From contig CP036296.1 in the NCBI GenBank assembly GCA_007751255.1, positions 3,596,001 through 3,660,000 of the forward strand: a DNA stretch of 64,000 nucleotides, read 5' to 3'. A model generated the notes under the pieces. The model saw only the letters and a list, made by a program, of their open reading frames with translations, did not search any database and was not told where the DNA came from. Position 1 is the first letter of the stretch, and each line of letters starts with the position of its first letter. This DNA is from Engelhardtia mirabilis (GTDB lineage Bacteria; Planctomycetota; UBA1135; GCA-002686595). Both the position numbers and the translations under genes were made by a program. Positions 1 to 64,000 of the stretch are shown here, piece after piece.

Positions 1-2
1 GC

Positions 3-1649
3 ACCGGCCACTTCGTGATCTCCGACCTCGATCGCGACTGCAACCACGAGGTCGCGTCCGCCGGCGGCGAGCAGATCGTGCGCCTCGCCGGCTGCCAAGG
101 CGTGCAAGTCGGCTTCAAGGGCGTGAAGGACAACCCCCGTGGCGTCGGCGGCATCCTGCACGTGCGCGCCGGGGACCTGTACACGCGGCGCTACCTGCGC
201 GGCGAGCCGGTGCTCGTGGGCGCGGGGGAGCGCGAGACCCTCGACGTGGTCCGCATGGTCTGGCCCAACGGCGTGATCCAGTCCGAGCTCGACGTGGGTT
301 TGTGCGGTCGGCGCGTGCTGGAGCAGATCGAAGGGCTGATCGGCTCCTGCCCCTTCCTCTACACCTGGAACGGGACCACCTACGAGTTCGTCACGGACGT
401 GATCGGCATCACGCCCCTGGGTCTGCCCATGGCGCCGGGTCAGCTCGTGCCGCCCGACCACGACGAGTACGTCCTGGTGCGCGGCGAGCAGCTCGTGCCC
501 AAGGACGGCTTCCTCGAGCTGCAGTTCACCGAGGAGCTGCGCGAGGTGACCTACCTGGACCAGGCGGAGCTGATCGCGGTGGACCATCCGGTCGGCACCG
601 AGGTCTTCCCCGACGAGCGCTTCACCTTCCCGCCCTTCCCCACGCCCCACACCCACACGGTCGAGCGCCTGGCCCTGCCGATCCGCGCCGTGGACGACCG
701 CGGCAACGACTGGACCGCTTCCCTCGCGGCCCAGGACATGGACCTGGCCAAGCCCTTCGTGCCCCACCGCGGGCAGTTCATGGGCCTGGCGGCGCCACAC
801 GCCCTCGAGCTGGAATTCGACCCGGCGGACCTCGAGGGCGCCGAAGGCCTGCGCCTGCTGATGTGCGGTTGGCTCTACTGGACCGACGCCAGCGTCAACG
901 TGGCTGCCGCGCGCCATCCGGGCTACGAGTTCATCCCGCCCATCCTGCAGGTGCCCGACGGCCAGGGCGGCTGGCGCGACGCCGGTCCGCCGATCGGCTT
1001 CCCGGCCGGCAAGACCAAGACCATGGTCGTGGACGTGGCCGGCATCCTCGACCCGGCCGACCCGCGCATCCGCATCTTCTCGACCCTGCGGCTGTACTGG
1101 GATGCGATCCGCCTGGCGACCTGCGGTGACGACACCGAGCGAGTCGAGACGCGCATCGCCGCCAGCTCCGCGAAGCTCTGGGAGCGCGGCTTCTCCTGCC
1201 CGATCTACCTCGACGGCGACGAGCGCCTGGAGTGGTTCGAGTGGGACAACACGGAATGCACGCCGCGCTGGAACCAGCACCCGGGCGACTACACGCGCTT
1301 CGGCGACGTGCTGCCCCTGGTCGAGTCGGTGGACGACATGTTCGTGATCCTGGGCGCGGGGGACGCGCTGACCCTGCGCTTCGACGCGGCGAAGTTGCCG
1401 GAGCTGCGCGAGGGTTGGCGCCGGGACTACCTGTTGTTCCTGGATGGTTGGGCCAAGGACCGTGACCCCAACACCTACGAGGCCCTATACGTGGAGCCCC
1501 TGCCCTTCCACGCCATGAGCGGCTACCCCTACGGCGCGGACGAGCACTTCCCCGATTCACCCGCGCACCGCGAGTACCAGCGCACCTGGAACACGCGCCC
1601 CGCCAAGCGTTGGATCGAGCCCCTCGCGAGTCCGTCCCTTCGACGCTAG
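3..1649 (+). CDS. C-terminal part of an ASPIC/UnbV (CRTAC1-type) secreted protein
   Basis: The gene enters from the left edge, so its start, any signal peptide and the FG-GAP/VCBS propeller usually found before this domain are not visible. About residues 40-100 fit ASPIC/UnbV: 'NPRGVGGILHV' is followed by 'VVRMVWPNGVIQ'. The remaining ~440 residues, beginning 'CPFLYTWNGTTYEFV', are rich in aromatic residues and I do not recognise a domain in them. Such proteins are exported and common in Planctomycetota and Acidobacteriota. The function is unknown; a structural or carbohydrate-binding role is only inference. Confidence 0.75.
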   Translation, partial: TGHFVISDLDRDCNHEVASAGGEQIVRLAGCQGVQVGFKGVKDNPRGVGGILHVRAGDLYTRRYLRGEPVLVGAGERETLDVVRMVWPNGVIQSELDVGLCGRRVLEQIEGLIGSCPFLYTWNGTTYEFVTDVIGITPLGLPMAPGQLVPPDHDEYVLVRGEQLVPKDGFLELQFTEELREVTYLDQAELIAVDHPVGTEVFPDERFTFPPFPTPHTHTVERLALPIRAVDDRGNDWTASLAAQDMDLAKPFVPHRGQFMGLAAPHALELEFDPADLEGAEGLRLLMCGWLYWTDASVNVAAARHPGYEFIPPILQVPDGQGGWRDAGPPIGFPAGKTKTMVVDVAGILDPADPRIRIFSTLRLYWDAIRLATCGDDTERVETRIAASSAKLWERGFSCPIYLDGDERLEWFEWDNTECTPRWNQHPGDYTRFGDVLPLVESVDDMFVILGAGDALTLRFDAAKLPELREGWRRDYLLFLDGWAKDRDPNTYEALYVEPLPFHAMSGYPYGADEHFPDSPAHREYQRTWNTRPAKRWIEPLASPSLRR

Positions 1650-1664
1650 CCCGCTCCCAGAGCC

Positions 1665-2681
1665 CTGACCACGCACCATCGCATCGCCGTCCTCGCGACG
1701 TCGGTCGCGCTCCTCGCCGCCTGCGCCGCGCCCGACCGGCGCTGGTCGGTGCGTGAGGAGAACGACCTATTCTCCAGCGGCGCCGGGCGGGACCGGGCCT
1801 ACAGCCAGGGGCTCTTGCTCGGCTGGGAGGCTGACCCCGAGGGGAGCCTGGGGCGCGGCGCGGCCGCGGTCCTGTCGCCCTTGGGGTTCCTCGATCCCCT
1901 GCCAGACGAGTCCGAGCCGGACGTCGAGCACGAGCGCACCCTGCGCGTGTTCCTGGAGCAGCGCATCTACAACCCGCGCGACCTGGACTCGATGGACTTC
2001 GTGCCCGACGAGCGCCCCTACGCCGGGATCCTGCAGCTCGGGGCCACCGCGCGCCACGCGCGCCTGGACCCCGACGCCGCGCGCCGCCGGGACTGGCTCT
2101 ACGCCTTCGAGCTGGCCCTGGGCGTCACCGGCGACTGGTCCCTGGGCGAGATCGCCCAGCGCGGGGTGCACTACGTCCTTGGCGAGGCCGACGCCGCCGG
2201 CTGGCAGTACCAGGTCGAGGAGGAGGTCATCGTCCAGACGGCCTGGGACCTGCGCAATCGGACGCTCTACGGCCGGCTGGGTGCGGCCGAGTTCGACCTC
2301 GTGTCCGGTGCCCGCCTGGAGCTGGGCACGGCCTTCACCAACGGCCAGCTCGGCGTCGAGGCGCGCGGTGGCCACAACCTGTCGCGCAACGACCGGCCCT
2401 GGCTCGGGCTGACCGACGACTTCGCCATCTGGGTCTCGAGCGGCGTGAACCTGCGCCATGCCCTGTACGACATCACGATCGACGGGAGCCTTTGGAACGA
2501 CGACCCGCAGATCTCCCTGACCCGCGAGGAGAGCATCTGGCAGTGGTGGTTTGGACTGACCACCCGCTGGCGCGGCTTCACCCTGGGCTACCGCTTCCTG
2601 CGCCAGCAGAAGGAGTACGCGCAGGAGCTGGGCCCCCACGACTGGGGCACGATCGCCCTGGGCTACCGCTACAGCTTCTGA
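1665..2681 (+). CDS. lpxR: LpxR-like outer-membrane protein (lipid A deacylase family)
   Basis: Outer-membrane beta-barrel of the LpxR/DUF2219 family, whose known members remove the 3'-acyloxyacyl chain of lipid A. Family signatures are 'REENDLFSSG' near the N terminus, 'AYSQGLLLGW' and 'DERPYAGILQ', and the chain ends in 'LGYRYSF' with the terminal aromatic typical of barrels. The first ATG/GTG in frame (GTG 1749) would remove any export signal. Reading back in frame gives a lipoprotein-like signal with lipobox 'LLAAC', starting at a CTG (1665), which I take as the start. That start is an inference. About 15 bp separate it from the preceding gene, so co-transcription is possible. Confidence 0.7.
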   Translation: MTTHHRIAVLATSVALLAACAAPDRRWSVREENDLFSSGAGRDRAYSQGLLLGWEADPEGSLGRGAAAVLSPLGFLDPLPDESEPDVEHERTLRVFLEQRIYNPRDLDSMDFVPDERPYAGILQLGATARHARLDPDAARRRDWLYAFELALGVTGDWSLGEIAQRGVHYVLGEADAAGWQYQVEEEVIVQTAWDLRNRTLYGRLGAAEFDLVSGARLELGTAFTNGQLGVEARGGHNLSRNDRPWLGLTDDFAIWVSSGVNLRHALYDITIDGSLWNDDPQISLTREESIWQWWFGLTTRWRGFTLGYRFLRQQKEYAQELGPHDWGTIALGYRYSF

Positions 2682-2785
2682 GCTCGGGGTCGGCTGCGGA
2701 GTTGCAATCTGGACGGCGGGGCTCCCGCTGCGCTCTGGGACGGGATAGTCTCGATCGAGGTCCCGAATCCCAGACTCTCCCCACC

Positions 2786-4309
2786 ATGACCCCCACCCGC
2801 GTCCTCTCCCTGGCCCTGCTCCTGGCGGCCCCCGTCGCCGCCCAGACCTCCGAACTCAGCCGTGGCGGTGGAGCCATCCCCGGCAGCGCCACCTGGAGCG
2901 TCGCCGGCGACCCCGGCCAGATCTACGCCATCGTCGTGGCCCTCGACGAGACGCCGACCGAGATCCTTCCCGGGGTCTCCTTCGCCATCTCCGACGCGCT
3001 GCTCGACCTCACCTTCACCCTGCCCGGCTTCATCGGCCTGCTGGACGGCAGCGGCAACGCCACGGCGAGCGTGCCCATGGTCGACCCGGGCCTGGCGGGC
3101 CTGGTGATCTCGGCCCAGGCGGTGACCGGGCCGACCTTTGGTTCGCCCTCGAACCTGGTGCGCACGACCCCGGCCGTCTCGGGCACCTTCGCAGCGACGG
3201 TCGAGGCCCCGGCCCTGCCGATCCTCGGCGGCGCGATCTCTCAACTGCCGAACGGCGACCTGCTCCTGGCCGGCGGCAGCGGCCCGGCGGCCCAGCGCTA
3301 CACCGACGAGCTCGAGCGCTTCGAGCTGGACGGCCTGACCTTCGGCGTGGGCCTCCTTTCCCAGGCCACGGCCCTGGCGGACGGACGCGTGCTGTTCAGC
3401 GGCGGCCTGGGCCTCGACGGCCAGCCCACCGACGCCTGCGCCGTCTTCGATCCCACCACCGGCGACACCACCGAGCTCACCATGGGCTCGCCCCGCGCCG
3501 GCCACCAGGCGACGCTCCTCAGCGACGGTCGGGTGTTCCTGACCGGCGGCTTCGGCGACGTCTCGATCGACTTCACGGCGATCTTGACCGACCCCCTCTC
3601 GGCCCTGTCGGTCTTCAACGGTCTGCTGGCCAGCACCGAGTTCTTCGACCCTGCGTCGCTGACCTTCGCGGGCGGGCCGAACATGCTCGAGCCCCGCGCC
3701 CTGCACACGGCCACGGCCCTGAACAACGGCAGCATCCTGGTCGCGGGCGGCATGACGCTGATCCCGATCCTCAACATCCCGACCGTCTCGGCCACGGCCT
3801 ACACCTACAGCACGCTCCTGGGCGTCTTCGGCCTGCCGATCTTCTTCGACGGCCCGCGCCTGGCCCACTCGGCGATCAAGATGGCCGACGGCAGCGTGAT
3901 CCTGGTCGGCGGGATCACCCTCGACCTCGAAGCCCTGATCACCTCCGGCGGCGACCTGACCCAGATCGCCATCGGCGCCCGCGACGACGTGGTGCGCTAC
4001 ACCAGCGGCCTGTTCAGCGGCGGCTTCTCGACCGTCGGCACCCTCTCGGAGCCCCGCGCCCTCTCGGGTCTGGCCCTGCTCCCCGACGGCCGCGCCCTGA
4101 TCGCCGGCGGCTTCCGCGCGACCCTCTCGTCCTCGGCCATCGACCTGGGCGCGGCGTCCTCCGCGGACCTGTACCAGGTCGGCAGCGGCGTCAGCGTGAC
4201 CGGCTCCATGGCCGGCGCGCGCACCCAGCCCCTGCTCGCCAACCTGGCGGACGGCACGGTGCTGGTGGTCGGCGGCGGGCCGAGCGACGCGGAGATCTAC
4301 CAGCCGTGA
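2786..4309 (+). CDS. Secreted Kelch-repeat protein
   Basis: Starts with a clear signal peptide (MTPTRVLSLALLLAAPVAAQ, cleavage after AAQ expected). A ~120-aa N-terminal domain is followed by repeated Kelch blades carrying the 'DGRVLFSGG', 'DGRVFLTGG', 'NGSILVAGG', 'DGSVILVGG', 'DGRALIAGG' and 'DGTVLVVGG' strands, so a six-bladed or similar propeller is likely. The 507-aa chain has no catalytic motif that I recognise. A periplasmic or surface binding role is inferred from the fold. The ATG is preceded by a pyrimidine-rich stretch without a strong Shine-Dalgarno. A strong hairpin terminator follows. Confidence 0.8.
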   Translation: MTPTRVLSLALLLAAPVAAQTSELSRGGGAIPGSATWSVAGDPGQIYAIVVALDETPTEILPGVSFAISDALLDLTFTLPGFIGLLDGSGNATASVPMVDPGLAGLVISAQAVTGPTFGSPSNLVRTTPAVSGTFAATVEAPALPILGGAISQLPNGDLLLAGGSGPAAQRYTDELERFELDGLTFGVGLLSQATALADGRVLFSGGLGLDGQPTDACAVFDPTTGDTTELTMGSPRAGHQATLLSDGRVFLTGGFGDVSIDFTAILTDPLSALSVFNGLLASTEFFDPASLTFAGGPNMLEPRALHTATALNNGSILVAGGMTLIPILNIPTVSATAYTYSTLLGVFGLPIFFDGPRLAHSAIKMADGSVILVGGITLDLEALITSGGDLTQIAIGARDDVVRYTSGLFSGGFSTVGTLSEPRALSGLALLPDGRALIAGGFRATLSSSAIDLGAASSADLYQVGSGVSVTGSMAGARTQPLLANLADGTVLVVGGGPSDAEIYQP

Positions 4310-4368
4310 GCTGATTCGAGGCACTTGCTGCCCGAGCGCGTCACAGATGCCCTCGAGACGGGCCTTTC

Positions 4369-4402
4369 GCGGGGCGCCGATCGACTTCGATCGGCGCCCC
4401 GC
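4369..4402. terminator. Bidirectional hairpin terminator
   Basis: A perfect 16-bp inverted repeat (arm GCGGGGCGCCGATCGA) with almost no loop lies between the plus-strand Kelch gene and the convergent minus-strand gene ending at 4459. There is no clear T-tract, which is common in such GC-rich genomes. Confidence 0.75.
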
Positions 4403-4458
4403 TGCGTGGGCCCCTGGCGGAGCGGCCGCGCCGCCGCTCGCGCTGAGTCCACTCGGGA

Positions 4459-5103
4459 CTAGAAGCCGCTCGGGCCGGGCATCAGGCCCTCGATGACCAG
4501 CGGAAGCAGGCCGTCCCCCGACAGGTCAACCACGGGGAGAGCCTCCGTCGAAGGCCCTTGCGCGATGGCCGCCGGCTGCTCGTCGCAGTCGTACCAGTGG
4601 CACGACTCACTGACGTACACCGAGACCTTGTGCGGTACCCCGTCCGGACCGATCCGTTCCTGCTCGCTGACGCAGGTGCGGTTCTCGACGTGCCAGACGA
4701 TCGGGCTGGGCGCGCAGGGGCCGTCCTCGAACTCGTGGATCAGCTCAGAGCTGATCAGTTCTCCGTCCGAGGAGATCTCGTACTCGAAGACGTAGGAGTA
4801 CCCGTCAGCATTCGCCGGCGGGCACCCGGTCAGTTGCTGAGTGGTGGAACACGAACCGGGCCCGGACGACGGGATCGTGACCTCGTTGACCTTCACGCCA
4901 CCCACGAGGTCGTAGGAAGAGTCGACAGCGTCGTAGCCGTCGGTCACTGCCGAGACGGACACACCAACCGCGCCGAGCGACGGCAGGGCGGTAGAAGCTG
5001 CGAGCGCGGCTGACGCCAGTGCGAGACGAAGGGACGCGAGGGGAAGACTGTGAGCTGAGAGCATGGTCGGAAAGTCGGAGTTGCCGTAGAGAGAATCGGA
5101 CAT
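4459..5103 (-). CDS. Secreted hypothetical protein, cysteine-containing
   Basis: 214 aa that I do not recognise. A hydrophobic signal-like segment (residues ~20-45, 'LRLALASAALAASTALPSLG') suggests export. The start could instead be the ATG at 5064, which gives a shorter signal peptide. The mature part contains cysteines that could form disulfides (GSCSTTQQLTGC, GPCAPS, RTCVSEQ, CHWYDCDE). The C terminus is 'EGLMPGPSGF'. It converges with the Kelch gene over a shared terminator. No function can be given. Confidence 0.6.
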   Translation of the reverse strand: MSDSLYGNSDFPTMLSAHSLPLASLRLALASAALAASTALPSLGAVGVSVSAVTDGYDAVDSSYDLVGGVKVNEVTIPSSGPGSCSTTQQLTGCPPANADGYSYVFEYEISSDGELISSELIHEFEDGPCAPSPIVWHVENRTCVSEQERIGPDGVPHKVSVYVSESCHWYDCDEQPAAIAQGPSTEALPVVDLSGDGLLPLVIEGLMPGPSGF

Positions 5104-5332
5104 GGATTCGACCTGGCGCTCCTGTCACCTGAGCACCGAAGATCAGTCCAGCAACGTCTGCTCGCGCCCCATTTGGCGTCTCAATTGCGCCAAACTTTCC
5201 CGCAGCGTCGCACGAGTGTCTCCAACCCCTCCGACGCGACGCGCGATCGCGCCGGCTGCCATCATCCACCCGGTGCAGGCCCGTCTCCTTGCCCCATGGT
5301 GCGCTCTCTGAGATCCACGAGCCACTGGCTCG

Positions 5333-6559
5333 TCAGCGACCGGCGCCCCGCTTCATGGCGTCGGTCAACGAGACTTCGACGGTCCCGCTCCAGTAGCGAT
5401 CGGCGTGCCACTGGGTCTCGATCATCTCGCTCGTGCCACGCAAGCGCAGGCTCCAGCCATCGGCACCGGCGCCTCGCCTTGCCAAGGCACCAGGTACGGG
5501 TCCGAGCGGGTCCTCCAAGCTTGGCGTGCCGAACCGATCGCGCTCGCTGCTCCAAGCGGACTGGCGGGGATGTCGCGGCAAGCGGTTGGTCGCCACGACC
5601 TCGCCGTCCTCGAGCAGCTCCGCGACGAGAGCGAGCCCTAGGCCTCGCAGCTCAGGATGGAGCTCCGTGTCCGGCTCGCACCGGATCCAGGCAAAGGCGT
5701 CCGAGTACCCGGGTCCACGTTCAGCGATGCGCAGCGACACCGCCTCGCTGACGGCCGCGTCGACTTCGGGCGTCGAAACTGGCGTCCAGGCTTCGTCGAG
5801 ACTCGCAACGACCTCGACCGAGAGGTCGAGCGTGCCTTCCCAGAGCAGCGGGTAGTCCCAGGCAGCGCAGTCGACCTTCCCGTCGTCCTCGCGATCGGCC
5901 CTGGACGCCTGCTCGAGGGCGTCCCCGTTGAAGCCGCCTCTGACCGTGACCTCGCAGGGGATCTCGTGGCGCCCGAGCGCGAGGTCGCCCAGCTCCTGGT
6001 AGGTAGCGTCCTCGAGCCCCCAGAAGTAGCCCGTCCCGCAGATCTCGGGCAGCAGGCTGCCACAGCGCGGCGCACCCAAGCGACCACCGCGCGGGTCGAC
6101 GATCACCCGCGCCATGCCGAGCCACTCGGGAGCCGTCATCGAGACGGCGAAGGGCAGATCCTGCGGCCAGCGGCGCGGCACACGCAGGACCCCGGTGTCG
6201 ACGAGCGCATGACGCCACAGCTCGTCCGACATCCGCTCGCCGCCGCGCAGGCGGTCGCGGACCTCTTCCGTCACCGGGTGCAGCGCCTGCTCGCCCCCGA
6301 TGGTCCCGCGCTCGATCCAGACCGGCGGCAGGAGGGGGATCAAGTCGGCGAGCGATAGCTCCGCGAGTCGCTCGGGTGCAGGCGGCGTGGGGTACCAGAC
6401 CGTGTCGACCGGTGCCTGCGCGGCGCCGGACTCCGCGCCGGCTTTCGGCCCGCAGCCAGCCAGACCGACCAAGCCGGCGACACCGACCAACTGGACAAGG
6501 ACCGCCTTCGCCCGAGAGAGGCCGGCCTCGTTCGACGTACCGCGTACTTGATTCGTCAT
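5333..6559 (-). CDS. Lipoprotein of an unrecognised paralogous family (copy A)
   Basis: 408-aa predicted lipoprotein with signal and lipobox 'GLAGC' (Cys36). It is a clear paralogue of the next gene upstream on the same strand. Both share 'PFAVSM', an Arg/Ile segment followed by 'L(G)xxxCGxLxPxxCG', 'LGRHE/LGRHD', a 'WEGTL/WRGTL' strand and a C-terminal 'YWSGTVEV/HWSGELEI' motif. Paired cysteines (RCGSLLPEICG) suggest a disulfide in the periplasm. The 16-bp gap to its upstream paralogue implies co-transcription after tandem duplication. I recognise no family or catalytic site. Confidence 0.65.
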   Translation of the reverse strand: MTNQVRGTSNEAGLSRAKAVLVQLVGVAGLVGLAGCGPKAGAESGAAQAPVDTVWYPTPPAPERLAELSLADLIPLLPPVWIERGTIGGEQALHPVTEEVRDRLRGGERMSDELWRHALVDTGVLRVPRRWPQDLPFAVSMTAPEWLGMARVIVDPRGGRLGAPRCGSLLPEICGTGYFWGLEDATYQELGDLALGRHEIPCEVTVRGGFNGDALEQASRADREDDGKVDCAAWDYPLLWEGTLDLSVEVVASLDEAWTPVSTPEVDAAVSEAVSLRIAERGPGYSDAFAWIRCEPDTELHPELRGLGLALVAELLEDGEVVATNRLPRHPRQSAWSSERDRFGTPSLEDPLGPVPGALARRGAGADGWSLRLRGTSEMIETQWHADRYWSGTVEVSLTDAMKRGAGR

Positions 6560-6575
6560 CGTGCTCTCTCCCCGA

Positions 6576-7661
6576 TCACTTGGGTCCCGGCTCCATCAGC
6601 TCGACCAAGGGAATCTCGAGCTCTCCGCTCCAATGGCGACGGGCGTGCCAGAGGCGCTCGAGCCCCTCGCCCGTGCCACGCACCCTCACGGACAACAGGT
6701 CGCGTGCGTCGACGTTGGTGATGAGCCCAGGATGGACCGCTTCGAGGAAGACCGAGTCTCCGGGCACGCCGAACGCGTCGAAGCTCCAGTCGGAGTTCAT
6801 GCCGTAGTCACCCACGGCCAGGCGAGCCGGCTCGCCCACCGGGAAGCCACGCCGCAGCACCTGGAGTTCGAGCGAGAGCCCCAGGTCCCGCAGCTGCGGG
6901 TGGGCGATGCTGTCCGGCTGCACCCGCAGCTGCGCCCGGGGCTGGGACCAACCCCTGTCCAAGAACTCCAGCGACAGGGCCGACCGCACCGCTCCGTCGA
7001 CGTCCGCATCCGCGACGGGCGCGATCGCCCCCGCGAGCGACTCCACCACCTCGACCTCGATCGAGAGGGTCCCGCGCCACAGCACCGGCCTCAGGGGAGC
7101 CTCGCCCCCGGGCGAGGTCCACCAACTCTCCGGTTCACTCTCCACGAGCACGTCGAACCCCAGGTCGTGACGACCGAGGGGCAGCACGCCGAGTTCCTGG
7201 CACAGCTCTTCGTGCAAGATCGACATGGAGGCGAGTCCGCACAACATGGGGCGCAAGTTGCCGCAGCTCGCATCGCCCAGCCCCTCCCGCACCGGATCGA
7301 GGCTGATCCTGATCTGCTCGCCCACGGGGAGGGCGCGCATCGAGACGGCGAAGGGCCGATCCGCGCACCAGCGCGGGTGGTAGCGCAACACCCCCTTCTC
7401 GAGCAGCAGACGGCGCCACTGGTCGTCGGGCAGACGATGTTCTCGAGCACGCGCCCAGACCTCCTCGGCGACCGGCACGAGCTGCCGCCGGCCGTCCGCG
7501 ACCGTCGACCAGTCGTCGACCCAGGGGAGCCGGTCGACCAGGCTGGCCGCGTCCAGCTCGGCGAGGTCTTCGATGACCGGGGCCGGTGCAACTTGCCCCG
7601 ACGACGCGGGAAACAGTGCGCAAAGGGTCGCGGCGACTACAGAGCAGGGGAAGGTCCACAT
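6576..7661 (-). CDS. Secreted protein of the same paralogous family (copy B)
   Basis: 361 aa with a signal peptide beginning MWTFPCSVVAATLCALFPAS. It is an exported, non-lipidated relative of the downstream copy A, sharing 'PFAVSM', 'CGNLRPMLCG', 'LGRHD', 'WRGTLSIEVEVVESL' and 'HWSGELEIPLVEL'. The start was chosen at the ATG giving the signal peptide. The frame stays open further upstream, but that extension overlaps the neighbouring transporter and looks like shadow. It probably forms a two-gene unit with copy A. Function unknown. Confidence 0.65.
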   Translation of the reverse strand: MWTFPCSVVAATLCALFPASSGQVAPAPVIEDLAELDAASLVDRLPWVDDWSTVADGRRQLVPVAEEVWARAREHRLPDDQWRRLLLEKGVLRYHPRWCADRPFAVSMRALPVGEQIRISLDPVREGLGDASCGNLRPMLCGLASMSILHEELCQELGVLPLGRHDLGFDVLVESEPESWWTSPGGEAPLRPVLWRGTLSIEVEVVESLAGAIAPVADADVDGAVRSALSLEFLDRGWSQPRAQLRVQPDSIAHPQLRDLGLSLELQVLRRGFPVGEPARLAVGDYGMNSDWSFDAFGVPGDSVFLEAVHPGLITNVDARDLLSVRVRGTGEGLERLWHARRHWSGELEIPLVELMEPGPK

Positions 7662-7801
7662 GGGTGGGTCCTCTGGTGGGCGAAATCGAGATCGGACCGC
7701 GCCGCAAGTGGCGTCGCCCAAGGCCACCATCCTGGGCCTCGCCCCGCGCTCCCACCACCGCTCTCGACGGCCATTTCTCGCCGGGCGCTTCGCGGGCGCC
7801 C

Positions 7802-8731
7802 TCAGCGCCGGCGCGTGACCAGCGCGATGCCCGTGAACATCAGCGCTGCCGCCACGATCATCAGCGGGCGGAAGTGCTCGCCGAGCAACACGATCCCCGC
7901 CGTGCCCGCGATCAGGGGCTGCACGTAGATGTAGATCGCCGTGACCGACGCCGGCACGCGCGAGAGGGCGAAGGTGTTGAGCAGGTAGCCCACCACCGTC
8001 GGGAAGGTCAGCACCAGGGCCAGTCCCCACCAGGCCACGCGCGTGTCGACCCCGCTCGGTATCAGGTCCTGACCGAGACCCAGGAACGGCGTGGCCCAGA
8101 GCGACATCACGTAGACCCAGGCGATCACCACCAGGGGCCGGTAGCGCGTCAGCAGCCGGCGCGAGAGCAGCAGGTACCCCGCGTAGCTCAGGCAGTTGCA
8201 GGCCATCAGCAGGTTGCCGAACAGGTGCTGGCGCGCGAGGTCGGGCGAGTCGCCGCGCTGCAAGAGCAGCACGATCGCGCCGCACATGGCCACGGGCACG
8301 CCGATGGCACGCTTCCAGTGCATCCGCTCGATGCGGAACGCGATCGCGAGGGCCACGGTGAAGACCGGGATCAGGGTCATGATCAGCCCCGCGTTGACCA
8401 CGGTCGAGCGCGACACGCCCTCCAGGGCCAGGAGCTGGTTCATGACCACGCCCAAGAGGCCGCACACGAACAACAGCGGCAGATCCCCACGCTTCGGAAT
8501 CGCGCCGCGACCGGCCACGGCGAAGGCCAGGCCCAAGAGCACCGCCGAGCCGACCCCGATGCGCCAGACCGCGATCGCACGAGGCTCGAGGCCCTCGAGC
8601 GCCAGCTTCACGAAGAAGGGGAACAGCCCGAAGCAGAGCTGAACGGCCACGAGGGCCAGGTGGCCGGACACGACGCTGGGCTCCGCGAGCGGCGCGGCGA
8701 CGGCCGACGGCGTCGCCGTGCGGGGTTGCAT
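7802..8731 (-). CDS. EamA/DMT-family inner-membrane transporter
   Basis: 309-aa membrane protein with about ten hydrophobic helices in two EamA halves. The first half opens 'LVAVQLCFGLFPFFVK'. The second carries 'ALSRVPASVTAIYIYVQPLIAG' (shown in part) and 'GIVLLGEHF', the typical DMT ending. Members export amino acids or other small metabolites, and the substrate cannot be read from sequence. The ATG (MQPRTAT) precedes a short cytoplasmic N terminus. The ~114-bp spacer to the divergent NUDIX gene holds the promoters. Confidence 0.85.
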   Translation of the reverse strand: MQPRTATPSAVAAPLAEPSVVSGHLALVAVQLCFGLFPFFVKLALEGLEPRAIAVWRIGVGSAVLLGLAFAVAGRGAIPKRGDLPLLFVCGLLGVVMNQLLALEGVSRSTVVNAGLIMTLIPVFTVALAIAFRIERMHWKRAIGVPVAMCGAIVLLLQRGDSPDLARQHLFGNLLMACNCLSYAGYLLLSRRLLTRYRPLVVIAWVYVMSLWATPFLGLGQDLIPSGVDTRVAWWGLALVLTFPTVVGYLLNTFALSRVPASVTAIYIYVQPLIAGTAGIVLLGEHFRPLMIVAAALMFTGIALVTRRR

Positions 8732-8845
8732 GGCGAAGAGGTTAGGACGGGGACGCCGGGACGACAGAGTCGAGCCCGGCATAACCTCGCGCCCGGAGCG
8801 ACTCGCGCCCTGGCTCCGCGGCGGGTCGGCCGCCAGGATGGCGCC

Positions 8846-9427
8846 ATGGACGACACCGACGAGCCGCGGGCGTGGACCCATCACGGAACCCGACGCGGAC
8901 CCGACCTGCGCCTGTTCCAGGTCCGCTTCGACGACCTCGAAAACCCGCGCACCGGCGAGGTGCTCGAGCGGCTGGTGCTCGAGACCCCCGACTGGGTCAA
9001 CGTGGTCGCCCTGACCCCCGAGCGCGACGTCGTCCTCGTGCGCCAGTGGCGCTTCGGCAGCCGCTCGAACACGCTCGAGATCCCCGGCGGCATGGTCGAC
9101 CCGGGCGAGGAGCACCGGGCGGCGGCCGAGCGCGAGCTGCGCGAGGAGTCCGGCTACACCGCGCAGAGCTGGCGCTACCTGGGCTCGGTCCTGCCCAACC
9201 CGGCGATCCACGACAACCGGCTCCACATGTGGCTGGCCGAGGGCTGCCGCCCGGGCGGTCCCCCCGAGCTCGACCCCGGCGAGGACATCCAGGTCCTGAC
9301 CCTGCCCCTGGCCGAGGTCCTGGAGGCCGCGACCGACGGGCGGATCGAGCACTCCCTGGTGCTCTGCGCCCTGATGCGCGTGGCGGGGCTGCGCACTCCT
9401 GGGACGGGCGCTCCGGGGTCCGTATGA
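8846..9427 (+). CDS. NUDIX hydrolase, ADP-ribose pyrophosphatase-like
   Basis: 193 aa with a complete Nudix box: 'GGMVDPGEEHRAAAE' runs directly into 'RELREESGY', fitting GX5EX7REUXEEXGU. The upstream segment 'VVLVRQWRFGSRSNTLEIPGG' (shown to family pattern) resembles the NudF/ADP-ribose branch, where an Arg-Gln-aromatic motif precedes 'EIPGG'. Expected reaction: Mg2+-dependent hydrolysis of a nucleoside diphosphate-linked metabolite such as ADP-ribose. It is divergent from the EamA gene. The next gene follows after 41 bp. Confidence 0.85.
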   Translation: MDDTDEPRAWTHHGTRRGPDLRLFQVRFDDLENPRTGEVLERLVLETPDWVNVVALTPERDVVLVRQWRFGSRSNTLEIPGGMVDPGEEHRAAAERELREESGYTAQSWRYLGSVLPNPAIHDNRLHMWLAEGCRPGGPPELDPGEDIQVLTLPLAEVLEAATDGRIEHSLVLCALMRVAGLRTPGTGAPGSV

Positions 9428-9468
9428 TCCTCCCCTGGCCTATCGGGGCGCGTCCCCCTGCCAACACG

Positions 9469-11466
9469 ATGCTCCGCAAATCCCTCCGCCGATCGATCTT
9501 CCCCGTCCTCCTCCCCGGGCTCCTGGGCTTGGCCGCGTGCCAGTCCGTGCAGCCCCCTGCGCCGGCCGAGATCGGCTACTGGCAGGAACCCGCCGCCGGG
9601 GTCGAGACCCGCGAGCTGCGACTCCTGGTCACGCAGTTCTGGGAGGGTTGGATCGACTGGCACCCGATCGAGGCGGCCCAGCTCGGTGACCCGGTCGCCC
9701 TCGGCGAATGGCCGGCGGTGGCGGACCACGTGCGCGGCGCGCGGCAGGAGCAGGTCTGGGAGCTGCGCACGAAGCTCGGACTGCTCGACCCGAGCCACCT
9801 CTCGCCGTCCGAGCGCATGACCTACGACGTGCTGCTCGACGCCATCGAACGGGAGAAGATCGAGCTGCGCGCGGGCACCGACCGCTGGATGGTCGACCCG
9901 GTCGCCGGGCCCCACGTGCGCATGCTGGCCGTGGCCCGCGAGCAACCCGCGAACACCGCCTACGAGCGCGAGCAACTGCTGGAGCGTTGGAGCGCCTTCG
10001 CCCGCGCGCTGACGTCCTTCGAGCGCAGCGCGAAGGAGCGCTCCGGCGCCGGCTTCACCGCCCCCCGCGGGGCCATCGACCGCACGGTCGAGCAGCTCGA
10101 CACGCTGCTCGCGATCGACACCTTCGACAGCCCCTTCATGACCCCCGCCTGCGGCGGTGGTCGCTGGGTCGACCTGGGCCCCACGGAGACCCTGGCCAAC
10201 GTCGCGAAACGCGAGCTCGGCGACGCCCTTCGCAACCGCGAGCTGCTGCTGATCAATCGGCACGTCGCCGACCCGGAGGTGCGCGCGAGTGGCACGCGCG
10301 TCCTGCTGCCCAGCGCGACGGATGCCCTCGATCCCGACGAGCGCGGTGCCTTCGTCGAGTCGGTGCGCGAGGTGATCGAGCAGCAGATCGTTCCGGCCCT
10401 GCGCTCCTGGCGTCAGGTCCTGGCCTTCGAGCTGGCGCCCGAAGCGCCGAAGCCCAACCGGCCCGGCCTGGTGTCGATGCCGAGCGGCACGTCGATCTAC
10501 CGCGACCTGGTACGCGTCCACACGACGCTGCAGAGCGACCCGGGCGCGTTCTCCCGCCGCGCCGAGGCCGACCTGACGCAGATCGAAGACCGGCTCTACG
10601 GCCTGGCCGCCAGCGCCCTGGGCGTCTCCGGCCGAGCGCAGCTGCAGACCATCCTGCGCGGCGATCGCTCGCTCTTCTTCAACGACGCGACGTCGATCGA
10701 GGCGGCCATGCGCTCGGACGTGCGGCGGGCCCAAGGGTCGCTGCGGTCGTGGTTCCTGGACGACACGGCGGTTCCGCTCGTGGTCGGCCTCGCGCCGGCG
10801 CTCGAGCCCGTCGATCGCGAGGCCGTCAGCTACCGGCCGCCGCCGGCGGACGCCAGCCGTCCCGGTCGACTGCTGATCGAAGCCAGCTCCGACCGCCAGG
10901 CCCGCTACTCCACCGCGGCCGCGGCCTTCGGCGGCGGCGTCCCCGGTCGACACCTGCTGCGTGGGCTCGTGGGCGAGCGCCCCGAGCTGGCCCTGTTCCG
11001 CCGCTACGCCGGTCCCGAGGTGCTCGAGATCGGTTGGGCCGACTACGCCGAGGAGTTGGCCGACGAAATGGGTCTGTACCCCGACGACCTGTCGCGGGTC
11101 GGCATGCTCGCCCGCGCTGCCCTGCGTCGCGCCCGTGCCGTGACCGACGTGGGCCTGCACCTCGAAGGCTGGAGCTACGCCGATGCGAGCGCCTACCTGC
11201 GCGCCCATAGCCTGCTCTCCCCCACGGAGATCGACCTCGAGCTGGACCTGATCCTGGCTCGCCCGGCGGAGGCCCTCGCGGCCGTCGCTGGCGGCGATGC
11301 CCTGCGCGACCTGCGCGAGGCCGCGGAGCAGTCCCTGGGCGCGGGCTTCAAGGTCGCGCGCTTCCACGAGGTGGTCACCGCCGAGGGTTCGATCAGCCTG
11401 CCCCTCTTGGGCAAGTTGGTGGGGACCTGGGCGGCCATCGACGGCGCGGCCGTCGTGGAGCCCTAG
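9469..11466 (+). CDS. DUF885-type lipoprotein with degenerate catalytic motif
   Basis: 665-aa lipoprotein (lipobox 'GLAAC') matching the long alpha-helical DUF885 family, related to metallopeptidases. Fitting features are the opening 'FWEGWIDWHPIEAAQLGD', the central 'MPSGTSIYRDLVRVHTT' and the C-terminal 'EVLEIGWADYAEELADEMG' (family form: GWA.Y.E.L..E.G). The usual HE-type 'PGHH' catalytic segment appears as 'GGGVPGRHLL', so the zinc-binding His/Glu pair looks lost. The stop (TAG) abuts the next GTG start, so translation with the downstream sulfatase-like gene may be coupled. Confidence 0.75.
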   Translation: MLRKSLRRSIFPVLLPGLLGLAACQSVQPPAPAEIGYWQEPAAGVETRELRLLVTQFWEGWIDWHPIEAAQLGDPVALGEWPAVADHVRGARQEQVWELRTKLGLLDPSHLSPSERMTYDVLLDAIEREKIELRAGTDRWMVDPVAGPHVRMLAVAREQPANTAYEREQLLERWSAFARALTSFERSAKERSGAGFTAPRGAIDRTVEQLDTLLAIDTFDSPFMTPACGGGRWVDLGPTETLANVAKRELGDALRNRELLLINRHVADPEVRASGTRVLLPSATDALDPDERGAFVESVREVIEQQIVPALRSWRQVLAFELAPEAPKPNRPGLVSMPSGTSIYRDLVRVHTTLQSDPGAFSRRAEADLTQIEDRLYGLAASALGVSGRAQLQTILRGDRSLFFNDATSIEAAMRSDVRRAQGSLRSWFLDDTAVPLVVGLAPALEPVDREAVSYRPPPADASRPGRLLIEASSDRQARYSTAAAAFGGGVPGRHLLRGLVGERPELALFRRYAGPEVLEIGWADYAEELADEMGLYPDDLSRVGMLARAALRRARAVTDVGLHLEGWSYADASAYLRAHSLLSPTEIDLELDLILARPAEALAAVAGGDALRDLREAAEQSLGAGFKVARFHEVVTAEGSISLPLLGKLVGTWAAIDGAAVVEP

Positions 11467-12948
11467 GTGGTGGCACGCGCCACGACCGCCCTGGTGGGCG
11501 CGGCGCTGGCCTTGGGGTTGGGCTCGGGCCTGTGGTCCTGCGGCGGCGGCGAAGGCGCGGACGCAAGCCCGGAGCGTCCGCGCAACGTGATCCTGTTCGT
11601 GGTCGACACCCTGCGAGCCGATCGCCTGGGTTGCTACGGCTACGAACGCGACACCTCGCCCAACATCGACCTGCTCGCGGCGCGCGGGACGCTCTACGAG
11701 AACAACCGCTCCCAGGCGCCGTGGACGGTTCCGTCGATGATCTCGATGATGACCGGGCTCTACGTCACCGACGAGGAGCAGGTCCTGCCGCCCAACCAGC
11801 CGACCCTGGCCGAGTTGGTGCAGGAGTCCGGTCGCACCACCGCGGCCTTCATCGGCAACCGCGTGCTGACCACCAACCGCGGCTTCGAACGCGGTTTCGA
11901 CCACTTCGAGTACACGTCTAGGAAGCGCGCCCTGTCGGTTTTCAAGCGCTTCCGCGACTGGTACGAGGCCAACGAGGTCGAGCTGGAGAGCGGGGACGGC
12001 TTCTTCGCCTGGTTGCACGCCCTGGATCCGCACCACCCCTACGAGCCCAAGGAACAGTACGACGTGTTCGAGGGGGCGCGGCCCGGCCAGTCGGAGCTCG
12101 AGCGCCGCTGGGCACGCGAGGCGCCGCGCTTGGCCGAGCTGTCACCGAACCTCGAGCCCTGGAGCCTCGACGAGGCGCGCGAGTTCATCGAGGTCGAGAG
12201 CAACCGCTACGACGGCGAGGTCCTGGCCTCCGACGCGGCCGTCAAGCAGTTGATGGAGTTCCTGCACGAGCAGGGACAGCTCGAGGACACCCTCCTGATC
12301 TTCGCCGCCGACCACGGCGAGCTGCTCTACGAGTACCCCCACTACCCGCTCGAGCTGTCGATCAAACGCGAGAGCAACGGCGGACTCCCGCGCGGCGTCG
12401 CCGACATGTTTGCGGTCGGACATCGCGCCTGGTACTACCCCGAGTTGTGGAACACGCCGCTGATCCTCGCCGGCCCCGGGATCCCGGCCGGCCAGCGGCG
12501 CACGGGGCTCTCGGGCAACCTCGACCTGTGGCCGACGATCCTCGAAGCCCTCGAGATCGACACCGACGGACTCGCCATCGACGAGGGCGCCCTGCGCGAG
12601 GGTCGCAGCCTGGTCGGCGGGCCGGAGATCGAGCGTGAGCGCATCTACGCCCACGGATTCCAGACCACCGCGGTGCTCGAGGCCGAGGGCCTGCAGCTGA
12701 TCGACCACGCGCCGCGCCGCTTCCTGCTCGACGAGGACGGGCCCCGGGTGCAGGAGCTCTACGACCTGCGGCTGGCGGGTGAGATCCACGACCGCATCGA
12801 CGAGTACCCGGCGGACGGCGCGCGCATGACCTCGCAGATGGGCGCTTGGCGCTCGAGCCATCAGCGCCAGGTCGTGATCACCGTGCCCGGCACCGAGGCC
12901 CAGGACGCCCTGCGCGAGCTGGGTTACCTGGACGAGCTGGGCGACTGA
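11467..12948 (+). CDS. Sulfatase-family lipoprotein (alkaline phosphatase superfamily)
   Basis: 493 aa, GTG start directly after the previous stop. The export signal ends in 'GLWSCGGG', a weak lipobox. Sulfatase fold hallmarks are 'NVILFVVDTLRADRLGCYGY', 'DTSPNIDLLAARG', a 'LHALDPHHPY' metal-side loop and 'FAADHGELLYE'. At the nucleophile site the sequence is 'PWTVPSMISMMTG', so Thr stands where sulfatases have the Cys/Ser that becomes formylglycine. It is therefore more likely a phosphatase-, phosphoglycerol- or phosphoethanolamine-transferase-like enzyme, or inactive. It sits next to an FAD oxidoreductase gene. Confidence 0.8.
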   Translation: MVARATTALVGAALALGLGSGLWSCGGGEGADASPERPRNVILFVVDTLRADRLGCYGYERDTSPNIDLLAARGTLYENNRSQAPWTVPSMISMMTGLYVTDEEQVLPPNQPTLAELVQESGRTTAAFIGNRVLTTNRGFERGFDHFEYTSRKRALSVFKRFRDWYEANEVELESGDGFFAWLHALDPHHPYEPKEQYDVFEGARPGQSELERRWAREAPRLAELSPNLEPWSLDEAREFIEVESNRYDGEVLASDAAVKQLMEFLHEQGQLEDTLLIFAADHGELLYEYPHYPLELSIKRESNGGLPRGVADMFAVGHRAWYYPELWNTPLILAGPGIPAGQRRTGLSGNLDLWPTILEALEIDTDGLAIDEGALREGRSLVGGPEIERERIYAHGFQTTAVLEAEGLQLIDHAPRRFLLDEDGPRVQELYDLRLAGEIHDRIDEYPADGARMTSQMGAWRSSHQRQVVITVPGTEAQDALRELGYLDELGD

Positions 12949-12949
12949 C

Positions 12950-14116
12950 ATGACCCCGCAACAGCCGTCCCTGCCCCAGCGCTGCCAGATCGCCATCATC
13001 GGTGGCGGGGTCGCCGGTCTGTCGACGGCCTGGGCTCTGGCGCGCGCCGGTCAGCGCGACGTGGTCCTGGTCGAGGCCGAGTCCGACTGCGCCCGCCACT
13101 CCAGCGGCCTCAACGCCGCGATCCTGCGCACGCTGATCGACGAGGATCCGGTGGCGGAGCTGGCCGCGCGATCGGCTCCGTTCTTCGAAGCTCCCCCGGC
13201 CGACTTCGCCGCGGTGCCGCTCCTGCGGCCCGTGGGCCTGGTGCTCACCGCCGACGTCCCTGAGAAGGCCGCGGCCCTGGACCTGGCGGCGGCACGCACC
13301 CGCCGTCCGGTCGAGCGCCTCTCGCCGAGCGAACTCCGACGCCGCGCGCCCTTCGTTCGCATCGACGCCGAGACCGCCTGGTGGATGCCGACCGACGGGG
13401 TGCTCGACATCGCCGCCCTGACCGACGGCTACGCCCACGCCGCGCGCGCCCTGGGCGTCGCCATCCATACCGGGTGCCCCGTGGCGGAGCTGATCGTCGA
13501 GGGCTCGTCGATCGTCGGCTTGCGCACGCGCGACGGCCGCGAGCTGCGCGCCGACCAGGTGGTGCTCGCCGCCGGCGGTTGGGCCGGACGACTCGGTCGA
13601 GCGGCCGGCTCGGGCGTCGAGCTCGCGCCCATGCGCCGCCACCTGCTGGTCACTGCTCCCGATCCCAGGGTGGACCCCGACTGGCCGGTCTACTGGAACG
13701 TGGGCGACACCTTCTACGCCCGGCCGGAGAGCGGGGGCCTGATGATCTGCGCCTGCGACGAGAGCCGCGTCGATCCCGACCGCTGCGACGTGCAGTCCGA
13801 GGTACTCGAGCTCGTGGCCGCCACCGCCGCGCGGCACCTGCCCGACTTCGCCGACGCCGCCGCCGCGCACCTTTGGTGCGGCATGCGGACCTTCGCCGAG
13901 GACCGCGAGTTCGTGATCGGGCCCGACCCGGACCTGGGCGGCCTGTTCTGGGTCGCCGGCCTGGGCGGGCACGGGATGACGACCGCCCCCGCGGTGGGCG
14001 AGCTCGCCGCCGCGGCCCTGATGGGCCGCGCAAACACGGGGCTGCTCGCGGCCTTCGCCCCTGGGCGAGCGGGCGCTCGGGCCGCGGCTCAGGAACCGGG
14101 CGCGACCGCGGGGTAG
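12950..14116 (+). CDS. FAD-dependent oxidoreductase, D-amino-acid oxidase/glycine oxidase (DAO) family
   Basis: 388 aa. The N-terminal Rossmann motif 'AIIGGGVAGLSTAWALARAG' binds FAD. A central 'LAAGGWAGRLG' and a C-terminal 'VAGLGGHGMTTAPAVGELAA' are typical of the DAO fold, where the latter binds the isoalloxazine. 'GMRTFAEDREFVIGPDPDLGG' resembles the thiO/sarcosine-oxidase branch. Expected role: oxidative deamination or dehydrogenation of an amine substrate. The ATG lies 1 bp after the previous stop. The 3' end overlaps the convergent gene by 28 bp. Confidence 0.8.
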   Translation: MTPQQPSLPQRCQIAIIGGGVAGLSTAWALARAGQRDVVLVEAESDCARHSSGLNAAILRTLIDEDPVAELAARSAPFFEAPPADFAAVPLLRPVGLVLTADVPEKAAALDLAAARTRRPVERLSPSELRRRAPFVRIDAETAWWMPTDGVLDIAALTDGYAHAARALGVAIHTGCPVAELIVEGSSIVGLRTRDGRELRADQVVLAAGGWAGRLGRAAGSGVELAPMRRHLLVTAPDPRVDPDWPVYWNVGDTFYARPESGGLMICACDESRVDPDRCDVQSEVLELVAATAARHLPDFADAAAAHLWCGMRTFAEDREFVIGPDPDLGGLFWVAGLGGHGMTTAPAVGELAAAALMGRANTGLLAAFAPGRAGARAAAQEPGATAG

Positions 14117-15327
14117 CGCTCGAGCTTGGCCTTGCAGCCGGCCAGGATGCGGGCCGACCACTGGCTCATGTGCTCGACCAGGCCCGCCGCTCGGCTCGCG
14201 GCCACGTCGTGCTCGCAGCGCGGATCGGCGGTGACATCGTGCAGCCGCTGCGCGCCGCCGGGTACAGCCGCAAGCTCGAGGTTGCCCCAGCGCAGCGAAG
14301 CAGCGAAGGGCTTGATCCCGGCCGTGTCGATCCAGACCGGCCCCGCCCACTCCAGTTCGCCGCGTAGGTCGGGCGCGAAGCTGCGACCGTCGAGCTCTAG
14401 CGGCCAGGTCACCCCAGCCATCTGAGCGATGGTCGCGACGATGTCGACCCCGCCCACCGGCCGCTGGGCCACGGTCTTGGGTTTGACCAGCTCGGGTTGG
14501 GCGCAGACGATCAACGGCACCGCGTTGGCGCAGCTCACCACCGGCGCCAGGGGCCCCAGGTCGGCGCGGCCAGCGAGCGGCGTCGGCGCCACGCCCGTGA
14601 CCACGAGCAGCGATCGCTTGGCGACCCCCGTCGAGACCATGGTCTGGGCCACGTCGCCGATCGCGGCGTCGATGTCGACCAGGGCCGCATCCCGCACGGG
14701 CGCGGCCACGTCTCGCAGGCCGGCCACGTGCACCCACAGGAGCGTCGGCTGCTGCGTGGACGCGAGGTCCCCCATCAGGCCCGCGGCCGTTCGCAAGCTC
14801 TGACCTGCGGGGCCGGGCACCGCGTCGACCCGGTCGAAGCCCGTGCGCGCGCCCAGGGCCAGGGCCGGACCGCCGTCGGAAGGGACCAACCCGCGTGTGC
14901 GCCAGCCGACCGAGCCCAGGACCGACGCGAGTCGCGGCAGGGCCGGGTTGGCCGCGCGACGATCGCCCGCGGCGGTCGCGCCGTGGCTGGCCGGGTGCAG
15001 CCCGCTGAGCACGCTCACCAGGGCCGCGGCCGGGTCGACCGAGGCACTGCTCGCGGCCATGAAGGTGGCGCCGGAGCGGGCCAACTTGCCCAAGCTGGGC
15101 AGCACCGGTGCGTTCGGGCGCAGACCGGTCACGTCATCGGAATACAGCCCGTCGACCGTGACCAGGACCACCACGTCCATCGCTGCCGGACCCGTGGCGG
15201 TCCCCCCCGGCGTGGCCTTCGTCGCCCCCGGAGCGGGCGCGTCACCGCCGGGCTTGTCGCCCTTGGAGCAGGCCCCGAGCAGCGGCAACAGCGCCAGGGC
15301 CAGCAGGGTGCGTCGTGTTCGATTCAC
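14089..15327 (-). CDS. Degenerate sulfatase-fold lipoprotein
   Basis: 412-aa lipoprotein (lipobox 'LLGAC') followed by a Gly/Pro/Ala-rich linker. The fold is that of the sulfatase/alkaline phosphatase superfamily: 'VVLVTVDGLYSDDVTGLRP', 'VSVLSGLHPASHG' and 'LLVVTGVAPTPL'. However, the metal ligands and nucleophile are poor: 'VDPAAALVSVLSG' replaces C/S-x-P-x-R, and no DHG motif remains. It overlaps the upstream sulfatase-like gene by ATGA, so the two are translationally coupled. A structural or binding role within the same complex is possible but inferred. Confidence 0.65.
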   Translation of the reverse strand: MNRTRRTLLALALLPLLGACSKGDKPGGDAPAPGATKATPGGTATGPAAMDVVVLVTVDGLYSDDVTGLRPNAPVLPSLGKLARSGATFMAASSASVDPAAALVSVLSGLHPASHGATAAGDRRAANPALPRLASVLGSVGWRTRGLVPSDGGPALALGARTGFDRVDAVPGPAGQSLRTAAGLMGDLASTQQPTLLWVHVAGLRDVAAPVRDAALVDIDAAIGDVAQTMVSTGVAKRSLLVVTGVAPTPLAGRADLGPLAPVVSCANAVPLIVCAQPELVKPKTVAQRPVGGVDIVATIAQMAGVTWPLELDGRSFAPDLRGELEWAGPVWIDTAGIKPFAASLRWGNLELAAVPGGAQRLHDVTADPRCEHDVAASRAAGLVEHMSQWSARILAGCKAKLERYPAVAPGS

Positions 15328-16901
15328 TGCCCGCCCTCCTCGGAAGTCTCCACGGCCGGATCCTCGTCGTCGTAGTCCCCGTCGTCGCCTTCCTCCGCGT
15401 AGCCGAGGGCGTGGAGCGCGCCGAGGGAGCTGTCGCCCATCGTGGCCTTGATCGCCGGGTAGCGCAGGCGTACCTGCTCATTCGCCGCGCGCACGAACTT
15501 CACGTCGCGCGCCAGGCGTTCGACCACCTGGGGCATGTCACCCGCTCGATTGAAGCGCTCGCCGGGATCGAACCAACGGTCGAAGAGCGCGCGCTGGGCG
15601 GTATCCGTGCTGTGCAGCAGGTACTTGTAGGGCCCGCGTCGCAGGGCCAACCACTCGTTGCCGGGTGTGGCCAACTCGGACCAGACCGCGCGGTAGTCGA
15701 CCGCGTGTCCACTGGGCCCGCCACTGCCGCGCAGGTGCGCGGCCCAGGAGGCTCCCTGGGCATCGGGCAGGGGATCGAGACCGAGCAGCTCGACGATCGT
15801 CGAAGCCAGGTCCACCCCCATCACCGGCGCCGTCACGCGCGCGCCGCGGCGGGCGTCCGGGTAGCTCTCGGGCAGGATCGCGATCAAGGGCACGTGCAGG
15901 ATCTCGTCGAAGATCGACTGGTGCGAGGTCGTCCCGTGCTCGCCGAAGCCGTCGCCGTGGTCGGAGGTCACGATCACGATCGAACTCTCGAGCCAACCGA
16001 CCTTCTCCAACTCCTCGAACACCCCGCGCAAGAGGTGGTCGGTGAAGGCGATGCCCGAGTCGTACAGGTCGCGCAGGTGGTCGTACTCGCTCTCCTTGCG
16101 CCCGTCGAAGCCGCCCCAGAAGCGCTCCTGCACGTTGCGGTAGAAGCTGCGGTCCGCCTTCCAGGCCTCGGCCGCGTCCTCCGGGTAGGCCGTGCGGGTC
16201 GAGTCGATGCCGCCGCTGTAGTTCGGGTCGACGAACTTCGCCTGCCACTCGAGGGGCGGCGTGTAGGGGTCGTGGATCTCGTAGGTGTGCAGGAACAGGA
16301 AGACCGATTCGTCCTCCTGCACGTCGCCGGCCGCGTCGTCGATCCAGGCGATCGCCCGCTCGAAGACGCGATCTGCCCCGCCGCCCCGGGCGTCGTAGAG
16401 GTCGAAGCCCCGGCCGAAGCCCAGCTCCGACGACATCATCCCGCCACCCGTGAAGCCGGCGGTGATGTAGCCAGCCTGGGAGGCGCGCTCGATCACGGTC
16501 GGCAGGTCGTCGCTCGGAGCCCAGGCCGCCCGACCGTAGTAGTTCCGCACGCCGTGTACCGTCGGGTGCACGCCGGTGAACATCGACATGTGCGAGGGCG
16601 CCGTCTTGGACGAGGGCGCGGCCACGTCCTCGAACAGCACGCCCTTGCGGGCCAGCTCGTCCAGAAACGGGCTGGTCGGGCGGTCGTGGCCGTAGCAGCC
16701 CAAGTGGTCCGCCCGCAGCGTGTCCAGGGAGACCAGGATCAGGTGCGGCCGGGTGGCGCGCGGCGCTTGCGGCGGGGCCGCCTCGAGCGATGTTGCAGTG
16801 CCTGAGAGCAGCGAAAGTCCACCCATCACCGGCAGCGCGGCGAGGATGCCGATTCCGACGACGAGGACTCCCGGACGACTACGGGGGGCGAACGTGACCA
16901 T
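15324..16901 (-). CDS. Sulfatase-family exported enzyme
   Basis: 525 aa with an N-terminal hydrophobic signal/anchor (residues ~10-35). Sulfatase hallmarks are 'LILVSLDTLRADHLGCYGHD', 'SPFLDELARKG', 'LHTYEIHDPY' and 'VTSDHGDGFGEHG', so the metal site looks intact. At the nucleophile position 'SKTAPSHMSMFTG' has Thr in place of the formylglycine-forming Cys/Ser, as in the plus-strand relative at 11467. The C terminus is highly acidic (EEGDDGDYDDEDP). It is coupled by a 4-bp overlap to the degenerate relative downstream. Likely periplasmic hydrolase or transferase of an anionic ester. Confidence 0.8.
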   Translation of the reverse strand: MVTFAPRSRPGVLVVGIGILAALPVMGGLSLLSGTATSLEAAPPQAPRATRPHLILVSLDTLRADHLGCYGHDRPTSPFLDELARKGVLFEDVAAPSSKTAPSHMSMFTGVHPTVHGVRNYYGRAAWAPSDDLPTVIERASQAGYITAGFTGGGMMSSELGFGRGFDLYDARGGGADRVFERAIAWIDDAAGDVQEDESVFLFLHTYEIHDPYTPPLEWQAKFVDPNYSGGIDSTRTAYPEDAAEAWKADRSFYRNVQERFWGGFDGRKESEYDHLRDLYDSGIAFTDHLLRGVFEELEKVGWLESSIVIVTSDHGDGFGEHGTTSHQSIFDEILHVPLIAILPESYPDARRGARVTAPVMGVDLASTIVELLGLDPLPDAQGASWAAHLRGSGGPSGHAVDYRAVWSELATPGNEWLALRRGPYKYLLHSTDTAQRALFDRWFDPGERFNRAGDMPQVVERLARDVKFVRAANEQVRLRYPAIKATMGDSSLGALHALGYAEEGDDGDYDDEDPAVETSEEGGQ

Positions 16902-17080
16902 GGGGTGAGTATACGGCTGGCGAACGTCCGATCCTGGAGCAGGGCGCGCCGATCCCCTGTCGATCGGTTCCCACGTCTGCTCGTCTCCTCTCGTATCCGA
17001 GCACAAGGTCCATGTCGTGCCCGTCCGTGTCCCGATCGAGCCGCGAAGCGCGAGGGTCGCGGCGATAGGATCCCCCGTCC

Positions 17081-20000
17081 GTGGAAGAACTGGACCCGCC
17101 CGCCCCACGCCGCCCCTTCTGGCGCCGACGACTCGTGCGACTGGCCCTCTTGGCCGGGTTGCTCGGGGGCGTTCTGTACGTGGCGCGCGATCGCCTGGTC
17201 TGGACGCCCCTGGCGCGCATGGGGGCGAGCTGGGTCGCGAGCGAGACCGGCCTCGAGCTGAGCTTCGAGCGCCTCAGCGCCAGGGGCGTCAGCCGGGTCG
17301 AGCTCGAGGGCATCGAGCTGCACGACCGCACCCACAGCCCACCCCGCGTCGAGGGGCGCTTGGGACGCGTCGAGCTGTCCCTGCAGCCCTGGGCGCTGTT
17401 GCGAGGCGATCTGAAGGGCCTGGTGGAGGCGGTCGCCGAGGACGGAAGCGTGGACATCAACTTGCCGGCCTTCGGCGGTGGCGACGGCGAGGCCGCCCCA
17501 CTGCGGCCCTCCGACTTGCCTCCCGTTACCCTGCGCCAGATCGACCTGACCCTGACCCTCGAGGGAGATCGTCGGGTCGAAGTGGACCAACTCTACGCGC
17601 GGGTCGGCGAGCAGGGCGTGGCGCGCCACATCGAGCTGGGCGCAGCCAGTCTGCGCGTGACCGCGGCCCGGGCGCCCCTGTGGAGCGGCGCGGACTTGGC
17701 GCTCCAGGCCCACTGGGAGCCGGAGGAGCTGGCCGTCTCCTCGCTGGCCGTCGCCGGGTTGGAGCGCGAATTGGACCTGCGCCTGGGTTTCGACGCGGCG
17801 GGCGCGCCGTCGCGTCTGCTGCTTCAGCTCCCCATGCAGGGTGGCTCGCTCTTGGCGCGCACGGCCCTGGTCGACGGCGCGCCCGCGCCGATCGGATGCG
17901 AGCTGTCGATCAGCTCCCTGCGCGATCTGCTCGAGGCCGAGCTGCCCTGGGCCCGGGCCCTGGCGGATCTCGAACTGGCACTGCCAGCACCGCTCACGGG
18001 GCTCGACGGAGCCCTGTCCTTCGACGGCCGGGTCGACCCACGCAGCGGTGACGTCGATGGCAAGCTGACTCTCGCGGGCCTGACCCACGACGCTTGGCCG
18101 GCCCTGGAACTCGAGGGCAACTCCGACTTGGCCTTCGCCGACTACCGGCTCCGTCTCGAAGGCGCGCGACTGGTTCCGGCAGAGGGGACCGGGATCGACA
18201 TCGCACGACTCGAGCTGGACCTGGCCCATGCCAGCCCCCTCGCGATCCTGACCTCCGCCGACGGCTCGGCGCGGCTGTCCGTGCAGTCCGACTCCGAGCT
18301 GTGGAGCCTGCCGCAGCTCGCGAGCGTGCCTCACACCGCGATCGAAGCCTCGGCCCACACCGACATGGGCCGAGCGGGCTTCTCCTTCGAGCAGTTGAGC
18401 CTGACGATCACCGGCGCAGCCTTCCGACTCGACTCGGGTGAACTCGAACTGGTGCAGGCCGCCGACGGCGCTGCGGCCTGGCGTCACGCCTTCGACGGGC
18501 ACCTTCAGATCGACGACCTCGCGGCCCTGGTCTCGCAATGGGGTGTGGAGCCGCCGCTCGGCGGCAGTGGATCCGGCCGACTGTCGAGTGCGGGCATCGG
18601 CCTCGACCTGGACGCGCTGCTCGACGGCAGCTTCGACGAGTTGGACCTCAGCCGCTGGCTCCCGGACGCCCAGCAGTCACCCAGGGCCGAGTTCGCGCTG
18701 CGCCTGCGACCGACGGACGGGCCGGGCCTGAGCCTCGACGTCCTGCAAGCGGAGCTGACCACCGACGAGGACCTGGCCTCATTCGCCGGCTCGGTGACGA
18801 TTCCCTTCGACGACCCGCTGTCGGCGCAGATCGACGCCATGGACGGCTGGGCCCGCGCGGCGCACCTCGCCCATTGGTCACCGAACCTGCCGGACTTCGC
18901 GGCCGAGGTGTCCGTGGGCGGCAGCGGACCCCTGTCGGCTCCGAAGTTGCGCCTGGGCCTGGGTTGGCGCGACCCGCTGCGGCCCGAGAGCCTGTCGGGC
19001 GACGCGATCGCCGATTGGACCGGTTCCGAGCTGTTGATCGAGCAGGCCGGCGTGCGCGTCGAAGGAGCGCGGGTCGAAGCTGCGGGGAGCCTGACCCCCA
19101 CGGCGGGCGGCGGGTTCGACGCGCAGGTCGTCACCCTGCGTTTCTCCACCGATGTGGGGGCCATGGCGCTCACTGCTCCGGCGGCCCTGCGCCTGACAGC
19201 CGGCGGCGAGCTGGAGCTCGAGCCCTTCGCCCTGTCCGGCAGCGCCGGCGAGCTCACGGTCGAACGCTCGGACGTCGGCGACTGGCTCGCAACCCTCGAG
19301 GGCGTCCCCGTCGGTGATCTGGCCACTCCCTGGCTGCCCCATGGGCTGCAGCTCGGGATCCTCGACGGCAGCATCGAGCTGCGCGGCGACAGCGATCACC
19401 GGACGCTGGCGGGTGACCTGACCCTGGGTGCTCCCCGTTGGCGCGGGAACCTCCCGGACCGCGGCGGCGTACCCGAGGCGGCGGAGCTCGCCGCGACCCT
19501 GGTCGAGGCCCGCTTCGCCCTCGAAGTCGAGGCGGGCCAGGGCCCGTCGGGCACGGTGGAGTTGGCCCTCGACGGCCTCGGTTCGGCCGGGATCTGGCCC
19601 GGGGTCACCTCGGTCGGGACTGGCGGCTCGGCCCACCTGGCCCTCGCCCTCTCGGAGGGTGGGGACCTGCGGACCGACCTGACCATCGCCCTCGACGACC
19701 GCGCGGACCTGACCATCACCGGCGGCGCGACCTTGATCGAGGACAGCTCGGGCTGGCCGGACCCGACTCAGATCGGCGCTACCGAACTCGACCTGACCGG
19801 CCATGGACGCCTGGCGACCCTGGGCGCCCTCTCCGGACGGATCCCCGGCCTGCGGGTGGTCGAAGGCGCGTTCGATTTCGCCGACCTCACGGTCGCCGGG
19901 ACGCTCGCCGCGCCCGAGGTCGAGTTCCACGGCGAACTCATCGACGGCCAACTGCGCTTCGACAACGGCCTGCCGCCGATCCGCGGCTTGGCCGGTCCGG

Positions 20001-21034
20001 TAGCCCTCGAGGCGGGCCGGGTGCAGCTGACCGACCTCAGTGGCGAGGCGGGTGCGGCGCCCTTGCACCTGAGCGGGTCGGTGACCCTGGCTGCCGACCC
20101 CGTCCTCGACCTGACCCTCGCGGGCGAGAACCTGCTGCTCCTGCGCCAGCCGGACCTGACCGTGCGGGCCGACGTGGACCTGGAGCTGACCGGGCCCCTG
20201 TCCGGCGCCCTGCTGAGCGGCTCGACGCTCCTTCGCAACTCGCGCTACACCCGCGATGTGGACTTCTTCGGGATCCGCGGCGGCGCGTCGCGGCCCAGCG
20301 TCGGTGGCCGCGGGTTCGAGCTGTTCCGACTGCGTCAGCCGCCCCTGTCGAACCTGCGCTTCGACGTCGCCGTGAGTGGCGCTCCCGGCGAGCCCTTCGT
20401 GGTCCAGACCAACGTGGTGCGTGGAACCCTGCGGCCGGACCTGCGCCTGCAGGGCAGGGGCGAGGCACCGCAGTTGGTTGGCAACGTCTACGTGGATCCG
20501 ACCCGCGTGACCCTGCCGTCCACCAAGCTGCGCACGACCGGGGGCACCATCCGGTTCGATCCGGCGAACCCCTTCGTGCCCCAGATCGACCTGCGCGGGC
20601 AGACGCGCATGCGCGGTTACGACCTGTCCGTCGCGGTCACCGGCGACTACGACTCACCCGAGATCGTGGTCTCCACCGTGCCCCCCATGTCGGACCGCGA
20701 CGCCCTGCTGCTGCTCGCCACGGGCCAACTGCCCGAGGCCGCGTTGACGGCCAGCGGCGGGGTGCAAACGGCGCAGATGCTGGCGGTGTTCCTGGCCCAG
20801 GACATCGGTAGCCAGTTCTTCGGCGCTTCCTCGGAGGGCGACGACGGGCTGATGGATCGCTTCGAGGCCTACGTGGGACGCGACGTGAGCAAGAACGGCC
20901 TGGAGACGGTGGAGATGCGCTTCCGGTTGCTCGAGGACTGGTTGGTCGAGGGCGACAGCGTCTACCTCGCGGGTGAGCGCGATGCGTACGAAGACGTGAA
21001 CGGCGGCGTCCGCCTGGTGTTCCGATTCCGCTGA
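17081..21034 (+). CDS. tamB: TamB/AsmA-type inner-membrane-anchored bridge protein
   Basis: 1317 aa, GTG start. One transmembrane helix (residues ~18-40, 'LVRLALLAGLLGGVLYVARD') is followed by a very long beta-rich repetitive chain of the AsmA/TamB type. The C terminus has the TamB (DUF490) pattern: 'LRLQGRGEAPQLVGNVYVDP', 'GGTIRFDPANPFVPQIDL' and 'DALLLLATGQLP'. Such proteins span the periplasm and serve lipid transport or outer-membrane protein assembly. The next gene, a BamA/TamA homologue, overlaps it by 1 bp (TGATG), so the pair matches the classical TamA-TamB partnership. Confidence 0.9.
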   Translation: MEELDPPAPRRPFWRRRLVRLALLAGLLGGVLYVARDRLVWTPLARMGASWVASETGLELSFERLSARGVSRVELEGIELHDRTHSPPRVEGRLGRVELSLQPWALLRGDLKGLVEAVAEDGSVDINLPAFGGGDGEAAPLRPSDLPPVTLRQIDLTLTLEGDRRVEVDQLYARVGEQGVARHIELGAASLRVTAARAPLWSGADLALQAHWEPEELAVSSLAVAGLERELDLRLGFDAAGAPSRLLLQLPMQGGSLLARTALVDGAPAPIGCELSISSLRDLLEAELPWARALADLELALPAPLTGLDGALSFDGRVDPRSGDVDGKLTLAGLTHDAWPALELEGNSDLAFADYRLRLEGARLVPAEGTGIDIARLELDLAHASPLAILTSADGSARLSVQSDSELWSLPQLASVPHTAIEASAHTDMGRAGFSFEQLSLTITGAAFRLDSGELELVQAADGAAAWRHAFDGHLQIDDLAALVSQWGVEPPLGGSGSGRLSSAGIGLDLDALLDGSFDELDLSRWLPDAQQSPRAEFALRLRPTDGPGLSLDVLQAELTTDEDLASFAGSVTIPFDDPLSAQIDAMDGWARAAHLAHWSPNLPDFAAEVSVGGSGPLSAPKLRLGLGWRDPLRPESLSGDAIADWTGSELLIEQAGVRVEGARVEAAGSLTPTAGGGFDAQVVTLRFSTDVGAMALTAPAALRLTAGGELELEPFALSGSAGELTVERSDVGDWLATLEGVPVGDLATPWLPHGLQLGILDGSIELRGDSDHRTLAGDLTLGAPRWRGNLPDRGGVPEAAELAATLVEARFALEVEAGQGPSGTVELALDGLGSAGIWPGVTSVGTGGSAHLALALSEGGDLRTDLTIALDDRADLTITGGATLIEDSSGWPDPTQIGATELDLTGHGRLATLGALSGRIPGLRVVEGAFDFADLTVAGTLAAPEVEFHGELIDGQLRFDNGLPPIRGLAGPVALEAGRVQLTDLSGEAGAAPLHLSGSVTLAADPVLDLTLAGENLLLLRQPDLTVRADVDLELTGPLSGALLSGSTLLRNSRYTRDVDFFGIRGGASRPSVGGRGFELFRLRQPPLSNLRFDVAVSGAPGEPFVVQTNVVRGTLRPDLRLQGRGEAPQLVGNVYVDPTRVTLPSTKLRTTGGTIRFDPANPFVPQIDLRGQTRMRGYDLSVAVTGDYDSPEIVVSTVPPMSDRDALLLLATGQLPEAALTASGGVQTAQMLAVFLAQDIGSQFFGASSEGDDGLMDRFEAYVGRDVSKNGLETVEMRFRLLEDWLVEGDSVYLAGERDAYEDVNGGVRLVFRFR

Positions 21035-23088
21035 TGTCGCGTCCCACGATCCACCTCCTGGGTGCCGCGCTCCTCGCGCTGCTGCTGGCCGGCTGCGTCG
21101 CGACGGCCGTCGACGACCAGGTGCCCCTGGCGCGCCCCGTCGAGTTCGTCGGTGATCCCGACGCCGATCGGACCGCGCTCGCGGAACTGGTCTCGCCCTG
21201 GATCGCCGACTACGTCGCCACCGAGGGCGCCGACGCCTACCTCGACGACGCGGCCTACGAGCTGCGCACCCGCTACCTCGACAACGGGCACCCCTTCGCC
21301 CAGGTCAGCTACGAGGTGGCGGGCCCCGACGCCCCGATCCGCTTCACCCTGGAGCCGGGCCCCATCGTCGTCCTCGGCGAGCTGACCATCCTGGGTGCCG
21401 ACTGGCTGGGCCTGGACTACTCGTCGAACTTCTTCCTCTTCCCCAAGCGCTCGATCGGCGGCAGCAACCTGGCGGTGTTCACCGACCGCGCCCTGCGCGA
21501 CGGCATGGACGCCCTCGACGCGGCCTACTTCGAGGCCGGCTTCCTCGACGTCCAGATCCAGGAGACCCGCGTCGACGTGGACCGCGACGCCGAGCGCGCC
21601 GAGGTCGTGGTGCAGGTCAGGGAGGGTCTGCGCTACAAGGTCGGTCGGCTCGAGCTGCAGGGGGAAACGGCGCTCGACCCCGAGGACCTCGAAGAGCTCC
21701 TGGGACCCTTCCGCGCGCGGAGCTACAACCCGCGCCTGCCCTACGACCTGCGCAACGACCTCTTGGAGCTCTACGGCAACCGCGGCCGGCCGGACGCGAC
21801 GATCGAGTTCCAGCGCACCGTGGACCGCGAGAGCGGAGTCGTCGACCTCGTCCTGCAGGTGCAGGCGGGACCAGAGGTCCACATTTCCGAGGTCCGCCTG
21901 GTCGGCAACACCGACACGCGCGACTCGTTCATCCTCGATCGCATGGAGCTCGAGGTCGGCGATCGATACTCCCGATCGGACGCGCGCAAGAGCTTCGAGC
22001 GGATCTACCGCACCGGCCTGTTCGATCGCGTAGCGGTGCAGTTGGTCAAAGAGGAGGGCGAGCAGCGGGCCCTGGTCGTCGAGGTTGAGGAGCGCCCCTC
22101 CCAGGAGGTGTTCCTGGAGCCGGGCTACGGCGCCTACGAGTTGTTCCGCATCAAGACCGGCTATCGCGAGCAGAACCTGTTCGGGACAGGCCGGCAGCTG
22201 AGGATCGAGGGTGCCCTGGCCGTGCGTGTGCGCGGCGCGGAGATCGGCATCACCGACCCCGACTTCTTCAACCGCGACCTGACCGCCGACCTCTCGCTGA
22301 CCTACGACGAGCGCGCCTTCCCCTCCTTCACGCGCGCTGAGACCAGTACGGAGTTCTCCCTACGCTGGCCCTGGTCGACCCACCTGGAGGGCCAGGTCAG
22401 CTACCAGTTCCGCGCCACGACGATCTTCGACGTCGACGTGGTCGACGTCGAGCTCCCCGACGCAGGCGACAACGTCGACATCTCGTCGATCTCGTTCACG
22501 CCGCTCTACGACAGCCGCGACCGGCTGTTCGTGCCCCAGGCGGGCCAGGCCTCGAGCCTGAAGGTGGAGTGGGCCTCGCCCATCCTCGGTTCCGAGCTGG
22601 AGTTCACGCGCACCACGCTCAAGGCTGCGCGCTACATCTCCTTCGACGAGGAGGGCAACACCGTGCTCGCCATGGGCGCCGAGGTCGGAGCGATCTTCCC
22701 CTCCGGCGACACCGACTCGATCCCACTCCAGGAGCGCTACTTCACTGGCGGAGCCAAGTCCGTGCGCGCCTTCAAGCAGTACGAGCTCGGCCCTGTCGAC
22801 GACAACGGCGAGCAGATCGGCGGCGAGGCCTACAGCCTGGGCACGATCGAGCTGCGACAGAACCTGGGGCCGAGTCGACTCCAGGGCGCCCTGTTCAGCG
22901 ACTACGGCAACGTGCTGCTGAACGCCGAGGAGCTGCTCGAGCTCAAGGACTACGAGGGCGGCTTCGGTTTCGGCCTGCGCTACGTGCTCCCCGTCGGGCC
23001 GATCCGCCTCGACGTCGCGTTCAATCCGGCGCCCAAGTCCGGCCAGGACGACTACGTCATCCACCTGGCCGTGGGCATGCCCTTCTGA
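21034..23088 (+). CDS. BamA/TamA-family outer-membrane translocase with POTRA domains
   Basis: 684 aa. The export signal ends in a lipobox 'LLAGC', unusual for this family. About four POTRA-like domains occupy residues ~50-350 (for example 'GPIVVLGELTILGADWL', 'YKVGRLELQGETALDPEDL', 'VHISEVRLVGNTDTRDSFI'). A 16-stranded barrel follows ('FLEPGYGAYELFRIKTGYRE') and the chain ends 'HLAVGMPF'. The lid-loop VRGF motif is present as 'FTGGAKSVRAF', with Ala for Gly. It is translationally coupled to the tamB-like gene. Its role is insertion of outer-membrane proteins or partnership with TamB. Confidence 0.9.
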   Translation: MSRPTIHLLGAALLALLLAGCVATAVDDQVPLARPVEFVGDPDADRTALAELVSPWIADYVATEGADAYLDDAAYELRTRYLDNGHPFAQVSYEVAGPDAPIRFTLEPGPIVVLGELTILGADWLGLDYSSNFFLFPKRSIGGSNLAVFTDRALRDGMDALDAAYFEAGFLDVQIQETRVDVDRDAERAEVVVQVREGLRYKVGRLELQGETALDPEDLEELLGPFRARSYNPRLPYDLRNDLLELYGNRGRPDATIEFQRTVDRESGVVDLVLQVQAGPEVHISEVRLVGNTDTRDSFILDRMELEVGDRYSRSDARKSFERIYRTGLFDRVAVQLVKEEGEQRALVVEVEERPSQEVFLEPGYGAYELFRIKTGYREQNLFGTGRQLRIEGALAVRVRGAEIGITDPDFFNRDLTADLSLTYDERAFPSFTRAETSTEFSLRWPWSTHLEGQVSYQFRATTIFDVDVVDVELPDAGDNVDISSISFTPLYDSRDRLFVPQAGQASSLKVEWASPILGSELEFTRTTLKAARYISFDEEGNTVLAMGAEVGAIFPSGDTDSIPLQERYFTGGAKSVRAFKQYELGPVDDNGEQIGGEAYSLGTIELRQNLGPSRLQGALFSDYGNVLLNAEELLELKDYEGGFGFGLRYVLPVGPIRLDVAFNPAPKSGQDDYVIHLAVGMPF

Positions 23089-23107
23089 GCAGCCGCGGCG
23101 TTGCCGC

Positions 23108-23314
23108 TCAGCCCTTGCGGAAGATCTTCAGGCCCATGGGCAGGCCGGCCAGGAGGCCCAGGAAGGCGGACAGGCCGATCAACGCCGCCTTCGACATGGT
23201 CACGTTCCAGAACAGCAGATCGACCGTGATCGGGTTCAGGTTCTGGAAGATGACGATCACGAGCAGCAGCGCCGCGGCCGAAGGCAAGGCGACACGGGGA
23301 CTGGGGATCTTCAC
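23108..23314 (-). CDS. Small LapA-like (DUF1049) membrane protein
   Basis: 68 aa with two hydrophobic segments. The first is 'ALPSAAALLLVIVIFQNLNP', where 'FQN...V.v.fl' is the DUF1049/LapA signature. The second is 'AALIGLSAFLGLLAGLPMG'. These small inner-membrane proteins are linked to lipopolysaccharide assembly in proteobacteria; a like role here is inference. It lies 12 bp downstream of thiC on the same strand and converges with the BamA-type gene. Confidence 0.75.
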   Translation of the reverse strand: MKIPSPRVALPSAAALLLVIVIFQNLNPITVDLLFWNVTMSKAALIGLSAFLGLLAGLPMGLKIFRKG

Positions 23315-23326
23315 GCGCAGCCTTTC

Positions 23327-25066
<1,740 letters not shown>

Positions 25067-25146
25067 TCAGGTCGCCGCCCGCGCGCGCGACAACGGTACC
25101 CGAGCAGGTCGGCGAGTCCTCGCTCCCGGGACTGAATCTCGCGAGA

Positions 25147-25545
25147 TCAGTAGTTGTCGACGTCCTCGCCTAGGAAGTACTCCTCGAGCTCCTCGTCGAG
25201 GTCTTCGTCCTCGTCCTCGTCGTCGTCATCGTCATCGTCGTCATCCATGTCCTCGTCGCCCTCCTCCTCGTCATCCGAGGCGGGGACTTCGAGCAGGTCG
25301 CGATCGTCATCGCGATCATCGTCGCGATCGCCCTCGTCATCGAGGCCGCTGACCGACCCGTGGGCCCGGGGATCCTCACCGTCGGGATCCTCATCGTCGG
25401 AATCATCGCCGTCGGGGTCGTCGTCAAGCGTGCCGTCGTCGTCGAGCAGGTCGAATTCGGCCTCTCGATCGGTCTGCGCGCTCAGATGGTCGGAAGCGTC
25501 CCTCGACCCGGGCTCGCCGGGCGTCAACGGATCGTCGAGTGTCAT
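25147..25545 (-). CDS. Extremely acidic low-complexity protein
   Basis: 132 aa dominated by Asp and Glu, with runs such as 'MDDDDDDDDDEDEDEDLDEE', and ending 'EEYFLGEDVDNY'. The coding strand is a purine-rich GAC/GAG repeat and its complement is a TCG/TCC tract. No signal peptide is visible. The conserved-looking C terminus after the acidic run suggests selection at the protein level. Polyacidic proteins can bind cations or basic partners, but no function is assigned. An in-frame ATG 66 bp upstream is an alternative start. Confidence 0.5.
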   Translation of the reverse strand: MTLDDPLTPGEPGSRDASDHLSAQTDREAEFDLLDDDGTLDDDPDGDDSDDEDPDGEDPRAHGSVSGLDDEGDRDDDRDDDRDLLEVPASDDEEEGDEDMDDDDDDDDDEDEDEDLDEELEEYFLGEDVDNY

Positions 25546-25676
25546 GGCTGTCGGGAGGGCAGGACCCGCCGTCGACGGGGCCGCTCCCTCGCGGCCCCCG
25601 TCGCCCGGCATCAGCGGACATTTCTCCAGCCGAGCGCGCCCAGAGCCAAGCAAAAAAGTGCGGTCGGTGACCTCAC

Positions 25677-26132
25677 TCAGAGGTCGACTGCAAGGCTCCC
25701 CTCGCGACCGTCCGGAAGGCGGACCCCCACCGTGACCGGGCCACGCCGGAATTCGGGCAACCAGACCGTGATCAGGCCCCCACTCCGGACCATGACTCCA
25801 TCCACCTCGACTCCGTCGATGGAGACCCAGGGCCCCCTCGAGGCGCCGTAGAAACCCGAGCCCGTGAGGTCCAGTCGGCGGTCGACCCGCTGGCCGGCGT
25901 CCGGCCCACGCAGCATCTCGAAGGGCTCCACCGCCACCACCTGCGCGCCGGTCAAGGCGAAGGGCTCGCGCCCCAGGTCGACCTCCGCGGGGAGTTGGCT
26001 CGCGCCCGGTCGCGGGTCGGCCACGGTGGGCCGCTCGGGACCACGCATCCCCGCGCGCGCCCACATCACGCCGGCCGTACCGGCGACGGCCAACAGCGCC
26101 AGGAGCGCGACGATCGGGAGGTACTTGCTCAT
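25677..26132 (-). CDS. Membrane-anchored IPT/TIG-like protein
   Basis: 151 aa. The N-terminal helix 'IVALLALLAVAGTAGVMW' anchors a beta-rich domain. The domain (residues ~60-150) has an IPT/TIG look: 'VEPFEMLRGPDAG', 'LDLTGSGFYGASRGPWVSI', 'ITVWLPEFRRGPVTVGVRLP'. Its ATG overlaps the stop of the upstream alpha/beta hydrolase gene (ATGA), so the two are coupled and may act on the same envelope substrate. Assignment of the domain is by eye. Confidence 0.6.
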   Translation of the reverse strand: MSKYLPIVALLALLAVAGTAGVMWARAGMRGPERPTVADPRPGASQLPAEVDLGREPFALTGAQVVAVEPFEMLRGPDAGQRVDRRLDLTGSGFYGASRGPWVSIDGVEVDGVMVRSGGLITVWLPEFRRGPVTVGVRLPDGREGSLAVDL

Positions 26133-27748
26133 CGGGTGAACTCCACGCGGTCGAAGGCGACCTCGCCGCTGGCGGTGCGGTCGGCGATCCAGCCCGCGAA
26201 CTTCAAACGGTCGAGGTCCAGCCGTGGATTGGCTTCGACGAAGGCTGCCAGGGGCAGCCGCGTGGTGCGTAGCACGGACTTCTTGGGGAAGGTCTGGAAG
26301 AAGCTCCCCTGGTGGGAAGGCGGGTACGGAATGTCGCCGTAGGCCGACAGGGGCACGGTGGCGAGGTCTCCATCCATGTCGATCAAGCCGATCGAGAGGT
26401 CCTGGGACAGCCCCACCGGATTGAGGTGGGCGTCGATGCGCTGGGCGAACTGGATCGAGAGGAACTCCCACCGCGTGGCGTCGAAGTCCGGCGGCGTGGC
26501 GGCGAACCAAGTGCCCTCACGCTGGTTCCAGCCGGCGACCGCGCCCGTGGTGCCGTGGTAATAGGTGTAGGGCACTTGATCGAGCGAGGCCTCGAACAGG
26601 AAGGCGAAGGCGCGGTGCACGGCGCTGGTCCCGCTGCTCGTGCGCCACGGATCGCTGCCCGCCTCGAAGTCGTCCAGTTGGAAGCGGTCGGGATCCCGAT
26701 ACAGCGGGAGGATCGTCGCCTGACCCGTGACCGGCGCCATCTCCGGTCCGTCCGCGAAGACCGCCGAGGACTCGGGCACCGGCGCCAGCCTGCGCGCCAT
26801 GAAGCCGGCCAGGTACCCCATCGCGATCTCGTGGTGCAACTCGCGCGAGATGTCCGCTTGGTTCTCGCAGCTGCACGTGATCGACTCGGTGAACCAGAAG
26901 TGGTTCGCACCGTGGATGTACTCGAAGCTGCGGTCCTGCGAGAGGGCGCGGTCGTGCAGGTAGATCGGCCAGCCGTTGTCGACGTCGCCGTCCTTGGAGC
27001 CATAGAGCCCCATGAAGGGCAGGTCCGGGGGCAGTTGGAGCTGCTCGAAGTCCGTGGGGGCGATGGTGCCGACGGCGAGGATCGGCAGACCGTCCAGGCC
27101 GTGCAGGGCTTCGATGGCTGCCGCCACGGCGCCCTCGCCCCCGCGCGAGTGCCCCATGAAGCCCAGGCGCGTGGGGTCGATCGCCCCGGCCAGCCCGGCG
27201 GGGGCGGTCCCTGGCTGGTTGGCCAGGTCCAAGGTCCGCACCAGGGTCTCGAGCATGATCTGGCCGCGCTGCTCGATCCCCGACTGGTAGGAACCGATCA
27301 CGCCGAGGTTGACCGAGGTCGCGACGATCCCGTGGGACGCCAGCCGGTCCATCAGGTAGCCCGCCTGGAGGTGGTTGGTCTGCCACACCCCGTCCAGGAA
27401 GTAGCGTCCGTGCCCGAACACGACCAGGGGGAAGCCGCCCGCCGCGGAGGTCGACGCGGCGGGGGGCAGGAGTCCGCCGGAGCCGTCCGAGGGATAGCTG
27501 ATGCGCCCGTAGTGGGTCACGTCCACCGGCGCTCCTCTGAACGGGTCGGTCACCTGCACGGTGCCGAAGTGCCAGTCGTAGTGGCCGGGTACGAATGGCC
27601 CCGGCTGGAGCTGGGGCAGCGTGTCCGCGGACTGCCTGCCCCCAGACGGAGCGCTCCCGGACAGAGCGCTCGCGGGCAGTGCCTGGGCACTTCCAGCGCA
27701 GAGCACGGCCACCAGAGGGACCACGGCGATCCGCAAGAACGAGAGCAT
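26129..27748 (-). CDS. Secreted alpha/beta hydrolase
   Basis: 539 aa with signal peptide (IAVVPLVAVLCAGSAQA). The alpha/beta hydrolase core is visible: oxyanion region 'FPLVVFGHGRYFLDG', nucleophile elbow 'LGFMGHSRGGEGAV' (Ser in GHSRGG), acid-strand region 'MGLYGSKDGDVDN' and a late 'YIHGANHFWF' for the His. The ~170-residue C-terminal beta-rich domain resembles a carbohydrate-binding jelly roll by composition only. It resembles PET-hydrolase/acetylhydrolase-like secreted esterases; substrate unknown. Coupled to the IPT-like gene downstream. Confidence 0.75.
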   Translation of the reverse strand: MLSFLRIAVVPLVAVLCAGSAQALPASALSGSAPSGGRQSADTLPQLQPGPFVPGHYDWHFGTVQVTDPFRGAPVDVTHYGRISYPSDGSGGLLPPAASTSAAGGFPLVVFGHGRYFLDGVWQTNHLQAGYLMDRLASHGIVATSVNLGVIGSYQSGIEQRGQIMLETLVRTLDLANQPGTAPAGLAGAIDPTRLGFMGHSRGGEGAVAAAIEALHGLDGLPILAVGTIAPTDFEQLQLPPDLPFMGLYGSKDGDVDNGWPIYLHDRALSQDRSFEYIHGANHFWFTESITCSCENQADISRELHHEIAMGYLAGFMARRLAPVPESSAVFADGPEMAPVTGQATILPLYRDPDRFQLDDFEAGSDPWRTSSGTSAVHRAFAFLFEASLDQVPYTYYHGTTGAVAGWNQREGTWFAATPPDFDATRWEFLSIQFAQRIDAHLNPVGLSQDLSIGLIDMDGDLATVPLSAYGDIPYPPSHQGSFFQTFPKKSVLRTTRLPLAAFVEANPRLDLDRLKFAGWIADRTASGEVAFDRVEFTR

Positions 27749-28084
27749 GGCGAGTGGGAGCTGGTGATGCGGAGGACGAATGTCTGCCGCGGCGATCGGG
27801 CGATTCTAGCAGCCCGAGAATTCTGCTCGCGGGTGGCGTCCGCCCGTGCCGCCCGCCCCTCAGAGACCCGACCGCCGGCGAACCGGACGAGATCCCGCTG
27901 GCTTCGCGCCGAGCCGGGCTTGGACTCCCAAGAAGCGGCCGCCGGAGGCGATTGACCCTGCTGACAGCTTGCCAACGCCTTCGCAATCTCTAGCCTCGGG
28001 GGCACTGACCTAGGGCTCCCCGGGAGGGACGGTCCAACGCGGCCCCCTCTAGGGCCTCCGTCCCGACCGCCAACCCCTCCACCG
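27749..28084. other. Intergenic region between alpha/beta hydrolase and glnN
   Basis: 336 bp between divergent genes. I see no convincing gene in it. It should hold promoters for both neighbours, and the stretch near 27960 ('TGACAGCTTGCC') has the look of a regulatory site, but no consensus promoter or NtrC/NtcA-type site is clear enough to call. Confidence 0.4.
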
Positions 28085-30277
28085 ATGCCCCTCACGCCCC
28101 GTCACGCTGCGCTTCAGTCGATCGCAGAGGGCCACCCCGCGCCCTCTGCGCCGGCCGCGATCTCCTCCGGACTTCCGGAGTACTTCGGCTCCAAGGTCTT
28201 CAACGACGCGGTCCAACGCCGCCGCCTGCCCAAGGCCGTCTACAAGGCCCTGCGGCGCACGCTGGAGATCGGCGCGCCCCTCGACGTCGAGCTGGCGGAC
28301 TCCATCGCCAGCGCCATGAAGGACTGGGCCCTCGAGCACGGGGCGACGCACTACACCCACTGGTTCCAGCCCATGCACGGGCTGACGGCCGAGAAGCACG
28401 ACGCCTTCCTGAGCCCGACGCTCGAGGGCGGCGCACTGCAGGAGTTCTCGGGCAAGGAGCTGATCCTCGGCGAGCCGGACGCGTCGTCCTTCCCCTCCGG
28501 CGGCGTCCGCAACACTTTCGAGGCGCGGGGCTACACCGGCTGGGACCCGGGTTCGCCGGCCTTCCTGCGTGAGACCGAGTTCGGCTCGACGCTGACCATC
28601 CCCACCGTCTTCGCGTCGTGGACCGGCGAGGCCCTCGACACCAAGACGCCGCTCTTGCGCTCCTGCGAGGCGCTCGATCGCCAGGCGCGGCGTCTGTTGA
28701 CGCACCTGGGCGGCGAGCCCGTCGCCAAGGTCAGCGCCACCGTCGGTCCCGAGCAGGAGTACTTCCTGGTCGATCGACGCCTGCACCGCCTGCGCCCGGA
28801 CCTGCACAGCTGCGGCCGCACGGTGCTCGGCGCGCGCCCGCCCAAGGGCCAGGAGCTGGAGGACCACTACTTCAGCCTGACGCCGCGGCGCATCCTGAAC
28901 TTCATGATGGACCTGGAGTTCACCCTCTGGGAGCTCGGCGTGCCGGTCAAGACGCGCCACACGGAGGTCGCGCCGCACCAGTTCGAGCTGGCGCCCTTCT
29001 ACGAGGCCGCGGCCCTGGCGACCGACCACAACATGCTGACGATGGAGGTCCTGCCGGACGTGGCCGCGCGCCACGGCCTCAAGACCCTGCTCCATGAGAA
29101 GCCCTTCGTGGGCGTCAACGGCAGCGGCAAGCACGTCAACTGGGCCATGGCGACCGACAGCGGCGACAACCTGTTGAAGCCCGGCAAGACGCCCCACGAG
29201 AACCTGCGCTTCATGACCGTCCTGGCGGCGGTCGTGCGCGGCGTCGACACCCAGCAGGAGCTGTTGCGGGCCACGATCGCCTCCGCCGGCAACGACCACC
29301 GCCTGGGCGCGAACGAGGCCCCGCCGGCGATCATCTCGGTCTTCCTCGGCGAGGAGCTGCAAGAGGTCGTCGACGCCCTGATCGAGGGTCGCGCGCCGAA
29401 GATCGGCGAGGGCCGCGGAAGCGAGCCCCTGAACCTCGGCGTCACCAGCCTGCCGCCCCTGCCGATCGACACCAGCGACCGCAACCGCACCTCGCCCTTC
29501 GCCTTCACCGGCTTCAAGTTCGAGTTCCGCGCCGCGGGTTCGGGCCAGTCGATCGCCTTCCCGGTGACGGTGATCAACACCATGGTCGCCGACTCGATGG
29601 ACTACCTCTCGGGCCTGATCGAGAGCCGCGGCGGCGACCCGGAGACCATCGCCAAGATCGTGCGCGAGACCCTCGCCGCCCACCAGCGCATCCTCTTCAG
29701 CGGTGACAACTACTCCGAGGAGTGGCGTCAGGAGGCGGCGAAGCGCGGTCTCGCGAACCACGACAACACCCCCGCCGCCCTGGCGATCCTGCAGAAGGAC
29801 GAGACCCTCGACCTGTTCGACCGCCACAACGTGATGACGCGGCGTGAGACCGCGTCGCGCGCGACGGTGCTCTACCAGGCCTACGCCGAGGGCGTCGTGG
29901 TCGAGGCCCTGACCCTGAACGAGCTGGCACGCACGTCGGTGCTGCCGGTGGCCCTGCGCTACCAGCGCGTCATCGCCGACGCCATCAAGTCCACCGCGGA
30001 GGCCGGTCACGGCATCCCGCTGGACGGCGAGCGCGCCCTCCTGGCCGAGGTCTCGAGCGAGATCCAGGGTCTGATGAAGACCACGGACGAGCTCGCTCGC
30101 GTGCACCACACGATCGAGTCCGGCAGCCACGAAGCCCCCGCCCTGGCTTCGGCCGTGCGCGGCAATCTGGTCCCCGCCATGGCCGCCGTGCGCGCCCACT
30201 GCGACAAGCTCGAGTCCCTGGTCGACGACGAGCTGTGGCCCCTGCCGAAGTACCGCGAGCTGCTGTTCGCGCACTGA
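28085..30277 (+). CDS. glnN: Glutamine synthetase type III
   Basis: 730 aa, the size of GSIII (GlnN), far longer than GSI. It ligates ammonia and glutamate with ATP. Signatures are the N-terminal 'FGSKVFNDAVQRRRLPK', the Mg/ATP-side 'VGPEQEYFLVD', 'HTEVAPHQFELAPFYE', 'VNGSGKHVNW' and 'AGNDHRLGANEAPPAI'. The C-terminal helical region typical of GSIII is present. GSIII is found in Bacteroidota, cyanobacteria, Planctomycetota and a few others. A strong hairpin terminator follows 68 bp after the stop. Confidence 0.96.
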   Translation: MPLTPRHAALQSIAEGHPAPSAPAAISSGLPEYFGSKVFNDAVQRRRLPKAVYKALRRTLEIGAPLDVELADSIASAMKDWALEHGATHYTHWFQPMHGLTAEKHDAFLSPTLEGGALQEFSGKELILGEPDASSFPSGGVRNTFEARGYTGWDPGSPAFLRETEFGSTLTIPTVFASWTGEALDTKTPLLRSCEALDRQARRLLTHLGGEPVAKVSATVGPEQEYFLVDRRLHRLRPDLHSCGRTVLGARPPKGQELEDHYFSLTPRRILNFMMDLEFTLWELGVPVKTRHTEVAPHQFELAPFYEAAALATDHNMLTMEVLPDVAARHGLKTLLHEKPFVGVNGSGKHVNWAMATDSGDNLLKPGKTPHENLRFMTVLAAVVRGVDTQQELLRATIASAGNDHRLGANEAPPAIISVFLGEELQEVVDALIEGRAPKIGEGRGSEPLNLGVTSLPPLPIDTSDRNRTSPFAFTGFKFEFRAAGSGQSIAFPVTVINTMVADSMDYLSGLIESRGGDPETIAKIVRETLAAHQRILFSGDNYSEEWRQEAAKRGLANHDNTPAALAILQKDETLDLFDRHNVMTRRETASRATVLYQAYAEGVVVEALTLNELARTSVLPVALRYQRVIADAIKSTAEAGHGIPLDGERALLAEVSSEIQGLMKTTDELARVHHTIESGSHEAPALASAVRGNLVPAMAAVRAHCDKLESLVDDELWPLPKYRELLFAH

Positions 30278-30345
30278 TCGACACCGACTGGCCGCCGGTG
30301 CCTGCAATGGCAGTTCCGCCGGCGGCTCCAGCGGTGGCTCTCACG

Positions 30346-30373
30346 GCCGGCGAATCCGACGGGATTCGCCGGC
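30346..30373 (+). terminator. glnN terminator hairpin
   Basis: Perfect 12-bp stem (GCCGGCGAATCC) closed by a 4-nt loop, 68 bp after the glnN stop. No T-tract follows. Confidence 0.75.
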
Positions 30374-30599
30374 TGTGTCCGTTCGGGCCGGATGTGCCCC
30401 TTTGGGCCGGCTGTGCCCCTTTGGGAGAGCAAACCGTTCGAGGGCATGGACCGTTAGGAGCGCCGGATCCACTCGGAGCGACGGTCACTGACGGGCCGCC
30501 CTGGCCTCGATCCCTCCCCAGCTCGAACTCCAGTTCCGAGTCGGACACTCCGACATCGAGCTGAACCAACTCCGCGCCGACGTGTGTGGCTCGAGGGAC

Positions 30600-30658
30600 G
30601 CCGGAGGGTGGTAGCGGTGGACGGACTTGAACCGCCGACCCGCGAATCGTGATTCCGC
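30600..30658 (-). repeat. Left copy of tRNA-derived direct repeat (candidate attachment site)
   Basis: Copy of the 3' half of a tRNA-Met gene on the minus strand. The first 45 bp (30600-30644) are identical to 49121-49165, and 11 of the next 14 also match. It includes the acceptor 3' strand CACCGCT with A73 and an encoded CCA, the T arm (GGCGG/TTCAAGT/CCGTC) and the anticodon arm. The loop reads ATCACGA (anticodon CAC) instead of a Met loop, and the upstream 5' half cannot form the matching acceptor AGCGGTG. It is therefore a remnant and not a working tRNA. I interpret it as the left boundary of an integrated island. Confidence 0.75.
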
Positions 30659-31244
30659 GGACCGACTGGCCTGAGCGCGCTACGGCACAAACGGTTGGGT
30701 CGATCGCCGAGACGGACCTACCGCGCAGCTTGCCCGGGTAAGCGGGGCTCGAGGAGATCGTCGTGGCCTGGTCCGCCCTACCGGACGCGGTGCGTTCGGC
30801 GGTTCTGACGCTCATTCGGGCCGGGCGAGGGGCCCACGAGCGGCCCTCGCAGCCCGGGTCCTAACCGCGGAGCGACGGGGAGAGGCGCCCCCGCTGCTCG
30901 GCGGCGACTCTCGCGAGGCAGCGCGCACTGGGCCGAGCGAGGGGCCGGACGGGAAGGCCGTGCGACCGGATCTCCCGCGCCAGTACCTGCCCGCCCCGTC
31001 GCCCGCCGATCGATCGAGGCGCGCCCGGCTGGCGGATCCACGTCCGCCAGAGCTGGGACCCGAGGAGGACGATTCGGGGCTCGACACGGCCCCGCGATCC
31101 GAGCCCAGTCGGGCCTGGCTGCGAGGTCGGGGGAGACGGGTGCCGCCATCGGATTCGGCAGAGGGGGGACGGCAGCAGGGGAGGTTCGCCACGTCGTCGA
31201 GCCCCGCGCGAGGCGGTTCCTCGCGGCCTCTGCCCCGATCCCCG

Positions 31245-32396
31245 ATGCAATCGAATCGTCAGATGCAGGCCACGCGGGACGCGCTCCCCGGTGGCCGCCC
31301 CGTACAGATCTTCTGGACTTGGCTCACCGGCCTCCCGGCCACGGGCGAGCTCCCCGCCATCCGCTGGACGCCCTGGACCCGCCTCGCGGTGTCCTTGCTC
31401 GTGCTCGGCAGCGGCGTGGCCGCCGCCACGTGGGCGACGTCCGGCCCCGCCGTCCAGTGGCTCGCCCTGGTTCCGGCCTGGCTCCTCACCACGGGTGCTC
31501 TGCGCCACCTCTACATCGTCACCGGCCACTACGCGGCCCACAGCGACTTCTCCGGCTCGAAGCGGGTCGACCGCGCCCTGGCCGAGCTCTTCTCGACCCT
31601 GTCCTTCACCATCCCCTTCGACCTCTACCGCCGCGACCACGCCCGATTCCACCACTCGAGCCGGCTGGGGACGCCCCTGGACCCCGACGTCCGCTTCCTG
31701 TGGCGATCGGGTTTCGGGCCCGGCCGGTCGATGGCCCAGCTCTGGCTGCGCCTCGCGACCAGCCTGATCTCGCCCGTCTACCACGGCCGCTACCTCTGGG
31801 GCCGGATCCGCTCGAACCTCTGGGACGCGCCGCGATACCGCGTGGTGCTCGGCTGGGCCTACGTCGTGTCGACCGCTCTGGTCCTCGCTGCGACCGGCAG
31901 TGCGGCGACCTGGGCCCTGGTCTGGCTGGTGCCCGCCGTGCTCGGGTTCCAGGCCTCGGCCCTGCTCCAGTTCCTCTCCGAGCACCGTTGGTGGCTCGAT
32001 CTCCCCGCGGGCAAGCTCCGGCTGGCGCGCCTGACCTTCGGACGCTTCCTGCTGCTCCCCTTCCCGGATCGCAACCTGACCGGACCCGCTCGACACACCG
32101 GCGCACTCGCGTCGTTCTGGGCGAAGGTCCTCCTCCTCCAGCTGCCGGCTCGGATCGCGGTGCTCGTCGGGGACCTGCCCCAGCACGACCTGCACCACCG
32201 CCGCTCGGTCTACGACTGGGCCAACGCCGTGTTCGTGCGGCAGCGTGATGTCGAGGCCGGCAGCCCCGGCTTCCCCGAGCCCTACGGTGGGGTCGCCGGC
32301 ACTCTCGCCGACCACGTGGGCGAGGTCTTCCGGAGCTGGGCCGAGCGAGGGCGTCCGACCGCGGAGGAACTGGCGGCTCTCGAGAGTGCCCAGTAG
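31245..32396 (+). CDS. Fatty acid desaturase-like membrane di-iron enzyme
   Basis: 383 aa with several hydrophobic helices and the three histidine clusters of membrane desaturases/hydroxylases: 'GHYAAHSDF', 'RRDHARFHH' and 'DLPQHDLHHR'. These bind two irons and use O2 to desaturate or hydroxylate an acyl chain or related lipid; the substrate cannot be told. The ATG giving MQSNRQM was chosen because the frame further upstream encodes only a disordered Arg/Pro-rich stretch. It is the first gene inside the tRNA-bounded island and ends at its own terminator before DGR target 1. Confidence 0.75.
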   Translation: MQSNRQMQATRDALPGGRPVQIFWTWLTGLPATGELPAIRWTPWTRLAVSLLVLGSGVAAATWATSGPAVQWLALVPAWLLTTGALRHLYIVTGHYAAHSDFSGSKRVDRALAELFSTLSFTIPFDLYRRDHARFHHSSRLGTPLDPDVRFLWRSGFGPGRSMAQLWLRLATSLISPVYHGRYLWGRIRSNLWDAPRYRVVLGWAYVVSTALVLAATGSAATWALVWLVPAVLGFQASALLQFLSEHRWWLDLPAGKLRLARLTFGRFLLLPFPDRNLTGPARHTGALASFWAKVLLLQLPARIAVLVGDLPQHDLHHRRSVYDWANAVFVRQRDVEAGSPGFPEPYGGVAGTLADHVGEVFRSWAERGRPTAEELAALESAQ

Positions 32397-32411
32397 GCCC
32401 ATGGGCCCAGC

Positions 32412-32447
32412 GGGCCGCCCGGGGCGAGTGAAGCCCCGGGCCGGCCC
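32412..32447 (+). terminator. Terminator hairpin after desaturase gene
   Basis: A 14-bp GC-rich stem with one bulge (inner arms CCCGGGGC and GCCCCGGG, 7-nt loop; outer arms GGGCCG and CGGCCC) lies between the desaturase stop and the DGR target 1 start. It suggests that target 1 is transcribed separately. Confidence 0.55.
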
Positions 32448-32492
32448 GGCCAACTCGCCGCACGATCCCGACTCCCGCTACCTTGAGCGGCG

Positions 32493-35400
32493 ATGAAGGA
32501 CCCGGAGATCTGGCCTCCCTGGCTCGTCCGTATTCGCGCTCAGCAGGGAAACGAGGAGGGAGTCGGCGCTGGTCTGCTGATCGCCCCCGACCTCGTCCTC
32601 ACCGCGTGGCACGTGGTGAACGTCGACGGCAAGTACCGTGGCACGGCGACGTCGGGCGGGACCCCGATGGCCGCGGCCAGGATCGACCTGGAGATCGGAG
32701 GCAAGCACCGCCGGTCCATCCCGACCCCCCACCAGCGGCATGTGTCCTTCGCCGACAAGCCCGTCGACGACGAAGGCCAAGGCCGCGACTACGACCTCGC
32801 GCTGGTCCGGCTCGAAGAGGACCCGGTCCCGATCGATTCGGGCGACCTCCTTCCGATCGCCCGCGGTGTGCGACGACTCGAGTACCTGGCCCTCGGTGAC
32901 CTCGGTCCGGACGAGCCCTTCCAGGTCGTAGGGTTTCCGGGTGGGAGCCTGCGCACGAAGCGTTTCGACGACGGTGCCCCCGACCCGGAGCGTGCCGGCG
33001 ACGAGTTCTACGAGGTCCACCTGGGCCACCGAGTTCCCGAGGGCTACAGCGGCGGACCCATTCTGGCCGAGGTCGACGGCCAAGCTCTGTGCCTGGGGCT
33101 CGCGAGCCTCGGTGGAGCCACGGTCGGCTCTTCGGTCCAGACCTTCTCGGGAGCGATCATCGAGTTCCTCGATCAACAGAAGGTCCTTCGACGCGAAGGC
33201 GATCGGCTTCAGGTACCGACCGAGGACCTCGGCCGATTGCTCCTGCGCAGGCCACTCGAGTGCATCGCGGAACGCAACGACCGGCTTCCGCCGATCTTGT
33301 CCCGGTCCGCCCGCAAGGAGTGGAAGCTGCACGACCTGTTCCAGGAGCGGATCGTCGTGGACCGGGCAGCGACGGGCGGTGGCGACAGTGACGGTAACGC
33401 GAAGGCCGGTGGCCTGAGGGAGTTGGTGGATTGGACGCCCACCGTCGACTCGCCCCCGCGATGGGTCCTGCGAGGCGCGGGGGGAACCGGCAAGACGACT
33501 CTCCTGCGCCACCTCGCCTTCGAGCTGGCCCGCGAGGCGAATCAGGCCGGGGATGGCGCAGCGCTGCCACCGGTGGCCATCTTCCTGCGCCTGCCCCTCA
33601 TCGTCCGTCGAGGGCCCGACTGGAGAGCGGCGCTGTTCGACGAGCTGAGAGATCGCGTGGATCGTGCTGCGATCCTCACGAGGGCGCTCAGCTCGCGCGT
33701 TTCCGAACCCCGGATCCTGCTGCTGCTCGACGGGCTCGACGAGGTCGACGCCGGAGAAGTGACCGAGAACACCATCTCGCTCCTGCTTCAGGGCCTGCCC
33801 GATCACCTCCCCGGAGTCGGCCTGGTCGTGGGCACTCGCCCGACGGGCTTCGACGACCGAGAGCCGGCGCTCACGCGACACTGGAACACCGCTTCGGTCG
33901 AGCCCCTGGATCGAGATCACCAGATCCGACTGGTCACCGAGGTGTCGAAGGCGATCGGCCGGCCTTGCTCAGAGAAGGCGACCGCCGCATGGGTCCATCA
34001 GATCAGTCGGGACGAGCGATTCGCCGACATCCGCGGCAACCCACTCTGGTTGACGCTGGCCGCCCTCGCCGTGGACCCGGAGACGGGGGCTCCACCGCCG
34101 TCCATGTCGGGCCTGCTCGCCAAGGCAGTCGACCACCTTGTAATGGGCATGCACCGCGGCGACCTCGAGCCCAGAGCTCGCCGCAGACGTACTCCCGTGG
34201 CAGGTCCGATCCCCAGCGCGGCCCGTCCGGTCTTGGGAACGATCGCACTCGCCATGACCCTCCAGCGTCAGGACGAACTCCGCTTCGACGACCTGGTCGA
34301 GGTCTGCAAGAACCTCCGCAAGAGAGCGGACCACGACGTCCGAGGCAGCGATGAACTCTGGGCTCGGTTGACGGAAGCCTGGGAATTGCTCGAGGACGAT
34401 TCGGAGGAGAGCATCCTCGATCAGCTTTCGCTCGGCACCGATATCCTGAGCCCGCTCGAGGAGGACGGCGAACAAGTGGAAGACGGGGGATCCGACGCCG
34501 ACGAGCTCTGGTCCTTCAGACATCGGACCGTGAAGGAGTTCCTCTCTGCCGATCAGCTCCGCCGCATGCTCGAAGGCGACGACGCTCCTCACGCCCAACA
34601 GCTGATCGAGGCAGGCCTCGACGCCGACCTCGAGGGCTCGGTCCGGCACTGGGCCGGACCTGCGGCCCTTCTCGTCGAGATGCTCGACGACGCGACCGGG
34701 GCGGAACGCGTGCTCCGGTGCCTCGCACCGAGGGATCCCGAGGCCGCTCGCCGCGCCCTGCTAGGAAGACCGAACGCCACGGTGGGCTCGATCCACATCG
34801 TCTTGGCGTCGCTCGAAAAGGAAGGGGACCGCGCGGCGGTGATCGAGCAGATCGATCGGCTGATCGAGGATCGTCAGGAGGCCTTCGATCTCCTGCGAAG
34901 CCTCGGCCTCGATCCCCGGATCCGAGCGGACCTGTACTTCGTCGACGAAGCACTGCTGGCCTTCGGAGTGCGGCACGAGGATCTCGCGGACGAGGCCGAT
35001 GCCGCGAGACTGCGGATCTACGAGGAGCTGCCGGTCGAGCCGACGTGGCGTGCACCGTTCGAGCGGACGTTCGGGGATCCGGGGGTGCCCCTGTGGCGAC
35101 CGGTAACGCGGCACCTGACGTTCGGTTACGGCGATCGCGAGCTGGAGCAGGTGACGGAGCAGCCGTTCCAGATCTCGGCGGTTCCGGTGACGGAGGAGAT
35201 GTACCGGATATTCGACCCGCACGATGATCAGCGGAAGTCGGAGCCAGGTCTCCTTCCGGCGCGCTCGGTCAGTTGGTGGGGTGCGATGGCCTTCTGTCGC
35301 TGGGCCGGAGCGAAGCTCGGTTTCGGTCTCGCCGGGAGCCTGCCGACAGAGCGTCAGTGGGAGTGTGCCGCGCGGGCCGGGACCGAGAGCGACTACTGGT

Positions 35401-35717
35401 TCGGCCCCGAGGCGCTCGACGAGCATGGGTGGTATGGGCAGAACTCTGAGTCTCGTGCCCACGATGTCGCGACTCGGCCGCCGAACGGCGACCGGCCCCA
35501 GCAGCCCAACCCGAACGGCCTTTTCGATGTCCACGGAAACGTCTGGGAGTGGTGTGTGGACCTCTTCGGCCGCGACGGCCCGAGGCGCGTGTTGCGCGGC
35601 GGTTGCTTCTGGTACGCGGCCGCGAGCTGTCGCTCGGGGTTCCGCTACTGGGACCACCCGGCGGACCGCGACCGGCTCCGGGGCTTCCGCGTCGTCCTCC
35701 CGGCCGACCTTCGATGA
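32493..35717 (+). CDS. DGR target 1: trypsin-like protease, NACHT NTPase and variable FGE-fold domain
   Basis: 1074 aa. Residues ~1-230 are a trypsin-like protease with a full triad: His40 in 'LTAWHV', Asp101 in 'DYDLALV', Ser186 in 'GYSGGP'. Residues ~315-640 are a NACHT-type STAND NTPase with P-loop 'GAGGTGKTT' (328-336), Walker B 'LLLLDGLDEV' (~410-419) and a later 'FRHRTVKEFLSADQL' typical of STAND proteins. Residues ~840-1074 are an FGE-sulfatase (SUMF1-like) C-type-lectin fold with 'GSLPTERQWECAARAG' and 'GLFDVHGNVWEWC'. The last ~45 residues are the variable repeat copied from the TR. No signal peptide, so cytoplasmic. It converges on the RT gene. Confidence 0.93.
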   Translation: MKDPEIWPPWLVRIRAQQGNEEGVGAGLLIAPDLVLTAWHVVNVDGKYRGTATSGGTPMAAARIDLEIGGKHRRSIPTPHQRHVSFADKPVDDEGQGRDYDLALVRLEEDPVPIDSGDLLPIARGVRRLEYLALGDLGPDEPFQVVGFPGGSLRTKRFDDGAPDPERAGDEFYEVHLGHRVPEGYSGGPILAEVDGQALCLGLASLGGATVGSSVQTFSGAIIEFLDQQKVLRREGDRLQVPTEDLGRLLLRRPLECIAERNDRLPPILSRSARKEWKLHDLFQERIVVDRAATGGGDSDGNAKAGGLRELVDWTPTVDSPPRWVLRGAGGTGKTTLLRHLAFELAREANQAGDGAALPPVAIFLRLPLIVRRGPDWRAALFDELRDRVDRAAILTRALSSRVSEPRILLLLDGLDEVDAGEVTENTISLLLQGLPDHLPGVGLVVGTRPTGFDDREPALTRHWNTASVEPLDRDHQIRLVTEVSKAIGRPCSEKATAAWVHQISRDERFADIRGNPLWLTLAALAVDPETGAPPPSMSGLLAKAVDHLVMGMHRGDLEPRARRRRTPVAGPIPSAARPVLGTIALAMTLQRQDELRFDDLVEVCKNLRKRADHDVRGSDELWARLTEAWELLEDDSEESILDQLSLGTDILSPLEEDGEQVEDGGSDADELWSFRHRTVKEFLSADQLRRMLEGDDAPHAQQLIEAGLDADLEGSVRHWAGPAALLVEMLDDATGAERVLRCLAPRDPEAARRALLGRPNATVGSIHIVLASLEKEGDRAAVIEQIDRLIEDRQEAFDLLRSLGLDPRIRADLYFVDEALLAFGVRHEDLADEADAARLRIYEELPVEPTWRAPFERTFGDPGVPLWRPVTRHLTFGYGDRELEQVTEQPFQISAVPVTEEMYRIFDPHDDQRKSEPGLLPARSVSWWGAMAFCRWAGAKLGFGLAGSLPTERQWECAARAGTESDYWFGPEALDEHGWYGQNSESRAHDVATRPPNGDRPQQPNPNGLFDVHGNVWEWCVDLFGRDGPRRVLRGGCFWYAAASCRSGFRYWDHPADRDRLRGFRVVLPADLR
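35575..35709 (+). repeat. DGR variable repeat VR1 (end of target 1)
   Basis: 135-bp copy of the TR at 37193-37327. I count 15 substitutions at positions that are A in the TR and 1 elsewhere (a G to C). Changed codons include AAC to TAC, GAC, AGC and CTC, and TAC to TTC. The encoded variable face is spaced through 'RGGCFWYAAASCRSGFRYWD' and on to 'RDRLRGF'. The last ~25 bp contain no A in the TR and are conserved, fitting the role of the mutagenic-homing initiation region. Confidence 0.93.
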
Positions 35718-35734
35718 TCGATCTTTGAGATGTG
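35711..35734 (+). promoter_or_regulatory. Conserved element downstream of VR1 (candidate DGR homing site)
   Basis: 24-bp element containing GATCTTTGAGATGTG, overlapping the stop codon of target 1. The same element follows VR2 and VR3. The core ATCT-TTG-AGAT can form a short hairpin. It is absent next to the TR, as expected for a feature marking the recipient repeat. Confidence 0.6.
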
Positions 35735-36042
35735 TTCGAATGTGGACCCGAACGGACGTTCCATTCCTCGCGCGGCCCTCGATGACCGAACAGAATTCCG
35801 GTCGTCCCGTTGTTCCGGTCGTCTGCGACCGATCGGTTCTCGAACGCCCCAGATCCCCGGGAACCGAGCCTCCGGTCCCCGCCCAGAAATGGCCCGTTGT
35901 GACCGGCCGACCCGACATCCGGAAGCAGGACGACCCTCAACGGCCATCAGGTTCCGGATCGGGCCTACCCCCTCCACACCCGAGGAGCGCGGCTCGGCCA
36001 CCAAGGTCAGCCCGACGCCCTCGACCGCTCTGACGGCTTTCC
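35735..36042. other. Intergenic region between target 1 and reverse transcriptase
   Basis: About 310 bp between convergent genes. Open frames exist but lack protein-like composition. I see no clear terminator hairpin. Confidence 0.45.
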
Positions 36043-37068
36043 TCAGACGCACAGGACGCTTCCCAACGCTCCTGCCCAACCCTCAGCAGGAATGGCCGGC
36101 CCGGTCCCACGAACGTACCTGGCCGCCCGTGCGCCCATCCGCCTCGCGTGCCTCGGGAGGGGTTCGATCCCGCTGCGGGTTACCAAGTGTCCGAGGGCAT
36201 CGAGGCGACCGCTGCAGGATCGCGGGCGAGCCCCGGGGCGCTTCAATCGCAGACCGAGTCGCTCGTCGAGGTACCGCCCCACGTCGTCCCGCGCGGCCCG
36301 CAAGGCCGACCTAGAGTCACCGAACAGGAACAGATCGTCGACGTAGCGGACATAGCCGGGCACGCGAAGCTCGCGCGCGACATGGCTGTCGAGGCCCAGC
36401 GGCACAACGTGGGCCGCCAAGACCTGGCTCGTGTACGCACCGATGGGCAGTCCCTCGCCGGGCGGCGGCCAATCGGGATCCAGTCGAGCGAAGGCTCGTA
36501 CGTGACGATCGTCGTAGAGGCCCCGCCCGGACTCCAGGATCCGATCGACGACCTGCAGGAACCGCTCGTCGCGGATCCGGCGACGGAGCAGGGACCGGAC
36601 CAGCTCGATCCGGATGCTCGGGAAGTAGCTTCGAACGTCCAGATGCACGAACCACGCATGACGGCGGACCAGCTCCAGGATCCGGAGCAACGCGCGATGG
36701 GTTCCCCGTCCGGTGCGGCAGGCGTAGTCCGCGTCCGATAGGGATCGCTCGAGCACAGCCTCGACCAGGCGCGCGACCGCCGTGTGCACCACTCGATCCA
36801 GGACCGATGCTCGTGCGATGACCCGGGGCTTGGGATCGTGCAGGAACAAGAGATCGAAGGCCCCGTGCCGCCAACGGGCGTCCACGAGCGCGGCACGCAA
36901 CTCGCGAAGCTCGGATTCCCGGCGGAACAGGAAGGTCGCGACATCCGCCCGCCGCCGCTTCCCCCGGACGGTGACCCGCGCAGCCTCGTCGAGCCGGTCC
37001 TCGTCGACCAGCTGCTCGAAGAGGCCGCCCGTGGTCCTGGTCAAGGTGCCCCTCCGGACGCTCGCCAC
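36043..37068 (-). CDS. Diversity-generating retroelement reverse transcriptase
   Basis: 341 aa, typical length for DGR reverse transcriptases. The palm motifs are present: 'VHLDVRSYFPSI' (Asp144) and the catalytic 'YVRYVDDLFLF' (YVDD, 242-245). The 'GLPIGAYTSQ' segment carries the IGxxxSQ motif specific to DGR enzymes, in place of the QGxxxSP of retrons and group II introns. 'HDPKPRVIARASVLDRVVH' is the usual N-terminal RT block. It makes error-prone cDNA from the TR transcript with adenine-directed misincorporation, in partnership with Avd. The TR lies 124 bp upstream on the same strand, so both should be on one transcript. Confidence 0.96.
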   Translation of the reverse strand: MASVRRGTLTRTTGGLFEQLVDEDRLDEAARVTVRGKRRRADVATFLFRRESELRELRAALVDARWRHGAFDLLFLHDPKPRVIARASVLDRVVHTAVARLVEAVLERSLSDADYACRTGRGTHRALLRILELVRRHAWFVHLDVRSYFPSIRIELVRSLLRRRIRDERFLQVVDRILESGRGLYDDRHVRAFARLDPDWPPPGEGLPIGAYTSQVLAAHVVPLGLDSHVARELRVPGYVRYVDDLFLFGDSRSALRAARDDVGRYLDERLGLRLKRPGARPRSCSGRLDALGHLVTRSGIEPLPRHARRMGARAARYVRGTGPAIPAEGWAGALGSVLCV

Positions 37069-37192
37069 CGGCGGTGACTACGGGAACGGAGGGGCGAGGT
37101 CGGACGAGCGGGCCGGAAGGTCCGGCTGCGACGTCCGCGGGGAGGGGCCTGATCGCGGATCCGCTCGCCTCGCGAGCTCCGTCCGCGGGCTG

Positions 37193-37327
37193 GGTCGGCC
37201 GGGAGGACGACGCGGAAGCCCTGGTTCCGGTTGCGGTTCGCCGGGTGGTTCCTGTTCCGGTACCCCGAGCGACAGTTCGCGGCCGTGTTCCAGTAGCTAC
37301 CGCCGCGCATCACGCGCCTCGGGCCGT
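37193..37327 (-). repeat. DGR template repeat (TR)
   Basis: Non-coding template between the Avd-like and RT genes, same strand as both. Read on the minus strand in the target frame it would encode 'RRVMRGGSYWNTAANCRSGY' and then an Asn-rich stretch built of AAC codons (RNRNHPANRNRNQGF). AAC is the usual DGR choice because changing its A bases reaches many amino acids without making stops. The 3' ~25 bp are free of A. Its 5' end overlaps the last ~30 bp of the Avd-like frame. Confidence 0.95.
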
Positions 37328-37701
37328 GGGGCCCCTGCCCCTGCACCGGACTTGGAGAATCGCCGGGAGCTGCGGCCCCATCCACCGAGCATGCGGCCGA
37401 TCGTGTCGAGCTCCGCCGAAGCGAACCGCATCCGTCGCTTCGTCAGGTAGCCCAGCGACTCGGCGAGCCGCAGCAGCACCCGGAGGCGGACCACACCTCG
37501 ATCGGCGGCGCGACGATGGTCGTCCCTCTCGGCCGGGAAGGTCAATGCTATCGAGACATCCGCGACGAGGTCCTGGACGGCGTCGGCGACCCGTCCGGCC
37601 GAGCACATGGCTTCGGGTTGCGGCCATCGCGCGACCTCGGCCAAGAGCCAGGTCGCGAGGTCATGGCTGCGTACGTAGAGAGGCGCGCGTCGCCAAGTCA
37701 C
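37297..37701 (-). CDS. avd: Avd-like four-helix-bundle DGR accessory protein
   Basis: 134 aa, GTG start overlapping the upstream gene by 4 bp (GTGA). All-helical composition with the late 'AELDTIGRMLGGWGRSSRR', matching the ending of Avd/four-helix-bundle proteins (E.IGR.LGGW.R). In characterised DGRs Avd forms a basic pentameric barrel that binds the RT and template RNA and is needed for mutagenic cDNA synthesis. Position just before the TR and RT is the classical order. The very C-terminal residues run into the TR, so the true 3' end may be shaped by the template. Confidence 0.8.
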   Translation of the reverse strand: MTWRRAPLYVRSHDLATWLLAEVARWPQPEAMCSAGRVADAVQDLVADVSIALTFPAERDDHRRAADRGVVRLRVLLRLAESLGYLTKRRMRFASAELDTIGRMLGGWGRSSRRFSKSGAGAGAPRPEARDARR

Positions 37702-38288
37702 CGCTCGCGCCTCCCGAGCTTCTCGCTCCAGCGGATGAGGCCCCCCAAGGTCGGAAGGACCTCCGACTCAATCCGCGCGGCCCAGGCGAGCTGCTCCCCC
37801 TCCGGCTCGGCGTCCTGGATCAACAGGAGGCCCACGCAACGGCTCATCAAGCACCGGGCGCGGCGGAGGGCCTCGCCCTTACGATCCGCGTCGTAGGCGT
37901 GGACGCCCTCGCAGACGGCCAGCAGTCCGGACAGGAGCGCGCGCTCCGCAGCGGACGACGATGATCCTGTCGATGCCGCGGTTGCTCGCATAGCCGCGAG
38001 AACCGCGCGCCCACGACGAAAGCACTCGACGTCCTCCACGGATCGCCGACGGTCACCGTGCCGCACGGCCGCCCTTGAGGGAAGGGCCTCTTCGACCGCC
38101 TCGCGCACATCGTCGGCTCGTCGTTGGAGCGACTGACGCTGATCCTCGGTCAAGGGCAGGCTCTCGCGCCGGATGCGCCAGGACTTGCCATGCTTGGCCC
38201 CCCGCAACTCACCCCGTGCGAGCCGTGCACGGACGGCGCGCGGGCTCACCCCGAGAACGACGGCAGCTTCGCGAACGCTCAGTTCCAT
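37698..38288 (-). CDS. Helix-turn-helix protein with a helical (Avd-like?) C-terminal domain
   Basis: 196 aa from the ATG giving 'MELSVREAAVVLGVSPRAVR'. The first ~45 residues are an excisionase/MerR-type HTH ('ARLARGELRGAKHGKSWRI'), a DNA-binding domain. The remaining ~140 residues are helical and end 'LPTLGGLIRWSEKLGRRER', which resembles the end of Avd-type bundles; that likeness is by eye. Coupled to the Avd gene by GTGA. It could regulate the DGR operon or bring RT/Avd to DNA. A longer frame upstream is compositionally non-protein-like. Confidence 0.7.
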   Translation of the reverse strand: MELSVREAAVVLGVSPRAVRARLARGELRGAKHGKSWRIRRESLPLTEDQRQSLQRRADDVREAVEEALPSRAAVRHGDRRRSVEDVECFRRGRAVLAAMRATAASTGSSSSAAERALLSGLLAVCEGVHAYDADRKGEALRRARCLMSRCVGLLLIQDAEPEGEQLAWAARIESEVLPTLGGLIRWSEKLGRRER

Positions 38289-38638
38289 CCCGGTGGATCG
38301 AACCGGCTGGATGGATCGAGGTTCCGATCCAGAAGACGATCTCGTGGACGTCGTGGAACTCGTGACCTCCTCGAGGATGCCGATGACCGGATCGAGGGAC
38401 GAAGTGGCCATCGACGGCCGCATGAGTAGCCATCAATGGCCGCAACTGGCCGTCGCGACGTGTGAGCGGTCAGTGCGGGAGGTCGAACCGAGTCCAATCG
38501 GAAACGACACCGGCACGCGACGGCCGAACGGCGCAGGGGTCGCCTCGGTCTCGGGATCCCACCGGAACTGGGTCCGGCCACGTGGTGCCGAGAATCGGCA
38601 CTGCGCGTCCCCTCGGCGACGCTCGGGCCGCTCGAAGA
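38289..38638. other. Spacer between target 2 and HTH gene
   Basis: 350 bp with no supported gene. It holds an 8-bp inverted repeat CGACGGCC/GGCCGTCG (38412-38419 and 38448-38455) amid further GGCC-rich near repeats, about 125-165 bp before the HTH start. This could be an operator for the HTH protein. A promoter for the HTH-Avd-TR-RT unit may lie here. Confidence 0.4.
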
Positions 38639-38662
38639 CACATCTCAAAGATCGATCATCGA
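38639..38662 (-). promoter_or_regulatory. Conserved element downstream of VR2
   Basis: Minus-strand copy of the 24-bp element (core GATCTTTGAGATGTG) that also follows VR1 and VR3. It overlaps the stop codon of target 2. Confidence 0.6.
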
Positions 38663-41600
38663 AGCTCGGCCGGGAGGACGAGGCGGAAGCCCAGGTTCCG
38701 GTTGCGGCCCGCCGGGTGGCTCCTGCTCCGGTACCCCGAGCGACAGCCCGCGGCCGTGTCCCAGTAGCTACCGCCGCGCAACACGCGCCACGGGCCGTCG
38801 CGGTCGAAGAGGTCCAGACACCACTCCCAAACGTTCCCGTGGACATCGAGAAGGCCGTTCGGGTTGGGCTGCTGGGGCCGGTCGCCGTTCGGCGGTCGAG
38901 TCGCGACATCGTGGGCACGAGACTCAGAGTTCTGCTCATACCACCCATGCTCGTCGAGCGCCTCGGGGCTGAACCAGTAGTCACCCTCGGTCCCGGCCCG
39001 CGCGGCACACTCCCACTGGCGCTCGGTCGGCAGGCTCCCGGCGAGACCGAAACCGAGCTTCGCTCCGGCCCAGCGACAGTAGGCCATCGCACACCACCAA
39101 CTGACCGAGCGCGCCGGAAGGAGACCTGGCTCCGACTTCCGCTGATCATCGTGCGGGTCGAAGACCCGGTACATCTCCTCCGTCACCGGAACTGCCGAGA
39201 TCTGGAACGGCTGCTCCGTCACCTGCTCCAGCTCGCGATCGCCGTAACCGAACGTCAGGTGCCGCGTTACCGGTCGCCACAGGGGCACCCCCGGATCCCC
39301 GAACGTCCGCTCGAACGGCGCACGCCACGTCGGCTCGACCGGCAGCTCCTCGTAGATCCGCAGTCTCGCGGCATCGGCCTCGTCCGCGAGATCCTCGTGC
39401 CGCACTCCGAAGGCCAACAGTGCTTCGTCGACGAAGTACAGGTCCGCTCGGATCCGGGGGGCGAGGCCGAGGCTTCGCAGGAGATCCAAGGTCTCCATAC
39501 GATCCTCGATCAAGTGCTCTACCTGAGAGATCACGGCCCCCCGATCCTCCTCCTCCTCGAGCGATGAAAGGACGATCATGACAGCATTCGTCGAAACCGC
39601 TCGACTCGCCATCAACGCGCGTCTCGAGATCGCCGGCGCATCCTCGAGGCTCTCGAGCAGGACTTCGACTTCCCCTTCGACGAGTCGTTCCGCCAGCATG
39701 CCGAGCGGCTCGGACCAGAAACGCGCGACGTCGTCCTCTCCATTGTCGCTCTCAGCGTCACCATCCATGCTCCCCTGTTCTGCGCCAACCAGCTCGAGCC
39801 AGTCGCACCAAGAACGCAATCCGGCCGGACCCTGCGAACTCAACCAGCCTTCATTCGTGCTCAACCTGAGCGCACTCAGGATGCTTCGCGCATTGTCAGC
39901 CAGACGAACGTCGTCAGCATCGATCTGCGAGAGCGCTCGGTCGAACCGCTGCAGAAGTGCACGACGCACAGCCCCAGCGGCCGACCGCGCGCGAGCAAGA
40001 ACATCGTCCTGCCCCCCTGCCGCCGTCCACCTCTCCCAGAGCCATTCCGACGTCAGAAACTCGAGCGTCGACCGGTGCCAGAAGCGCCAGTCCTCGTCAA
40101 TGTCATTTCCGCGTCGTCGGATCCTCCGCTCTGGCGGTGTCAGGATCGAATTGCGTTCGAGCCACCTGAGGACGTCATTCGGAGCGCAACGTTCCTTCAG
40201 ATCCAGGAGGTCCCGGCGAAGGTCGGTCCATGGCGTCGGAGCGCTTCCATCAGCGCCGCGCTCCGAGTCCTTCAGATCCTCGAGCCATGTCTCCATGACG
40301 CTGCGAGGGACCTGTACCAGGCCCTCCGAAGACATCCGGTGGGCCAACCATCGGAGCACGGGCCGGACGGACCGTGGAAGCGCCTCGGGCTGCACCGAGT
40401 CGTCGTCCGCCACTTCGTGGATCTGCCGCTGATCGCGGCGGTGCTTGCCCGCCTCCAGTCGACGGAGGATCGCGTCGAGCAGGTCGACCCGCGAGCCTGG
40501 CTCACGGTCCTCCTCGAAGATCACGATGGCTGCCATGGTCAACCACAGCGGGTTCCCGCGTTCCTCGTCGTAGCGGGCATCGACTTGGATCCGGTCGACC
40601 CAGTCCTCGAGTGCCGCCGCGTCCATCGTCGGCTTCGCGGGGCCGCCGAACTTCCGGTGCTGCCCCACCAGCTTGACGAGCAATTCCTTCTGCCGATCGG
40701 CACCCAGAGGTTCGACGCTCGCCAAGCTCCACGCTTTGAACTGGGCGCTCCGTTCAAGGTAGCGTGACGGTCTGGTTCCGAGCGCCACGGGCGTTCTGGG
40801 CAGCTCGCGCGGGATCGAAGCGAGCAGGGCCCCCACGTTCGGCCGCTCGGCCTTGCTCACCTCGTCGTAGCCGTCCAGCAACAGCACCAGCTCACCGCGA
40901 GGATCTTGCGCGCCGAGCAGCTCCCCCGTGTAGTGGTCGACCTTTTTCGTGACGTATTGGACGAGGTCTTCGAACGGACGAGTGCCGACGTTCTTCAGGT
41001 CCGGTAGACGGACGAGCAAAGCGACCCTGTCGCCTTCGTCGATGGGACGATCTGAGCCGGTCGCGAGGCGAGCGTCCGCGAGCCGCTTGGCCAGCTGGCG
41101 AAGGATCGTCGTCTTGCCCGTTCCGGCTTCACCGCGAAGGATGATCCGGGGTTGATCCGATTCCGCGGAGGGTGAGTTCGAGCCGGGCCCGGACGGGACC
41201 TCACTTGCCGGTGACTCCTCGTCGAACGCATCCTCGAGCCCGAGGTGTCGCGCGAGGGACGTCTGTCCATGCACCGCGGCGCGAACCGCCTCCCCGTCCC
41301 GCGGAACCTCCAAGGTGACGCGATCGACGAAGACGTCGTCGAGGCTGAGATCGGGTGCCCATGGGAGGACGTCGCACTCGGCCGAGAGCCGACCGAGAAA
41401 CGGTTTCAACAGCAGTGAGCGAAGATCGGGTGAGCTCGGTAGCGCGAGCGATTCGCCCCCGCCGTCCCGCTCCTCGATCACCCGCCGAGCGTTGTCGAGG
41501 AACGGTCCGACGGTGCCTGCCAGCAGGTAGCCCGAGAACGGGTGATTGGACCCGCCGACGATGGTGATCCCGACCCAGTGGAGATCCGATCCGACACGCA

Positions 41601-42216
41601 GCAGCAGGGGCCCTCCACTGAAGCCGCCGTGGACCCTCCCGTGTTCGGCCCCAAGATCACGAGCCTCCCGATGGAGGTGGTCAGGGTCCCAGCCCTCGAG
41701 CCGTGCGCTCTGGTCGTCTGGGCTCTCGACGCCGTCGGGGAAGCCCCAGATCGCGAACGACGAACCGCGGGCGACCAGCGCTCGGGCCTCGAGCTCACCA
41801 AGACCACGGGTCAGCGACGCAACGGCATCCCCCTCGGCCAGGCCAGGAACCCTCAGCAGTGCCAGGTCCACCGAGCGCCCGACCCCAGAGAGGTCGCCCG
41901 ACGCGAACAGGACGTCGGCCGACGACGGGTCGTACGGACCGATCGAGTGAATGGACGGTTCGGAGTCCAGTGCCGTGGGGTGATCGGCAAGTGTCACCAC
42001 GACGCCCTTGGCAGGATTCGGCGACTCGGACCGGCCACCACTGAACGTCCCGGTCCGGCTGAGAACGTGCCAGGCGGTCAGAACCCATCCCGGCGCGACG
42101 ATCACGCCGGAACCGAAGTTGTCATCAGTCGTCGTCTTGCCGTTCTTGGTCTTCTCGACCCGGCACTGGATGCGAACCAGGGATGGCACCGCCGAAGGCC
42201 AATCGAGATCAGGCAA
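38656..42216 (-). CDS. DGR target 2: trypsin-like protease, NACHT NTPase and variable FGE-fold domain
   Basis: 1186 aa. Protease triad: His50 in 'LTAWHV', Asp117 in 'SVDLALL', Ser200 in 'GGFSGGP'. NACHT NTPase: P-loop 'GEAGTGKTT' (362-370), Walker B 'LVLLLDGYDEV' (~443-453), STAND motif 'FWHRSTLEFLTSEWL'. The C-terminal ~230 residues are an FGE-fold domain almost identical to target 1, ending in VR2. The N-terminal two thirds share architecture but little sequence with target 1, so sensor heads are exchanged between different bodies. It starts 3 bp after the stop of the unknown 445-aa gene and appears to belong to one minus-strand unit with HTH, Avd, TR and RT. Confidence 0.93.
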   Translation of the reverse strand: MPDLDWPSAVPSLVRIQCRVEKTKNGKTTTDDNFGSGVIVAPGWVLTAWHVLSRTGTFSGGRSESPNPAKGVVVTLADHPTALDSEPSIHSIGPYDPSSADVLFASGDLSGVGRSVDLALLRVPGLAEGDAVASLTRGLGELEARALVARGSSFAIWGFPDGVESPDDQSARLEGWDPDHLHREARDLGAEHGRVHGGFSGGPLLLRVGSDLHWVGITIVGGSNHPFSGYLLAGTVGPFLDNARRVIEERDGGGESLALPSSPDLRSLLLKPFLGRLSAECDVLPWAPDLSLDDVFVDRVTLEVPRDGEAVRAAVHGQTSLARHLGLEDAFDEESPASEVPSGPGSNSPSAESDQPRIILRGEAGTGKTTILRQLAKRLADARLATGSDRPIDEGDRVALLVRLPDLKNVGTRPFEDLVQYVTKKVDHYTGELLGAQDPRGELVLLLDGYDEVSKAERPNVGALLASIPRELPRTPVALGTRPSRYLERSAQFKAWSLASVEPLGADRQKELLVKLVGQHRKFGGPAKPTMDAAALEDWVDRIQVDARYDEERGNPLWLTMAAIVIFEEDREPGSRVDLLDAILRRLEAGKHRRDQRQIHEVADDDSVQPEALPRSVRPVLRWLAHRMSSEGLVQVPRSVMETWLEDLKDSERGADGSAPTPWTDLRRDLLDLKERCAPNDVLRWLERNSILTPPERRIRRRGNDIDEDWRFWHRSTLEFLTSEWLWERWTAAGGQDDVLARARSAAGAVRRALLQRFDRALSQIDADDVRLADNARSILSALRLSTNEGWLSSQGPAGLRSWCDWLELVGAEQGSMDGDAESDNGEDDVARFWSEPLGMLAERLVEGEVEVLLESLEDAPAISRRALMASRAVSTNAVMIVLSSLEEEEDRGAVISQVEHLIEDRMETLDLLRSLGLAPRIRADLYFVDEALLAFGVRHEDLADEADAARLRIYEELPVEPTWRAPFERTFGDPGVPLWRPVTRHLTFGYGDRELEQVTEQPFQISAVPVTEEMYRVFDPHDDQRKSEPGLLPARSVSWWCAMAYCRWAGAKLGFGLAGSLPTERQWECAARAGTEGDYWFSPEALDEHGWYEQNSESRAHDVATRPPNGDRPQQPNPNGLLDVHGNVWEWCLDLFDRDGPWRVLRGGSYWDTAAGCRSGYRSRSHPAGRNRNLGFRLVLPAELR
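38664..38798 (-). repeat. DGR variable repeat VR2 (end of target 2)
   Basis: Copy of the TR. In the core I count 10 substitutions at TR adenines and 1 elsewhere (GTC to CTC). Changes include AAC to GAC, GGC and AGC, and CAG to CTG. The encoded segment begins 'RVLRGGSYWDTAAGCRSGY' and continues 'RSRSHPAGRNRNLGF'. It is the copy closest to the TR in its Asn-rich part. Confidence 0.93.
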
Positions 42217-42219
42217 GCT

Positions 42220-43557
42220 TCACGCCCCCGGGATGCGGTCGAGGATCTCGCGCGCCCATTGTTTCGAGGTCACCGATCCGTGCTCCCCAACGTGCTCCAG
42301 CCCGGCAATCCAACCGGCACGATGGGACTCCGGCACCTCGCTCCAGTTGTCCGCATCGGCCAGAACGTGAGCCAGTGCCAGCCCGCACAGCTGGACCTCG
42401 AACTCCTCGTCGTAGAGCAGGTGGGAGAACGCCGCGTCATCGGGCAGCTCGAGTTTCTCGCGAAACTTCTCGAGTAGCTCCTCACTGCCGACCGCACCGC
42501 CGCCGTCGACGACGACGATCTCACCGTGGCCATCGGAGCTACCGCGCTGAACCGCCGTTCCCCTGGCAGGACCTTGATCCTGAATAACATCGGTCGCCCT
42601 GAGTCCTCTGCGGTTGAACCGGTTCAGCGACTCGATGAAGATCGATGCAGCGAGCATCGCAACCGGCTTCCCGCTCCAGGATTCGCCGCGCGGACCGTTT
42701 TCGAGCGAACGAGGTCCCGACAACGCTTTCCAAACGGCCGCTTCGAGCAACGCCGGGGCCTTCTCGATCGTGGCGTCCGAGATGAAGATGCTCTTCGACG
42801 CGCCCGCCTTCCGAGGTCGGCGCGCGTAGCCGATGTCGATGACTCGAGCCGTCACCAGCCGCAGGACAGTCTCGAGCAGCTTACTCCCAAGGATCGTCTG
42901 CACCACGAGGCCGGGACCGCTCTCAGGGATCGGGCACAGACCCCAGCGCATCATCGGATTCTTTACGACCTCGTCGTCGTCCGCGCCCTCCTTCTTCCTC
43001 TGCTCCCCGGTCCAGAAAGTGCGGCCGGTCTCGATGTCCGGCAGCGCACGCCGCGGTCCACGAAGGACCGCCCGTAGCTGGGACCCGACAGATTCAAAGG
43101 GGTCGAACTTCAGAGCCTCTACGGCCACCCTCCAGTCGTCACTCGACCGCGCCGCCCGCTGGAACTGGTCCATCCGCTTCTTCTCGGACTTCTGGCTTCC
43201 GTATCGGAACAGGCTCTCGTCGATCCAATCCTCGGAGTAGGGGTGGAGTGCGAGCAACAGCGCGTGACCGCGAACTCGATCGTCACTGGTTCGGGCCGAC
43301 AGCGTCCACTCTCCCCGATCCAGTTCCTCGGGGAACGGATAGGGCTTCGCGTGGTACTCCATCTCGACGTCGTCCACGAAGACGTAGTTGCCATCGGCCG
43401 CCTCGTCGTAGGCGATGAGCGTCGGGGAGATCGGATGCCGCGAGGCGCTCTCGCTGACGGGCTCCATGGGGAACTCCGTCATCCCCCCGGGGGGCGGATC
43501 GGGCGGCTCGGGCGGATCTCCGGCTTCGTACAGCGGACGGACGTCGAACTCGCTCAT
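42220..43557 (-). CDS. Unknown protein encoded directly upstream of DGR target 2
   Basis: 445 aa, not recognised. The start is set at the ATG giving MSEFDVRPLYEAGDPPEP; a Pro-rich N-terminal tail (PPEPPDPPPGG) follows. The rest looks like a globular soluble protein ('TLIAYDEAADGNYVFVDDVE', 'HALLLALHPYSEDWIDESLF', 'IVVVDGGGAVGSEELL'). There is no signal peptide, no transmembrane helix and no motif I can name. The gene stops 3 bp before target 2, so they should be co-translated and may interact. It could be a protease substrate, an effector or an adaptor; this is inference from position only. Confidence 0.7.
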   Translation of the reverse strand: MSEFDVRPLYEAGDPPEPPDPPPGGMTEFPMEPVSESASRHPISPTLIAYDEAADGNYVFVDDVEMEYHAKPYPFPEELDRGEWTLSARTSDDRVRGHALLLALHPYSEDWIDESLFRYGSQKSEKKRMDQFQRAARSSDDWRVAVEALKFDPFESVGSQLRAVLRGPRRALPDIETGRTFWTGEQRKKEGADDDEVVKNPMMRWGLCPIPESGPGLVVQTILGSKLLETVLRLVTARVIDIGYARRPRKAGASKSIFISDATIEKAPALLEAAVWKALSGPRSLENGPRGESWSGKPVAMLAASIFIESLNRFNRRGLRATDVIQDQGPARGTAVQRGSSDGHGEIVVVDGGGAVGSEELLEKFREKLELPDDAAFSHLLYDEEFEVQLCGLALAHVLADADNWSEVPESHRAGWIAGLEHVGEHGSVTSKQWAREILDRIPGA

Positions 43558-43671
43558 GGCACTCGGAAACGATCGGGTGATTCGGATCGGCCGGGTCCAC
43601 AGGCAACCTCCTCCCGGCTCCGTGGTCGAACCTAGCGCCGCCAACGGGGTCCGGGAAGGCCCTAGCCGGCG

Positions 43672-43701
43672 TCGACACGCCGCTTGTCAGGCTGCTAGTC
43701 T
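43672..43701 (+). promoter_or_regulatory. Possible promoter of DGR target 3
   Basis: TCGACA (43672-43677) and TAGTCT (43696-43701) are spaced by 18 bp within the 159-bp divergent region, leaving a short 15-nt leader before the target 3 ATG. Match to the sigma-70 consensus is modest. Confidence 0.25.
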
Positions 43702-43716
43702 CCCGAGACCCGGCCC

Positions 43717-46700
43717 ATGCTCCCGAGCACAGACAGATCTCGACCCTACGTCCTGCGTGTCACCTCCGACGACGGGAACCCGGCGGCGGGGATCCTGGTC
43801 TCGGAGAACTATGCGGTGACCTGCTGGCACGTCGCCAACGGCAGTGGAAAGTTCAGCGAGAAGGTCCCCAACTCCCGTGAGGCGGCATGGGGGCTCTGCG
43901 CCGGCGGTCGGCCGGCCGAGGTCGTGGCCTGGGGCGACCTCCCTGGGATCGGCTATGAGGTAGACGTGGCTCTGCTGAAGCTCGAGGGTGCGCCAGCGAG
44001 TCTCGAGAGTGCCGACCTTGCCCTGGCGTACGACTCCCGACTCTTCGACCAGCTCCTCGACAGTGTTTCCTACCTCGAGGTGGAGGGGTTCCCTCGCCAC
44101 TCGCCGACCTCGCACGTCGAATCCTGCCGGCCACACAAGGGATCGGGATCGTCGAGTACGAGCCGGGGTGGCCAGGTCACCGAGTTCGGCCTCTTCGCCC
44201 GCGTCCACGAGGGAGTCAGCGGCGGACCCGTGGTCGCCGGACGTGGAGGCGAGGAGGTCTGCGTCGGGATGGCCTGTCTCGGCAGCTCGAGGTCGCTGCA
44301 GATGGCGGCCGTGTCGTCGGGTGAACTGCTGGCGCTCCTCGAGCACCACTTCGACGGAGAGCTTCCCCATGCGGTCCGAACCAGGCCCCTCGACGACTGG
44401 CTCATCGACCATGGCGTGATCGAAACGCGCGGGTCCTATCTCCGTGCACTGAGGGCTCGGGTCGAAGAGGACCACGACTTGCTCAGGATGCTCGGGGTCG
44501 ATGACCTCGCCGACGAGTTCTTCGATCGGGTCTACGTCCGACTCGAGGTCGGAGTCAGTCCCTCGTTCGCGCAGCGTCTAGCCGATCTAGGCGATGAAGA
44601 AGACGCCAGCATTCCCCCGTCTGGTGTCCGCCTAGACCAACTGCTGTCGATCCCGCCTGCCCGGTTCGGCATCGCCGGGCCGCGATTCGTCCTGCGCGGC
44701 GAACCAGGCTCGGGCAAGACCACGATCCTGCGCCAGCTCGCCTGGTCCCTCGCCGGCGACGACGACGCCGCCTGGACGCCGGTAAGGATCGGGCTCCCCG
44801 ACTTCGCGCGCTGGAGAGCGGGGCAGAATCGAAAGGGCGACGCCTGGGACAAGCTGCTCGACTACCTCGAGGAGCAGCAGGACATTGCCGATGCTCGCCG
44901 CGAGGCGCTCGTGGCCGAGCGCGAGCATGGGCGTCTGCTGCTGCTCCTCGACGGGCTCGACGAGGTCCGCGGCGAGTTGAGAACCACCACTCGCTCCTGG
45001 CTCGCGAACCTCTCCGAACAGATGGGCTCGTCCGCCATCGTCGTGGCGACGCGGACGATTCCGTATCGCAAGCCCGCGGGCGGCTACGTGGAGGCGGACG
45101 TCGAGCCCATGGGAATCGCTCAACAGAAGAAGTTCCTGAGCGCCTGGATCGGCGACGAGGGGGCGGCCGAGGATCACATCAAGCGCTGGGCCGACCTCCC
45201 CCACAGCCGATTGTCGCTTCTGGCCGGGAACCCGCTCTGGTTGACGTACTTCGGCTTGCTCTTGCGCCGTGGCGAGACGCCCGATGAGTCTCGCAGCGCA
45301 CTCTACGAGCAGGTCCTCGAGCTGCTCCTCTCCGGTGAGTTCCAGGATCCTCCGAAGAAGAACCCGAATCCGGCCGTGATGCGCGCTGGGCTCGTGTTCC
45401 TGGCGGTCCAGATGAGCAAGAAGGGCGAGACAGCAGTTCGCAAGTCGGACCTCGACGCCCTATTCCAAGAGCAAGGCGTCGAGACGGACGTCGCCGTCCG
45501 CGCCGTGCTCAACGAATGGAGCCGACGCCCTGACGATTTCCTCCAGGACGTGCAGGCGATCACGGGGATCATCGGTCGATACGGCGAGAAGGAGGGGAGG
45601 AACTGGCGTTTCTGGCACGGCCAGCTTCGTGAGGTCCTGGTCATGATTTGGCTGCGGAGCCTCACCCGCGACGAGCAGCTCGCCGAGGCCGCCGCGCTGG
45701 CGGAGGATCACCTCGGCTTCTTCGCCGAACCGTTCGCGCTCCTGGTCGGCACGGATGAGCTGGCCGACAAGGACGAGATGATCGAGCGGCTCGTCGAGCA
45801 CAATCCGGTCCTGGGGCGCAGAGTGCTGGCCAGTGCTACAGGAGTGTCGCCGTCGACGGTCGAGAAGGTGCTGGGGCTCGATTCGTCGGACCCTGAGCGT
45901 CGCGGCGAGATTCTCCTGGACCTGCCGAACATCCTGGGTCGCGGGGAGGGGGCACGGGCCGCAACGATTCAACTCGTCGAACGGCTGTGGATGGCGAGCC
46001 GGTCCAGCGAGGAGGAGATGTGGGCGGACTGCTACCACCTGGACGAGCTACTCGTCGCGCTCGAGGAGGAACCGGGTGAGCTAGTGTCCACTCGTAGAGC
46101 CCTGTACTTCCGGCGCTTTGGACAACCGGACCGTCCGACCTTGAAGGAGTTGTTTCCGCCGATCCACGGGCTCACCCCCTTTCCTCGGATCGATCCCGGT
46201 TCATTCGCAATGGGTGACGGGGACGCTCCCAGTCGCCAGCAGGTGAAGATCCCAACCCCATTCCGGCTCGGGGCAACTCCCGTCACCGAGAGCCAGTTCA
46301 GCTTGATGTCTGGCAGGGAGATCGAGACGAGTAGCCGTAAGCCGAAGGGCGAGATCAACTTCTTTGGAGCCATGCTGTACAGCAGGTTCCTCGGTTGGGC
46401 GATGGGATCGGATCAGCCGGGCGACCTGCCGACCGAGGCTCAGTGGGAGTACGCAGCGCGAGCAGGCAACGAGGGTGACTACTGGTTCAGCCCTGGGGCC
46501 CTGGACGACCACGGCTGGTACGAAGGCAACTCGGGAGGTCGGGTCCACGACGTCGCCACTCGCCCCCCGGATGGCGAGGAGCCGCAGCAGCCGAATCCGA
46601 ACGGCCTGTTCGACGTGCACGGGAATGTTTGGGAGTGGTGCCAGGACCTTCTCGGCGGCGCCGGCCCGTGGCGCGTGATGCGCGGCGGTAGCTTCTGGGA

Positions 46701-46818
46701 CTCGGCCGCGAACTGTCGCTCGGGGTACCGGATCAGGAACCACCCGGCGAGCCGCCTCTGGGACCTGGGCTTCCGCGTCGTCCTCCCGGCCGACCGGAGC
46801 TTGGCCATCGATGATTGA
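43717..46818 (+). CDS. DGR target 3: trypsin-like protease, NACHT NTPase and variable FGE-fold domain
   Basis: 1033 aa and the most diverged target. Protease triad: His38 in 'VTCWHV', Asp83 in 'EVDVALL', Ser168 in 'EGVSGGP'. NACHT NTPase: P-loop 'GEPGSGKTT' (328-336), Walker B 'LLLLLDGLDEV' (~407-417). FGE-fold domain from ~residue 800: 'IDPGSFAMGDGD', 'GDLPTEAQWEYAARAG', 'GLFDVHGNVWEWC', ending in VR3 plus a 9-residue tail. VR3 lies ~9.3 kb from the TR, so the DGR must act at a distance. The gene is divergent from the unknown 445-aa gene. Confidence 0.93.
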   Translation: MLPSTDRSRPYVLRVTSDDGNPAAGILVSENYAVTCWHVANGSGKFSEKVPNSREAAWGLCAGGRPAEVVAWGDLPGIGYEVDVALLKLEGAPASLESADLALAYDSRLFDQLLDSVSYLEVEGFPRHSPTSHVESCRPHKGSGSSSTSRGGQVTEFGLFARVHEGVSGGPVVAGRGGEEVCVGMACLGSSRSLQMAAVSSGELLALLEHHFDGELPHAVRTRPLDDWLIDHGVIETRGSYLRALRARVEEDHDLLRMLGVDDLADEFFDRVYVRLEVGVSPSFAQRLADLGDEEDASIPPSGVRLDQLLSIPPARFGIAGPRFVLRGEPGSGKTTILRQLAWSLAGDDDAAWTPVRIGLPDFARWRAGQNRKGDAWDKLLDYLEEQQDIADARREALVAEREHGRLLLLLDGLDEVRGELRTTTRSWLANLSEQMGSSAIVVATRTIPYRKPAGGYVEADVEPMGIAQQKKFLSAWIGDEGAAEDHIKRWADLPHSRLSLLAGNPLWLTYFGLLLRRGETPDESRSALYEQVLELLLSGEFQDPPKKNPNPAVMRAGLVFLAVQMSKKGETAVRKSDLDALFQEQGVETDVAVRAVLNEWSRRPDDFLQDVQAITGIIGRYGEKEGRNWRFWHGQLREVLVMIWLRSLTRDEQLAEAAALAEDHLGFFAEPFALLVGTDELADKDEMIERLVEHNPVLGRRVLASATGVSPSTVEKVLGLDSSDPERRGEILLDLPNILGRGEGARAATIQLVERLWMASRSSEEEMWADCYHLDELLVALEEEPGELVSTRRALYFRRFGQPDRPTLKELFPPIHGLTPFPRIDPGSFAMGDGDAPSRQQVKIPTPFRLGATPVTESQFSLMSGREIETSSRKPKGEINFFGAMLYSRFLGWAMGSDQPGDLPTEAQWEYAARAGNEGDYWFSPGALDDHGWYEGNSGGRVHDVATRPPDGEEPQQPNPNGLFDVHGNVWEWCQDLLGGAGPWRVMRGGSFWDSAANCRSGYRIRNHPASRLWDLGFRVVLPADRSLAIDD
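46661..46795 (+). repeat. DGR variable repeat VR3 (end of target 3)
   Basis: Copy of the TR with 10 substitutions at TR adenines and 1 elsewhere inside the core (CGG to TGG). Changes include AAC to GAC, ATC, AGC and CTC, and ACG to TCG. The encoded segment begins 'RVMRGGSFWDSAANCRSGY' and continues 'RIRNHPASRLWDLGF'. It differs from VR1 and VR2 at many of the same codons, showing independent diversification. Confidence 0.93.
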
Positions 46819-46831
46819 TCTTTGAGATGTG
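46808..46831 (+). promoter_or_regulatory. Conserved element downstream of VR3
   Basis: Third copy of the 24-bp element (core GATCTTTGAGATGTG), with one base different from the other two. Here the coding frame is shifted relative to target 1, and the protein uses a later stop inside the element, so conservation is of DNA and not of protein. Confidence 0.65.
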
Positions 46832-47628
46832 ACTGTGAGGGGTAGGGAGCGGCACGATCGGCCATCCATTGCCCGAGTGCGGCCAGCAGCTACCGCGGGT
46901 TGCTGACGGACTGTCCTTGGCGGCCGATCTGCATCGGAGTCCGACTGGTCTCGGCATTCTGGGCGGCCGCTGCGGATCTCTTGGACCGACGAGAACGGCC
47001 GCACGCTTCGGACTCCTCGCGCCAACTGGCACTGGGCGGCCCAAGTGCGGCCGTCCTTGACCGCGGTCCAGCGGCCGATTCCATGGCGTTCCTCGGCCGC
47101 TCACCACGCGAATGGACGGTCCGAGCTCATTGTCGCCCGATCGGATGGCGCCGCGCCGATTCACTTCGGCCCGGCGTCTGTTGCCCGGGGATGCGCCGAC
47201 AAGACCGCCTCACCTGGATCAACCAGGACGACCGGCGATCTGGCGAGGCGACCTCGCAAACTCGCCGCCGCGTCTCCACGAGATCGACGGACCGGATGGC
47301 AAGCTCGATTGCACCGCCTCTGAGCGACCCGTCGCGCCGGCGACCCTGACGCGGTGACCGCCGCCGACTCGGGGCCGATCGGCGGCCGGGCCCCTGCGAT
47401 CGAGCTCTGCGCGATTCGAAGGTCGGAATCGTGCCCTGGCCACGTCGAGCGATCCCAGTCATGCCGAAGGGGTCACTCGGATCTGCAGGGAGCCTCGCCA
47501 AGGTCCTCATGACGAGCCGGCCCCGTTGGGTCGGATGGCGGCCGCGTCATCTGAGAGGCGAGGCCCGACCACTTGATCGTCCCGCCCACGCACGGCTCAC
47601 CGAGGCACGGGGGCACGGCAGGCGGGGC
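46832..47628. other. Long region without a supported gene
   Basis: About 800 bp after target 3. Several open frames cross it in this GC-rich sequence, but none has a start with a ribosome binding site and protein-like composition. No RNA gene, transposase remnant or strong hairpin was recognised. Confidence 0.45.
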
Positions 47629-48051
47629 ATGAGCTCCCGCTTCGAGCCCGCCCTGCGCCTCACCTTCTCGATCGGCCTACGGTCCCCGCTCGATCCGTCC
47701 GCTTTTCTCGGCGGCTGGATCCGCTGGGACCGTGCGCGCGCGCGTCGTCGCCGGGCCCTGGACTCCCTTTGCCGCACCTTCGGGAGCTTCACCGCGTTCA
47801 TGGCCCAGGGGGAGTGGCACGGCGCGTCGGAGCCCACGCTCGTGGTCGTGGTCGTGGTCGAGGTGACCGACGCCGCGGGCGAGGCCGATGTGATCGCCCG
47901 CGCGGAGCAAGAGGCCTTCCAGCTGGCCTCGAGCCTCGGCCAGGAGGCCGTCGCGCTCGAAACCGAGCGTGTCGGATTCGCCCTGGTCGGACGCGAGCAG
48001 GATCGCGCGGGCGGAAGCTCGAGCGCGATCGGCGCGCAGGTCGTCGGATGA
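47629..48051 (+). CDS. Hypothetical protein, 140 aa
   Basis: Starts at the ATG giving MSSRFEPALRLTFSIGLRSP. Not recognised with certainty. The segment 'GEWHGASEPTLVVVVVVEV' followed by 'AFQLASSLGQEAVALETERV' has the pattern of small bacterial proteins in which a 'G.W.G..E..lvvev' strand is followed by a 'LGQEAV' helix-strand. Composition and the Val-rich strand support a real gene. No signal peptide. Function unknown. It is an island gene between DGR target 3 and the right tRNA remnant. Confidence 0.5.
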   Translation: MSSRFEPALRLTFSIGLRSPLDPSAFLGGWIRWDRARARRRRALDSLCRTFGSFTAFMAQGEWHGASEPTLVVVVVVEVTDAAGEADVIARAEQEAFQLASSLGQEAVALETERVGFALVGREQDRAGGSSSAIGAQVVG

Positions 48052-48345
48052 GAGATAGAGCGTGGGCCGGCGCTCCTCGTCGCGTGTGGAGCGCGACATC
48101 GCCGATCACGCACGGCCGTCGACCCGTCCCCGCGACCGCGGACTGCGGTCCGCACTGCCTGGTCCGCATCGCGGAGCATGCCCGTCCCGCCCGCGAGCGG
48201 CCGCGCCTTCCCTTGGAGGCCCCTTCTCGGTGAGGGGGGGACGGCAGCCGAGCCAGCGGATCGGCGCTCCGCCGAGCTCGAGGGCTTCCCTCGGCTCTCC
48301 CCAACGACCGGTCGGCGCGTCCCGACCGAGAGCCGGAGGGCCTCC
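48052..48345. other. Intergenic region
   Basis: About 290 bp between the 140-aa gene and the cupin gene. Nothing definite seen in it. Confidence 0.4.
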
Positions 48346-48870
48346 ATGGCCGAATCGTTCCCTACCAACTTCCTCGACGCCCAGCGTTTCACCGCCGCGT
48401 CGAGCTACTTCCAGCAGGGCCTCGCTGTCCTGTCCAGCCTCGGCGCTCGGATCCCGAGCGGGCGAAACTACGTTGGGCAGCCGCTGGACCCCGGCCCCGA
48501 CGGCGAGGCCTTCGCCTGCCGATGGGCCCCGGAGGGCACCACGGCCCCCCACGACCACGGTGGTGGCGAGGGCCTCGTGCTGGTCCAGGAAGGTCTCCTC
48601 ATCGAGACCAAGTTCGAATTCGACGGGTCGGAGTTGGTCCCGGTCGAGCGGCGCATGCTGCTCCCCGGGGACATCACCTGGCTCGGTGGACGCGACATCC
48701 ACACTGTCGAGGCCCACGAGCCGTCGTGGTCGCTGCACTTCTACTGGGGCAAGGGCGACACCTACCGGATCTTCGACCCGGTCGGACGCGTGACCCACGA
48801 GGTGCGGGACACCGGCGCGTGGCTGCCGGTCGACCCCGACTCGATCGTGGCGTCGACTCCCTGGAGCTGA
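48346..48870 (+). CDS. Cupin protein, cysteine dioxygenase-like
   Basis: 174 aa. Cupin motif 1 is 'WAPEGTTAPHDHGGGEGLVL' with the His-x-His metal pair, motif 2 is 'PGDITWLGGRDIHTVEAHE' with the third His. This resembles the type I cysteine dioxygenase family, which binds Fe(II) and oxidises a thiol with O2, although the small size and island context leave other substrates possible. The start is the ATG giving MAESFPTNFLDAQRF, preceded by a GGAGGG-like stretch at a suitable distance (AGCCGGAGGGCCTCC). Confidence 0.7.
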   Translation: MAESFPTNFLDAQRFTAASSYFQQGLAVLSSLGARIPSGRNYVGQPLDPGPDGEAFACRWAPEGTTAPHDHGGGEGLVLVQEGLLIETKFEFDGSELVPVERRMLLPGDITWLGGRDIHTVEAHEPSWSLHFYWGKGDTYRIFDPVGRVTHEVRDTGAWLPVDPDSIVASTPWS

Positions 48871-49120
48871 CGACAGAGGAGTGAATCGGCGCGTCGTCGG
48901 CCTAGCAGGCGGCGCGCCGCTTGCGTTCGAGGCGTCCAAGGGATCGCGGCCTTGGGCGAGGCACCGACCCACTTACCGACGAAGGGTGATTCGGGAGGCA
49001 ACTCCGTGCCGCCCAGTGTCACTGATCAGGTTCGCGCTGGCGCGTGCTCGAGCATTACCGATCTGGCCTCGGACGCTCCTGGGCCGGATCTGGGCCCTCT
49101 CCCGGCCGCTCCCATGGACG
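48871..49120. other. Intergenic region at the island/prophage junction
   Basis: 250 bp between the cupin gene and the tRNA-derived repeat. No gene or clear structure seen. Confidence 0.4.
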
Positions 49121-49179
49121 GCCGGAGGGTGGTAGCGGTGGACGGACTTGAACCGCCGACCCGCGGATTATGATTCCGC
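49121..49179 (-). repeat. Right copy of tRNA-Met-derived direct repeat (candidate attachment site)
   Basis: 49130-49179 is the 3' half of a tRNA-Met gene on the minus strand: anticodon stem GCGGA/TCCGC with loop ATCATAA (anticodon CAT), T arm GGCGG/TTCAAGT/CCGTC, acceptor strand CACCGCT, A73 and encoded CCA. The expected 5' half (AGCGGTG plus a D arm) is absent to the right, so the tRNA is interrupted here. Including 9 bp of 3' flank, 45 bp match 30600-30644 exactly. This is what integration into a tRNA 3' end leaves at the distal junction; the intact tRNA should lie beyond the right edge. Confidence 0.8.
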
Positions 49180-49409
49180 CTCGGGGGCTGGAGGCCATTG
49201 GAAGCCCTCCTGGGGGGTCATCCGGCGAGCCCCGCGAATCCGCGACTCGCCCCCACGCCTCCGAGATCGAGGCCGCGGGCCTGGCCGAGGGGGAGTTCAT
49301 CTTCGTGCCCTCGCGCGCGGCCCTGGTGGCCCTGCTGCGGTGCCACCAAGACCTCTGGGCGGCCCTGGGCAAGGGCCCGATCATCCTGCGCGGAAGGGGG
49401 TCGAAATGA
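49170..49409 (+). CDS. Small hypothetical protein at the element's left end
   Basis: 79 aa, not recognised. The part from 'ASEIEAAGLAEGEFIFVPSR' to 'ALGKGPIILRGRGSK' looks like a real protein and its stop overlaps the next ATG (ATGA). The only ATG in frame (49170) lies inside the tRNA remnant, in the complement of its anticodon. The N-terminal ~30 residues are Gly/Pro/Ser-rich and may be junk, so the gene may have lost its own start on integration. Function unknown. Confidence 0.4.
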   Translation: MIPPRGLEAIGSPPGGSSGEPRESATRPHASEIEAAGLAEGEFIFVPSRAALVALLRCHQDLWAALGKGPIILRGRGSK

Positions 49410-49714
49410 CCTCCCTCGGTCCCTCCACCTGCGAAGGCTGCAAGCACACGCTGCCCACGGGGTTCGCCCGGTACTTCGAGCGCGCGGACGACCCGGAGTC
49501 CTACGACTACCTGTGCTTTCGCTGCGCGATCCGCCGCGGCCTGGCCTCCAGGAACGCCGTCGATCGCCGGACGATCTTCGAGCAGATCGAGACCATCGTC
49601 AGCTCAGATCGGTCCGAGCTGTGGGGCGAGGCGCTGTACCAGCGCAACCTCATCTGCCTGCCCGGACGGCTGACCACGCTGCTCGAGGGCGGGGAGATCC
49701 GCAATGCGGGCTGA
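49406..49714 (+). CDS. Small zinc-ribbon-like phage protein
   Basis: 102 aa. Two Cys pairs, 'CEGCKHTLP' and 'YLCFRCAIRRG', separated by ~30 residues, could bind one zinc as a treble-clef or ribbon. The rest is helical. ATG overlaps the preceding stop by 4 bp. No enzymatic motif. Role unknown; DNA binding or protein interaction is possible. Confidence 0.6.
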   Translation: MTSLGPSTCEGCKHTLPTGFARYFERADDPESYDYLCFRCAIRRGLASRNAVDRRTIFEQIETIVSSDRSELWGEALYQRNLICLPGRLTTLLEGGEIRNAG

Positions 49715-50089
49715 GCCCCACCAATCCACCGCGCCGGCCGCGAGCTGGCGCCGAATCCCGGCTGCAATGCCGCCTTGCCCCCTTCATGGGGCGTCGGGCG
49801 CTGCAAGAGCCGGGGCTAGCAGAGGCAGCGCCATGGGGGCGCCCGTCGGGACTTACCACCCCACGAAGGCGGGCGCCCACCTCCCCACGAATGGGGAAAG
49901 CCCCGGCCACCCCGAAGGGCGGCCAGGGCCAGCAGAGGCCATGACGCCTTCGCGGTCGGGAACCACCCCGGCCAGCGTCACAGACCAGCGGGGAGCCTAC
50001 CGCGCGCCCGACCAGCGCGCTAGATCCCCCCGATCCCACCCCGCCTGACCAGCGGATCCAGCAGAGGCCACGGAGCAGGAGATGCCCCA
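49715..50089. other. Non-coding or weakly coding stretch with AGCAGAGGC motifs
   Basis: 375 bp. It contains three copies of AGCAGAGGC (49819, 49931, 50060 area) that elsewhere in this element sit just before start codons. The second copy precedes an ATG opening a 35-codon frame (49941-50048), which continues a longer Pro/Arg-rich frame from 49704. I do not call it a gene. Hairpin-prone stretches such as CCCACCTCCCCACGAATGGGG-like sequence occur. Confidence 0.4.
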
Positions 50090-50356
50090 GTGACAGACTC
50101 GAACCAGTTGACCAGAGATCAGCGCAGCGCCCTGGAGTGGGCCAAGCGCGCCCACATCCTGCGAGCGGAGCGCACGACCGAGGACGTGGGCTACCGCAGC
50201 CCCGACGGCGGGCCCCGGCACGGCAGCGAAGTGGTGCGGGAGTTGATCGCCAGGGAGTTCTTGGCCCGCCGGGATGACGGATCGGTGCGGATCACCCTGC
50301 TTGGGATCCACGCGGTCAACAAGGGCGGCGGCGACGACGGCGGGAGGGCGGCGTGA
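50090..50356 (+). CDS. Small phage protein, possible winged-helix fold
   Basis: 88 aa, GTG start, overlapping the RNA ligase gene by 4 bp. 'SEVVRELIAREFLARRDDGS' followed by 'VRITLLGIHAVN' has the helix-then-strand-wing pattern seen in small winged-helix proteins that end in 'l..lG...'. No catalytic residue pattern. It begins the long overlapping gene string. Confidence 0.55.
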   Translation: MTDSNQLTRDQRSALEWAKRAHILRAERTTEDVGYRSPDGGPRHGSEVVRELIAREFLARRDDGSVRITLLGIHAVNKGGGDDGGRAA

Positions 50357-50982
50357 GCGAGTACCACAAGATCCAGACGGTATGGCTCCGCGACCCCGAG
50401 ACGAATCACAAGACGCTCCTGGAGGGGCGCTGGGCGAAGCCCGAGTTCGAGTACCTGCGAAAGAACTCCTGGACCTTCACCGAGAAGATCGACGGGACCA
50501 ACGTCCGGCTGATTCGCGCGAACGGCTGCGACGTCCGGGGCAAGACCTTTCGCGCGCAGCTCCCTCGTGGAGTCTTCGAGGCCGGCGCGAGGATCGTGAA
50601 GAGCTCAGCCTTCGCTCGCCTTCCGGAGGAGATGGTTCTCTACGGCGAGGGCTACGGGGCGAAGATCCAGAAAGGTGGTGGCAACTACCGCCAGGACCAG
50701 GGAATCGTCCTCTTCGATGCCTGGTGTGGGATGTGGCTGGAACGGTCGAGTCTCGAAGAGATCGCGGAGTCTCTGGGGCTGGAGGTCGCCCCCGTGATCG
50801 GCTCGGGGCGGCTGAGCATCGCGATCGACTGGTGCCGCAGCGGCGATCTCAAGTCCCGCTGGGGTGACTTCCCCGCAGAGGGCATCGTTGCCCGCCCCGA
50901 GGTCGAGATGCTCAACCGCCGCGGCGAGAGGGTCATCACCAAGATCAAGTGCCGGGACTTCCGCGAAGGGAGGGCGGCGTGA
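50353..50982 (+). CDS. Phage RNA ligase (Rnl2/nucleotidyltransferase family)
   Basis: 209 aa. Motif I 'FTEKIDGTNVRLI' has the KxDGT(N) active site whose Lys is adenylylated. Motif III-like 'LYGEGYGAKIQ', motif IV 'AEGIVARPEVE' and motif V 'VITKIKCRDF' complete the ligase fold. The short length fits a stand-alone catalytic domain. In phages such ligases repair tRNAs or other RNAs cut by host defences. GTG start overlapping the previous gene, and GTGA overlap with the next. Confidence 0.85.
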   Translation: MSEYHKIQTVWLRDPETNHKTLLEGRWAKPEFEYLRKNSWTFTEKIDGTNVRLIRANGCDVRGKTFRAQLPRGVFEAGARIVKSSAFARLPEEMVLYGEGYGAKIQKGGGNYRQDQGIVLFDAWCGMWLERSSLEEIAESLGLEVAPVIGSGRLSIAIDWCRSGDLKSRWGDFPAEGIVARPEVEMLNRRGERVITKIKCRDFREGRAA

Positions 50983-51986
50983 GCGCATCCCGCAACGGCC
51001 GCCTGAACGACCGCCCGGCGATGCAGTGGTACACCGGCGACTACCTCTCGAGCGGCAAGGTCCAGCGCATGGACTGGGCCGAGAAGGGGGTCTACGTGCA
51101 CCTGCTCAACCGTCTCTGGGAGGCCGGGGGGTGGCTCGCCGACACCCCCGATGACCTGGCTGACGCCCTGGGCTGCGATCCCGAAGAGGTGCCGAGCCTG
51201 GTCACCGATCGCGTCCGTCGGTGCTTCGTCTTCGAGGATGGGAAGCTGGCGAGCCCGCGGATGCTGCGGGAACTGGAGCATGCCGACGCCTACCGCGAGG
51301 CGATGTCGGAGGCGGGTCGCCGGAGCGCCGCGAAGCGCCAGGCCAAGGCCGCACCCCCCTCCAAGGCCCCGAAAACGGCGATCGAGGCCAACCAGGCTCA
51401 ACCAGGTTCCAACCTGGTTCAACCTGGTTCAACCAAGGTTCAACCTGGTTCAACACCCAACCCAACCCAACCCAACCCATCCCAACCCAGTAAGACCCCC
51501 CAACCCCCCACCGCTCCCGAGCCCGAGCCCCCGCCCAAGCCCCGGGCGGCAGCGCCTGCGGCGCAAGCTCGCTCCGCTCGCGGTGGTCGGGCCAAGGTCG
51601 CGGCGTGGGATCAGCTCCTGGCCCCGGGTGGCGAGTTCGAGCGGCTGCGGGGCGGCCCGTTCTGGGCGATGCTCGAGGTCTGGACCGAGCACCTGGCCGC
51701 CAGGCTGTCCAAGGCCCACACGCTCGTCGGCGCCCGCACGGCGCTGCGCAAGATCGAGACCATGGGCCCAGTGCGGTTCGGCTGGGCCGTGGAGCACTCG
51801 ACGGCCGGGAACTACCAGGCCCTGGTCGAGCCCGACCGACCTCGCGCCGGGCGCCCAGTTGGCACCGTGGGCGAGCAGATCGCCGAGCAGGTGCGAACCG
51901 GCGCGCTCGAGCTCGTCCCGGCCCCGACCGAGGACTTCGACTGGCGCAAGGCCGACCGCGAGCGGCGGCACGGGAGGCGGGCATGA
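50979..51986 (+). CDS. DUF1376-type phage replication protein
   Basis: 335 aa from the GTG that overlaps the previous stop. Residues ~10-110 fit DUF1376 ('MQWYTGDYLSSGKVQRMDWA', 'EKGVYVHLLNRLWEAGGWLA'), a domain at the start of many phage replication-initiation/DnaD-like proteins. A low-complexity linker of repeated QPGS(T/N) and TQPNP(S) units separates it from a C-terminal helical domain ('GGPFWAMLEVWTEHLAAR'). The linker DNA is a run of GGTTCAACC-type repeats. Next to a helicase-loader-like gene, so a role in origin opening or helicase loading is likely. Confidence 0.7.
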   Translation: MSASRNGRLNDRPAMQWYTGDYLSSGKVQRMDWAEKGVYVHLLNRLWEAGGWLADTPDDLADALGCDPEEVPSLVTDRVRRCFVFEDGKLASPRMLRELEHADAYREAMSEAGRRSAAKRQAKAAPPSKAPKTAIEANQAQPGSNLVQPGSTKVQPGSTPNPTQPNPSQPSKTPQPPTAPEPEPPPKPRAAAPAAQARSARGGRAKVAAWDQLLAPGGEFERLRGGPFWAMLEVWTEHLAARLSKAHTLVGARTALRKIETMGPVRFGWAVEHSTAGNYQALVEPDRPRAGRPVGTVGEQIAEQVRTGALELVPAPTEDFDWRKADRERRHGRRA

Positions 51987-52414
51987 AGCGCGCCGAGCAC
52001 GTCGCGAAGACCCTCGCGTTCCTGGGCGAGTGCTACCCCGGGCTCCGCAACGGCGGGCCGGCGCAGCTCGCGGCCTGGTCCGCGATCCTCGGGAGCTACT
52101 CCCTGGCGCAGCTCCTCGAAGCGGCCGAGGCCGTGGCGCGGACCCACACCTACGGGATCCCGGCGCCCGCGCACCTGGTCGAAGCGATCGAGGGCCGGCT
52201 CGTCTGGAGCCAGGTCCCCTACCGCGACATCTGGGGTTCGCTCCGGGTCGACGGCAACGGCCGGCGGGTGACCGAGGCGAAGCTGGTCCGCCGCTTCCCG
52301 GACGGGCGAGAGGAACCCGCCGACGATGCGCTGGACGACGAGCGCCCGATGCTGCCGCCTGGCGCGAAGACCGCGGGGATGCTCGCGGCGGAACTGGCTG
52401 GGGGTGACTCGTGA
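51983..52414 (+). CDS. G39P-like helicase loader/inhibitor homologue
   Basis: 143 aa, ATGA overlap. The N-terminal helical half, 'ECYPGLRNGGPAQLAAWSAI' through 'YSLAQLLEAAEAVARTHTYG' and 'IPAPAHLVEAIEG', fits the pattern of SPP1 G39P-type proteins (YP..., A.W...L..Y....L..A, P.pA.l..aI) that load phage helicase. The C-terminal part is charged and likely flexible. Assignment is from pattern and from the adjacent DUF1376 gene. Confidence 0.55.
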   Translation: MKRAEHVAKTLAFLGECYPGLRNGGPAQLAAWSAILGSYSLAQLLEAAEAVARTHTYGIPAPAHLVEAIEGRLVWSQVPYRDIWGSLRVDGNGRRVTEAKLVRRFPDGREEPADDALDDERPMLPPGAKTAGMLAAELAGGDS

Positions 52415-52809
52415 AGCGCTCCAACCCCAACCGCCGCGAAGCCTGGAACCAGCGCCGCAACCGCAAGCGCCTGGAGCGTCACCGCGAGTTGAAGCGCAGG
52501 AGCGCCAATCGAGGATCCGGGTTCCAGTTCGAGCGGGAGCTTGCCGAGCGTCGCGCGGCCCTCGCCGATCGACGCTGGGCCCGCGAGGAGTTCAGGCGCC
52601 TGGTGCTGATTCGCGCCGGCCATCGGTGCGAGCGGTGCAGTTCGGCTTGGGAGCTTCAAGCTCACCACTTCCTGCCCAAGTCTCGCGGCGGCCCAGACCT
52701 CCCGGAGAACGGCATTTGCCTGTGCGCAAAGTGCCACCGGGGCGTCCACGACCACACGGTCGAGGACTGGGCGAGCTGGATCGATTCGCGGAAGGCGGGT
52801 GCGGCGTGA
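52411..52809 (+). CDS. HNH endonuclease
   Basis: 132 aa, GTG start overlapping the previous stop. A basic N-terminal region is followed by the HNH core: 'AGHRCERCSSAWELQAHHFL', then 'PENGICLCAKCHRGVH'. Two CxxC pairs bind zinc, and the HH/N/H residues bind the catalytic metal. Small phage HNH enzymes act in replication, packaging or as homing-type nucleases. Which applies here is unknown. Confidence 0.85.
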   Translation: MKRSNPNRREAWNQRRNRKRLERHRELKRRSANRGSGFQFERELAERRAALADRRWAREEFRRLVLIRAGHRCERCSSAWELQAHHFLPKSRGGPDLPENGICLCAKCHRGVHDHTVEDWASWIDSRKAGAA

Positions 52810-54266
52810 TTCTTCGACGATACGGAGCGTGCGAGGGCGCCCAGCTCTTCGACGAGCTAGTCGTCGACAACTTCGCTGGAGGCGGTGGAGCCTCCATTGG
52901 GATCGAGCAAGCCCTCGGTCGGTCGGTGGACGTGGCGATCAACCACGATCGCGAGGCTGTCGCGATGCACCGAGCGAATCACCCGGGCGCACGGCACCTC
53001 TGCCAGGACGTCTTTCGGGCGAAGCCTCTCGAAGTCACAGGCGGTCGTCCCGTGGGTCTCGCATGGTTCAGCCCCGACTGCACCTACTTCTCGAAGGCCC
53101 GCGGCGGACGCCCCATCCGGGACACGCGCCGCAGGGATCTGGCTTGGGTCGTGATCAGGTGGGCGAAGACCGTTCGGCCCCGGGTGATCCTCCTCGAGAA
53201 CGTCGAGGAGTTTCGAACCTGGGGGCCGCTCGGCCGCGACCGACGCCCATGCCCCCGCCGCCGTGGCCGCACATTCGAGCGGTGGGTCTCCGAGCTCCGG
53301 TCCGCGGGCTATGACGTGGAGTGGCGGGAGCTGCGCGGCTGCGACTACGGAGCGCCGACCACTCGAAAGCGGCTCTTCCTGATCGCCCGGTGTGATGGCC
53401 AGCCGATCTCCTGGCCGGAGGCGACGCACGGCCCCGACCAAGCCCTTCCGTTCCGATCCGCCGCAGAGTGCATCGACTGGTCGATTGCCTGCCGCTCGGT
53501 CTTCGAACGCAAGAAGCCGCTGGCGGACAAGACGCTGCACAGGATTGCGACCGGGCTCCGCCGCATCGTGCTCGAGGCGCCCCAGCCGTATCTGGTCCGC
53601 CTCCAGGGGACCTCGGAAGCCCACCTTCGAGCGGCTTCGAGCGCCACAGATGCCCCGCTCGGCGCAGTCTGCGCCGGCGGCGGACACCATGCCCTCGTCG
53701 CGCCCTTCACTGTCCCCAGGCACGGAGAGCGACCCACGCAGGCCCCGCGCTGTCGCGCCATCGATCGTCCAGCGCCGACAGTCACCGGCACAGCGAACGG
53801 CGCGAGCCTCGTCGCGGCCTGGCTCGTCAAGCACTACGGCGGCGTCTACGGGCACGGATTGGAGCGTCCCGCAGGCTCTGTCACGACCCGCGACAGCCAC
53901 GGCCTCGCCTCCACGACCCTGGAGGGGCCGACCGATCGTGGCCGGCTGGTCGCCGACCTGATCCGCACCTACGCCCCTGGCCCATTGCGGACTGATGAAG
54001 CAGGGAGGGTCCTGCTGATGGTGGACGGGGCCAACCACGCCCTTGTCGACGTCGGGATGCGAATGCTCGATCCCCGGGAACTCTTCCGGTGCCAGGGCTT
54101 CCCCGAGGACTACATCGACGACTGGGGCATCGACGACGACGGATCGCGCGTGGCGTTCACCAAGGCCACCAGGACGCGCCTGGTCGGGAACAGTGTTTGC
54201 CCCCCGGTGGTCGAGGCGATCGTCCGTGCCAACGCGCTGGAGCTGGCAGCGGAGGCTGTGGCATGA
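52806..54266 (+). CDS. Phage DNA (cytosine-5) methyltransferase
   Basis: 486 aa, GTG start. SAM-binding motif I 'VVDNFAGGGGASIGIEQAL', motif IV as 'FSPDCTYFSKARGG' where a classical PCQ is replaced by PDCT, and motif VI 'ILLENVEEF'. Late motifs 'ALVDVGMRMLDPRELFRCQG' and 'LVGNSVCPPVVEAIV' match motifs IX-X. The catalytic Cys is kept. Such orphan phage enzymes methylate cytosines, giving protection from restriction. No cognate nuclease gene is evident. Confidence 0.88.
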   Translation: MILRRYGACEGAQLFDELVVDNFAGGGGASIGIEQALGRSVDVAINHDREAVAMHRANHPGARHLCQDVFRAKPLEVTGGRPVGLAWFSPDCTYFSKARGGRPIRDTRRRDLAWVVIRWAKTVRPRVILLENVEEFRTWGPLGRDRRPCPRRRGRTFERWVSELRSAGYDVEWRELRGCDYGAPTTRKRLFLIARCDGQPISWPEATHGPDQALPFRSAAECIDWSIACRSVFERKKPLADKTLHRIATGLRRIVLEAPQPYLVRLQGTSEAHLRAASSATDAPLGAVCAGGGHHALVAPFTVPRHGERPTQAPRCRAIDRPAPTVTGTANGASLVAAWLVKHYGGVYGHGLERPAGSVTTRDSHGLASTTLEGPTDRGRLVADLIRTYAPGPLRTDEAGRVLLMVDGANHALVDVGMRMLDPRELFRCQGFPEDYIDDWGIDDDGSRVAFTKATRTRLVGNSVCPPVVEAIVRANALELAAEAVA

Positions 54267-54736
54267 CCTGGAAGCAATCCCGAACCCTCCCGAAGTGGTG
54301 GCTCTACGCAGACGGCCGATCGGGCCCTCGCTGCGAGATCGTGCACTCCGAGGCTGGATTCCACGCTTCGCACTACACGGGGTTCGTAGCGGAGTCGCGG
54401 CCGTTCCCGACGCTCGCGCTGGCGCAGCGATGGTGCGAGTGGGCGGAGGATGAGGTGGAGCGCGGGCTCGAGATCGCCGCCCCGGCGCTCCGCGCGATCG
54501 TTCAAGCGGTTGTCGCCGAAGGTGAGCATCGGCAGGCGCCGCTTCGTGCGCGCGTTGATCGCATCGTCGAAGACATCCGCCTCCCCGGGCTCTACCCGCT
54601 GGGCCACCCGCTGCACTACCACGGATCGAGACTCGGCTTGCAGCCTGGACCTGAAGAGGGCGCACATCACGGCGGCCTGCCCAAGGTGCAGATCGCCGAC
54701 GAGGACCTGGCGAAGCTCTGGGAGGCGACGCAGTGA
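54263..54736 (+). CDS. Hypothetical phage protein
   Basis: 157 aa, ATGA overlap with the methyltransferase gene. Trp-rich start (MTWKQSRTLPKWWLYADG) then a helical centre. Not recognised. It sits in the overlapping gene string and ends in the GTG start of the next. Confidence 0.6.
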   Translation: MTWKQSRTLPKWWLYADGRSGPRCEIVHSEAGFHASHYTGFVAESRPFPTLALAQRWCEWAEDEVERGLEIAAPALRAIVQAVVAEGEHRQAPLRARVDRIVEDIRLPGLYPLGHPLHYHGSRLGLQPGPEEGAHHGGLPKVQIADEDLAKLWEATQ

Positions 54737-55398
54737 CCCACCCCAACTGGACAACCCCCCGCCCCGGCCTCTGGTCCTTCGCCCAGGGCGACAAGGAGCG
54801 CGCCCTCGTCGTCCGCGACGACCAAGCCCGCACGCTCGACCCTTGGACCTGCTACCTGATCGCCGGCGATGGGAGCCTGACCGAGATCGGGGAGCGCTCG
54901 ACGCCGGTCGATGCCCGCGCACTCGTCGAGCGGGAGCTGGCTCTGCGCGATGCCCGCCGAAAGGCCCTGTCGCTACCGGCGCCGCTTGGCCTTGGGCTTC
55001 TCGCCCTCGGCCTTCTCGCAGGCCCGCTCAATCTCGAGGCGCAGGCGCTCAGCGCGCCCCTCGGCATCGGCCCGGAAGTGCGCGACGGCATCCGCCGGCA
55101 GTTCGTCGAAGAACGGGGCGCCCCCAGCCAGTTCCCGCCTGGCCGCCAGGTACGCGCGCACCGCCCGAGCGATGTCGAGGGGGCCCCCGTGCCGCTGGGC
55201 CCTGTTGGCGGCGTCGACGGCCTCTTCCGTGGGCATCCTGTGGACGCGCACCAGGTGGAGCTTGAGCCCGTGCCGGCTCATCTCGTCTTCGTCGTCGTCG
55301 CACAGGGGGCACGCAACCGGATCCACCGGGACCGCGGCGCGCCCTCCCGCCTTCCTCTTGGACTGGGCCATCCCGGGGAGGATCTGGCCCGAGAGTGA
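54733..55398 (+). CDS. Hypothetical phage protein with doubtful 3' half
   Basis: The first ~80 residues ('MTHPNWTTPRPGLWSFAQGD' to 'ERELALRDARRKALSL') look like a real small protein and start with a GTG overlapping the previous stop. The frame then runs open for another ~140 codons, which lie exactly antisense to the convergent zinc-finger gene (54973-55371) and have shadow-like composition. Either the natural stop was lost or the two genes truly overlap. Function unknown. Confidence 0.45.
   Translation: MTHPNWTTPRPGLWSFAQGDKERALVVRDDQARTLDPWTCYLIAGDGSLTEIGERSTPVDARALVERELALRDARRKALSLPAPLGLGLLALGLLAGPLNLEAQALSAPLGIGPEVRDGIRRQFVEERGAPSQFPPGRQVRAHRPSDVEGAPVPLGPVGGVDGLFRGHPVDAHQVELEPVPAHLVFVVVAQGARNRIHRDRGAPSRLPLGLGHPGEDLARE
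54973..55371 (-). CDS. Zinc-finger regulatory protein, only minus-strand gene of the element
   Basis: 132 aa with a C2H2-type finger 'CPLCDDDEDEMSRHGLKLHL' continuing 'VRVH', in an otherwise helical, charged protein with a basic C terminus (KPKAKRRR). It is transcribed away from the main gene string, and its upstream region is the AT-richest stretch nearby, with an inverted repeat. This layout is typical of a regulator next to a phage control region. DNA binding is inferred. Confidence 0.65.
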   Translation of the reverse strand: MAQSKRKAGGRAAVPVDPVACPLCDDDEDEMSRHGLKLHLVRVHRMPTEEAVDAANRAQRHGGPLDIARAVRAYLAARRELAGGAPFFDELPADAVAHFRADAEGRAERLRLEIERACEKAEGEKPKAKRRR

Positions 55399-55400
55399 AA

Positions 55401-55455
55401 AGATCCAGGATTTCCCCGGATCTGACTTGTGCTGGTCTATCCGATATGGTGATAT
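55401..55455. promoter_or_regulatory. Candidate control region: operator-like inverted repeat and promoter
   Basis: AGATCC (55401-55406) and GGATCT (55418-55423) form a 6-bp inverted repeat with 11 bp between. TTGTGC (55427-55432) and TGATAT (55450-55455), 17 bp apart, resemble -35 and -10 elements reading towards the YqaJ/RecT genes. The region lies between divergent genes and is locally AT-rich. Confidence 0.4.
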
Positions 55456-55521
55456 CTAATCATCGAGAGGGCGGTGGGGCTGACCACCCCGCAAACCAGC
55501 CGCCCCGGAAAGCAGAGAGCC

Positions 55522-56010
55522 ATGGCTACCACGACCCGACCGACCTCCCGCAAGCGGCCCCTTCTGGGCTCGCTCCAAGTCCGCGACGCGATCGACGAGA
55601 TCGCCGCGACCCTTCGCACGGTCCCGATCGGAGCGAGCTTCGCCTTCGGTGACGACCGGGCCCGCTCCATCGACATCGGGGGCATCGTCTACCCCGACCA
55701 GAAGGGCTACGACCCGCGCGCGCTTCGCGAGCGGATGGACTACTCGCCCAACGACGAGGCGACCGACGACGAACTGCGCGCCGGCTGGGCCCGCGTCGAG
55801 GAGTTCGATCTGGCCGCCGAGGAAGTGCGCGAGGCGCTGGAGCAAGCGCGCGAGCAACTCAACGACGGGCAGACCGAGACCGCGATCGAGACCCTGCGCG
55901 CGGCTGGCGCGAAGTGGGTGGACTTCCTCGATGCCGAGTGCTCGCTGGCCTGCGACGTTGCTCGGGAGCACTTCGAGCTGCTCGGGCTGGGAGAGGGGGC
56001 GTCGGCGTGA
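55522..56010 (+). CDS. Hypothetical phage protein, first gene of the recombination block
   Basis: 162 aa, ATG preceded by AGCAGAGAGCC, the leader seen before recT as well. Charged, helical ('EEVREALEQAREQLNDGQTE' followed by 'ALR/CSLACDVAREHFELLG'-type helices); 'YDPRALRERMDYSP' precedes them. No recognised domain. First gene after the control region, overlapping the next by GTGA. Confidence 0.6.
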   Translation: MATTTRPTSRKRPLLGSLQVRDAIDEIAATLRTVPIGASFAFGDDRARSIDIGGIVYPDQKGYDPRALRERMDYSPNDEATDDELRAGWARVEEFDLAAEEVREALEQAREQLNDGQTETAIETLRAAGAKWVDFLDAECSLACDVAREHFELLGLGEGASA

Positions 56011-56564
56011 GCAGCTCAATCGAAACCAGCGGCCCCCAACTTCTCACTGAGCCGCCCGAGGACTTCCTGGAGCGCCTGGCGGATATGACCTGGAACCACG
56101 AGAAGGAGCGGGATGGCATCAGCATCGACGAGATCCATGCCTTCGACGCCATCAACCACGTGGTCAGCGGTACCGTGGAGATCGACGGTTTGGAGTACGG
56201 CTTCCAGATCGAGTCGGGCGACATACACGGGACGCTGGTTCACGCCTGGGGCGCCGCAGAGGATGTTGGCCGGTACGTGCCGCCCGAGCCCGAGCAGCGG
56301 ACGTTCATCCCGCGCGACCGGGAGTTGCCGACGCGGCGCCCCGAGATGTTCGCCGTCTATCTGGCGTGGCGCGATACGCCCTGGTTCAAGGAGAAGGTTG
56401 GCGGGCTCAACTACGACTCGCACTTCGCCCCTGGAGGGAAGACCGAGAGCTACTACAGCGACTGGGCTGCCCAGCGAGGCATGACCGTGGGCGGCATGAG
56501 CGACTTCCGGGCGATGCTCGCGGAGTACAAGGCTGGTCAGGCGATGGAAGGGGGCTCCAAATGA
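56007..56564 (+). CDS. Hypothetical phage protein
   Basis: 185 aa, GTG start overlapping the previous stop, ATGA overlap with the YqaJ-type gene. Acidic with scattered Trp. Not recognised. Its place between a helical protein and the exonuclease suggests a role in recombination or DNA metabolism, by position only. Confidence 0.6.
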   Translation: MSSSIETSGPQLLTEPPEDFLERLADMTWNHEKERDGISIDEIHAFDAINHVVSGTVEIDGLEYGFQIESGDIHGTLVHAWGAAEDVGRYVPPEPEQRTFIPRDRELPTRRPEMFAVYLAWRDTPWFKEKVGGLNYDSHFAPGGKTESYYSDWAAQRGMTVGGMSDFRAMLAEYKAGQAMEGGSK

Positions 56565-57610
56565 TCCTCCCCACCCGCATCCCCTCCCCCACTCCCGAGG
56601 AGCAAGCCGCCCTCGAAGAGTGGCGCACCGTCCGCCGCACAGGCATCGGGTCCTCCGACGCCGCCTCCGCCTGCGGGCTCGACAAGTATCGCTCGTCCCT
56701 CCAACTCTGGGGCGAGAAGGCTGGGCTCTTGGCCGAGCCGGACCTCGACGATGTGGAGGTGGTCTACATGGGCCGCGTGCTCGAGCCGGTGATCCGCGAG
56801 GAGATCAACCGGCGAACGGACTTCGAGGTCGTGCCCTACGACTCCGAGGACCTCGCCGGGGCGTTCCCTGACTGCGAGCTCGCTGGCATCTGGAACGGGC
56901 AGCCGCTCTACCGTCACAAGACCGAGCGATGGCGCCTGGTGTCTCCTGACGGCTTCGTGAGGGCGACGCGCGAGATCGAGTTCACGGACGACACGGGGAC
57001 CGTCGTGCTCGTCCCCGGCGAGCTGTTGCTCCTGGAGTGCAAGTCAGTCGGCTTCTACGCCGGCGCCGACTGGGACGCCGAGCCTCCGATTCGGCCACTG
57101 ATGCAGGTGACGCACGGGATGGCGACCTTGGGGCTCAAGGCCACGATCGTTGCGGCGATGGTCGAGCGGAACTTCCGCCCGTACTACCAGCCGCTCAATG
57201 ACCGCCTGGCCTTGAACATGCTCCAGCGCGAGCGGGCCCTATGGGGCTGCGTCGAGAGCATGACCGAGCCGCCGTTCACACAGGAGGTAGACCCCCGCGC
57301 CTGGATCGAAGCGCACGATCGACTGCACCCCGACGACACGGGAGAAGAGGTCGAGGTCGACGCGGTTGTCGATGATCTGCTGGAGACCCGGGACGAGCTG
57401 AAGGAGCGGATCAAGAAGACCGAGGAACACGCCAAGGCGATCGAGGCGAGGCTGGCCGAGGCGCTCAAAGACGCGACCTTTGGGCGGACTCCATCCGGCC
57501 GCAAGTTCTCACGGAAAACCATCGCCGTAAGCGGTGGCACTATCGAGCGAAAGCCCTACACTTATAGGCGCCTTCACGTCGGGAAACCGACGGCGCCGGC
57601 CGCGGTCTGA
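56561..57610 (+). CDS. YqaJ/lambda-exonuclease-type phage recombination nuclease
   Basis: 349 aa. N-terminal 'RRTGIGSSDAASACGLDKYR' is the YqaJ-type opening (GIGGSDA), followed by 'MGRVLEPVIREE' (G...E), the active-site region 'CELAGIWNG' to 'SPDGFV', and 'LLLLECKSVGF' (the E-x-K of the PD-(D/E)XK nuclease). A coiled-coil C terminus follows ('DELKERIKKTEEHAKAIEAR'). It resects dsDNA ends 5' to 3' to supply ssDNA to RecT, encoded 30 bp downstream. Confidence 0.88.
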   Translation: MILPTRIPSPTPEEQAALEEWRTVRRTGIGSSDAASACGLDKYRSSLQLWGEKAGLLAEPDLDDVEVVYMGRVLEPVIREEINRRTDFEVVPYDSEDLAGAFPDCELAGIWNGQPLYRHKTERWRLVSPDGFVRATREIEFTDDTGTVVLVPGELLLLECKSVGFYAGADWDAEPPIRPLMQVTHGMATLGLKATIVAAMVERNFRPYYQPLNDRLALNMLQRERALWGCVESMTEPPFTQEVDPRAWIEAHDRLHPDDTGEEVEVDAVVDDLLETRDELKERIKKTEEHAKAIEARLAEALKDATFGRTPSGRKFSRKTIAVSGGTIERKPYTYRRLHVGKPTAPAAV

Positions 57611-57640
57611 CCAGCCGCGACAACCCGAAAGCAGAGAGCC

Positions 57641-58579
57641 ATGACCAACCAAGGACTCATCAAGTCCAACGACTCGCGGATCGTCCAACTCCGCGGGAAC
57701 CTGGACCGCATGGGCGATCAGATCGAGCGGGTGTTGCCCGCGATCATCTCCCCAGAGCGATTCGTGGCGACCATCGTCGCCTACGCCCAGCGAATGCCCG
57801 CACTGTTCGAGTGCGAGCCGCTCTCGCTCTACGCTTCCGTCATGGAGGGCGCCGTCGCCGGCCTCTCGTTGGACGGGTTCACGGGCGAGGGCTACCTGAT
57901 CCCTCGCTACGACAAGCGCATCGGTGGCAAAGCCTGCACCTTCCTCCCGGGCTACAAGGGCCTGGTGAAGTTGATGATCCAGGGCGGCGGAGTGGACACC
58001 GCGGTCGGCCGCCCAGTGTTCGAGAAGGATCACTTCGAGTTCCGCTACACCGCGGAGCGCGACGAGCTGGTCCACGTCCCGACGCGCGAGGGTGAGGCTG
58101 GCTTGCTGATCGGCGCCTACGCCATTGGGCGCAAGCGTGGCCAGGATCCCGTTGTCCGAGTGTGCTGGCGCCCCGAGATCGACGCGGCGCGCGGCAACGG
58201 CGCGCAGAACTCGTTCGGCTGGCAGGACCACTTCGCGGCGATGGCCTCTAAGACCCCGCTGCGCCGGATGGCCAACATGGTTCCGCTGTCCCCGGTTGCC
58301 GCGGTGATTGCGCGTCGCGAGGATGCGATGGACGGAGGCGCGCACCTTCCACTCGTCGATCGAACAGTGATCGACCAAAGCGTAGCCGCGAGCCTGGAGC
58401 GCGTGGCCGGCCGGGATATCCCGGAGGAGGAGTCCGCGTCGACGCGCGCTGACGAGCTGGCAAATCGACTTGGAGGCTCCGAGCGCGAGCCAGGCTGCGA
58501 CGACGAGCCCCCGCTCGACCCCGAGGACGTTGCGCTGTTCTCAGGCGCTGGGCGCGGTGGCGACCCGGAGGGCGCGTGA
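57641..58579 (+). CDS. recT: RecT-family single-strand annealing protein
   Basis: 312 aa. RecT signatures are 'FVATIVAYAQRMPALFECEP', 'SLYASVMEGAVAGLSLDGF', 'AYLIPRYDKR'-type (here 'EGYLIPRYDKRIGGKACTFL') and 'PGYKGLVKLM', then 'KTPLRRMANMVPLSP'. The C-terminal ~70 residues are acidic and flexible. It anneals complementary ssDNA made by the upstream exonuclease during phage recombination. The ATG is preceded by AGCAGAGAGCC at a suitable distance. Confidence 0.93.
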   Translation: MTNQGLIKSNDSRIVQLRGNLDRMGDQIERVLPAIISPERFVATIVAYAQRMPALFECEPLSLYASVMEGAVAGLSLDGFTGEGYLIPRYDKRIGGKACTFLPGYKGLVKLMIQGGGVDTAVGRPVFEKDHFEFRYTAERDELVHVPTREGEAGLLIGAYAIGRKRGQDPVVRVCWRPEIDAARGNGAQNSFGWQDHFAAMASKTPLRRMANMVPLSPVAAVIARREDAMDGGAHLPLVDRTVIDQSVAASLERVAGRDIPEEESASTRADELANRLGGSEREPGCDDEPPLDPEDVALFSGAGRGGDPEGA

Positions 58580-58848
58580 TGACCTCGAAGCAAGACTGCA
58601 TCAGCCGCTTCAACTCGGACGCCACCCGCCGCTCCGGCTACTGCGAAGGCATAGCCGAGGCCACAGATCACCTGCGCCAAGGAGTCGGCGTGATCGTCAA
58701 CGACTTCGTGCGCGACTCCGCCGACATCCTCACGCCGGGGCGGCCCGGCTTCGACCCACGCGCGGCAGCTCTCGTCGAGCGGCTGCGGACCTTCATCGAC
58801 CCCAGGCATTCCACGCCACCGGGGCAACCCCAACCCGCGAACGGCTGA
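58579..58848 (+). CDS. Small hypothetical phage protein
   Basis: About 89 aa. ATG at 58579 shares its A with the recT stop; an in-frame GTG one codon earlier is an alternative. 'DHLRQGVGVIVNDFVRDSAD' suggests a helical fold. Not recognised. Confidence 0.55.
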   Translation: MTSKQDCISRFNSDATRRSGYCEGIAEATDHLRQGVGVIVNDFVRDSADILTPGRPGFDPRAAALVERLRTFIDPRHSTPPGQPQPANG

Positions 58849-58877
58849 CCACCGCTAGCGACTACTGAGCAGAGGCC

Positions 58878-60179
58878 ATGACCGAAAACACCATCACGAT
58901 CGAGAACGTCGGCGCCATCGAGCACCTGGAGATCCCCGTACCCGAAGGGGGCGGCATCGTTGTCCTGCGTGGCCTGAACGGCCGAGGGAAGACGACCGCG
59001 CTGTCCGCTGTCGACCGGGCCACCGGGGGAGACGCGAGCCTCACCCCGCGCGACGGCGCAGCCAAGGGGCGCGTCGATGGCCTGGGCGTCAAGCTGACCG
59101 TTGGCCGCAACACCCGGCGCTCGGGCACGCTCACCGTCTCGGCCATCGCCGGCGCGGACCCGAGCGTCCTGGTCGACCCCGGCATCAAGGACCCCGAGCG
59201 CGCGGACGCGGCCCGGATCCAGGCGCTGTGCCGCCTCACCGGGCTTCGCGCGACCTCGACTCTGTTTGCAGCCGCCGCCGCTTCCTGCGGCCTCGACCTG
59301 GACCGCGCGCTGGACGGGCTGAACATGGCCGATCCGGTCGCGGTTGCCGGGAAGCTGCGCCGGGACGCCCAGGCTCGCGCCCGTGACCTCGAGTCCCAGT
59401 CGGAGCGAGTCCGGGCCGGGGCACTGGCTGGGAAGGAAGCGGCCGAGGCTTCCGAGCCCCTGGACCCGAAGGATGCAACGGACGCCGAGGCGGAACGCGC
59501 CGCGCTGGCCTCCGATGTGGCGGCCCTGGCCGAGGACCGTACCTGCCACGAGCGCGCCGAGCGCGAACTGGCGAAGCTGGCCGCCGAGTCGGAGGCGCTG
59601 CGCGAGCGGCTCGACGATGTCGAGTTCAAGCAGCGGCAGATCGCCAACGCCAGGCCGACCTGGGGCGAGAAGCAGGAGCAGGCCCTCGCCCAGCGCCGCG
59701 AGGCCATCGGCGCCCTCGACGAGAAGGTGAAGGCTGAGCGCACGCGCATCGAAGCCTTCCGCCGCCTGGAGGAAGCGAAGCTCCAGCTCGCCGCCTCGAC
59801 CAAGCTCGCCACCGACGCGAAGAGGGTCCGGGATGCCGCCCAAGGCTTCGACGGGGCGATCACGGAGCTGATTGGTGGCGTTGTCCCCGAGGGCATGACG
59901 ATCGAGGGTGGCCGAATCATGGTCGCCTACGGGCGTCCCAGCCCGACGCCCATTGCCGAGCTGTCCTCCGGCGAGCGGTGGCGGATCGCCCTCGACATCG
60001 CGATTGGTGCCGCGGGCGAGGGTGCGCTGTTGGTCGTGAGCCAGGAGGCGTGGGAGGGGCTCGATCCCATCAACCGTGCCGACCTAAACACCGCCGCCAA
60101 GGAGCGGGGCGTGGTCGTGATGACCGCCGAGGCTGCCGCCGGTGCAGTGCGCGCCGAGATCGAAGGGGGTGCCCTGTGA
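58878..60179 (+). CDS. RecF/SbcC-like AAA ATPase (SMC-type) of phage
   Basis: 433 aa. Walker A 'LRGLNGRGKTTALSAV' near the N terminus, a central coiled coil (residues ~170-310, Ala/Glu/Arg-rich), and a C-terminal ABC signature 'IAELSSGERWRIALDIAIG' with following 'LLVVSQEAWEGLDPIN' as Walker B region. This is the short SMC/RecF/Rad50-like ATPase often found next to phage recombination genes. The conserved leader AGCAGAGGCC precedes the ATG. It probably works with YqaJ/RecT on DNA ends. Confidence 0.8.
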   Translation: MTENTITIENVGAIEHLEIPVPEGGGIVVLRGLNGRGKTTALSAVDRATGGDASLTPRDGAAKGRVDGLGVKLTVGRNTRRSGTLTVSAIAGADPSVLVDPGIKDPERADAARIQALCRLTGLRATSTLFAAAAASCGLDLDRALDGLNMADPVAVAGKLRRDAQARARDLESQSERVRAGALAGKEAAEASEPLDPKDATDAEAERAALASDVAALAEDRTCHERAERELAKLAAESEALRERLDDVEFKQRQIANARPTWGEKQEQALAQRREAIGALDEKVKAERTRIEAFRRLEEAKLQLAASTKLATDAKRVRDAAQGFDGAITELIGGVVPEGMTIEGGRIMVAYGRPSPTPIAELSSGERWRIALDIAIGAAGEGALLVVSQEAWEGLDPINRADLNTAAKERGVVVMTAEAAAGAVRAEIEGGAL

Positions 60180-60535
60180 GCAACGATCCCCAGATCCCCC
60201 ACCCCGTCCTCGACCGCATGGGCGCCGCCGTCGCCTGGAAGCGCAAAGCGGAAGCCGCCGGCATCAAGCTCGGCCGGGTTCCTGGCAAGGCGGAGACCTT
60301 GCGTTCGAAGATCCAGGAGCGCCACGGTGCCGCCGTGCTGGCCTCCGCCACGGCGCGCCTCGAGCTGTCGGAGGCCGACACGCTGGCCGCGCAACTGGCC
60401 GCGCTGGCCGATGGGGTCACCGACGACCTCCCCGACATGCTCCGCGTGCTCCGAGCCGCCGAGCAGGTGGAGCCCGCAGCCACCGAAGCCACCGAAGCCG
60501 CCGAGCAGCCGGAGCCGGTCGGAGGTGAGTCGTGA
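60176..60535 (+). CDS. Hypothetical phage protein
   Basis: 119 aa, GTG start overlapping the ATPase stop. Helical, Ala-rich, with an acidic tail of repeated TEA units (ATEATEAAEQPEP). Not recognised. Confidence 0.55.
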   Translation: MSNDPQIPHPVLDRMGAAVAWKRKAEAAGIKLGRVPGKAETLRSKIQERHGAAVLASATARLELSEADTLAAQLAALADGVTDDLPDMLRVLRAAEQVEPAATEATEAAEQPEPVGGES

Positions 60536-60771
60536 AGTCCCCGACGCTGGAGCCCCGCGCCATCCGCGCCAAGGTCGGCGACAACGTGCGCGCCCTGCGC
60601 CTGGGGCTGGGCCAGAGCCAGGAGGAGTTCTGTGCGACCGTCGGCCTGTGCCAGTCGCGCATCTCCCGAATCGAGTGCGGGCACAGTTCGCTGCGCGCCG
60701 ACGACATCGCGAAGATCTGCCTGGCGCTTCGCGTCAACGCGGGCGTGCTGCTCGAGGGGGTGGTGTCGTGA
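60532..60771 (+). CDS. XRE-family (Cro/CI) transcriptional regulator
   Basis: 79 aa, GTG start. HTH of the Cro/CI type: 'VGDNVRALRLGLGQSQEEFC', then 'VGLCQSRISRIECGHSSLRA' and 'DDIAKICLALRVNAGVLL'. It is a DNA-binding-only regulator with no peptidase domain. It sits within the replication block and so may be a late-acting or antirepressor-type regulator; which operator it binds is not visible. Confidence 0.85.
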   Translation: MKSPTLEPRAIRAKVGDNVRALRLGLGQSQEEFCATVGLCQSRISRIECGHSSLRADDIAKICLALRVNAGVLLEGVVS

Positions 60772-60947
60772 AGGCAGAAACCCGCCTTGAGCTGCTCGGC
60801 CTCTTGGCCATCGCCGTGTTCTTGATCGCTCTTTGGGTCGGCAAGTCGTCGTTGGAGGCCCGCGCCTTCAACCGCGCGACGGGTAAGAGCGTCACGGCTC
60901 TGGACGCGATGTTCACGACCTTACGGGTCGAGGGGGCTGCGCGATGA
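60768..60947 (+). CDS. Small membrane protein
   Basis: 59 aa, GTG start overlapping the previous stop. One hydrophobic helix 'LLGLLAIAVFLIALWVG' near the N terminus. Too short for family assignment. Confidence 0.55.
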   Translation: MKAETRLELLGLLAIAVFLIALWVGKSSLEARAFNRATGKSVTALDAMFTTLRVEGAAR

Positions 60948-61060
60948 TCCCCGTCCTCGACCCGCTGGCTCGGATCCTCTCCGACACCATGCTCTGGACG
61001 GCGGTGCTGCTCGTGATCGGGCTCAACCTCCCGCGGTTGCGGAAGGGGGTGCGGTCGTGA
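60944..61060 (+). CDS. Very small membrane protein
   Basis: 38 aa between two ATGA/GTGA overlaps, which argues that it is translated. Hydrophobic segment 'MLWTAVLLVIGLNLP' followed by a basic tail (RLRKGVRS). Confidence 0.5.
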   Translation: MIPVLDPLARILSDTMLWTAVLLVIGLNLPRLRKGVRS

Positions 61061-61926
61061 AGTACCTCGACCACGACGAGCAGTGGTACCCCTATCACGG
61101 CCCGCGCGCGGGCACGGGCACTCCGCTAGGCTGGACGAAGACCAGGCGCGGAGCGCGCCTCAGCGTCGACCCCTTCGATGGCGGCTGGGCCGACGATCTG
61201 ATCGACCGCGCCTTCGCAATCATGGCCCTGTGCCCGCAGCACACCTTCCAGGTGCTCACGGCGCACCCGGAGCGGATGCGGGAGTACCTGACGGCGCCTT
61301 TCCGTGTCGGGGACGAGATCGCCGAGGCGGTGCGTCGGATCAACGCCGAGAGAATGAGCGAGGTTGAGCATTGGGCCGCGGACCACGATGTCCCGGCCTG
61401 GCCCCTCCCCAACGTCTGGCTCGGGGTCAAGGTCGGCAACCAGGCCGAGGCCGACGAGCGGATTCCGCACCTGCTGGACACCCCGGCGGCGCTGCGATTC
61501 GTGGTCTACGAGCCGACGGGGGCGGTGGACTTCCTCTACTTGCAGCCGGTCGATCCACCGACCGAGATCGACGCCATCAACGGTACGCATGGAGTCCTCC
61601 GCCCGCATGGCGGAACGTGCGCCAAGCTCGACTGGATCATCATCCAGGGCCAGACCGGCCGCAAAGCCAAGCCCTGCGACGTGGACTGGTTCCGCTCGGT
61701 CGTCGAGCAGTGCAAGGCGGCGGAAGTGCCGTGCTTCGTGCGGGGGCTGGGGTCGCACCCGTTCTGCGGCAAGTATGAGCACGCGCTTGGCCTACGCGAG
61801 GCGACCGCCTACACGGCGCGGTGCTCGATGGACGTTCACCACCCGAAGGGCGCCGACCCCTCCGAGTGGCCCGAAGACCTGCGGCGCGTCCGCCAGTTCC
61901 CCAAGGGGATGGAGGTGCAGCCGTGA
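61057..61926 (+). CDS. Phage Gp37/Gp68-type DUF5131 protein lacking the N-terminal Cys motif
   Basis: 289 aa, GTG start. Family pattern: 'HTFQVLTAHPERMREYL', 'LPNVWLGVKVGNQAEADERI', 'HLLDTPAALRFVVYEP' and 'LDWIIIQGQTGRKAKPCDVD', then 'VPCFVRGLG'. The usual start of the family, with a Cys-rich 'C..C..CYA' segment, is absent; here the chain opens 'YLDHDEQWYPYHGPRAGTGT'. The cluster-binding or catalytic part may thus be missing or supplied elsewhere. The biochemical role of the family is not established. Confidence 0.75.
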   Translation: MKYLDHDEQWYPYHGPRAGTGTPLGWTKTRRGARLSVDPFDGGWADDLIDRAFAIMALCPQHTFQVLTAHPERMREYLTAPFRVGDEIAEAVRRINAERMSEVEHWAADHDVPAWPLPNVWLGVKVGNQAEADERIPHLLDTPAALRFVVYEPTGAVDFLYLQPVDPPTEIDAINGTHGVLRPHGGTCAKLDWIIIQGQTGRKAKPCDVDWFRSVVEQCKAAEVPCFVRGLGSHPFCGKYEHALGLREATAYTARCSMDVHHPKGADPSEWPEDLRRVRQFPKGMEVQP

Positions 61927-62153
61927 AGTGGCTCGACCGCGCCCTCTGCATCCTCGCCGCCTGCGCCTGCCTCGGCGTCGGCTACCGCTTCGGACACCAC
62001 GCCGGCATCCGAGAGGCCGAAGCCACCTACATCGAGCGCCTGCGCGAGGCTCCCAAGCTCCGCCAGTCGCTCCCCGATCTTGCCCCGAACGAGAGCGGCC
62101 TCCCGCTCTACTCGGGTGCCTGGCGCCTGCCGGAAGGGAGCAAGGTGCGATGA
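61923..62153 (+). CDS. Small membrane-anchored phage protein
   Basis: 76 aa, GTG start overlapping the previous stop. N-terminal hydrophobic helix 'LCILAACACLGVGYRFG', then a short soluble part. No recognised domain. Confidence 0.55.
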   Translation: MKWLDRALCILAACACLGVGYRFGHHAGIREAEATYIERLREAPKLRQSLPDLAPNESGLPLYSGAWRLPEGSKVR

Positions 62154-62569
62154 GTTCGTGCAAGAACTGGATCGGAGACGAGTTCTTCTCTGGAGACCGC
62201 CAGTCCGAGGACGTTTCGATGAAGCCACTCCTCGGCAAGGTGATCGGCGAGGCGTTCCGAATCGCTTTGGTGGACTCGCTGCCGCCGGAGACTTCCGACG
62301 AGAGGCGAGTGGCGATCTACCGCGACGCCCACGCCATCTCGGATGAAGAGTGGCTCGGCATCGACCCAAACGCCCTGGCTCGGAATGTTGGCGTTCGGAT
62401 GCTGGGAACCGGCGGGTGGACAATCCGCGGGGCCTACTCGGGCAGCGCCAGCGCGCGGGAGGTGTTCGACGCAACGATCGGGAACGCCGACGAGAACCTG
62501 GCGGACAGGCTCGCCGCCGAACTGGGCGAGCACCTGAACAGCGGCGGCGAGGGAGGTGGGAACCGATGA
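62150..62569 (+). CDS. Hypothetical phage protein
   Basis: 139 aa, ATGA overlap. 'MKPLLGKVIGEAFRIALVDS' and 'GTGGWTIRGAYSGSASAREV' look folded. No recognised domain. Ends in a Gly-rich tail overlapping the next gene. Confidence 0.55.
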   Translation: MSSCKNWIGDEFFSGDRQSEDVSMKPLLGKVIGEAFRIALVDSLPPETSDERRVAIYRDAHAISDEEWLGIDPNALARNVGVRMLGTGGWTIRGAYSGSASAREVFDATIGNADENLADRLAAELGEHLNSGGEGGGNR

Positions 62570-62928
62570 GGCTCATCTCCTTCTCCATGACGGAGCCCCA
62601 GATCCTGGACCGATCGAAGACCGTGACTCGCAGGACAGGCTGGCGGCACGCGAAGGCCGGCGACCTGCTCCGAGGCGTCCACAAGTGCATGGGCTTCAAG
62701 CCCGGTGAGAAGCCCCGGACGCTCGCCACGGTGCGCGTCGTGGAGGTCCGCCGCGAGCGGCTCGACGCGATCACAGACCAAGACGTAGCGCGCGAGGGCT
62801 ACCCCGGACAGTCGGCGGACTGGTTCGTCGCGAAGTTCTGCCAGGCGATGCGCTGCACGCCGGAGACAGAGGTCGCGCGGATCGAGTTCGAGTACGTCGA
62901 CGAGGGCGAAGGAGGTGGCGCTCGATGA
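62566..62928 (+). CDS. ASCH-like phage protein
   Basis: 120 aa. 'LISFSMTEPQILDRSKTVTR' with 'RRTGW' and 'AGDLLRGVHKCMGFKPGEKP' followed by 'ATVRVVEVRRERLDAITDQD' matches the small phage ASCH/PUA-like pattern (S.t...i..g.Kt.TRR..w..l..Gd.l). Such domains bind RNA or modified nucleotides. Overlaps both neighbours by 4 bp. Confidence 0.65.
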   Translation: MRLISFSMTEPQILDRSKTVTRRTGWRHAKAGDLLRGVHKCMGFKPGEKPRTLATVRVVEVRRERLDAITDQDVAREGYPGQSADWFVAKFCQAMRCTPETEVARIEFEYVDEGEGGGAR

Positions 62929-63527
62929 CCGACTTCGAACCGACCGCCTCTCCGCTCGAGTGGCCCGCAGGCTGGGTCCGGACGACTTCGCCCACCCGAG
63001 CCCGATTCGACGATCGGCTCACCGTCGCGGCCGCGCTCTCGGTCCTGCGGGCCGAGCTGGATCGCCTCGGCGCCTCCGGCGTGGTCATCTCGAGCAACTT
63101 GCAGCTCAGGCTCGACGGGCTCCCCCGCTCTGGGCAGGGCGAGCCTCGAGACCCTGGTGCAGCGGTCTACTTCCGTCTCAAGGGGAAGCCCCACGTTCTC
63201 GCCTGCGACCGATGGTCGCGCGTCGCCTGGAACCTCCGGGCGATCTCGAAGCACATCGAGGCTCTCCGCGGGATGGACCGATGGGGCGTGGGTTCACTGG
63301 AGCGCGTGTTCACCGGCTACCAGGCACTGCCGGCGCCGGCGTCCGCCGTGAGCTTGCGCTCCTGGTGGGACGTCCTGGGCGTGGAGCGCAGTGCGACCAC
63401 TGAGCAGGTCCAGGCCGCATACCGCGCCCTCGCCCGTGAGCGTCACCCCGACGCAGGTGGCTCTGACGCGCTCTTCTCCGAACTCGGCCGAGCGCGCTCT
63501 GAGGCGCTGCAGGAGATCTCTCGATGA
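62925..63527 (+). CDS. Phage J-domain (DnaJ-like) protein
   Basis: 200 aa. The C-terminal ~60 residues form a J domain, 'SWWDVLGVERSATTEQVQAA' then 'YRALARERHPDAGG' with the HPD tripeptide needed to stimulate DnaK. The N-terminal domain ('VYFRLKGKPHVLACDRWSRV', 'AWNLRAISKHIEALRGMDRW') is common to phage proteins of this type. It probably recruits host Hsp70 for replication or assembly. ATGA overlap with the next gene. Confidence 0.85.
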   Translation: MTDFEPTASPLEWPAGWVRTTSPTRARFDDRLTVAAALSVLRAELDRLGASGVVISSNLQLRLDGLPRSGQGEPRDPGAAVYFRLKGKPHVLACDRWSRVAWNLRAISKHIEALRGMDRWGVGSLERVFTGYQALPAPASAVSLRSWWDVLGVERSATTEQVQAAYRALARERHPDAGGSDALFSELGRARSEALQEISR

Positions 63528-63787
63528 CCTCGGCACCCCTCACCGACCGCCAGCGCCTGGAGGGCTGGCTCTGCTTCTTCCGGGCGAGCATCGAGTCCGG
63601 GCACGTCGCCTGCATCCCGCGTCCGGCGGTCGAGGGCATGGTGGCTCTCGGCTGGATGGTCCACGAGCACCGCCACGAGAACGGCGGCCGCCTCCAGCTC
63701 ACCGACGAGGGGAAGCGGGTCGCTGACCTGGAGGGCCCCGCCTGGGGGCTGACTCCGAGCTTTGCGAAGGACGGGGGGGCTCGTGAC
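63524..63787 (+). CDS. Small hypothetical phage protein, 3' end apparently frameshifted
   Basis: About 85 plausible residues from 'MTSAPLTDRQRLEGWLCFFR' to 'WGLTPSFAKDGG', including a winged-helix-like 'GRLQLTDEGKRVADLEG'. In the given sequence the frame does not stop and runs to the right edge through Arg/Pro-rich shadow. A run of seven G (63773-63779) lies just before a GTGA; one G more would place the stop at 63784-63786 and restore the overlap seen at every other junction nearby. The end given is this presumed one. Confidence 0.5.
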
Positions 63788-64000
63788 CCAACTCGGCCTC
63801 TTCGCCCCCCTGGTCCACCCAGACACCGACAAGGGGGCCACGATCGAGGAGCGGTTCCGGGCCTTCGACGCCGCGAACCCCAGCCTTCGCGCCGAGCTGC
63901 TGCGCCGAGCCCGCGCCCTCCGAGATCGCGGCGTCACCCGCTTCGGCGTCAAGGCCATCTGGGAGGCTATCCGCTACGACGCATCGGTGAGCGTCTACGG
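63783..64000 (+). CDS. Hypothetical phage protein, truncated by the window edge
   Basis: GTG start, 72 codons visible. 'IEERFRAFDAANPSLRAELL' with 'FGVKAIWEAIRYDASVSV' matches a widespread small phage protein family (F..F...NP.........G...f..kai.E..R). Function of the family is unknown. The C terminus lies outside the window. Confidence 0.7.
   Translation, partial: MTQLGLFAPLVHPDTDKGATIEERFRAFDAANPSLRAELLRRARALRDRGVTRFGVKAIWEAIRYDASVSVY

Follow-up and report, generated by a model that had tools for sequence, protein, structure and literature searches.

A chromosomal diversity-generating retroelement of Engelhardtia mirabilis serving three trypsin-NACHT-FGE genes, with a candidate 3' target tag and a helix-turn-helix accessory protein

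The 64,000-nt stretch of the Engelhardtia mirabilis chromosome analysed here (contig CP036296.1, positions 3,596,001 to 3,660,000; hereafter the window) contains a chromosomal diversity-generating retroelement (DGR) in which, with a probability of about 0.85, a reverse transcriptase (RT) and Avd rewrite the variable repeats (VRs) of three genes encoding trypsin-NACHT-FGE proteins, with a proposed addressing system of a DNA tag and a helix-turn-helix (HTH) protein. The RT, together with Avd, would copy the RNA of the template repeat (TR) while misincorporating at adenines, and the cDNA would then replace the matching VR at the 3' end of each of the three genes. The type of system is itself known, as DGRs diversifying STAND-NTPase/FGE proteins have already been described (Dore et al., 2024, PMC10907252; Kaur et al., 2020; Kaur et al., 2021, PMC8195603). 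What is new here is a DGR branch that bears an HTH gene, together with a tag at the 3' end of the targets; no such tag or HTH accessory for DGRs was found in the main texts of open-licence papers.

A complete DGR cassette had been proposed at 36043-38288 in a preliminary description of this DNA, and the RT, the Avd gene, the TR and the HTH gene were all confirmed to be present there, the first three on the same (minus) strand as claimed. DGR-type RTs are marked by the motifs YxDD and [ILVM]GxxxSQ. The 341-aa RT (36043..37068, minus strand) was found to contain both, as YVDD and IGAYTSQ, in agreement with the YVDD and IGxxxSQ reported earlier. It matches the PHROG profile phrog_1423 (E 3.1e-63) and Pfam RVT_1 (E 4.6e-10), and, of the proteins with solved structures, the one closest to it in sequence is a DGR RT, 8ub7_A (E 1.3e-24). 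The TR (about 37193-37327, minus strand) is overlapped at its 5' end by the 3' end of the gene for Avd, a four-helix accessory protein (37297..37701, minus strand). The preliminary assignment of this gene as Avd-like is supported by the profiles NF033474 (E 1.4e-13, but 51.1 bits against a curated cut-off of 80) and phrog_3206 (E 6.5e-12), with Pfam bAvd (E 8e-9, 36.4 bits) under its cut-off of 40, and by the fold: the predicted structure (pLDDT 86.8) matches Bordetella Avd 4dwl (TM 0.89 by target length) and the Avd chains of 8ub7. The order Avd-TR-RT is shared with the DGR of the Bordetella phage BPP-1, as are adenine mutagenesis, a target of CLec fold and a cis element directly 3' of the VR; the BPP-1 DGR is carried by a phage and has one target, whereas the present one is chromosomal and has three. 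The spacer between TR and RT (37069..37192, minus strand) carries GATCAGGCC near 37146-37154, which resembles a motif, GA[GT]CAGRYC, found 38-76 nt past the TR in 8 of the 12 spacers of the HTH-bearing branch; by analogy with the BPP-1 spacer, this motif may have a functional role.

The phylogeny of the RT was examined in a tree of 32 rows, from which seven rows had been left out, truncated group II sequences having been among the earlier rows. As the preliminary description would predict, the RT was placed among cellular DGR RTs, in a 22-row branch (support 95/98), and apart from the six group II intron RTs, which form a separate branch (100/100). Four phage DGR RTs were not recovered as one group with the cellular ones (a weak 59/44 split), so the tree alone is no proof of DGR monophyly. 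Within the cellular sequences, the RT falls in a 12-row branch (100/99), every row of which is accompanied by an HTH gene, and the HRDC-bearing loci fall outside this branch.

The alignment of the TR bore out the earlier claim that one template matches three VRs, on both strands and on both sides of the cassette. VR1 (35568-35709, plus strand) lies at the end of target 1 (32493..35717, plus strand), VR2 (38664-38798, minus strand) at the end of target 2 (38656..42216, minus strand) and VR3 (46662-46795, plus strand) at the end of target 3 (43717..46818, plus strand). Their distances to the TR are about 1.5, 1.3 and 9.3 kb, respectively, as expected from the description of two genes more than 1 kb away and one about 9 kb away. 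When the 142-nt TR was searched against the complete genome, six matches were returned: the TR itself, the three VRs and, at the two further DGR loci of this genome, two weaker matches of 75% and 68%. In the 132-nt core, which holds 24 adenines, mismatches fall at TR adenines in 15 of 16, 10 of 11 and 10 of 11 cases in VR1, VR2 and VR3 (hypergeometric P 9e-13, 6e-8 and 6e-8); 21 of the 24 adenines are altered in at least one VR, and the same TR adenines carry different substitutions across the three. All 24 are at codon position 1 or 2. Variation at adenines in the 17 core codons that contain them never yields a stop, and with all adenines free to vary each VR could take about 7.6e13 sequences.

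The targets were also compared with each other within this one genome of the species. In the sequence directly upstream of the VR, 95 of 300 sites distinguish target 1 from target 3, but among the 108 non-adenine sites of the VR only 2 do so (p 1.9e-12); for targets 2 and 3 the counts are 89 of 300 and 2 of 108, respectively (p 1.4e-11). Because the non-adenine sites are homogenised between targets that are about 30% divergent upstream, the VRs must have been overwritten from the TR, and we read the homogenised sites as a footprint of retrohoming. Targets 1 and 2 are recent duplicates, near-copies in inverted orientation (93% over 939 nt), and differ at 17 of the 24 adenine sites as against 13 of 300 sites upstream (p 3.5e-15). 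Their non-adenine VR sites are no more alike than the upstream sequence (p 0.37), and for targets 2 and 3 the excess of differences at adenine sites over upstream is not significant (11/24 versus 89/300, p 0.11). The alternative that the DGR has decayed, its anatomy intact and the element inactive in this strain, draws on the broken copies seen among relatives, with a partial RT in L013, L046, L048 and L050. In the window, however, the RT, Avd and HTH genes and all three targets are open with their motifs kept, and the different substitutions at the same adenines speak against decay as well, which makes this alternative unlikely. The DGR may well still be active.

Trypsin_2, NACHT and FGE domains were identified by Pfam in all three targets, with the protease and Walker motifs present, and the FGE-sulfatase domain that holds the VR was matched at E 6.8e-31, 9.3e-31 and 1.1e-25. 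Judged from this domain content, the targets are STAND-NTPase conflict proteins, a point absent from the preliminary description. Since the VR sits in the C-terminal FGE (C-type-lectin-like) domain, the DGR would give each protein a new ligand-binding face. The targets resemble pathogen sensors, and their domains suggest a role in defence: if they work like those bacterial NACHT/Avs proteins that have been characterised, an FGE domain that binds a phage or some other invader would lead to assembly of the NACHT domain and then to action of the protease. Directly upstream of target 2 and on the same strand lies a 474-aa ORF (42220..43644, minus strand), possibly a partner of this target, for which no family was found in Pfam (E<=0.1), PADLOC (E<=0.01) or NCBIfam (E<=0.1). 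A role as a conserved partner was rejected, as the ORF was found in 1 of 154 genomes, its own.

The arrangement of effector, STAND NTPase and FGE sensor beside a DGR, as described by Kaur et al. (2021) and Dore et al. (2024), was found in all three targets. According to the main text of the latter (PMC10907252), DGRs 3 and 6 of Thiohalocapsa PB-PSB1 likewise have duplicated targets in which a NACHT/nSTAND NTPase is joined to a C-terminal FGE/CLec domain with the VR, and peptidase or TIR effectors as well as several DGRs in one genome are further common traits. The present locus differs in that one TR serves three trypsin-NACHT-FGE targets, in that a gene for an HTH-plus-bundle protein lies between target and Avd, and in the 7-nt tag behind the VRs. 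An HTH gene near DGR 8 (clade 5A) is named in the same text as a possible effector. The STAND NTPase-FGS conflict systems in the main text of Kaur et al. (2021, PMC8195603) are similar in their combination of trypsin, TIR, calcineurin or kinase with a STAND NTPase and FGS, and in the nearby RT and four-helix accessory; the passages that describe them mention neither an HTH accessory nor a target tag.

The tag was observed behind all three VRs of the window, where TCGATGATYGATCTTTGAGATGTG lies 2-14 nt past the VR and overlaps the stop codon (35711..35734, plus strand, at target 1; 38639..38662, minus strand, at target 2; 46808..46831, plus strand, at target 3). With up to 3 mismatches allowed, the 24-mer occurs three times in 6.95 Mb, only at these targets (control 0), and the DGR locus at 1.26 Mb of the same genome has a tag of its own that is likewise confined to its three targets. 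A first model of the tag, made by eye from six loci, placed its best match at the target (FGE) end in two loci outside its making, L013 and L050; its ungapped form missed the window, whose tag is one base shorter. With a gapped model in which the tested locus was left out of training, and with the TR ends of some relatives set by hand in this as in the real-window period and spacer analyses, 18 targets in 10 loci outscored every non-target position (0 of 20,074-127,966 per locus). In L083, one target had no better-or-equal non-target position and another had one, and outside the core branch the model is weak, with 1-29 such positions in L041, L048, L007 and L084-L086. Scored by pattern, the tag is present in 23 of 35 VR flanks and in 0 of 35 TR flanks (21 TRs). 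Of the VR flanks in the HTH branch, 14 of 23 are tagged; a class II branch of HRDC loci has tags at 9 of 9 flanks, and the HRDC loci L045, L047 and L052, with 0 of 3, show neither form of the tag. The class II tag is an octamer, CTTCACnnCTTCAC, and 9 of 9 targets in 6 held-out class II loci outscored all non-target positions.

The tag is built of short direct repeats, and the length of the repeat unit differs between branches. Against base shuffles, self-match of the HTH-branch flanks (n=25) peaks at lag 7 (z 10.7) and lag 14 (z 7.6), and that of the class II flanks (n=9) at lag 8 (z 6.2). The period test covered 25 of 32 target flanks, near-copies and L007 being left out, and paired targets of one locus are not independent in it; for L007 and for the second target of L009, where the frame runs past the VR, the VR end was chosen by hand as the anchor. 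Compared with real windows of the same loci, the mean lag-7 score was 6.28 versus 4.33, and a score of at least 7 was reached by 11 of 25 targets versus 1.9% of windows; a score of 7 was also reached by 1 of 12 TR flanks. It might be argued that such repeats are a by-product, left by slippage of the RT or of repair at the 3' junction or drifting as an ancestral leftover, since tandem 7-nt units occur in varying number, e.g., in L048 and L011, and resemble slippage products. This account is unlikely, given that the sequence of the tag, besides its period, is kept among RTs 53-60% identical, that the tag is not copied from the TR or its flank, and that no complementarity between tag and TR-RT spacer beyond chance was found in seven loci (p 0.15-0.99), a result by which pairing of the two was also rejected. 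Still less probable is that the tag serves as a 3' signal of translation or transcription, such as a set of multi-frame stops or a terminator. It does overlap the stop codons of the window targets, and the 7-nt spacing of TGA/TAG puts stops in different frames in L011 and L078; yet the coding strand of the HRDC-branch tag contains no stop, the window showed no stable stem, and the tag of the window is found nowhere else in the genome and is absent behind the TR.

A hairpin or cruciform 3' of the VR is common in DGRs, although not universal. The VR of BPP-1 is directly followed by a 24-bp element, which is described as forming a hairpin and as needed for efficient homing (PMC3240598), and our stem scan detected there, as a control, a GC-rich 8-bp hairpin with a GAAA loop (0 of 200 shuffles as good). 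A BPP-1-like hairpin was rejected for the window, where no stem at any of the three VRs was better than shuffles (p 0.25-0.61). Stems at p<0.05 were observed in 9 of 34 flanks of the window and its relatives, including L041, L085 and L047, so that in other loci a hairpin and a tag may occur together. As the tag occupies the site that the hairpin has in BPP-1, and no stem beyond the shuffles was found at the VRs of the window, it is a candidate target-recognition element: in place of the hairpin, the heptamer tag would mark which genes are targets. Its position, its conservation and a single phylogenetic contrast speak for this role, as for the reader proposed below.

The HTH protein of the cassette is encoded at 37698..38288 (minus strand; from ATG, the open frame extending to 38423) and combines a winged HTH of Xis/BldC type with a C-terminal four-helix bundle. 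It matches HTH_17 in Pfam (E 3.6e-10) and the excisionase family TIGR01764 in NCBIfam (E 7.9e-9), and its predicted structure (pLDDT 89.3, pTM 0.59) shows the winged HTH, a long helix, a loose basic loop and the bundle. No Foldseek match was found for the model at E<=0.001. The best match, 2gsc (E 0.044), concerned the bundle, and the HTH domain matched Xis of phage Pukovnik (4j2n, E 0.17, 34% identity, TM 0.71-0.73 by target length) and BldC (6ama, E 0.51). Thus, the N-terminal fold is shared with the winged HTH of BldC and excisionases, with weak matches (E 0.17 and above), whereas the fusion to a four-helix bundle is particular to the present protein. The top match of the Avd model was also 2gsc, followed by Bordetella Avd 4dwl, and 2GSC is named as a homologue of Avd in the main text of PMC10053308. 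This likeness of the bundle to Avd, at the level of predicted fold and via 2gsc, is suggestive; homology of the two was rejected, profile comparison being negative (probability 0.4, E 0.14).

By tblastn at 1e-4, the HTH gene was detected in 15 of 31 loci (16 with the window) and HRDC in 9, with both in none; L046, L050 and the four phage loci had neither, and in L054 an HRDC-like frame was recognised by eye only. Besides the window, nine HTH loci were obtained via their RT and the rest (about seven of 16) via searches with the HTH or matches of neighbours; loci obtained by searching with the HTH itself are no test of the link between HTH and branch, and the HTH branch being one clade, the association of HTH and tag is a single evolutionary contrast. 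The HTH gene is present in 6 of 154 genomes of the order and in 4 of 392 genomes drawn from the phylum. A relative in viral contigs was also sought, and none was confirmed among 38 pattern matches. The HTH protein is put forward as a lineage-specific accessory of the cassette. A second nucleic-acid-binding accessory gene is likewise found in the HRDC-accessory DGRs, e.g., that of Treponema denticola (PMC4891356, main text); here an HTH_17 protein stands instead of HRDC, and the sister HRDC loci carry the octamer CTTCACnn.

How, then, might the tag be read? BldC is reported to bind direct repeats head to tail (PMC5859096), and because it is of the same HTH type, the HTH protein is a candidate reader of the tag; the repeat unit of BldC sites is longer than 7 in the same source, which counts against such reading. 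Alternatively, the tag could be read by RT-Avd or a host protein, with the HTH protein acting only as a transcription regulator of the cassette, an explanation whose chances are somewhat below even. Domains of the HTH_17/excisionase type are often regulators, and the class II HRDC loci have their own tag behind every target although they lack the HTH gene, so tags as such do not need the HTH. On the other hand, the HTH gene occupies the same position in the cassette as the HRDC gene does in sister cassettes, the unit of the tag varies by branch (period 7 versus 8), and none of the best 5 matches of the tag model per locus was attributed to a promoter of the cassette. HRDC, moreover, is a known DGR accessory (PMC3240598; PMC4891356; main texts). 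We tentatively propose, with the odds against it, that targets are chosen by a DNA address, in which the cassette's own winged-HTH/bundle protein would bind the heptamer tag and bring RT-Avd to it, tag and reader differing between branches. The helper HTH protein and the tag may in this way tell the machinery which genes to rewrite. Because tags and readers would differ per branch (HTH with heptamers, HRDC with octamers), even in one genome, several DGRs could then work side by side without crossing, and a gene would become a target by gaining a VR and a tag.

Of all the steps in a DGR, the one by which mutagenic cDNA locates and enters the target is understood least, and integration of the cDNA into the VR is described as incompletely understood in the main text of PMC12875486. 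With a conserved, sequence-specific element next to the VR and, encoded in the same cassette, a DNA-binding protein that is a candidate for reading it, the target-finding step becomes testable by mutation and binding, and such a pair of tag and reader could supply an address system for targeted diversification. In addition, the locus is a further case of bacterial STAND sensors whose tips are hypervariable, which has been proposed as an analogue of somatic hypermutation.

The genome (6.95 Mb, 2 contigs) contains two further DGRs, at 1.26 and 6.10 Mb, with RTs 52% and 39% identical to that of the window, respectively. TR-VR mismatches fall at adenines in 18/18, 12/16 and 14/14 cases at the former and in 15/18 and 15/20 at the latter, and the targets of the two are a kinase-FGE protein, two NACHT-FGE proteins and two kinase-NACHT-FGE proteins. 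With the three targets of the window and these five, the three DGRs serve eight genes. Among the 24 loci examined for their layout, two FGE targets converge on the cassette in 15. FGE matches in the genome number 41. The family cut-off is exceeded by 40 of them, including the TR of the 1.26-Mb locus, and the remaining match, which stays below it, is the TR of the window.

The DGR cassette was found to be enclosed between the arms of an inverted repeat of 939 nt with 93% identity (window 34797-35735 versus 38638-39576), with the FGE end of target 1 as one arm and that of target 2 as the other; both targets are trypsin-NACHT-FGE genes carrying a variable repeat at the 3' end. Recombination across this repeat could invert the cassette or exchange the target ends. 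Among relatives, the targets of five loci (L011, L013, L043, L078 and L083) were observed to retain NACHT and FGE as a constant part with the N-terminal effector swapped, the effectors being TIR, a calcineurin-like phosphoesterase, SIR2, DUF4062 and trypsin. Directly upstream of target 2 lies an orphan frame of 474 aa (42220-43644, minus strand), for which no family match was obtained, and relatives of which were found in 0 of the 153 other genomes of the order.

The 18.5-kb conflict region is bracketed by two copies of a tRNA 3' half (30600-30658 and 49121-49179, both on the minus strand) with 95% identity to each other. A third copy, 52.8 kb farther along at G000:C1:3697944, is a portion of an intact tRNA-Met and is overlain by a phage integrase frame, and genes for an RNA ligase, DUF1376, a C5 methylase and YqaJ were found from 49 kb of the window onward. 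These features indicate that a prophage adjoins the DGR island, both at one attachment site.

In the HTH branch, the DGR RT branch with a winged-HTH accessory gene, the motif GA[GT]CAGRYC was detected 38-76 nt past the template repeat in 8 of 12 spacers between this repeat and the RT, and the window's own spacer (37069-37192, minus strand) carries a motif of this type. This motif is perhaps an RNA site for RT-Avd, or for priming. In L046, a locus with a truncated RT, the class II tag score was high (24.1).

The same genome holds two further DGR loci, L041 (at 1.26 Mb) and L042 (at 6.10 Mb), with five targets together. FGE-sulfatase matches number 41 in this genome of 6.95 Mb, the majority in frames of >700 aa.
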